In this document: one piece after another, positions 1-25,107 of the stretch
How the letters are laid out: every line of letters starts with the position of its first letter
Numbering within the stretch: position 1 is the stretch's first letter
Made by a program: the position numbers and the translations under genes
Virus record (IMG/VR): IMGVR_UViG_3300001450_008740
Span: 1 to 25,107 of that record
Direction: 5' to 3' (one strand)
DNA: 25,107 nt
DNA from: a virus
Notes under the pieces: generated by a model
What the model was told of the DNA's origin: nothing
Database searches by the model: none
The model's input: only the letters and a program-made list of their open reading frames with translations

Positions 1-1
1 G

Positions 2-889
2 AGTGGACCGCATATCTTCTCGATCGGTTCTACATGGAAGCGACACTTCCAACCCGCAATGCGTATCGTTGACATCCAGTCACACTATGATCTGTGTCTC
101 GGTGATATTATCCTCACTGGTTATTCTCATCTTGTGTCGAATCTATCGACATCTCGTCACGGTTGGCATCTCGATGACGATGGTACACCACCACCAAAGA
201 GTGGAGTCCATGTAGACTTGGTCCAGACTCACACTGGTGGTAAAAATGATACCAAAATTGTTCAGGAGAACATCATCATTCGGTATGTTACTGAGTGGGA
301 TCGAAATGGTGGACAACAATTGTTCGGTTCGTTCGGAAGAAACGATCTAGAGGAATCTGAATTCAGAAACTTTGCGTTCGTAGGAAACCGAATCGCTCAG
401 TGGGCAGGTATCGATGACGAGAACTACCCCGGAGTTAGACGTGAAGATGGTAGTCTTGTCGTTGGACGAGCAAGAATGTTTGCATGGGGTGTACACAACA
501 CTCGCAACTGCTTGTTCCAAGACAACATCATGTTCGGTAAAGGTAACTGGAACGGTATTGAAACCAAGAACAAGTACACAGGAGAAGAAGTCGAAGTCCA
601 ATACCCATTTGAAAATGGTTACGGATCTCCCATGTACACCAACGTCATGTGGCGAGACAATTATCGTACACCAGATAAGGAAGAGTATTTCATGCCGACT
701 CCAGATGCTACATCAGGACAGGGAAGTGGTACACCGGAGGAACTTCGATTCGATCCGGAAACGATGACCTTGCCTTGGACGAGTCCTGCTACGGGTGTTC
801 ACTATGAAGGAGATGCATCTAAGTTAGCAAGTCACAAATGGAATGACTACGCCAACAACGATGATATACTAGAGAAGTGGGATAAGTAA
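2..889 (+). CDS. Right-handed beta-helix protein, 5'-truncated (tailspike/polysaccharide-lyase-like)
   Basis: The reading frame is open to the left edge, so the N-terminus lies outside the window; the visible part is about 295 aa and ends at TAA 887-889. Seen: short asparagine- and glycine-rich strand-turn units such as ENIIIRYVTEW, FAFVGNRIAQW and CLFQDNIMFGKGNW, alternating hydrophobic strands with polar turns, plus a GVHVDLVQTH segment resembling the HxDxxQ turn of pectate-lyase-like beta-helices. The last 90 residues lose this rhythm and look like a C-terminal cap or domain. Known: this fold is common in phage tailspikes and depolymerases that bind or cut surface polysaccharide. Inference: a virion or secreted polysaccharide-interacting protein. 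No catalytic residues can be assigned, and a non-enzymatic structural role is possible. An ATG at position 59 is internal to the frame and probably not the start. A strong terminator follows directly. Confidence 0.6.
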   Translation, partial: SGPHIFSIGSTWKRHFQPAMRIVDIQSHYDLCLGDIILTGYSHLVSNLSTSRHGWHLDDDGTPPPKSGVHVDLVQTHTGGKNDTKIVQENIIIRYVTEWDRNGGQQLFGSFGRNDLEESEFRNFAFVGNRIAQWAGIDDENYPGVRREDGSLVVGRARMFAWGVHNTRNCLFQDNIMFGKGNWNGIETKNKYTGEEVEVQYPFENGYGSPMYTNVMWRDNYRTPDKEEYFMPTPDATSGQGSGTPEELRFDPETMTLPWTSPATGVHYEGDASKLASHKWNDYANNDDILEKWDK

Positions 890-907
890 AATTTAAACAC
901 TTTACAG

Positions 908-945
908 AAACACCGGTTGGGGGACATCTCCAACCGGTGTTTTTA
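908..945 (+). terminator. Rho-independent terminator after the beta-helix gene
   Basis: A perfect stem of 11 bp (ACACCGGTTGG at 910-920 with its complement at 930-940), extendable by A-T pairs to about 13 bp, closes a 9-nt loop and is followed by TTTTAATTAA. It lies about 20 nt after the stop codon of the beta-helix gene. It should end plus-strand transcription before the protease gene, which implies that the protease has its own promoter. Confidence 0.9.
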
Positions 946-998
946 ATTAATAAAATACAAAATTTATACAAAAAATAGCATATTTAGCCATATATACT

Positions 999-1757
999 AT
1001 GATGTCAAAAAACAAACTAGTAGCATATGCAGTGAGCTTGCTAGTCGTCATGAACCAACTCTCAGGCTGTTCTACATTAGAAAAGTCTTCACAAAAACCC
1101 ACAGAAAATCAAACAGAATCACCACCAGAATTTAAACCATTCATCCCTCTTGATGATAATGCGTTTGGTTTTGTAGGATCTCTACGTCGTTCAACAGGTA
1201 AAGTTCTAGGTTCCGCTGTTCTGATAGAAACAAATGTTGCACTTACTGCGGCGCACTGTTTAATTGATACCGATATTTCATACGTAGAATTTGCTGGGAA
1301 AAACTACCCAATCGACTACACCATATGCTACGAAGACGGAACACATATAAACCACGACATTGGGTTAGTATTTCTAACAGAAAATGTTATTGGAGTTAAT
1401 CCAGTTAGCAGAATTGATGACGTTATTAGTAGCATAAAAAAATGGGATTATGTTACAACAATTGGCTACTCTAGGGGATTTAAAAAGGCATCGTCACTCA
1501 GCACATTTCGATACTACGGTGTTCTATACAACGAAGAAAATCAAATCAAGATGCTACCACATAATGGGAGTATCTGGTTTGGTGACTCTGGTGGTGGTTT
1601 ATTTTGGTTTGGTCCCAAAGGATTTCAATTAATAGGAATCCTAATCAGCTTTTCACAGATTGACGGAACAATCATAGAAAATTCATCTACTCGTGTTGAT
1701 TGTTATCAAAATTGGATAGATCACGAAATAGAGAAGAATAAAGAATTAAATTCTTAA
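999..1757 (+). CDS. Trypsin-like serine protease with lipoprotein signal peptide
   Basis: Predicted to be exported, lipid-anchored and proteolytic. Seen: residues 1-24 form a signal peptide (Lys4, Lys6, a hydrophobic stretch, then a lipobox L-S-G-C24), with Ser25 at +2 as in lipoproteins sent to the outer membrane. Residues 25-55 are a Ser/Thr/Pro/Glu-rich linker. The S1 (chymotrypsin-fold) triad is complete: LTAAHC (His86), HDIGLVFL (Asp120) and GDSGGGLFW (Ser197 with oxyanion glycines). The length, 252 aa, is normal for a single-domain S1 protease. The start is ATG 999; ATG 1002 is the alternative. No purine-rich Shine-Dalgarno sequence precedes either, unlike almost every other gene here. 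The gene overlaps the convergent RuvC-like gene by 4 nt. The family call is firm; the substrate and its role in infection are unknown. Confidence 0.88.
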   Translation: MMSKNKLVAYAVSLLVVMNQLSGCSTLEKSSQKPTENQTESPPEFKPFIPLDDNAFGFVGSLRRSTGKVLGSAVLIETNVALTAAHCLIDTDISYVEFAGKNYPIDYTICYEDGTHINHDIGLVFLTENVIGVNPVSRIDDVISSIKKWDYVTTIGYSRGFKKASSLSTFRYYGVLYNEENQIKMLPHNGSIWFGDSGGGLFWFGPKGFQLIGILISFSQIDGTIIENSSTRVDCYQNWIDHEIEKNKELNS

Positions 1758-2320
1758 ATCATAGTATATTTTATATTATCATATAAACACTTACAAACAA
1801 AATACGCATCAACAATATCTGATACGGGGTTAGTTACGCCTGTTTTGTCTGGAGTTATAATTTTAGCTAGATTATGAGTTGTTTCCCGGTGAAAAGCACT
1901 GTGCATGTCAGCTTTATTTGCATTACCTTTCCCACAAGCTCTCTTCTTAACTTCAGACGGAGTTATAACTTCTACTGGAATATTATTCTGAAAGAATTTA
2001 TATTTTAGTATGCCAGTATTTTCTGCAATATGGAATACTCTACCCTTTGCACCATAGGCATATCCCTCTAAACCAACTTGATCACAACCATAGCAAACAT
2101 CGGCTGCCCATGCGGAAATTGTATCATATCGTTCACAGTCGTGATTATATTCTTCAAAAACACTACCATGTATATTTGACAAAAAAGTCTTTGCATATTT
2201 TTTAGTATCTGTAAGATAGTAAAATTTACATTTATTAAAAGAGAAAGTATCGGTAATTTCTCCCCTATAAACACAAATTGCTGGACCACACAATGAATAA
2301 TCGATTCCGGCTATTAACAT
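1754..2320 (-). CDS. RuvC-like Holliday junction resolvase
   Basis: Predicted to cut branched recombination and replication intermediates before packaging. Seen: an RNase H-fold pattern with acidic residues in RuvC order. These are Asp7 in IAGIDYSLCG, Glu85 in GLEGYAYG, and the C-terminal SDIVDAY with Asp168 and Asp171. Between them are the RuvC-type segment IAENTGILKY and PSEVKKRACGKGNANKADM, which resembles the VKxxxxGxGxAxK region of RuvC. The 188 aa fit the family. The start ATG has an AGAAGG Shine-Dalgarno about 6 nt upstream. T4 itself uses the unrelated endonuclease VII (gp49) for this job, so this may be its functional substitute (inference). It overlaps the end of the protease gene tail to tail by 4 nt. 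The fold is likely; substrate specificity is unproven. Confidence 0.75.
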   Translation of the reverse strand: MLIAGIDYSLCGPAICVYRGEITDTFSFNKCKFYYLTDTKKYAKTFLSNIHGSVFEEYNHDCERYDTISAWAADVCYGCDQVGLEGYAYGAKGRVFHIAENTGILKYKFFQNNIPVEVITPSEVKKRACGKGNANKADMHSAFHRETTHNLAKIITPDKTGVTNPVSDIVDAYFVCKCLYDNIKYTMI

Positions 2321-2376
2321 AATTTTTCCTTCTAAGTAGTTATATTAAATAAATACATCAAAAGAGGAGAAATAAA

Positions 2377-2451
2377 ATGCCAGTAATTAATATCACTAGA
2401 AAAAGTATTCGGTACAAAATAAAGAACATCAAGAGAGTATATTCGTATTAA
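2377..2451 (+). CDS. Tiny basic ORF (24 aa), hypothetical
   Basis: An ATG preceded by a near-ideal Shine-Dalgarno (AGAGGAG, 6 nt upstream) opens a 24-codon frame, MPVINITRKSIRYKIKNIKR followed by VYSY, ending at TAA. It is strongly basic (about 8 Lys/Arg, no acidic residues). It is divergent from the RuvC-like gene, and its stop lies just before the hairpin that ends the porin transcript on the other strand. No family is recognised. It could be a genuine small peptide, a leader peptide, or the decayed start of a lost gene. The main support is the ribosome-binding site, so confidence is low. Confidence 0.35.
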   Translation: MPVINITRKSIRYKIKNIKRVYSY

Positions 2452-2482
2452 AAATAACAAGAGGGGACTAACGTCCCCTCTT
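2449..2482 (-). terminator. Rho-independent terminator of the porin transcript
   Basis: Read on the minus strand, a perfect 10-bp stem (AAGAGGGGAC with GTCCCCTCTT, plus-strand 2459-2482) with a 4-nt loop is followed by a U-rich tract (TTGTTATTTTTA). It sits about 50 nt after the porin stop codon. On the plus strand the hairpin is not followed by a U run, so the polarity is minus. Confidence 0.85.
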
Positions 2483-2533
2483 GCACACGGATAGAGGGTG
2501 ATCCAACCCCCCAGTATAATATAACTTTATATA

Positions 2534-3562
2534 TTAAAAGCTAACAGTCAACATGCTCTTGATGAGATACTGTCCGTCAGTGGTGGAAGTTTCCCATCCA
2601 GTATTGGTAAGATCATACCCAGAATCGACTGCGTTTAGCGCATACCCGAAAGAGTTGGTCCACCTTACATTGGAATTAAAGATAACATTCGCACCAATAG
2701 TAGCGAGATTTAGATCCGAATTGACGCCATCCATGACACCATATTCGTACTGACCAAATAGCTGTACGTCATGGCTAAGAAGATAGCTGGCAGTACCAAC
2801 GACAGAATAATTACTCCAACTGTCGTTGACTCGGTTCGACGCAACATAAGCAGCATCAAACTTAAATTCGCCACACTCTACACCAGCATCAAACGTAAAG
2901 CTATCGTAACTATCGGTAGCAGTCTGTTCGTTTGCAAATGCACCACCAAGAGTGATGTTCTCAAAACCATCATATTCTACGCGTCCACTAAGTCCGTAGT
3001 CATTGTCACCAAAGCTACTGTTGTCAGTGTTAAAACCATCATTGTATGATGCGTAGAAAGAAAAATCATCGAAGCTCTTGCTGACTTCGATACCCTGTGA
3101 CCAACCTTGGCCATATGTGAGGGCTGTGACAGTATAGTCACCAGTGACAAGCGTGGTTGGATCAGAGACGTACCCGCTATAGAAGCTGGTAACGAACTGC
3201 CCCGCCTTCACATCAAAACCACCGATGTTCTTACTGAGGAAAGCATCCTTCAGTACAAACTCGGTGTCACTCCACTGACCACTTACTCCATAGTCAAATC
3301 CATAAACCTCACCCGAAAAGGCAATTCGAGCACGATCAATGTCAAATCCCCGAGTTGTTTCGTTTGATCCACCAGCGTTCCATAGATAACGGAACTGAAT
3401 GAAACCAGAAACATCCACGGTGACGGGAGATTCTTCAGACTTGAGACTCATGTGAGTCATCGAGTCTTCGCGAACACCCATGATAAGCTCATGGACATTT
3501 ACGTTTTCGGCTGCACCAGTCATAAGAGGTGCAGAAAGAAGTACTGTTGCGATATTAATCAT
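2534..3562 (-). CDS. Outer-membrane porin, phosphate-selective porin O/P-like
   Basis: Predicted 342-aa outer-membrane beta-barrel channel. Seen: a hydrophobic N-terminus with an Ala-Ala site near residues 17-18, then DVSGFIQFRYLWN (50-62). Next comes FDIDRARIAFSGEVYGFDYG (73-92), LKDAFLS and VKAGQFVTSF, the order found at the start of OprP/OprO-type porins. Alternating aromatic amphipathic strands follow, and the protein ends in Phe342, the usual C-terminal signal of outer-membrane barrels. The start is well fixed: AAAGGAGAT precedes the ATG and an in-frame TAA lies five codons upstream. The signal peptide is odd because its first 20 residues have no Lys or Arg. The gene is 21 nt downstream of the 64-aa membrane protein and shares its transcript. 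The substrate is unknown; phosphate selectivity cannot be claimed from the sequence. Confidence 0.82.
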   Translation of the reverse strand: MINIATVLLSAPLMTGAAENVNVHELIMGVREDSMTHMSLKSEESPVTVDVSGFIQFRYLWNAGGSNETTRGFDIDRARIAFSGEVYGFDYGVSGQWSDTEFVLKDAFLSKNIGGFDVKAGQFVTSFYSGYVSDPTTLVTGDYTVTALTYGQGWSQGIEVSKSFDDFSFYASYNDGFNTDNSSFGDNDYGLSGRVEYDGFENITLGGAFANEQTATDSYDSFTFDAGVECGEFKFDAAYVASNRVNDSWSNYSVVGTASYLLSHDVQLFGQYEYGVMDGVNSDLNLATIGANVIFNSNVRWTNSFGYALNAVDSGYDLTNTGWETSTTDGQYLIKSMLTVSF

Positions 3563-3583
3563 AGTAGATCTCCTTTAGTGGCT

Positions 3584-3778
3584 TCAGCCACCCCAAGTAG
3601 TAACTGAGTCCCAGATGGTTGCGATCGCATCTCGGAACCAGAGGACACCATCCCATGCGAATGGGACAAGGGCGAGACTGATGAGGAGGGATCGGGTAAT
3701 TCCAATCTTTCCAAGCCAGCTCTGTACAAAATCTTTACCGCAACCTGCGGCGGGGCAATCTCCAGTAGTTTTACTCAT
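3584..3778 (-). CDS. Small membrane protein with CX4C motif, hypothetical
   Basis: Not recognised. The frame is open from further upstream (ATG 3829), but the start at 3778 is preferred because AAGGAGAAACCT precedes it, giving 64 aa. Seen: Cys8 and Cys13 in DCPAAGCGKDF, an amphipathic stretch to residue 27, one hydrophobic segment at about 28-48 (ITRSLLISLALVPFAWDGVL), then a Trp-rich C-terminus ending TTWGG. It probably spans the membrane once. It lies just upstream of the porin on the same strand, so co-expression is likely. It could be a holin-like or envelope-modifying protein, or a metal-binding small protein; none of these can be shown. Confidence 0.7.
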   Translation of the reverse strand: MSKTTGDCPAAGCGKDFVQSWLGKIGITRSLLISLALVPFAWDGVLWFRDAIATIWDSVTTWGG

Positions 3779-3853
3779 AGGTTTCTCCTTGTATAAGAGT
3801 ATAATGTGTCCATGCTCCGACGAACACACTGGATTAATAAAAGTTCTATTGTA

Positions 3854-5818
3854 TCATGAATTAGTTGTTAAGTCAACTACTTCACATGAATTTCCTGAAC
3901 AAGCAAACGTCTGCGTTCCCGCTGTATTGTCTTCTTGTTCGTACTCTCCCAATCTACTCCAATCCACATCTTGTGGCATGGAAGCTAAAAGTTCTTTGTA
4001 CTCTTCATCAGTGCAATCCTGATAAGGAGCTTGTCTATATGTATGATCCGAGAATGGTAAGAATGATACACCGGAGACATCATCAAAATGTTCCCACACC
4101 CATGCCCCAACTTCCATCCACTCAGACTCTTTGACTGAAACGGTTATTGATGGTTTGTGTTCACACCAAAACTTCTGATACTTTAACCAAAGTTCCAGTT
4201 GTTCTAGCGCAGTAAGATCCATACGGAACACTGCATTTTTTGGTGCCTTCATTGGGAATGAAAATACCATTGTATGTTCTGGCTTCATCACATCAGGTTC
4301 ACATGGAAATCCAATTTCATCCATAAATGTACATAATGGATCTTTGATATCTGCACGAACAGTACGAATATAATTTGGGTTATGTCGAGCATGAATCCCA
4401 GAAGCAGCGTCAACTAACTGAGAGACAGTTCCACTAGGTTTTACGCATGTAATAGCAACAGATTCATTTATTCCAATATTCTTTGCTGTCTTCTTGTTCT
4501 CTACTATTGCGGTAGTCTTCAGATGCGTTAGAAGCTCTTCTAGTCCCTTAGACTTACCGTTAGTGAGCTTACAATCCATGATACCTGTCATTGATACACC
4601 AAGAAGTCGTTCATCTTCACAATTACGTTCCCACTCACTTGACAGATACTTAAAGTTAGTTAGAGTTGACTGCCAAGTTCCCAGAATCGTAGCAAGACGC
4701 ACTTTGCGTTCAAGGGATTCTTTCGTATCGTCTCCACGCACAACAATCTCGGTGAGGTTACAGAATTCTTTATCACGGAGAATGATCTCACTACATGGGT
4801 TGGTACCAAATTCATGATCAGTTTCTCGCAATCGATAACCATCACCCATAGATTCTCTATGATTATTTGCATGTTCAATTTGTTTCTTGGCCGCATCTCG
4901 ATTGAAGATACCACGCTCACCGGACTTACTCTTGTAGAGTGAAACCCATTCCTCCATAAACGTACCAATCTCAGGCTTCTCTCTATATGCTACTGAATTA
5001 TTCGATAATGCTCTTTGTGGGTCGGAAACCCACCACTGTCCGTGCTTCGCATCACGCATCCGTTCATCGGTAAGCGACGAGAGTGAGATAAGGGCACTTC
5101 TTCGTACTCCCCCAACCACGACAATTTCAGCAATCTTACAGATGACATCATGACACTCGATTGATGTGAGTTTTCTTCCAGCAGCTTTCTGATAGGTATC
5201 CACCGTGAATCGGAATAAATCGTCCAATGGCTCCGGACCCGAAGCTCTACCACCGAAAGTTTTGAGTTTTGCTCCGGCAGATCTAACTTTAGATAAGTCC
5301 CATTTCGGAATCTGACCTCCAATAAGAAGGGAGTTGAGTTCCTTATATGCTTTAGCCCAACCCATCTTACTATCCTGTACAACAATGGTCGTATCACTAT
5401 CTTCAAATTCTTCTGCAATTGTAGGAAGTTTCTTAAGGAAATCACGTTCGACACTAAACCCAACACCAGTACCACACATAAGTACATATAAAATTTCATC
5501 AAAGGCACGAACTCTACCTGAACTAGCAAAGGAACAATTATATCCTGCAATGTTGTCTCGCTTAAGAGCTTCTCCGGCCGTCATGAGTGCTCTCATCGAA
5601 GGCATGACTTCTAGGTTAAGAACAGCAGTTTCGAGTTCTTCTCGTTCCTTCTTTGATACATTGTAATTATGAAACTCCTTAAGGTGTTCCTCAAAGAAGT
5701 TAAAATAACGACTAACAGTTTCAGACCAAGTCTCTCTCCTGCCTATTTCCGGTAACCATCTAGAGTAACGGGATAGGTGAATAAACGACTGATATAAACT
5801 TGGTAACTCTGTACTCAT
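3854..5818 (-). CDS. nrdJ: Adenosylcobalamin-dependent (class II) ribonucleoside-triphosphate reductase, monomeric
   Basis: Reduces ribonucleotides to deoxyribonucleotides using a thiyl radical generated from adenosylcobalamin, independent of oxygen and without a small subunit. Seen: redox Cys95 in AGYNCSFA; NPCSEI with the expected thiyl-radical Cys342 and catalytic Glu344; the second redox Cys353 in EFCNLTE; GGVRRSALISLS (236-247); CVKPSGTVSQLVDAASGIHA (458-477); and a C-terminal CX4C (Cys640, Cys645) that would shuttle electrons from thioredoxin. The pattern matches Lactobacillus-type monomeric RTPR, though at 654 aa it is shorter than the 739 aa of that enzyme. GGAGA lies about 8 nt before the ATG. 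No thioredoxin or B12 gene is in the window, so both must come from the host or elsewhere in the phage genome. Confidence 0.93.
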   Translation of the reverse strand: MSTELPSLYQSFIHLSRYSRWLPEIGRRETWSETVSRYFNFFEEHLKEFHNYNVSKKEREELETAVLNLEVMPSMRALMTAGEALKRDNIAGYNCSFASSGRVRAFDEILYVLMCGTGVGFSVERDFLKKLPTIAEEFEDSDTTIVVQDSKMGWAKAYKELNSLLIGGQIPKWDLSKVRSAGAKLKTFGGRASGPEPLDDLFRFTVDTYQKAAGRKLTSIECHDVICKIAEIVVVGGVRRSALISLSSLTDERMRDAKHGQWWVSDPQRALSNNSVAYREKPEIGTFMEEWVSLYKSKSGERGIFNRDAAKKQIEHANNHRESMGDGYRLRETDHEFGTNPCSEIILRDKEFCNLTEIVVRGDDTKESLERKVRLATILGTWQSTLTNFKYLSSEWERNCEDERLLGVSMTGIMDCKLTNGKSKGLEELLTHLKTTAIVENKKTAKNIGINESVAITCVKPSGTVSQLVDAASGIHARHNPNYIRTVRADIKDPLCTFMDEIGFPCEPDVMKPEHTMVFSFPMKAPKNAVFRMDLTALEQLELWLKYQKFWCEHKPSITVSVKESEWMEVGAWVWEHFDDVSGVSFLPFSDHTYRQAPYQDCTDEEYKELLASMPQDVDWSRLGEYEQEDNTAGTQTFACSGNSCEVVDLTTNS

Positions 5819-5853
5819 AACAAAAATCTCCGACTATATTGTATAAAAACACT

Positions 5854-5881
5854 ATTATATATGGTTTATTTAATAAGTAAA
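5854..5881 (-). promoter_or_regulatory. Sigma70-like promoter upstream of the class II RNR gene
   Basis: On the minus strand, TTTACT (plus 5876-5881) and a perfect TATAAT (plus 5854-5859) are separated by 16 bp. The RNR start codon lies about 35 nt further on. This matches host housekeeping-sigma promoters and would allow the reductase to be transcribed independently of the virion genes upstream. AT-rich surroundings make chance matches possible. Confidence 0.45.
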
Positions 5882-5890
5882 CATAAAAAA

Positions 5891-8800
5891 CTAATATCCA
5901 TACCCACCAGATGATGGTGGTGACATTGGTGGTGGTGACTGACGTGGCGGTGATGACTGACGTGGTGGTGGTGACTGACGTGGTGGTGTGGGCGTCGATG
6001 GAGTCACCGGATCAGGTTCTGGTGATTTGGTTTTTGTAGCTACACTTGACAGTTTAATGCCCGAACTAAGTGATATAACCTCTCTATCAGCGGATGTAGC
6101 GTTATCTCCAATAATACCAACGCGAGCTTGAGTAACATCACGATCAATTGGTCCACGAGAAGGATACCACACCAAACTATCCGAATCAGCAACCCTATAT
6201 GACATTGCGCGAACAGTACCGTCATCCAGAACAATGTAATATATGTCTGCGTGTGCGGCCGCATATTCAATTTTTCTTCCTGATTCATCGTTCAAATTTG
6301 CATCTAATATGGTTAAATTTGCAGAATTCATAACATATGTGCTATCACGTCTATATTCTCTACCCAAAGCATCTGGATATGGAATACACTCTAAATTATC
6401 TTGATTGATAAAGTTTCTTTCATTAATTCTATTTGGAACCCTAAAATCCTTTAGGAAATTGGGATCATTTCGCAATTCATCTGGAATATTATTTGATAAT
6501 TGACCTGAGTTTGCCCAAAATGAAAAGTTCTTTTTAATGTCGATCAGAGGATTACCCTCTGCATCAAACAAAGATGGATCTAATATTCGCTCTGAAGCGT
6601 TTCCACCCAATGCTTGATCGAATACATCCCAATCAATTTCTTCATTGTCTGGATCATCTGTACCAAAAAAGTTAGCTTCGAGAGCACCATACTGCTGTCC
6701 ACCCTCAGATTCACCTTGTTGAGAAAATCCCCTGTAGTATGGATGAAGCGCACCCGATTCATGTGCTGGTATTCCGGGTAGGTATGGTGGTTGCATTGGT
6801 GTTGGATTATCGGCTGGTCCGGGTTCTGCAAAAGGTGTAATACTCGGGGGATTGCAAAATCCGGGATAACAGACACTCCCCTGAAATAATTGCCCTCGAC
6901 TCGCATAAATAGATCCGATCATAGGAATACCGTCAGGGTAATTTGAATCTGTTTTAGATGGGTATATTTTACTGTCCCAAGTATTGAGGATTGGGTTAAA
7001 TAAACCATTGGCTCTATTGTTTGGGTTTAATTTAAAGTTGTTTAAATTGCCTCGGTTAAAAAACAGATTCCAAAATCGAATGTCATCATATGTCCTCCAT
7101 GGTTCATAATCAGGAACAACATTTACACCTCGCGGCTTAAAATATACCGGGTGTGGTACTGTAAAGAAATCTATATCTACACTATCACCAAACTCAAAAC
7201 TTCCTGGTCCAGCAGATAAAAATGGTTCAGCAAATTCCACACCTTTCCATTGTTTTGCAGTTATGTAGGCAATCTTATCATTATTCGAGTGAATTACAAT
7301 GCCAGATCTAGTACCCCCAATGTTTCTGGGTGGAATATAATGTCTATTCCCACCTTCTGTCCTAACAAATAATTTTTCATAATTAACTGGATCAAAAGAT
7401 GTTGTTTTATCGGGATTGTTTGTTGCATTTTCGCGGTATCCCCATAGAGAATCATCTAGTGGATCAATATCAGGAGAGTATACATGTGTGGTCAATCTCG
7501 GAGACAACTTTTTCGCAAGCGAATTTATTAGATTAGCATTATCGAGTTGCATGACACCAAGGTGCATAATACCAGGCCTATAATTTGGAACGACCTCATC
7601 ATCACTAATAACCAAAGGACTTAAACCACCATTTGGAATACCATAAACAACAGTAGAAAGATGTTCGAATGTATCACTCATTTGATAAACAGGGCATCTT
7701 TCGCCATTTGAGTCTTTTGGTATTTCCCTCAATGATGCTGTTAGAAACCTAAGAATCGAATTATCTTCGTGAATCGGAGAGTTTGTTTCCGGATCAATCA
7801 TTATACTTTCAGGTCTTGTGTAATCTCTATACTTAGCAGCAACCCGGTGTGGATCTCCATTCAGAATAAGTCGAATGAATTCATCGTTAACCCGCTTATC
7901 ATAAATTGGTAGATCTTCTGCGTTTGGATCAGTTGGATCTGATGGTAGTGTATATCCAATTTCAATGAAAGTTCTTTGCATATCAACAGTTATCACTCCA
8001 TCAAACCCAAGCCCTGGCGATGATGTCAAAAAACCACCGCCGTCTTGTGGAATATGACCAGCTTTCATGTACAGCGGATCTAGATCAGAATTGGGCACAC
8101 CATTCGAATCATATGAACTGTACTTGGTCCTCTCTATAAATCTAGAATAAGATTGCCCCGTGTCTGGAATGGAAACTGTTCGCAAATTTGGAGAAATTGT
8201 GCTCTTAATTTCACGAGCATAAAGCTTACCGTTATCATCAATTGCGAATACAGTAACTCCCTCACCAGTAAGAGTACTACCTACTGCTTGAACTGATATA
8301 AACACAACATCTTCGGTATCAACTAAATGTCCGCTATCATCCATCCAAAAATACTTTTCTGAACTCATATATGGGAACGAATTTAAATCCAACGGAACAC
8401 CATTAGAATCCAAATGTTCTGACCAGTCTACTTTTCTATATTTCTCTGGGTACCATATGAAGAAATTCCTAACGAATGATTTTTCAGCACCGTATGATGT
8501 AGTTGAAGCGTTCGGTGTGGTGTTCGATAGCGGAGTACAATTAGATAGAACATGAATCTTACCCTCTTCATCTAAAAGAATAGCAAGTTCATTACCGGCC
8601 ATGGCCATTGATTTTATTTTTAAATCTTCATCGTAATATTCAACTGCTGATGCTAAATGAGTATAGTTAGGATTACCCGACTCATAAACGTCTTTAAATT
8701 TTTCATTTAAAAATAATCTAAACAAGTGGCCAATATTCGCAATGGGTTCTGCCAGATATTTGGTTATTCTATCAGTATAATTTAAACCTAAAGATGCACT

Positions 8801-9664
8801 TTCCTCATCTCCAGTCCAGTCAACAGGCTCTGCTACAAATTTTTCTGATGCTGGATTGAAAATAGAATGATATTCGATACCCTCTGTCTGTACGCCTTTT
8901 TTGTTAAATAGATATTTGTCGAATAAAGATAATAAACTAAAAATTGGTGGTTGCAATGCAAATGAGTATGCACTACTTACCTGTTTTATTTTACCCTCTT
9001 GATCTACATACAAACCATTATCAAAACCAGTCGAGAATGTTTGCTCTTTTGCGTCTTGAATTTTTCCAGTGTCATCATTTCGGTAAGATCCATACTTATA
9101 AAAAGTAGGTCGTTTTGGTATTCTTTCTGTTAAAGTGACTAGATCAGGAAGTTCACTACTAGCCAGTTCAGGTAGAGCTAGATTATATGTTCGTCTCACC
9201 ACAGGGCTACTTTGATCGTAGATCAGATTAACTCCGGGTATCGTCTGTATAGATGATAGATCACTAATCGTGGCGACATTTGACTCGTATGAGCCATTAG
9301 GCACGAAATCAGCATTACCATCAGAATTACCATCAAAACCAAACATATCAAAGTTAGTCTCGTCAGCTCCCAATTGTTTCTTGTTGGTTGTCGCGGCACC
9401 AGCTAAACCTATTAATTGAAATAAACCATGTGAATTTTCCAATGGGGTTGGCCAACCAGTCCCACTTGCAATACCACCATCAAATCTATCTGAGAACAAA
9501 CTAAGACTATATTCACTCTGACTAGAATCGACTGAAGTCGGATTATCATTCAGCAGAACTAATCCACCATAAATATCACCCTCAACATAGCGTTTTAAGA
9601 TAAGCTGTGGGTTCTCGATCTCTGCATCACCACCAAGTCCACCATGTCCAAATGTATGTACCAT
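5891..9664 (-). CDS. Very large virion-type protein with RCC1-like segments and proline-rich tail
   Basis: Unrecognised 1257-aa protein, probably a virion component judged by size, neighbour and the late-promoter match upstream. Seen: a Gly-rich start (MVHTFGHGGLGGDAEI). At least three segments with the cadence of RCC1/beta-propeller blades follow: AMAGNELAILLDEEGKIHVL (about 354-373), VTVFAIDDNGKLYAREI (about 470-486) and AAAHADIYYIVLDDGTVRAM (about 1135-1154). Weaker DxxGK segments lie near 220 and 440. Much Asn/Asp/Pro-rich sequence separates these. The last 44 residues are low complexity: PPRQSP/PPRQSS repeated three times, then MSPPSSGGYGY. There is no signal peptide. AAAGGGG precedes the ATG, and the gene is 11 nt downstream of the 156-aa gene. 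It could be a tail appendage or adhesin; the beta-propeller reading is an inference. Confidence 0.65.
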   Translation of the reverse strand: MVHTFGHGGLGGDAEIENPQLILKRYVEGDIYGGLVLLNDNPTSVDSSQSEYSLSLFSDRFDGGIASGTGWPTPLENSHGLFQLIGLAGAATTNKKQLGADETNFDMFGFDGNSDGNADFVPNGSYESNVATISDLSSIQTIPGVNLIYDQSSPVVRRTYNLALPELASSELPDLVTLTERIPKRPTFYKYGSYRNDDTGKIQDAKEQTFSTGFDNGLYVDQEGKIKQVSSAYSFALQPPIFSLLSLFDKYLFNKKGVQTEGIEYHSIFNPASEKFVAEPVDWTGDEESASLGLNYTDRITKYLAEPIANIGHLFRLFLNEKFKDVYESGNPNYTHLASAVEYYDEDLKIKSMAMAGNELAILLDEEGKIHVLSNCTPLSNTTPNASTTSYGAEKSFVRNFFIWYPEKYRKVDWSEHLDSNGVPLDLNSFPYMSSEKYFWMDDSGHLVDTEDVVFISVQAVGSTLTGEGVTVFAIDDNGKLYAREIKSTISPNLRTVSIPDTGQSYSRFIERTKYSSYDSNGVPNSDLDPLYMKAGHIPQDGGGFLTSSPGLGFDGVITVDMQRTFIEIGYTLPSDPTDPNAEDLPIYDKRVNDEFIRLILNGDPHRVAAKYRDYTRPESIMIDPETNSPIHEDNSILRFLTASLREIPKDSNGERCPVYQMSDTFEHLSTVVYGIPNGGLSPLVISDDEVVPNYRPGIMHLGVMQLDNANLINSLAKKLSPRLTTHVYSPDIDPLDDSLWGYRENATNNPDKTTSFDPVNYEKLFVRTEGGNRHYIPPRNIGGTRSGIVIHSNNDKIAYITAKQWKGVEFAEPFLSAGPGSFEFGDSVDIDFFTVPHPVYFKPRGVNVVPDYEPWRTYDDIRFWNLFFNRGNLNNFKLNPNNRANGLFNPILNTWDSKIYPSKTDSNYPDGIPMIGSIYASRGQLFQGSVCYPGFCNPPSITPFAEPGPADNPTPMQPPYLPGIPAHESGALHPYYRGFSQQGESEGGQQYGALEANFFGTDDPDNEEIDWDVFDQALGGNASERILDPSLFDAEGNPLIDIKKNFSFWANSGQLSNNIPDELRNDPNFLKDFRVPNRINERNFINQDNLECIPYPDALGREYRRDSTYVMNSANLTILDANLNDESGRKIEYAAAHADIYYIVLDDGTVRAMSYRVADSDSLVWYPSRGPIDRDVTQARVGIIGDNATSADREVISLSSGIKLSSVATKTKSPEPDPVTPSTPTPPRQSPPPRQSSPPRQSPPPMSPPSSGGYGY
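5926..5990 (-). repeat. 18-bp tandem repeat coding PPRQS(P/S)
   Basis: TGACTGACGTGG recurs on the plus strand at 5936, 5954 and 5972, exactly 18 bp apart, with similar GGTGGTG flanks. Read on the minus strand it encodes three hexapeptides PPRQSP, PPRQSS and PPRQSP in the C-terminal tail of the 1257-aa protein. Such repeats can change copy number by slippage. Confidence 0.8.
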
Positions 9665-9675
9665 TCAATTCCCCT

Positions 9676-10146
9676 TTACTTAGTTACTTCTCTGTTTACA
9701 ACAAATCTACCCTTGAGAACTTTTATGGTTTCATTTGAAGGGTTGATAAATTCTAGATCATAGAAGTGTCTACCGAAAGGCATCTCAGATGTGGTCAGGG
9801 CATCCATTGCCACAAAAACACCACCTGTCGAATTACCATGTGTTGATCCTGTAGATGAGGCATTAAAGTAAATACCCCCAGTTCTACCAGCACTAATTCC
9901 ACCAGTAGATGTAGATTGGAAAAATCCGATTGTCCCACCACCGATAATCGAAGCACCAGCACCAGTTGGTCCTGTTCCTAAAAGATACACAAGCATATCA
10001 TCCGAACCAGCGAATTTACGAACTTGCATTTCAGCTTTCTTATAATTATTCAAATCTATGAGATTATCATCATTATCAGTAAACTGAAAATACAATCCAA
10101 ATTTTTCACCTTGATCTATTTCTATGTCGTAGTTTTTTTGTGCCAT
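9676..10146 (-). CDS. Virion-associated protein with beta-sandwich-like N-terminus (tail/baseplate type)
   Basis: A 156-aa protein. Seen: an opening YDIEIDQGEKFGLYFQFTDN followed by DLNNYKKAEMQVRKF. This pattern (I-x-Q-G-x-x-F, D-L-x-x-Y-x-A-x-M-Q-V-R) recurs in small tail or baseplate proteins of many phages, such as the N-terminal domain of BppU-type proteins. A glycine/serine-rich middle (about 57-115) looks like inserted loops, then FGRHFYDLEFI and VLKGRFVVNREVTK give closing strands. The ATG has AAAGGAAC upstream and sits about 20 nt from a TATAAATA late-promoter match. It precedes the 1257-aa gene and is probably co-transcribed. The exact virion position is unknown. Confidence 0.55.
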   Translation of the reverse strand: MAQKNYDIEIDQGEKFGLYFQFTDNDDNLIDLNNYKKAEMQVRKFAGSDDMLVYLLGTGPTGAGASIIGGGTIGFFQSTSTGGISAGRTGGIYFNASSTGSTHGNSTGGVFVAMDALTTSEMPFGRHFYDLEFINPSNETIKVLKGRFVVNREVTK

Positions 10147-10159
10147 AATAGTTCCTTTA

Positions 10160-10897
10160 CTATGTATTTATAGTAAGGGCTTTCCATGAAAATGGGAAGA
10201 GAGGTTGTATAATATCACCAATTACTCTCGCATATTCACGGATCTCCCACTGTGCGTGATCATCAGACCTTTGACTATAGAATCTAGCATATGCTGCAAG
10301 TGATCCTGTCCAGTACCATTCCGTGTACATTGCTTGTGGTAAAATGAAACGTGCTTGCTCTGGAGCAACACCAGAATCAAGTAGTTTATGATATGCATCC
10401 AAAGATGCATTAAGTGAATCAGAGAACGCTCGTATTGTCGCTGAGGGTAAAGCTACGAAATCGTCACTACCCTGCTTTGCACCGTTCGTTGGTTGACCTC
10501 TCCAGTGAGGTAAATAAAACTCAGGCTCATGCGAAACATATCTTCTGCTAATTTCATTCTCAACAAATCCCTGCTTGTGCTTAAAGAACTGAGTTCTAAT
10601 TGACACGGGAGCTTTTATTCTCAACGTAATCTGTGGATGTGCAAAGGGTGTCCAGTGCTTATTTTTTGCTAAGTATCGTATGAGTTTTTTATCAGATTCA
10701 GACAAAGTTTTGAACTCATTGCGAAGTTTATCTGCCTGCCAATTTGATCCCTGAATCTTTTTCATAGCCTCTTCATCATATGCCCACTCACTTTCTTTAT
10801 TGAAAGAAACACGAGCAGCATTTACCACAGTGAGATCATTACCCATGTGATCAACCAATTCAACATGTCCTGCATTTAAAATCTTAGTCACGTTCAT
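10160..10897 (-). CDS. thyX: FAD-dependent thymidylate synthase ThyX
   Basis: Makes dTMP from dUMP with methylene-tetrahydrofolate and reduced flavin. Seen (numbered from the preferred start): VNAARVSF (25-32), the conserved N-terminal ThyX segment; LIRYLAKNKHWTPFAHPQIT (72-91); and the signature region RTQFFKHKQGFVENEISRRY (101-120) followed by WRGQPTNGAKQGS. The C-terminal RFILPQAMYTEWYWTGSL also fits ThyX. The usual RHRX7S core is changed here (Lys106-His107-Lys108). The start: an upstream ATG at 10918 is possible, but GGAG lies 5 nt before ATG 10897, giving 245 aa and a 14-nt overlap with the 60-aa gene. With RNR and dUTPase it completes a dTTP supply set. T4 uses the unrelated ThyA-type enzyme. 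Confidence 0.93.
   Translation of the reverse strand: MNVTKILNAGHVELVDHMGNDLTVVNAARVSFNKESEWAYDEEAMKKIQGSNWQADKLRNEFKTLSESDKKLIRYLAKNKHWTPFAHPQITLRIKAPVSIRTQFFKHKQGFVENEISRRYVSHEPEFYLPHWRGQPTNGAKQGSDDFVALPSATIRAFSDSLNASLDAYHKLLDSGVAPEQARFILPQAMYTEWYWTGSLAAYARFYSQRSDDHAQWEIREYARVIGDIIQPLFPFSWKALTINT
10165..10172 (-). promoter_or_regulatory. T4-type late promoter (TATAAATA)
   Basis: The minus strand reads CTATAAATACATAG inside the last codons and stop of thyX, a perfect match to the T4 late-promoter octamer TATAAATA. Its expected start point would leave a leader of about a dozen nucleotides carrying AAAGGAAC and then the ATG of the 156-aa virion-type gene. The position, exactly at the junction from replication genes to structural genes, supports function. 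Confidence 0.6.
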
Positions 10898-11066
10898 CAT
10901 CTCCATAAAAAATATCAAAATCTTCTAATTCAGTATAACTTTTAGCATAATCAACCGCTCTTCTCCATAAATCAGAATCGTTCTCTTTTACGTAATCTGA
11001 AAAATGATTTGCAAATTGAATTGTTGCCTCCAGAAAAACATCATCGGGAATATCTTCTTCCATCAT
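10884..11066 (-). CDS. Small acidic protein (60 aa), hypothetical
   Basis: Not recognised. The preferred start is ATG 11066, because GGAGAAAGAT precedes it and its ATGA overlaps the primase stop codon; ATG 11078 would add four residues. The product is acidic, mostly helical in appearance, with DVFLEATIQFANHFSDYVKE and a C-terminus rich in Asp/Glu (ELEDFDIFYGDDERD). There is no signal peptide or membrane segment. It lies between primase and thyX with overlaps at both ends, so it is translated within the replication operon. A DNA mimic or small replication accessory is conceivable but not shown. Confidence 0.7.
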   Translation of the reverse strand: MMEEDIPDDVFLEATIQFANHFSDYVKENDSDLWRRAVDYAKSYTELEDFDIFYGDDERD

Positions 11067-12115
11067 ATCTTTCTCCATTTCATTAATTTTAGTTTAGCTT
11101 CTAGCCCCGTGTAAATATTCTGATCAATTATACTTTTAATCTCCCTATGTGATCTCGTGTATATCATATCATTAATATCTTTTTGCTTTACATTTTCTGG
11201 CCAGATACAAACGGAACATTTTTTCTCTATGAGACGTTCCATGTAGTTTATAATTTGTTTGTTTCTTGGTTCATTATCGAGAGCGTATATAACGTCACTA
11301 CAATCAAACCGAGGATGTATTTTTTCAATCGCACCAGCACCAACCATCGCTATGGTATTTGGTATAAACAAACTATCCAGTGGTCCTTCAACAACATAAA
11401 CTCGTTTCTTAGGGTTAGCTCTCCACATACCATACCATAATCGATCAATACTTTTATCAGCTTTCACTGTTATATAACGGGCAGTATGTCGAGCATTTTG
11501 TTCTGATTTTAAATTTAGAAGGCGACCCTGTGCAGCAACAAGATCACCTGTCTTATTAAAGAAAGGTATAATCAAACGCTCTTCCGCACCAAAGGCCATT
11601 GCTTCCGGATCCAATTTAGTCTGGAAAGATCCAAAGTCATCAGTATAATACAAAATATCATAATACTTTTCTGGTATCTTTCTCAACTTGACAAATTGTA
11701 AAGCTGGATGATCCTTACTTAGATCTTTAATTTTAGATAGGTTTTGCAATAGTTTTGGTATTGGTTTAAATTTTGGCTTTGAGTGTATTCCTAACATGTC
11801 TTCCTTTTCTGGTTCGATGAAATTAGATCTGTTGTTCTCACCAGACTTCCATCTTTCCATGGAATAATCTTTCATCAACAACGGCGAGACCATCTCTAAA
11901 AATCTATATAGGGAGTGTCCAGCACCACAATTGTGACATTTATAGAAAAAATCGTTACCTTTTTGAAAAAAGTAACCTCGTGCTTTTGTTTTATTTTTTT
12001 TCGAGTCCCCGCAAATGGGACATCGACAGTTAGCTAAATCATTCTTCTTCCAACTAAATTTATCTAGTTGAGGTGATACCAAATTGATAAATTTTTTATC
12101 AATGTAAGTAGTCAT
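11063..12115 (-). CDS. DNA primase (T4 gp61-like, zinc finger plus TOPRIM)
   Basis: Synthesises RNA primers for the lagging strand with the adjacent helicase. Seen (numbered from ATG 12115): an N-terminal zinc-binding site CPICG (Cys32, Cys35) and CHNCG (Cys60, Cys63), then RLIIPFFNKTGDLVAAQGRL (180-199). A TOPRIM core follows, with VYVVEGPLDSLF (Glu243, Asp247), a glycine turn AMVGAG, and VIYALDNEPRN (Asp280), where metal-binding acidic residues are expected. The 350 aa agree with T4 gp61 (342 aa). The start overlaps the helicase stop as TAATG, with GGAG 7 nt upstream; an in-frame ATG 12 nt earlier is less well placed. Gene order helicase-primase is as expected for a T4-type primosome. Confidence 0.88.
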   Translation of the reverse strand: MTTYIDKKFINLVSPQLDKFSWKKNDLANCRCPICGDSKKNKTKARGYFFQKGNDFFYKCHNCGAGHSLYRFLEMVSPLLMKDYSMERWKSGENNRSNFIEPEKEDMLGIHSKPKFKPIPKLLQNLSKIKDLSKDHPALQFVKLRKIPEKYYDILYYTDDFGSFQTKLDPEAMAFGAEERLIIPFFNKTGDLVAAQGRLLNLKSEQNARHTARYITVKADKSIDRLWYGMWRANPKKRVYVVEGPLDSLFIPNTIAMVGAGAIEKIHPRFDCSDVIYALDNEPRNKQIINYMERLIEKKCSVCIWPENVKQKDINDMIYTRSHREIKSIIDQNIYTGLEAKLKLMKWRKI

Positions 12116-13521
12116 TAAATGCTCCAACTTTCAAATGAATTTTTTGATTCAAACTTAGAATCAAAGTTCTTACCATTAAATCCTGCACCAGAATCCTGAC
12201 TTACACTTTGATTTGATTGTGTCAGATCACCAGATCCATGATCTACATCATACAGTTTCATTTTTCCTCTGTTAATACCAAGTAAGAATTTCTTATTACT
12301 AGCCACATCATTGTAGCGATTCTTCAATTGTTTAACCATGATTTGATTTAGCTCTTCCAACTCTTCGGTAGATATCAAAGCAATCATGAAATCTGCGGTA
12401 GCCGGAAGTCCAAATGATTCTGATGTATCCTCAAGACCAACATCACTATTATTAAATCCATTACGATTCACTTGTGTTGCAGAAAAAACAGGTACAGATC
12501 TTTCAACTGCCATACCACGAAGTTCTTCTGCGATCGCTTTAATATAAGTATAAGAATTCACGTTACTACCATTTTTCAAACGTGCTGAAGCACATATGTT
12601 CAAGTAATCAATAAAAATGATATCTGGTTTAAATTGCTTCTTCATCCACAACTCATCCAGTAAAGCACGAAAATGATTGACGTTTGCAGTCGCAGTAGGG
12701 TACTCCTTGACAATTAATTTACCCTTAATCTTAGATTTTAGATTATTTAATTTCTTATTATATATTGTTTTGGGTAGATCCTGAACATTATCAATAGTCA
12801 TATCTAGTAAATTGGCATCTATTCTCTCTGCAATTCTTTCTTCTGCCATTTCACATGTAATGTACAAAACATTATTGTTTTGCGATAAACAATTAGCTGC
12901 ATGGTGACACAAAAATAATGACTTACCAACACCCGTACCAGCCATGATTATGTTTAGCGTTTTCTGTGGTGTCCCACCGCCAGTTATCGTATTAAAATAC
13001 TCAAGATCAAAAGGAACTTTTTGCTCCACTTTATGATAAAAATCATATCTCTCATCAGAATCTTCCAGATAATCATGTCCAACGTGAGTATCAAAAGAAA
13101 CTGCCAACGCATCAGATAGAATTTCTGGTATTGCGTTTGAATTTTGTGTTTTAGATTCACCATCAATGATGTGAATTGATTCCATGATGGCATTATATAC
13201 TGCTTTATCCTTACAAAAGCTTTCTGTCTGTTCAGTCAACCAAGAAAAATCAACTTCATCATCGGACAAACTGTCTAACATAGAAGCAATTTGTTTAAAA
13301 TCATCTTCGGTTACAGTTTTAAGTTTATCAATTTCAATCAGAACAACTTCTTGTGTGGGGGCTGCATTGTAGGTAAGTATAAAATTTTGAACTATAGTAA
13401 AGGCTGTCTTTTCGTTTCTATCATGGAAATACTCCGCCTTTAAAAACGGAGTTACTTTCCTAGAATATTCTTCATTGTATAAAAGGTTCTGTAAAATGAT
13501 TTGTTCAAGATTTTTTGTCAT
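12115..13521 (-). CDS. Replicative DNA helicase, DnaB/T4 gp41 family
   Basis: Hexameric 5'-to-3' helicase of the replication fork. Seen (numbered from ATG 13521): an N-terminal all-helical region to about 165 with [19 protein letters not shown]; Walker A AGTGVGKS (194-201); TCEMAEERIAERIDANLL (222-239), the DnaB-type H1a region; Walker B DIIFIDYLN (300-308); and FSATQVNR, the H3-like sensor. The 468 aa match T4 gp41 (475 aa). A GTG at 13524 directly precedes the ATG; AGGAGG lies just before both, so the ATG is chosen, with 3 nt between. The C-terminus is Ser/Asn-rich and probably disordered. It overlaps the upstream 109-aa gene and the downstream primase. Confidence 0.92.
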   Translation of the reverse strand: MTKNLEQIILQNLLYNEEYSRKVTPFLKAEYFHDRNEKTAFTIVQNFILTYNAAPTQEVVLIEIDKLKTVTEDDFKQIASMLDSLSDDEVDFSWLTEQTESFCKDKAVYNAIMESIHIIDGESKTQNSNAIPEILSDALAVSFDTHVGHDYLEDSDERYDFYHKVEQKVPFDLEYFNTITGGGTPQKTLNIIMAGTGVGKSLFLCHHAANCLSQNNNVLYITCEMAEERIAERIDANLLDMTIDNVQDLPKTIYNKKLNNLKSKIKGKLIVKEYPTATANVNHFRALLDELWMKKQFKPDIIFIDYLNICASARLKNGSNVNSYTYIKAIAEELRGMAVERSVPVFSATQVNRNGFNNSDVGLEDTSESFGLPATADFMIALISTEELEELNQIMVKQLKNRYNDVASNKKFLLGINRGKMKLYDVDHGSGDLTQSNQSVSQDSGAGFNGKNFDSKFESKNSFESWSI

Positions 13522-13834
13522 CACCCTCCTTTAAGAGTTCCCCATCTTCACCGGCAATAGATAACTGTTCATCTAGTACTTGAAAAAGAATGTTATTTAA
13601 TACTTTATTGAGTTCTTCACTTTCATTAATGAAACCCGAAGCGTCACTTTCATTGAAATCTTGTTCATTTATGATATCATAATCATAATTAAAATTCAAC
13701 TCTTCATCTTTTTCTTCAAAGTATACACCATCAAATCTAAATTGTAGACCTGTATATTCACCCTCAGTAATTTCAATCGGGACATTACCGTCAACATACT
13801 CATCCATATATCGGTAACTAACATTATCATTCAC
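13505..13834 (-). CDS. Acidic hypothetical protein between uvsX and helicase
   Basis: Not recognised by family. The frame is open further upstream inside uvsX, but the likely start is GTG 13834, which overlaps the uvsX stop (GTGAATGA) and follows a purine-rich AGGAAGAG; this gives 109 aa. Seen: [20 protein letters not shown] and [15 protein letters not shown], a compact predicted beta-rich start, followed by a very acidic Asn/Asp/Glu stretch and a helical end ([18 protein letters not shown]). No metal-binding or catalytic motif is visible. Being translationally coupled between recombinase and helicase suggests a role in recombination-dependent replication, for example a mediator such as UvsY, but there is no visible UvsY similarity. 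Confidence 0.65.
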
Positions 13835-14891
13835 TTTTCTCTTCCTCCACCCCTCCAGTATCATGTGACGAATCACTTGTTCCATATGTAAATTCTTTCT
13901 GTGCGACTCTATCCAATTCTTGCATAAAATCTTCACAAAAGTATTTTTCCGGGTTCTTGTAGATTTGCTTTTCATATACTTTAGTACCATCTTTCAATTG
14001 GATTCTGTTTGAAACTTTACTTACCAATTCATACTTGAGGGCAAGATCAATTAGTCCATAGTAAGGATTTAGACCTTCGTCATAATTCAACAAAACGTCC
14101 ACCATAGAATTTTCTTTGGTGAATCGACTCTTATATAGCTTACAGTGGATGATGTTTCCAATCACATCTGTTCCATCCTTAACTTTCTTCTTAGATAGGT
14201 ACACAATAGTTGATGCTGCATATTTGAGTCCAGAACCACCACCCATTTCTTTCTGAGGAAACATAGAACCAATCACATCATATGTGTGGTTTGTCAGAAT
14301 GAGTGGAATACCTGCTTTTCCTAACTTAAGAGTCAGAACTCGGAAAGTTGATTTGACCATCTGTGCTCGTGTCATATCACGAGTACCCTTACCATCGGCA
14401 GTGTCAGTAATTTCTTTATCGGTGCTCAACATACCAAGTGAGTCCAAGCAGATTAGCATAGGTTTTCTTTCTGACTTGGGTAGTTCAAGATATTTGTCAA
14501 CAATTGTAATAGCTTGATGACGAAACTCTTCGATTGTTGCAACGGGGAACACAGCGACACGACTAGGATCAACTCCACGATCAGTGAACATATCTGATGT
14601 TACGGCTTGCTCAGTATCAAAATACAAAACTACCCCGTCACGATTGTCAGTCAGAAACTTATGTACGATACCGAGTGTAAAATAAGTCTTTCCCGTTGCA
14701 GATTCTCCTGCAATTGCGATAATCTTATTATTAGGAATTCCACCCCAAAGAGAACCAGAAAGCAAAGCGTTAAAAGCATAAGATCCAGTGTCAACGAATC
14801 CATCTACGTCCGCACCATCCAATCCATTTTGGACAATATTTGCATATTTGTTTCCACTCTCTTTCACAAAGTCATTTAAAAAATCGTTCAT
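13827..14891 (-). CDS. uvsX: UvsX/RecA-type recombinase
   Basis: Forms filaments on single-stranded DNA and drives strand invasion for recombination-dependent replication and repair. Seen (numbered from ATG 14891): [20 protein letters not shown] (35-54), typical of UvsX; Walker A GESATGKT (62-69); LYFDTEQAV (89-97) with the catalytic-type Glu; Walker [13 protein letters not shown] (144-155); [11 protein letters not shown] (a RecA L2/Q-loop-like region); and [12 protein letters not shown]. The length is 354 aa (T4 UvsX 391). AGGAG is 8 nt before ATG 14891; an ATG at 14897 is too close to it but cannot be excluded. The acidic C-terminus (GGVEEEKSE) is common for RecA proteins. Confidence 0.92.
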
Positions 14892-14902
14892 TAACATATC
14901 TC

Positions 14903-15094
14903 CTACTTCTGTTGTTTAATAATGGATAGAATTCTACCAATGTTATCGCGATCACTTGCTAAACTACCAATTTCATCTAGGGAAGTTTCCTCATCTGCAT
15001 ATGATTCTCTTACACTATTACTTATCTCAGTATGAATTGTAGATAAGTAATTTTCCAAAAATATTAAGTCTTTATATTCAATAGTAATGTTCAT
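14903..15094 (-). CDS. Small hypothetical protein (63 aa) between DNA polymerase and uvsX
   Basis: Not recognised. The ATG overlaps the polymerase stop as ATGA and has GAGGGAC upstream. The product is charged and helical ([20 protein letters not shown], then [20 protein letters not shown] and [10 protein letters not shown]), with no signal peptide or membrane segment. It ends 11 nt before the uvsX start. Its coupling to the polymerase suggests a replication accessory or regulatory role, without further evidence. Confidence 0.7.
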
Positions 15095-17604
15095 GTGAAA
15101 AGTCCCTCTAGTGTTGCTTCTTCTTTAGACTTCCACCCAATTGCAGTAAGAATTGTTTGCAATGGATCCAAAAAACTTGTGGTGAATTGCTTATCATAAT
15201 CAATAAATCTATGTAAGTCAAGTTCTTTAGGAATTTTAGTGGGGAAAGAAATTACCTTATCTCCCCTACCACCACCGATGGGATTTGGTTCCTTTAGGTA
15301 AATAAATTTAATTTTATCTCCCTCTTGTATTTTTTCATATTTATGACAAAGATTAGCTTTCTTTACAAAGAAATTATAAATCAAAGATCCCTTGACTGCA
15401 ATTGGAGTTCCCTTGGAATATATGTTTGATGGAGAAGAATATTTTTCTAGATTTGAAACACTACGAGGAAATGCAATTTCTTCTGGATCAAACTTAAAGA
15501 AATTTGTTTCAAATTCAGATACAAATTTCTGAATAACAGTTTCATCTGTAGTAAGAATTAGGCGAATAACTTCTTTGAGTTTTTCGCGAACGACTGCGGG
15601 AGTTGAACTTCTAGTAGTTTCAATTCCCATGATCTTAAGTTTAGGTTCATCGTATCGAATCCCTTCTGAATCCCAAACATTTAACGCATATCGTTTCTTG
15701 GCGGTCCAAACACCTCTCTCAGAAATAACTTCTCTACCCATTTGCATTTTGTTTTCATAAGCATTCATCATCTTAGCGAGTTCATCGTAATTTTTGTCAA
15801 TAAGAGGTTGGATAATCTTATCTGAACTTTCATCTAAGAAATTAACAATCTTATTTACATCAGTACATTCAGGAAGAAATCGATCAACCAATTTGCTCAG
15901 TCTAACATAAATCGAGTCTGTGTCTGATGCAACAACATAGTCGTAGTTTTCGGTTCCAATTGTATTGTTTAGGAAAACATTCAATTTATCAGCAACCCAA
16001 CGAATACTCAATTGACCCGAAGTGGTGATTGCTTCTGCAACATCAGTTGAATAATACCTAAAATATTGATTACCAATTGCACCATAAGCAGAGTTAAGTT
16101 GAATCTTACGAACCATCTGAAAGTTATTGTACTTGGTAATTTTATTTTCTAGATTCGGTTCACCCGCTTGTTGACGTTTCTGACAATCGATCATTTTCTT
16201 CTTATATGTCTTTCTTTCAGCATACATCTTAGACATCAATTCTGGAAGGAACCCACGAATCTCGCGAGTGTAACATGTACCATTTGCTGCCACTGAATAA
16301 TTTTTATCAGTATGCTTCTTCAACGCTCTTTTAAAATGATCAGATTGTTCACCAAGAGCAGCGTTTGGTGTGATAATAAAATCTTGTGGTTGATTAATTT
16401 TTGTCTCTGGACTAATATTGTATTGCATAATAAGGTGTGGGTATAGACTGTTCAAGTCAAAAGACACAACCCAATCATGCATTCCTGTGATTGGATCCTT
16501 TACATATGCGCCAACATATTGCTCATCTTTTTTCCCGCCCTTCTTGGGAGGAATTACAATATTTTCTTTTCTGAGGTGATGGTAGATAATTTGATCCCAT
16601 GTTCTAACTTGAGAGAAAACATCCTCATAGTTCACCTTGGCAGAATAAGCTAATGCAAGGGCAAGCTCAAGTAATTTCATCTTATCTTCTAACATCTCAA
16701 TCAACTCAACATCACGAACATTATACTCCATAAACTTTTGGAAGTCATTGCGATAAAAATCTCTAATTGTTTCGTATTCACCATAACCGAGTTTGCGTTC
16801 ACCAAGTTCAACAAACGTAATGTGATCTAGTTTATATGATTCTTGATTTTTATATGTAAAAGTTCGATACAAGTCCAAGTAATCTAGAATAGAAACACCA
16901 AGAATCTGGAAAGTCAAATGCTTCTTACTGGATCGTTCAATTTCTTTCTCTCTGATTTTTTTCCATGGAGAAAGTTGTGCTGTCTCAACTGGAGTGAGTA
17001 GTTTGTTCATTCTTTGAACAAGATATGGAATATCAAAAAACTTAATGTTCCAACCAGTTACAATGTCTGGGTGTTCCATTTTCCAAATGTCTAGAAAATC
17101 GGCGAGAAGATCCTCTTCATGTTCATAGTTTCTACAATCAACATTGTCAATGTGAAACTCACCAAGTCCAAGCACATACTTCTTTCCATTAACAGAAAGA
17201 GTGATACCAATAACTTCCTCTTGTGGATCGTCAACTTGAGGAAACCCATGCTCACATTGCGTTTCGATATCGATATGAGCGATGACAATTTTTTCCATGT
17301 CATAGTCAACTTCACCCGAAAATTCATCACCAATATACTGATAAACGTAATCAGTATTACCATATATGTTGAAGTTAGGAATACCTTTGTATTTGTTAAC
17401 AAACTCCCGACATTCTGAAATGTTTCCGGGGTTGATCGACTCTACAAATGTACCTTCCAATGTCTTAAATTCAGTTTCTTTATTTGATGGAACAAATAAA
17501 GTTGGTTGATATTTAACAACTCGCTTTACTGCTATTCCATTTTCAATCGCTCGATAGAGAATACCATCCCCAACGAGTGACACATTAGTATAGAAATTTG
17601 TCAT
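15091..17604 (-). CDS. Family B DNA polymerase (T4 gp43-like)
   Basis: Replicative polymerase with 3'-5' proofreading. Seen: exonuclease motifs IAHIDIETQ (Asp112, Glu114), TGWNIKFFDIPYL (Asp191) and YNVRDVELI (Asp298); polymerase motif A SFDLNSLYPHLIMQYNISPE (Asp383), motif B VRKIQLNSAYGAIGNQYF (498-515) and motif C ASDTDSIYV (Asp561, Asp563). All catalytic residues are present and the first exonuclease pair has the same numbering as T4 gp43. The 837 aa are slightly shorter than T4 (898 aa). The C-terminus (SFLDPLQTILTAIGWKSKEE, then ATLEGLFT) resembles the clamp-binding tail. The ATG lies 2 nt after the stop of the Nmad1-like gene with no clear Shine-Dalgarno, so coupled or regulated translation is likely. 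Confidence 0.96.
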   Translation of the reverse strand: MTNFYTNVSLVGDGILYRAIENGIAVKRVVKYQPTLFVPSNKETEFKTLEGTFVESINPGNISECREFVNKYKGIPNFNIYGNTDYVYQYIGDEFSGEVDYDMEKIVIAHIDIETQCEHGFPQVDDPQEEVIGITLSVNGKKYVLGLGEFHIDNVDCRNYEHEEDLLADFLDIWKMEHPDIVTGWNIKFFDIPYLVQRMNKLLTPVETAQLSPWKKIREKEIERSSKKHLTFQILGVSILDYLDLYRTFTYKNQESYKLDHITFVELGERKLGYGEYETIRDFYRNDFQKFMEYNVRDVELIEMLEDKMKLLELALALAYSAKVNYEDVFSQVRTWDQIIYHHLRKENIVIPPKKGGKKDEQYVGAYVKDPITGMHDWVVSFDLNSLYPHLIMQYNISPETKINQPQDFIITPNAALGEQSDHFKRALKKHTDKNYSVAANGTCYTREIRGFLPELMSKMYAERKTYKKKMIDCQKRQQAGEPNLENKITKYNNFQMVRKIQLNSAYGAIGNQYFRYYSTDVAEAITTSGQLSIRWVADKLNVFLNNTIGTENYDYVVASDTDSIYVRLSKLVDRFLPECTDVNKIVNFLDESSDKIIQPLIDKNYDELAKMMNAYENKMQMGREVISERGVWTAKKRYALNVWDSEGIRYDEPKLKIMGIETTRSSTPAVVREKLKEVIRLILTTDETVIQKFVSEFETNFFKFDPEEIAFPRSVSNLEKYSSPSNIYSKGTPIAVKGSLIYNFFVKKANLCHKYEKIQEGDKIKFIYLKEPNPIGGGRGDKVISFPTKIPKELDLHRFIDYDKQFTTSFLDPLQTILTAIGWKSKEEATLEGLFT

Positions 17605-17606
17605 AT

Positions 17607-18062
17607 TTAAACCGGGTGGTGCATTACCGTGTTGGGTGGAAGATCTTTAGTTTCGTCATCGAAGATTGTAGATGTAGGTCCCGTTGGTAGCTTGATAACT
17701 TTGTGACTTGGTGCTTCATTTGGCGCAAGATCTTGCTCTGATTCTGGATTATCTTTATCTTGAACGTAAGCACCAAGGAGAACCATATAATTAACAACAT
17801 CAATCATAGTGTCATAAAAACTCTCATCCTCAACGTGCATCTTACCAGACTCAAGAAAAGAACTCATCCGACTAATCTTATCAATCACCCGAACAAGAAA
17901 ACCAGTCTCTGTTTGACAGACACCCATAGATTCACATCGTGTAAAATTAGCAAAAGGTTCCTTTCCTCCATTACCAGCATAGTCACGATTTTTAAGACTC
18001 ATGAGATTTCTGGCATCTTCACATACTGATACATGAAATTTAATTAATTCATCACGATTCAT
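17607..18062 (-). CDS. Nmad1 (DUF1599)-like nucleotide-modification-associated protein
   Basis: A 151-aa protein. Seen: residues 1-105 are helical with CEDARNLMSLKNRDYAG, then VRVIDKISRMSSFLESGK (about 57-74) and VEDESFYDTMIDVVNYMVLL (about 77-96). The spacing R-x-x-DK-x-x-R ... DES-x-x-DT-x-x-D-x-x-NY fits the Nmad1/DUF1599 family, an all-alpha domain linked by comparative genomics to phage nucleotide modification and distantly reminiscent of MazG-type pyrophosphohydrolases. The last 45 residues are Pro/Asp-rich and probably disordered. The start ATG overlaps the dUTPase stop (TGATG). Its place between dUTPase and DNA polymerase agrees with a nucleotide-pool function. The family assignment is from memory of the motif and moderately sure; the biochemical activity is unknown. 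Confidence 0.6.
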   Translation of the reverse strand: MNRDELIKFHVSVCEDARNLMSLKNRDYAGNGGKEPFANFTRCESMGVCQTETGFLVRVIDKISRMSSFLESGKMHVEDESFYDTMIDVVNYMVLLGAYVQDKDNPESEQDLAPNEAPSHKVIKLPTGPTSTIFDDETKDLPPNTVMHHPV

Positions 18063-18640
18063 CAGTTTACTCCTGTGCTTCCGAACCCACCGACTCGACT
18101 CGTCTTCTGTGTGGGCATTTCTGGGATTTGTTTAATTTCATATTCCACGTTCTCGATCATTTCGGCTTGTGCAATTCTTTCACCGTGATGAATTCTAACC
18201 GTCTGGTTGCTCGAATTGTACAACATCATATAACACTCATGATAATAATCAGAGTCAATTATACCTTCCCCATTCACCATCATCAATCCCTTTTTCAGAG
18301 AAAGACTTGACCTACTGTGAAGTCGCACAGAGAAACCTTCTGGAATATCAAAGATCAATCCAGTAGGAATCAGAACACGATTCTGCATAGGGATACTAAT
18401 ATAAGAATGTGAATTATCCCCCTGAACAGTAGTAGCATCTGTGGTCATATCATATAGACGCTCCTTGTTCACAGAGTCATATCCACGAACAACCATACCC
18501 GGCTCAAAGTGAGCATACAAGTCGAAGCAGGCAGATTGTTCGGTTCCCCAGATTGGTTGTTTCACACTATCGTGTAGTGGGTAGAAACCCAAAAAATCAG
18601 TCATCATATTTTCACCAAAGTTCCAGTCATTATCAGACAT
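18062..18640 (-). CDS. dut: dUTPase (dUTP diphosphatase, trimeric type)
   Basis: Hydrolyses dUTP to dUMP, protecting DNA from uracil and feeding ThyX. Seen: all five dUTPase motifs in order. These are I ACFDLYA (37-43); II HSRSSLSLKKGL (108-119); III NGEGIIDSDYYHE (123-135, catalytic-type Asp129); IV HHGERIAQAEM (151-161); and V TSRVGGFGSTG (180-190), the flexible C-terminal arm. The 192 aa exceed the usual 150 aa because of about 30 extra N-terminal residues and an insertion at about 53-80. In motif III a usual glycine is replaced by Tyr/His. AAAGGAAT precedes the ATG, and a good promoter lies immediately upstream, so this is the first gene of the replication operon. Confidence 0.9.
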   Translation of the reverse strand: MSDNDWNFGENMMTDFLGFYPLHDSVKQPIWGTEQSACFDLYAHFEPGMVVRGYDSVNKERLYDMTTDATTVQGDNSHSYISIPMQNRVLIPTGLIFDIPEGFSVRLHSRSSLSLKKGLMMVNGEGIIDSDYYHECYMMLYNSSNQTVRIHHGERIAQAEMIENVEYEIKQIPEMPTQKTSRVGGFGSTGVN

Positions 18641-18662
18641 AATATATTCCTTTCACACTAAC

Positions 18663-18690
18663 ATAATAACACCAATACAAAAAATGTCAA
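18663..18690 (-). promoter_or_regulatory. Strong sigma70-type promoter with extended -10, upstream of dut
   Basis: On the minus strand a perfect TTGACA (plus 18685-18690) is followed after 16 bp by TATTAT (plus 18663-18668), preceded by TG one base upstream (extended -10). The -35 begins 2 nt after the stop codon of the 76-aa gene, and the dut start is about 23 nt beyond the -10. This would let host RNA polymerase transcribe the replication operon early, independent of the virion genes upstream. Confidence 0.65.
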
Positions 18691-18691
18691 G

Positions 18692-18922
18692 CTATTTTGC
18701 TGCTAAACCATCATCCTCTGAGGTTGGATCATAAACAATAGTTTTGATGGTTTCTGCGTTTGCCAATAGACCAGTTGCAGTGGCAACCAAAGCATCAATC
18801 AACTGAGTGTCTAGATCAGTTTTAGGTGCGATTTCCTTGAAGTTGTATGCGATGGCTTCAAGCCTCGATTGCATCTTATTGACATCGGCAATAAGAGCGG
18901 CGTAGTGTTGAATGTTAATCAT
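18692..18922 (-). CDS. Small helical protein (76 aa), hypothetical
   Basis: Not recognised. AAGGAAC precedes the ATG. The product is almost wholly helical with hydrophobic heptad-like spacing (YAALIADVNKMQSRLEAIAY and LIDALVATATGLLANAETIK), suggesting a coiled-coil or bundle; it has no signal peptide. It follows the fibre genes on the same strand, so it may be a minor virion or chaperone-like protein, which is a guess from position only. Confidence 0.65.
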   Translation of the reverse strand: MINIQHYAALIADVNKMQSRLEAIAYNFKEIAPKTDLDTQLIDALVATATGLLANAETIKTIVYDPTSEDDGLAAK

Positions 18923-18937
18923 TGTAAGTTCCTTATT

Positions 18938-19399
18938 TTAAAATGTTAGGGTGACAGTTATAGTTATGTTGTCGGTGTCATCAAGATTATTGTCAGTCCA
19001 AAAAGTTCCGGCTGCGGTGTCGCTTGTTGTCATATCAAATCTAGGTCTAGAGGCGGTTCCGTTAATAGAAACCGAGTCTGGTGTAAATACATTACCTCCC
19101 ACAGTAAGTGTGGCGGAGGTCAAATTATTTCCAATATCAGCCTTGGTTTCAAATCCTGAAACACTGTCATCATTATCGGTCCTATATTGAATGATACTAT
19201 TACCACTCAGCCTAAATTGGTTGTTGTTATTAAAAGGAGAAAATTGATCAGCTAGACTACCGCTTTCTGTTCCAGTGCTGTCCTGTTTTCTTCTGTCTAT
19301 CAGGGACACACCACGAGCGATCGCTCTATCAGTTTGGACCTCATAGATGTACTGTGCGGTCGTTGACTGCGTGGGGAAGAATAGCCATTTAGGAGTCAT
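18938..19399 (-). CDS. Beta-rich virion-type protein (153 aa), unknown
   Basis: Not recognised. The ATG overlaps the stop of the preceding fibre gene as ATGA, so translation is coupled. Seen: an aromatic N-terminus (MTPKWLFFPTQSTTAQYIYE), a polar Asn/Ser/Gln-rich middle, and an end rich in Thr/Val/Ile strand patterns (ATLTVGGNVFTPDSVSI, DNITITVTLTF). There is no export signal. Composition and position just after two fibre genes suggest a fibre-associated or head-to-tail virion protein; the function is unproven. Confidence 0.6.
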   Translation of the reverse strand: MTPKWLFFPTQSTTAQYIYEVQTDRAIARGVSLIDRRKQDSTGTESGSLADQFSPFNNNNQFRLSGNSIIQYRTDNDDSVSGFETKADIGNNLTSATLTVGGNVFTPDSVSINGTASRPRFDMTTSDTAAGTFWTDNNLDDTDNITITVTLTF

Positions 19400-20808
19400 G
19401 ATGTTGTAGTATACTCCACACTAAAGATAACATCAGTAGCAGATGAATTACTCGAAGTAACAATACTCATAGTTGCTCCTGCTGAAACAGAAGTATTACC
19501 CAAGGAACTCTGAACTCCGCTCGTAGTGCTCACACTAGCAGCTTTAACTGTGGCGGCTGCATTTTTCAAAGTCGCTGTCACTGTACCAGAACCAGATTTA
19601 ATGAAATAGCCAGTAATTGTTCTTGCTGTCGCTGGTGATGGATCGATAACATATGTTTTATCCGAAGCAGTTTCAATTTGACCTGTGTATGAATCAGTTC
19701 TAGTGGCAGTCACCAACCCAGTTCCATCAGCAAAAGTAATCCCTCTGTTACCTAGTGTTACACCAAGAGCTTGGATAGTTCCGGTTGTAAGTGTTGCAAC
19801 ATCGGGGCGGAAGAATAATCCTTCAGAAGTACTACCACTGTCAGTCTTCAATCCAAGCGAGACTGATCCTGATGCGGAACCCGCAGCAAAAGGAATTCTA
19901 TATTGTGTGCTATCATCCACAGCAGTAACTTGTACATTATTCGCAATAGTCGCTGTTGATGCGGTGCTTGCCGAAAGAGCGACAGTCGCTGTACCTACCA
20001 TGACACCGCTAGAAATCAGAACCGATCCAACCGTGGACGCACCACACGATATACCACTAGACTCTACTAACCCTGCAAACGTGGCTCCTGCTGCTGCGGA
20101 TATACCAGTAAGGATTTTGAAGTCCCCAGCATTCACTTCTAGTTTTCTTTGGTTAACATCAAAGCTAATTTGCTGCGACGAATCATCAACTACAAGTTTT
20201 GTGCTGGAACCACCATCTTCGGGATCACCCAATGATACTTTATTATTACTCTCGACTTTAATTAAAGGCTCATCAGCACCAACTTGAATACCATTAGCAT
20301 TTGCCATCACAGCATTTCCAGTGAGTTGTAGAATACTAAATGTTGCTCCCTTGTCACCCGACACACCACCAATGAAGTGGGTTCTACCAGTTACGTCCAA
20401 TGCACCTGTAATATTAACGTCACCACTGTGGTTGACGATACCACCAAAGGTTGCTCCACCATCAGAGGAGATACCTGCTAGATGAATATGTGGTAATATA
20501 TTCCGTGCAAGAACACTACCAGTCAAACCATCAAACGAACCAACCCCAGTAACTGAACCAGTTAACCCATTAAATGAACATACAACATCAACCACATCAC
20601 CTGTGTTCCCACATACAGAAGAAACACCAATTACATCACCGGTAGCTCCATTGAACGAGTCAACAACGTCACCACCGCTGTGACCATGATCACTATCTGT
20701 TGTAGCTTTATCCCACGCAGAGCCGTTCCATACCCATGACTTAGCTCCTATTTGGTGCGTAGTAACATTGGTAACTAAATCATTTACTGGAAAGTTTATT
20801 GCAACCAT
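19396..20808 (-). CDS. Tail-fibre-like structural protein with repeated NGxTG and GATF motifs
   Basis: A 470-aa protein. Seen: an N-terminus INFPVNDLVTNVTTHQIGAK followed by SWVWNGSAWDK, the F-P...G-x-x-W-x-W-N/D-G-x-x-W opening used by many phage fibre proteins. Then come repeated SFNGATGDV, SFNGLTGSV and SFDGLTGSV units (about 50-100), repeated GISSDGGATFGG-like units (three copies up to about 245), and a long Ser/Thr/Ala/Gly-rich body with short beta strands. This composition fits trimeric beta-structured fibres. The start overlaps the collagen-like gene stop (TAATG). No receptor-binding domain can be identified. Two short cysteine-containing stretches (SSVCGNTG, VVCSFNG) near residues 60-85 are unusual for this protein type. 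Confidence 0.7.
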   Translation of the reverse strand: MVAINFPVNDLVTNVTTHQIGAKSWVWNGSAWDKATTDSDHGHSGGDVVDSFNGATGDVIGVSSVCGNTGDVVDVVCSFNGLTGSVTGVGSFDGLTGSVLARNILPHIHLAGISSDGGATFGGIVNHSGDVNITGALDVTGRTHFIGGVSGDKGATFSILQLTGNAVMANANGIQVGADEPLIKVESNNKVSLGDPEDGGSSTKLVVDDSSQQISFDVNQRKLEVNAGDFKILTGISAAAGATFAGLVESSGISCGASTVGSVLISSGVMVGTATVALSASTASTATIANNVQVTAVDDSTQYRIPFAAGSASGSVSLGLKTDSGSTSEGLFFRPDVATLTTGTIQALGVTLGNRGITFADGTGLVTATRTDSYTGQIETASDKTYVIDPSPATARTITGYFIKSGSGTVTATLKNAAATVKAASVSTTSGVQSSLGNTSVSAGATMSIVTSSNSSATDVIFSVEYTTTS

Positions 20809-21989
20809 TAAATTTCAAACCATTCGTTAGTGTTTCTCATTCGTAAAACTCCACCGCCACTACCTGTATCGAACCAGAGTTCGCCCGTCATGACCTCTTT
20901 ATTTTCCGTAGATGGATCTGTATCAGAAATATACACAGGAGAACTGACCTGAACATCCTTTCCGTGTCTAGCTACATCAATATTTATACCACGGAATTTT
21001 ATGTCACTAACAGAACCAATCAAAAGTCTACCGTCTTTTTTAATTCCAACTGCACCACCACCACCAATAGCGGTGAGTAGGTTATTAATTTCCAACCCAG
21101 ATAAATTAGAAGTTCCTAACTTTGCTACAACTCTTTCTATTGCTTTTTCATCTAAATGTAACTTACCAGTCGAATCTTCATACTTTAATGGAAATTTTAC
21201 TTTTAGTTTTGGTGATTCTCCATCTTGTCCACGCACACCCGGAGATCCTACCGATCCACGTTCTCCCCTATCTCCTTTGGGCCCCTTAGCACCAACATTT
21301 CCTTTGAGACCTTTAAGTCCACGATCACCTTTATCACCCTTTGTGCCATCTTTTCCGGGTAATCCATCGATCCCATCTTTACCATCATTACCGTCAGTAC
21401 CGTCAGCACCATCTTTACCCGGTGATCCATCAACTCCATCAACACCCGGAATACCTTGCGATCCTTCTATGCCCGGTAGCCCGGGTTCACCTTGATCTCC
21501 TTTGGGACCAGGATCGCCCGGTAAACCATTGATACCCTGTGCTCCCTCTGGTCCAGGCTCTCCCTGTGGACCTTGCGGTCCATCTAATCCTTGCGGTCCT
21601 TCTACGCCCTGTTCACCATCATAACCGCGCATACCTTGCGGCCCTTCAGTTCCCATGACACCCGGATCCCCCTTCTGTCCGGGTGGACCGGGTAGACCGG
21701 GCTTTCCTTGAACCTGCTCAACCACCGGTCTAGATTTCTCAATAACCTCTTTGATTACCGGTGTTTGTTTTCTCTGAGGTTTGCTTTCATATACTACTTC
21801 TAGTACTTCTTTTATTGCGCGTTGGGGCCCCTGTAAAAGAAAAATTTCACCGTGATCATTTATAATATGCACTTCACCCAAACCAAACCCTAACGATATT
21901 CTAACGTCGGGTTCAGTCTGATTTATCTGTTCTACGATAGAACCAACTGATAAATTTTCATGTATGTTTTTAGCAACAATGAATTGCAT
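20808..21989 (-). CDS. Collagen-like fibre protein
   Basis: A 393-aa protein. Seen: residues 1-94 form a globular N-terminal domain ending in a charged helix ([15 protein letters not shown]). Residues 95-259 are 55 uninterrupted Gly-X-Y triplets, which form a collagen triple helix. Residues 260-393 are a C-terminal domain with [15 protein letters not shown], a Gly-rich turn [12 protein letters not shown] and [20 protein letters not shown]. There is no signal peptide, so it is cytoplasmic until assembled. Collagen-like stalks are known in phage tail fibres, where they act as trimeric spacers. The start overlaps the glycosyltransferase stop (TAATG) and its own stop overlaps the next fibre gene. 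The triplets are charge-segregated, acidic first then basic. Confidence 0.85.
20981..20988 (-). promoter_or_regulatory. Possible internal late promoter (TATAAATA)
   Basis: A second exact minus-strand TATAAATA lies within the collagen-like gene, about 173 nt before the start of the next fibre gene. It coincides with codons for Gly-Ile-Asn-Ile, so chance is possible. If used, it would boost expression of the downstream fibre genes late in infection. Confidence 0.3.
21213..21707 (-). repeat. Gly-X-Y coding repeat, 55 triplets
   Basis: A 495-bp stretch encodes 55 consecutive Gly-X-Y triplets. Triplets near the middle are rich in Asp ([19 protein letters not shown]), and those near the end are rich in Lys/Arg ([16 protein letters not shown]). 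The DNA has degenerate 9-bp periodicity, which makes copy-number variation likely. Confidence 0.9.
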
Positions 21990-23287
21990 TATCTACTCTT
22001 TACGGTTTTTTTCTTTCCCTTGGGAGAAGCAGTTTTGGTTGACTTTTTTACTCCCCGATTCTTTTTCTTTTCTAGCTTTTCTTCGATGTTGATTTTTTCT
22101 TTCTTGATCTTCTCAAGTTCATGATCAATATTATTCTTGAATTCATCAGAATGAATTGAACTCAAAACTTTTTCATACTCTTCGAAATTTTTAGCTACCC
22201 GATCCCTTGCTTCTCCTTCGGGTACCATATTATCCTCTAGTAACTTTTTACATGCAGAATAACCAACATGAGGCTTTCCGGCATAATATGCAGAAGCAGC
22301 AACTTCATCTAAGACGGACCAAGTATAAACATCTTCCTGAACAAAAAGTATATCATCCTGTGGGTATGGAATTTCAATGGCGTTTTTTGCAAATACATAA
22401 GCAATTGCAGGTCTACCATTCATTCTATTCAGTCTTGCTAGATGATATAGTGGTTCTGCTCTACTAGGTCTAGAAGCATGTGCCAAGAGAAATTTATCTT
22501 GTATTTGTTCGAATGGTTTACCCAGTAATGCATAAGCCATTGCAACTCGAAGTAAAGCAAAGAAGCACTCTTCTGGCCATCCACCCATCTCAGCTCGTTT
22601 CTGGTAGGCTTCTGCTGCCTTTTCCCATTGCTGTGAGTCAAAATAACTCTGAGCAAGGTAGAACTGATACCGAGCATTTTTTGGATCCTCTAGTAGTGCG
22701 TTTTTTAATGTCTCAGCATCACGAGAATATTTTTCCTTTGGGTCAATTCCTACGTTTCTTGCACCTTCAGTTCTTGCTTCGAGATGATATTCACCTCCAA
22801 GTTTACCAATCTTTGGATTTTCCATTCCAACACATTGTGCATATTCATGAAGTATACCTTCATACTTCCATCCACAAGACAATCTAAATATCTGATTTCG
22901 CCACCAACTAAAATCACCACGATGAATAAGCAAAGCATATGAATCTAGATCTAGATTACTAATATCGGGAGTCCCTACGATTTCATCGTCGGCATCAATT
23001 ACCCAAGCAAAATCAGCCCCGCTCTTCTCTGCGTATTGAAGTGATTCAGTTCTAGATCCCATTTTACCATTGTGATCACCAAAGCCTTTCCAGTCAGAGA
23101 GATAAACTTCACCCGGAACATTTAGCTCGTCCATGATTTCTTTAATTTTCTCTGGTGTACCGTCAGTTGATCCGGTATCAGTAATATCATAACGATCGAT
23201 GTAAGGGGCAATTGATTTTAGACATCGTTCAATGACGTGTGTCTCATCTTTTACGATCATGCATAGAGTAATTGTTGGTTTGTTCAT
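21989..23287 (-). CDS. GT-A (family 2) glycosyltransferase with TPR-like region
   Basis: Predicted to transfer a sugar from a nucleotide-sugar donor. Seen: a GT2 N-terminal domain with TITLCMIVKDETHVIERCLK (5-24), DTGSTDGTPEKI (37-48, nucleotide-binding turn) and WVIDADDE (95-102) with a D-A-D metal-binding motif. Residues about 195-305 have TPR-like helix pairs (ARYQFYLAQSYFDSQQWEKA; AEPLYHLARLNRMNG). The last 60 residues are a Lys/Glu-rich coiled coil and a basic tail (KKKNRGVKKSTKTASPKGKK). There is no transmembrane segment, so it is cytoplasmic. AAGGA lies before the ATG. Its stop overlaps the collagen-like gene start and it follows the sugar-nucleotide epimerase gene. It may glycosylate the fibre protein, DNA or cell-surface carbohydrate; the first is favoured by context only. 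Confidence 0.85.
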   Translation of the reverse strand: MNKPTITLCMIVKDETHVIERCLKSIAPYIDRYDITDTGSTDGTPEKIKEIMDELNVPGEVYLSDWKGFGDHNGKMGSRTESLQYAEKSGADFAWVIDADDEIVGTPDISNLDLDSYALLIHRGDFSWWRNQIFRLSCGWKYEGILHEYAQCVGMENPKIGKLGGEYHLEARTEGARNVGIDPKEKYSRDAETLKNALLEDPKNARYQFYLAQSYFDSQQWEKAAEAYQKRAEMGGWPEECFFALLRVAMAYALLGKPFEQIQDKFLLAHASRPSRAEPLYHLARLNRMNGRPAIAYVFAKNAIEIPYPQDDILFVQEDVYTWSVLDEVAASAYYAGKPHVGYSACKKLLEDNMVPEGEARDRVAKNFEEYEKVLSSIHSDEFKNNIDHELEKIKKEKINIEEKLEKKKNRGVKKSTKTASPKGKKKTVKSR

Positions 23288-23296
23288 ATTAAATCC

Positions 23297-24397
23297 TTAT
23301 AATGAATATTTATCAGCAGCATCTAATTCTGCGGTTTCTGTATATGTATTTAGTCCATTCGTAACCACCTCTTCAGGAGCGGAAGCAACAACATCATCCA
23401 AACCCATTTCGACATTATTGAGAATCCAGGCATATGTTTTCTCGATACCTTCGCGCAGAGATTTTGATGGACACCAATTTAGTTTTTCTCGCATAAGATC
23501 ATTATCAGAGTTTCTACCCCGCACACCAGTCGGACCATCAATATGATTAATATCGACTTTCTTGTTAGCGACATCACTGACAATTTCCACTAACTGATTG
23601 ATGGTTACCATTTCCTCCGAACCAATATTCATTGGTCCCATGAAATCACTTTCCATCATTTTTCTCATTGCATCAAGACACTCATCAATATAAAGGAACG
23701 AACGAGTCTGCTCTCCATCACCCCACATCTCAATTCTGGACACCTCCCCGTTGTAATGTGCGACTTCTGCTACCTTACGACACATAGCAGCGGGAGCTTT
23801 CTCTTTGCCATTGTTCCAAGAACCCTGAGGTCCAAAGATGTTATGAAATCTAGCGACTCTAATATCAAGCCCGTAGTTTCTGTTAAAAGCGAAGTAAAGT
23901 CTTTCACTAAACAACTTCTCCCACCCATACTCACTGTCAGGGGCAGCAGGATATGCTGAATCTTCAGAGCACTTTGGGTTGTCAGGATCTAGTTGGTTAT
24001 ATTCTGGGTACATACAAGCAGAAGATGAGTAAAAGATCTTTGGTGGATTCTTAAATTCACTTGCAACCTTAGCAACATTAAGATTAATCATAGCGGAGTT
24101 GTGCATAACATTTGCATCATTATCTCCAGTAAAGATATAACCTGCACCGCCCATGTCCGCAGCAAGCTGATAAACTTCATCAAAAGTAATACTCAAATCA
24201 CCAACGGCAGCTTTCATTGCACGGCGAACATTTCGTTCACTTCTAAGATCAAGAACCTGAAAGTCGTCACAAGGTAGATCAGTATATTCGTGCTCCTTGA
24301 TATCAACGCCACGAACCCAATAACCTTCGTCCTTTAGTCTTTGCACTAAATGACCACCAATAAAACCACCTGCTCCACAAACTAATGCTGTTTTCAT
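23297..24397 (-). CDS. GDP-mannose 3,5-epimerase (GME-like SDR epimerase)
   Basis: Converts GDP-D-mannose to GDP-L-galactose or GDP-L-gulose. Seen (numbered from ATG 24397): NAD-binding GAGGFIG (8-14); ADMGGAGYIF (80-89); SSSACMYPE (124-132) with Cys128 where plant GME has its catalytic Cys; YGWEK (Tyr157, Lys161); ARFHNIFGPQGSW (182-194); and GKEKAPAAMCRK (197-208), with Lys200 at the second catalytic position of plant GME. WGDGEQTRSFLYIDEC and GPTGVRGRNSDND also fit. The resemblance to GME is clear along the whole 366 aa. The start has GGAG 8 nt upstream and overlaps the upstream gene as ATGA; an in-frame TTG 12 nt earlier is not needed. No GDP-mannose synthesis gene is in the window, so host GDP-mannose is presumably used. 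Confidence 0.85.
   Translation of the reverse strand: MKTALVCGAGGFIGGHLVQRLKDEGYWVRGVDIKEHEYTDLPCDDFQVLDLRSERNVRRAMKAAVGDLSITFDEVYQLAADMGGAGYIFTGDNDANVMHNSAMINLNVAKVASEFKNPPKIFYSSSACMYPEYNQLDPDNPKCSEDSAYPAAPDSEYGWEKLFSERLYFAFNRNYGLDIRVARFHNIFGPQGSWNNGKEKAPAAMCRKVAEVAHYNGEVSRIEMWGDGEQTRSFLYIDECLDAMRKMMESDFMGPMNIGSEEMVTINQLVEIVSDVANKKVDINHIDGPTGVRGRNSDNDLMREKLNWCPSKSLREGIEKTYAWILNNVEMGLDDVVASAPEEVVTNGLNTYTETAELDAADKYSL
23307..23314 (-). promoter_or_regulatory. Weak late-promoter-like octamer (GATAAATA)
   Basis: The minus strand reads GATAAATATTC, one mismatch from TATAAATA, at the end of the epimerase gene and about 20 nt before the glycosyltransferase start with its AAGGA site. It overlaps the last codons (Asp-Lys-Tyr), so it could be chance. 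If real it would make glycosyltransferase and fibre genes one late unit. Confidence 0.25.
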
Positions 24398-25107
24398 TTT
24401 TTTCTCCAAAACGAATAAATTCCTTTGTCAATTTCAAATTTATCAAAATCTCGACGCTCTCGATTTTCTTGTTCCTTTGCCCAATTCCACATTTCAGTTA
24501 GACCATCCTTTAAAGATGTATTGTCAACATAATCTAAAAGATCAACTGACTTCTGGTGGGTGGACCACGCGAACTTAGCTTCGTGTCTTTCTTCTAGATG
24601 TTTTATTTCACCACCACCCATAACCTCTAATAAAATATTAGCTGCTTCTTTGATTGAGTATTCTTTAATTCCACCTAGATTAATAATTTCCTTTGATGCT
24701 CGTGGATCTACTGCGGCTTTCCACAATGACTCGACACAATCATCAATATAACTAAATGCTCTTTTCTGTTCACCGTCACCGAAGATGGTTAGTGGTTGCC
24801 CATTTAAATGTTGATACATCCAAATACCTAAGACGTTCCTGTATTTGTCCCAAATATTTTGTTTGATACCATACACATTATGTGGACGAATAATACACCA
24901 ATCAAGATTATGTTGCTTCCCAGCTATTACTAAGTCCTGCTCACATGCGGACTTTGCAATACCATATGGATCGATAGGCTTTCTTGACATATCTTCTGAG
25001 AAAGGTGGATTCTGATCTCCATACACAGCCATACTTGAAGTGAATACCAAACGCTTAATGTCATGATTGATACAATTATTAATTACATTAGCTGTACATA
25101 CTGTATT
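24394..25107 (-). CDS. NAD-dependent sugar-nucleotide epimerase/dehydratase, 5'-truncated (UDP-glucose 4-epimerase-like)
   Basis: The frame is open to the right edge, so the N-terminal NAD-binding glycine motif lies outside the window; the visible part is about 237 aa. Seen: FTSSMAVYG (the SDR Ser in a T-S-S turn), DPYGIAKSACEQ with the YxxxK catalytic pair, RPHNVYGIKQNIWDKYRNVL, FGDGEQKRAFSYIDDCVESL and INLGGIKEYSIKEAANILLE. These are typical of extended SDR enzymes acting on UDP-hexoses (GalE or related C4-epimerases). Substrate identity cannot be fixed without the N-terminus. The stop overlaps the GME-like gene start by 4 nt, so the two are translationally coupled and probably act in one sugar pathway. 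Confidence 0.82.
   Translation of the reverse strand, partial: NTVCTANVINNCINHDIKRLVFTSSMAVYGDQNPPFSEDMSRKPIDPYGIAKSACEQDLVIAGKQHNLDWCIIRPHNVYGIKQNIWDKYRNVLGIWMYQHLNGQPLTIFGDGEQKRAFSYIDDCVESLWKAAVDPRASKEIINLGGIKEYSIKEAANILLEVMGGGEIKHLEERHEAKFAWSTHQKSVDLLDYVDNTSLKDGLTEMWNWAKEQENRERRDFDKFEIDKGIYSFWRKK

Follow-up and report, generated by a model that had tools for sequence, protein, structure and literature searches.

A small membrane protein of 64 residues (TM64) and an outer-membrane porin are encoded side by side in the 25,107-nucleotide stretch of viral DNA analyzed here (hereafter, the window), where they form, as read from the sequence, a transcription unit of their own, with promoter, hairpin leader, TM64, porin, and terminator (Table 1). 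According to the genomic comparisons described below, the two products very probably act together. We tentatively interpret them as a two-gene envelope module, in which the porin would be a channel raising permeability and TM64 its helper.

Table 1. Features of the cassette and its neighbors in the window.
Feature	Positions	Strand	Remarks
Sigma70-type promoter of the cassette	3848..3876	-	TTGACT-17-TACAAT, TG before the second hexamer
5' leader	3779..3847	-	One hairpin; a second, weak one covers the Shine-Dalgarno sequence
TM64, 64-aa small membrane protein	3584..3778	-	Cys-rich N-terminus
Porin, 342 aa	2534..3562	-	Hydrophobic signal-peptide-like start, C-terminal F
Intrinsic terminator 3' of the porin	2457..2484	-	12-pair stem, then TATTTTTAAT
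RuvC-like resolvase, conserved neighbor	1754..2320	-	PHROG 159, 2.4e-31
Lipoprotein trypsin-like protease	999..1757	+	Pfam Trypsin E 6.8e-10, Trypsin_2 2.9e-6; lipobox-like LSGC
Ribonucleotide reductase (nrd), upstream neighbor	3854..5818	-	3' end overlaps the cassette promoter

The original prediction had placed three envelope genes (for a lipoprotein protease, a porin, and TM64) in the 2.8-kb region 999-3778, together with a RuvC-like gene and a 24-aa ORF, and had proposed that the three might act jointly. All of these items were found there, and the protease, RuvC, and porin assignments hold. The dN/dS values (NG86) of TM64 (0.06-0.31), porin (0.09-0.20), and protease (0.07-0.30) indicate purifying selection, so that the three are real genes; the 24-aa ORF (2377-2451, plus strand) is an open frame for which no support as a gene was found. 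TM64 has one hydrophobic stretch (as judged by eye), and an upstream GTG start at 3829 is missing in some relatives. The cassette sits among nucleotide-metabolism genes, beside thyX and nrd, with T4-like replication genes as neighbors, and ruvC is probably outside it.

In 45 of 55 relatives, the region upstream of TM64 gave a promoter score of at least 10 out of 12, with 5.0 expected from shuffles; the score of the window promoter, taken alone, is reached by 20% of shuffles. The fold of the window leader is weak when considered alone (z -1.49), and the leaders of the relatives exhibit strong folding and covariation. The leader model (R1) was derived from 17 leaders picked for likeness, so that, within this set, any match preceding TM64 exists by construction; an Rfam search with nine loci retrieved no match. 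Transcription by the host RNA polymerase from a sigma70-type promoter of the cassette would imply expression before or beside the late genes, and early or middle expression is predicted as likely.

The promoter and the nucleotide-metabolism neighborhood both speak against a function in lysis or release, in which TM64 would be holin-like or a spanin helper and the barrel would open the outer membrane when infection ends; in addition, inspection by eye shows that relatives have separate holin and spanin candidates close by, on the opposite strand. TM64 does have the size of a holin, in one locus (L067) it overlaps a lipoprotein/TM gene beside an XhlA-like gene, and the porin of another (L101) adjoins a gp23-like capsid gene; on balance, we regard a lysis function as highly improbable.

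The window porin has no credible match of its own in Pfam (no family at E 0.1) or PHROGs; at E 0.01, Porin_4 was matched by 7 of 21 relatives and Porin_O_P by 6 of 21. The AlphaFold2 model of one relative (L090, pLDDT 76) is a 16-strand barrel with an L3 segment, for which Foldseek retrieved Omp-Pst1, OmpU, and OprP (E about 1e-15), and all 40 porin representatives listed end with F; searching the solved structures by sequence with porin profiles gave no credible match. Judging from the family and from the model of this relative, we place the porin in the outer membrane with high confidence. The L3 region measures 35 residues in each of 14 phage porins compared, and most loops are shorter in these than in 12 host homologues, which fits a channel that has been kept. 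As to the phosphate-selective arginine ladder of OprP, arginines present in the L3 region of other phages and of the coiled-coil clade are absent from the window clade, as read by eye from the sequence alignments.

In the data searched here, the TM64 family was found on viral contigs only. An outer-membrane barrel gene directly adjoins TM64 in 59 of 63 dereplicated loci (43 of 47 for the TM-seeded loci alone); both counts include a hand correction, since L226 (in the former) and L062 (in the latter) were each scored "none", one of five, and hold the second barrel and a porin truncated at the locus border, respectively, and L231, whose diverged TM64 follows its porin and falls below the cut-off, stands outside the 63. 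The remaining four clusters have no adjacent barrel, and one of them belongs to phages of another type. Starting from the porin, TM64 was adjacent in 23 of 25 loci (one of the other two being cut); starting from the second barrel family, it was the immediate upstream neighbor in 25 of 26, and the remaining locus is cut by the contig end. The second barrel is partly masked in TM64 loci by long upstream frames. Two loci (L101 and L232) have a porin without TM64, and a scan seeded with nrd found TM64 or porin in 5 of 80 loci among the matches listed, a list that does not hold the nearest relatives.

Most loci share the order thyX-nrd-TM64-barrel-ruvC, and many of the 63 clusters are therefore not independent. 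This order is what would be expected if TM64 and the barrel were unrelated genes of a conserved region, linked by inherited synteny only. The pair, however, persists with swapped gene order, at another genomic site (gp32-like), through porin exchange, and through replacement of the porin by the second barrel family, and we consider synteny alone an improbable explanation.

The exchange of the porin leaves the flanks in place: L031 and L034 share 91.7% identity in nrd and 36.6% in the porin, and the window and L020 share 87.5% in nrd, 79.7% in TM64, and 39.7% in the porin. The second barrel family is itself a predicted outer-membrane barrel, on account of its signal-peptide-like start, its C-terminal F, and two members (L217 and L213) matching both profiles; it has no credible Pfam match, and its structure model (pLDDT 30) was left out of the evidence. 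Between the window and L010, synonymous divergence is 0.17 for TM64 versus 1.40 for the porin and 1.32 for nrd. This lowered value was seen in the window clade and not in the other clades compared, and for this reason we tentatively attribute it to recombination and not to an overlapping element.

Wholesale porin exchange with conservation of TM64 and flanks also fits the main competing explanation, superinfection exclusion: the phage porin would replace or dilute the host receptor porin, and TM64 would block incoming DNA at the inner membrane. The short loops of the phage porins would leave few docking sites, the promoter is of the host type, TM64 also occurs without a porin, and a phage-derived porin transcript, ipeX, is reported to control host OmpC (PMC12197685). 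On the other hand, none of 52 TM64 members has a PHROG match better than E 0.04 (best E 0.043, the matched families being unnamed), purifying selection on the porin gives no sign of rapid change, and an extra porin usually means an extra receptor. We hold exclusion to be rather unlikely.

As for the protease, C24, H86, D120, and S197 are invariant in 14 relatives, and the His-Asp-Ser triad, the GDSGG motif, and the lipobox Cys are present. It is not confined to near-identical viruses, as locus scans revealed a wide family. A three-gene system, with this lipoprotein as a working partner of porin and TM64 in envelope remodeling, would account for the 24 of 80 protease-seeded loci and the 12 of 47 TM-seeded clusters in which it is found near porin or TM64, and for its position directly downstream on the same strand in several loci (L036, L039, L040, L063, and L082). 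However, 40 of the 80 loci combine nrd and ruvC but lack both TM64 and porin, the gene is missing from the second-barrel (0/10) and porin-first (0/4) clusters, and in the window it lies past the porin terminator, on the strand opposite to the cassette and in convergent orientation to ruvC. The protease is thus, on sequence grounds, an optional module, separate from the cassette but in the same region, and a three-gene system appears very unlikely; of the joint action originally proposed, the TM64-barrel part is well supported and the protease is in part found apart. The suggestion of receptor clipping received no specific support.

Concerning the host, both confirmed porin matches in a collection of 84,980 species are from Phycisphaerae. 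Porin matches occur in 92 of 198 Phycisphaerae class genomes, and all five matches at 1e-30 in the phylum sample (246 genomes) are genomes of the class sample; TM64 was absent from 397 Phycisphaerae class genomes. Since the closest bacterial relatives of the porin are in this class, a marine planctomycete is the probable host, and we consider its assignment to Phycisphaerae quite probable from the sequences. Protein searches of 50,697 phage records retrieved neither TM64 nor the porin nor the second barrel, so that the cassette seems confined, within what was searched, to uncultured viruses; the protease likewise gave no match in the phage records, and a near-identity DNA search returned short polymerase matches only. 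Phage-ZRK32 is an example of a Planctomycetes phage (PMC10945688). Few phages of Phycisphaerae have been described, and the cassette, if real, could be used to recognize viruses of this class.

In principle, the two-gene module would work as follows. T4-like phages of marine Phycisphaerae would carry it, and the host RNA polymerase would read it from its own promoter, ahead of the late genes or in parallel with them. The phage porin would then form an open 16-strand channel in the outer membrane of the host, increasing the uptake of small solutes for nucleotide synthesis, as the position beside thyX and nrd may suggest, and TM64, in the inner membrane, would aid the making, export, or favoring of the phage barrel. 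We give slightly less than an even chance to permeability as the purpose of the module and about an even one to TM64 as a helper of the barrel. The absence of visible solute selectivity in the porin counts against this interpretation, as do the loci in which TM64 or porin stands alone and the nrd-seeded count. A further counterargument is that hosts already equipped with several porins may not need an extra one. The maintenance of the pair even when the pore is exchanged suggests that the virus remakes the host outer membrane during infection. In a bolder and distinctly unlikely version, TM64 would be the constant, virus-only core of a porin takeover, in which the cell builds its outer membrane with an exchangeable phage barrel instead of host porins and the structured leader RNA sets the takeover; if true, permeability and phage receptors would be altered at one stroke.

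Phage-borne porins are already known. Lc/NmpC is the porin of the lambdoid phage PA-2, a temperate phage of enterobacteria, with a remnant in E. coli. A table in PMC7188888 labels NmpC "Prophage porin". Like Lc/NmpC, the window porin would be a general porin that a phage delivers to the host outer membrane, altering the porin make-up there; Lc/NmpC is not known to come with TM64, whereas the cassette described here belongs to T4-like phages and shows a leader RNA and barrel exchange. Oxygen-depleted ocean water has yielded viral contigs with the gene order glnK-amtB-ompL (PMC8115048), in which the OmpL-like porin gene is likewise of marine viral origin and probably derived from a host; it is treated there as one of the auxiliary metabolic genes, with no substrate assigned. 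Unlike the cassette porin, it is Bacteroidetes-like and tied to ammonium transport genes, and the part of that source consulted mentions no small membrane partner.

The closest bacterial relatives of the phage porin are the Phycisphaerae porins with a coiled coil at the N-terminus (L113, L118-L129), which share with it the stretch LV.(E/D)V(L/M)A(D/E)..R and the barrel layout but constitute a separate clade (support 100/99); in the phage porins, the N-terminus, the T4 turn, and the loops are all shorter. Small T4 immunity proteins such as Imm block incoming DNA at the inner membrane. TM64 resembles Imm in that it is a small membrane protein of T4-like phages whose gene lies among genes predicted to be early, and differs from it in having no detectable PHROG similarity, one hydrophobic stretch, and a link to a barrel gene. 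If real, the cassette would put outer-membrane permeability under the control of these phages and would offer a simple two-gene system for bench work. What is new with respect to the known phage-borne porins is a porin accompanied by a dedicated small partner, which outlasts porin replacement, and by a promoter, a leader, and a terminator that belong to the cassette.

The window covers 25,107 of the 28,286 bases of a viral record and harbors a T4-like phage gene set, i.e., a UvsX-like recombinase, a DnaB-like helicase, a DNA polymerase, a primase, a ribonucleotide reductase (nrd), ThyX, and a RuvC-like resolvase. The three envelope genes of the original prediction, encoding a protease, a porin, and a 64-aa small membrane protein (TM64), were found in place, and they are real genes under purifying selection. 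Besides these, a 1257-aa protein (window:5891-9664, between a 156-aa gene and nrd) had no Pfam or PHROG match; apart from the near-identical one in locus L002, relatives were observed only in loci L005 (55%) and L099. A collagen-like tail fibre gene adjoins a beta-1,4-glycosyltransferase-like gene (PHROG 13126) at window:20808-23287.

Nine TM64 sequences were scanned against viral contigs, retrieving 98 relatives, 80 of which were kept; dereplication of the TM64 loci at 90% nucleotide identity gave 63 clusters. A barrel gene (the porin or a second barrel-like family) adjoins TM64 in 59 of them, that is, 58 script-called clusters plus L226, which holds the second barrel. Considering the TM-seeded clusters alone, the proportion is 43 out of 47 (42 script-called, and L062, where the locus ends within the porin gene). 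In the reverse direction, TM64 lies directly upstream in 25 out of 26 second-barrel loci, the 26th being cut, and is present in 23 out of 25 porin-seeded loci (L111 is cut, and L101 lacks TM64). TM64 and the barrel are thus tightly paired; TM64 occurs without an adjacent barrel in L030, L067, L079, and L088/L089, and the porin without TM64 in L101 and L232. The L101 porin (4989-5972), on a 7.3-kb contig, has a gp23-like capsid gene on one side and a tail-tube-like gene on the other. L067 (5332-6153) and L088/L089 are phages of another type, where TM64 overlaps or follows a lipoprotein/TM gene and an XhlA-like gene.

The order thyX-nrd-TM64-barrel-ruvC is common to most loci, and for this reason the clusters are not independent. 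Four observations exceed shared descent: a swapped order, another site, porin exchange, and the second barrel. The porin-first order (L011, L012, L102-L106, L108, L112, and L231) is split on the porin tree rather than forming one clade, corresponding to two changes. In L081, L084, L086, and L090 the gene preceding the pair is not nrd but one identified by eye as gp32-like. The barrel is exchangeable under constant flanks: L031 and L034 share 91.7% identity in nrd and 78.6% in TM64, but 36.6% in the porin, and the window and L020 share 87.5% in nrd, 79.7% in TM64, and 74.2% in ruvC, but 39.7% in the porin; in the contrasting pair, window and L005, the values are 90.7% (nrd) and 80.1% (porin). 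Lastly, the second family, of about 257 aa, replaces the porin in 11 clusters.

Residues R29, A36, L37, P39, F40, W42, G44, V45, and W47 are invariant across 52 TM64 members. No fitting PHROG family was retrieved (best E 0.043), and TM64 was absent from all 397 genomes of the class Phycisphaerae searched; a search of this kind, run with profile A2, recovered it in three out of three virus records holding it. The synonymous divergence between the window TM64 (3584-3778) and that of L010 (7784-7978) is 0.17, far below that of the porin (1.40) and nrd (1.32), and recombination is probably the source of this low value in the window clade.

The original prediction had proposed a possible joint action of all three envelope genes. 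TM64 and the porin would act together, as their pairing suggests. In the protease, the three catalytic residues and the lipobox cysteine are invariant in 14 relatives. A protease-seeded scan gave 187 relatives, of which 80 were kept; by hand count, the porin or TM64 flanks the protease in 24 of these 80 loci, while 40 harbor nrd and ruvC but neither TM64 nor the porin, the rest being cut or different. Conversely, 20 of the 63 TM64 clusters carry the protease, and neither second-barrel nor porin-first clusters are among them. The protease is therefore a module belonging to this region rather than an obligate partner. In 80 loci from among the listed nrd matches (63-75% identical), part of which end soon after nrd, TM64 or the porin is present in 5 and the protease in 11; the cassette is a marker of one subset of these phages. 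In two protease-bearing relatives without the porin, proteins (L149:7662-8453 and L187:4282-4914) end with PEP-CTERM-like tails (ITPRRRNI), which fit planctomycete-type sorting signals.

The promoter and terminator patterns of the cassette, and its leader RNA, are reported below.

Regulatory features of the TM64-porin cassette
Feature	Coordinates	Position
Promoter, TTGACT-17-TACAAT		upstream of window TM64, 69 bases before ATG
Terminator, 12-pair		after window porin
Leader RNA	L081:5856-5982; L084:2834-2960; other leaders; window:3779-3847	before TM64

The window promoter alone is not striking, its score being reached by 20% of shuffles, and the region holds 7 promoter-like sites versus 6.2 expected. 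Among the relatives, 45 out of 55 score at least 10/12 (versus 5.0 of 55 in shuffles), and several promoterless cassettes abut nrd (L041, L042, L051, L060, and L217). The cassette would be expressed early or in the middle of infection. The promoter-to-ATG leader forms hairpins (z -4.9 in L081, -5.7 in L084, and -1.5 in the window), three to four in number, with a CGGAG loop common to several leaders and the Shine-Dalgarno sequence often weakly paired. In one group of 17 leaders, 8 out of 15 pairs have compensatory changes on both sides, and the covariation score of 0.291 was matched by none of 500 shuffles (slid controls at most 0.074). The leader model matched 27 places in 46 sources (E up to 1); of the matches outside the training set, those checked against the gene table (L065, L076, L136, L139, and L140) end at TM64. 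In a 126-kb contig the model matched once. An Rfam search with the leader gave no match.

Concerning the host, a porin scan of an 84,980-species collection gave two confirmed places, both in Phycisphaerae MAGs. The porin profile matched 92 out of 198 genomes of this class (best E 6.3e-78); in a 246-genome sample of the phylum only five had E <1e-30, all of them also members of the class sample. An N-terminal stretch, LV..V(L/M)A(D/E)..R, is common to the host and phage porins, and the latter form one clade versus 14 host porins (support 100/99, with midpoint root and long host branches flagged). These data point to Phycisphaerae as the likely host. At the left edge of the window, a 623-aa protein (L002:10674-12545, its end being window 2-889) carries a dockerin-like repeat, SGDFNLDGKVNVGDLNYILANWG. 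Such repeats are common in planctomycete proteins, and this protein may be a surface protein of host type that the phage carries. A 533-aa protein of L066 ends with a similar motif.

The window porin itself matched no family credibly; Porin_4 was matched by 7 and Porin_O_P by 6 of 21 porin relatives. An AlphaFold2 model of one relative, the 384-aa L090 porin (pLDDT 76, 21 sequences), has 16 predicted strands, with a long segment joining strands 5-6 as the counterpart of loop L3; its helical part at the N-terminus was predicted poorly. Foldseek with this model retrieved Omp-Pst1, OmpU, OprP, and OmpC (E about 1e-15 to 1e-14), and the phage porin would be located in the outer membrane. The L3 region has 35 residues in 14 out of 14 phage porins, which are on average shorter than 12 host homologues at the N-terminus, loops L1, L4, L5, L6, and L8, and turn T4. 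The kept L3 and the trimmed loops argue for a working channel, and permeability is thus ranked first. Superinfection exclusion comes close behind, in favor of which are the exchange of the barrel and a precedent, reported in PMC12197685, of a phage porin transcript altering a host porin.

Searching for "phage-encoded porin" gave no match in the literature covered, which leaves out most subscription journals, so that absence proves little; phrases for planctomycete phages gave none either, under the same coverage. Phage-ZRK32, of 21.9 kb, infects a deep-sea planctomycete, and the word "porin" is absent from the passages on it available from PMC10945688. Phrases similar to the porin one led to PMC8115048, PMC12197685, and PMC7188888, which bear on phage porins, and the first of them reports a viral OmpL-like porin from oxygen-depleted waters.

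Follow-up and report, generated by a model that had tools for sequence, protein, structure and literature searches.

A Porin_O_P-superfamily porin with planctomycete-type relatives, encoded in a small operon of uncultured marine T4-type phages

Introduction

The lambdoid phage PA-2, a temperate phage of Escherichia coli, encodes an OmpC-like porin, Lc, described as diluting or replacing a host porin used as phage receptor. Predicted structures labelled porin also exist in viral metagenomes. In marine viral contigs the viral porin OmpL adjoins glnK-amtB within a cluster of genes that has a separate promoter and terminator; its assignment is to Bacteroidetes, and it has been linked with the transport of ammonium (PMC8115048). 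Phages of planctomycetes are few, Phage-ZRK32 being one example (PMC10945688), and a literature search found no paper on planctomycete-infecting T4-like phages or on the porin family described below.

The stretch of DNA analysed here (the window, 25,107 nucleotides) belongs to a 28-kb virus record with a T4-type DNA polymerase. Like OmpL, its porin is phage-borne and marine, belongs to a gene cluster under a promoter and terminator of its own, and probably stems from the host phylum; unlike OmpL, it is of planctomycete type, and its companions in T4-type phages are the gene for a 64-aa protein and that for a class II ribonucleotide reductase. With Lc it shares only that it is a predicted phage-encoded outer-membrane porin, whereas Lc is OmpC-like and comes from a temperate E. 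coli phage, and no sequence relation between the two was found. Phage porins as such are already known; what is new is the family, the module, the 64-aa partner and the pointer to a host.

Results

The porin reading frame is intact, with an ATG start preceded by the Shine-Dalgarno sequence AAAGGAG and a C-terminus reading ...LTVSF, of which the last residue, F342, is invariant in the family. A first viral scan returned 11 relatives (43-100% identity), 10 of them full-length, with terminal Phe throughout. Comparison of the window porin with relative L004 gave dN/dS values of 0.12/1.29, and that of the L010 and L014 porins 0.17/1.03 (overall ratio about 0.1-0.2); since dN is far below dS, the window porin is under purifying selection. 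The protein is strongly net negative (15 K+R vs 44 D+E). Searched as a single protein against Pfam, PHROGs, NCBIfam, PDB and phages it had no match, and neither did the L010 porin against phages and plasmids.

A first AF2 model, based on seven viral sequences (16 strands, pLDDT 68), was superseded by a deeper one from 39 sequences, which again predicts 16 strands with a mean pLDDT of 85.1 and a pTM of 0.80 and is uncertain only at residues 1-39. The modelled strands are antiparallel and joined by short periplasmic turns, and a long loop L3 (residues 125-153), which includes a short helix, lies between strands 5 and 6. The top Foldseek matches in PDB were porins only, OprP and OprO among them (OmpT, OmpU, Omp32, OprP and OmpF at E 2e-14 to about 1e-11, TMq about 0.6-0.7). 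The Porin_O_P profile (PF07396) matched 18 of 39 family members. Its cut-off (20.9 bits) was exceeded by the relatives L014 (25.7), L134 (36.6), L144 (34.9) and L147 (33.8), and the window protein itself gave no match; the profile search proposed in the initial annotation succeeded for close phage relatives only. When a family profile of phage and planctomycete sequences was compared with PDB, OprP (2o4v) was the sole significant match (E 9e-8).

These results support, at the level of a predicted structure, the outer-membrane porin fold that the initial annotation had proposed, and its view of a full-length porin with barrel strands and terminal Phe agrees with the intact frame, the model and the Foldseek matches. 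Its description of maintained cargo with its own ribosome binding site and terminator likewise held, given AAAGGAG, the 12-pair terminator stem and the low dN, as did the assignment to a T4-type phage genome, from the DNA polymerase and from gp23 in a longer relative. A barrel is predicted and no PHROG structural match was found, which argues against a virion protein.

The constriction loop sets the window protein apart from OprP. Bacterial and many phage porins share the L3 motif GQFKxPFxREE...DRS, and a well-supported phage subclade including the window porin has GQFVTSFYxGYxxDPxxL...YS. The window L3, GQFVTSFYSGYVSDPTTLVTGDYTVTALTYGQG, contains zero Lys/Arg, and the position aligned to OprP Lys121 is non-basic. 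Low L3 Lys/Arg content is not unique to phages, being found also in two planctomycete paralogues (L038). As to an arginine ladder lining the pore, a parity estimate, made without coordinates, places 9 K+R and 13 D+E among the predicted lumen-facing strand residues. Compared with Pseudomonas OprP/OprO, the window porin shares the 16-strand fold and the superfamily, but is shorter (342 aa), has short loops and lacks both a Lys121 equivalent and a basic L3. Judged by its residues it is an OprP-superfamily porin that does not appear to be phosphate-selective, and such selectivity is unlikely for its whole clade. The OprP/OprO type named in the initial annotation thus stands as superfamily kinship, while the phosphate or anion selectivity attached to it is not supported.

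Together the short external loops comprise 93 residues, and they show no diversification. When four pairs of sequences from the window's clade were compared, amino-acid change in L3 did not exceed that of the strands; no loop of any length was more conserved there than L4, and among the longer loops conservation was highest in L3 and L4. Such conservation fits a working channel better than a receptor decoy that diversifies.

The porin gene forms an operon with a gene for a 64-aa protein, in the order consensus sigma70 promoter, 64-aa gene, porin, terminator (Table 1). The promoter overlaps the end of the reductase gene, and 21 bases separate the 64-aa gene from the porin gene downstream. The small protein has an N-terminal CPxxGC motif and, judged from its sequence, one likely membrane helix; it had no match in Pfam, PHROG, NCBIfam or PADLOC. 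An origin as a host gene was considered and rejected, as 201 genomes of the Phycisphaerales order gave chance-level matches only and no credible homologue.

Table 1. Features of the porin operon and its neighbours in the window.
Feature	Position	Strand	Remarks
Trypsin-like lipoprotein	999..1757	+	lipobox LSGC; directly after porin in some relatives
RuvC-like resolvase gene	1754..2320	-	usual downstream neighbour, past terminator
Intrinsic terminator	2457..2484	-	12-pair stem and T tail, z -4.8; closes operon
Porin gene	2534..3562	-	342 aa; signal-peptide-like N-terminus, short helix, predicted 16-strand barrel, C-terminal Phe
64-aa phage-specific small protein	3584..3778	-	constant partner of porin
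Sigma70-type promoter	3848..3876	-	TTGACT-17-TACAAT, TG before -10
Class II (B12-dependent) ribonucleotide reductase	3854..5818	-	conserved gene directly before operon

A search for the 64-aa family found 156 viral relatives, of which 80 were kept, and 76 loci were checked. The 64-aa gene has a porin adjacent in 54 of these (48 after it, 6 before) and the class II reductase beside it in 68; at 11 other loci the slot behind the 64-aa gene holds a 256-aa barrel-like protein, and about ten have the 64-aa gene without any barrel. Every porin locus with complete flanks has the 64-aa gene adjacent, its reading frame apparently shifted in L008. In the window's clade it precedes the porin, whereas in clade B (L010, L014-L019) it follows, and the module is always beside the reductase wherever that end is present. 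Of the two genes it is the small one that stays constant, and the barrel is exchanged; the pairing had been anticipated in the initial annotation, which overlooked that the 64-aa gene is its constant part. At 33 of 41 loci the 64-aa gene is preceded by a promoter that agrees with the consensus at 10-12 of 12 positions, compared with 5% of shuffles, a count that includes many related loci and does not represent independent events. The 256-aa protein has a signal peptide, ends in Phe and is barrel-like (L151 5194-5964, L182 2819-3580; also in L195, L199, L156, L160, L169, L170, L172 and L183), and its family profile aligns to that of the porin family (E 2e-7).

The window reductase is nearest (about 62%) to those of Sinorhizobium, roseobacter and Streptomyces phages. 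Just upstream of its gene, 5891-9664 encodes a 1257-aa protein with a Pro/Gln-rich C-terminal tail and no Pfam match, whose counterpart in the relative G001 has 1306 aa. The trypsin-like product resembles two PADLOC models, LmuA and RT-protease. A gene of this trypsin-like kind lies directly behind the porin in L145, and lipoprotein-like frames occur in L148, L149 and L186. A protein with collagen triple-helix repeats (PF01391; 20808-21989), perhaps a fibre, has a counterpart of similar size in G001.

G001 (142 kb, from L004) carries T4-type genes including gp23. No record of the phage collection exceeds 53.6% identity to its gp23; a single-cell marine virus and cyanophages come closest. This gp23 was matched in 5 of 22 records tested (51-76% by segment), including 4 of the 6 longest, the remainder being mostly short fragments; at least the long records therefore form one T4-type group. 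Dozens of uncultured marine contigs carry the module, which was not found in isolates, and searches of PHROGs and of the phage collection gave no match for the porin family or for the 64-aa family. On G001, the stretch 8832-17514 (L026) holds four tRNA genes that serve A/T-rich codons (Ile-TAT, Lys-TTT, Arg-TCT, Leu-TAA), a set consistent with a host richer in G+C.

Cellular relatives of the porin were found among planctomycetes, a kinship that the OprP-type reading of the initial annotation had missed while placing the superfamily correctly. A profile built from phage sequences only matched porins in planctomycete genomes with whole-barrel homology (E 7.6e-37 and 4.1e-34). At E<=1e-12, matches were obtained in 13 of 392 genomes of a phylum sample, 40 of 397 of a class sample and 71 of 201 of an order sample that includes genomes titled Phycisphaerales. 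By sequence, the nearest cellular relatives among those sampled are Phycisphaerales porins, and the bacterial relatives in four tested genomes are Porin_O_P members. An all-phyla genome scan gave 16 confirmed loci, 15 titled Planctomycetota or Phycisphaer- and one, 'uncultured bacterium', sister to a planctomycete-titled locus in the tree; its seeds were set by one planctomycete-type row written by hand, so that it is not an unbiased census, and the homology was afterwards re-tested with the phage-only profile in planctomycete genomes. Phage-only seeds found no relative in an all-phyla scan of genome contigs.

In an 82-row tree the phage porins form one clade (100/100), from which L146 and L147 branch off separately. 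The tree contains no porins of other phyla that could serve as an outgroup, and the direction of transfer therefore rests on the N-terminus. An N-terminal coiled coil is present in L146, L147, L150, L153, L171 and L187 and absent in the window protein, and early-branching phage porins keep 'WLETRRSEEVRSLVQDVLADADTR', comparable to bacterial 'WLTEQRAEEIRGLVQDVLADADTR'. The window N-terminus, ...VREDSMTHMSL against bacterial ...DVLADADTRASL, is a stump of this planctomycete-type coiled coil, not the OprP-like segment that had been read there. The bacterial-type coiled coil and a DVLADADTR segment are thus kept near the bacterial side of the tree, and in the window's clade the coiled coil was lost along with the L3 Lys/Arg. 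Phage and Phycisphaerales porins are alike in whole-barrel homology, L3 position, C-terminal strand and, for the early-branching phage members, the coiled coil and DVLADADTR; they differ in that the phage clade is separate and lacks an insert of ~15 residues after the coiled coil, and in that the window's clade has neither coiled coil nor L3 charges. Taken together, the pattern suggests that an ancestor of the phage group acquired the porin once, long ago, from a planctomycete-type (Phycisphaerales) porin.

Planctomycetes are also the probable hosts. No CRISPR or prophage link of the phage group to a planctomycete was found; the DNA/CRISPR comparison gave one match, in the reductase region (67%), to MAG contig G1046:C95, the rest being short and chance-like. 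That contig (38.9 kb; L231/L226) belongs to a planctomycete genome of the same order, has phage-like small frames and is perhaps another phage of the same host group. Large phage proteins contain a dockerin-like stretch (L001 12674-14545, minus strand, and L199 2822-4423; GDFNLDGKVNVGDLNYILANWG; DANADGVVGFLDLTTILGNWG), which was dropped as host evidence after 0 matches in 360 kb of planctomycete genome G375.

Discussion

The reading we prefer, with a probability of roughly 0.6, is that T4-type phages carry a Porin_O_P-superfamily porin, acquired in a single ancient event from a planctomycete-type source, as an early replacement pore. A housekeeping-type sigma70 promoter would drive the porin together with the 64-aa membrane protein, which suggests that transcription is early and performed by host RNA polymerase. 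The porin would then be exported and would take its place in the outer membrane of the host as a channel of 16 strands. The window's lineage has lost the coiled-coil stalk and the charged L3 residues, which most likely leaves a less selective, unanchored replacement pore. Such a replacement or additional pore of low charge selectivity may alter small-solute entry while the phage is making nucleotides.

The main rival is superinfection exclusion, in which the phage porin would mask receptors by diluting or replacing a host porin used for phage entry. The strong sigma70 promoter, suggestive of early expression, suits this explanation, as do the differing barrels behind the same small gene and the loss of L3 charge in the window's clade, which would be understandable if selective transport mattered little. 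We nevertheless consider it rather unlikely, because the external loops are short and not diversifying, with L3 and L4 the most conserved of the longer ones, and because nothing points to a porin as the receptor on the host.

An OprP-like auxiliary gene boosting phosphate or anion uptake for DNA synthesis seems less probable again. Kinship to OprP, the position beside ribonucleotide reductase and the Lys/Arg kept in L3 of many phage relatives would fit, but the window protein combines an L3 devoid of basic residues and a non-basic Lys121 position with a strongly negative net charge. It is very improbable that the product belongs to the virion or the lysis machinery and only looks like a porin: it is phage-encoded and its gene lies about 2 kb from that of the large uncharacterised 1257-aa protein, yet it has a signal-peptide-like start, a predicted 16-strand porin fold, bacterial porin homologues and its own sigma70-type promoter, and no PHROG structural match.

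Extending the replacement-pore reading, we tentatively picture an uncultured, widespread T4-type lineage on planktonic planctomycetes in which a constant small membrane protein might serve exchangeable barrels, the porin or the 256-aa protein, that are made early from a host-type sigma70 promoter and, being unanchored and less selective, take the place of the host's anchored, selective porins; this wider scheme is possible but doubtful. Phage porins were formerly scattered cases, and here a whole family occupies one fixed place in a marine T4-type lineage, in forms that range from nearly bacterial to stripped-down. The family points to a host that can be tested, the planctomycetes, whose described phages are few, and suggests a way, likewise open to testing, in which a lytic phage could remodel the outer membrane of its host. 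The 64-aa partner, constant despite exchange of the barrel, is a new handle on such envelope editing, and the operon as a whole hints at both the host of this phage group and the manner in which it may alter the cell envelope.
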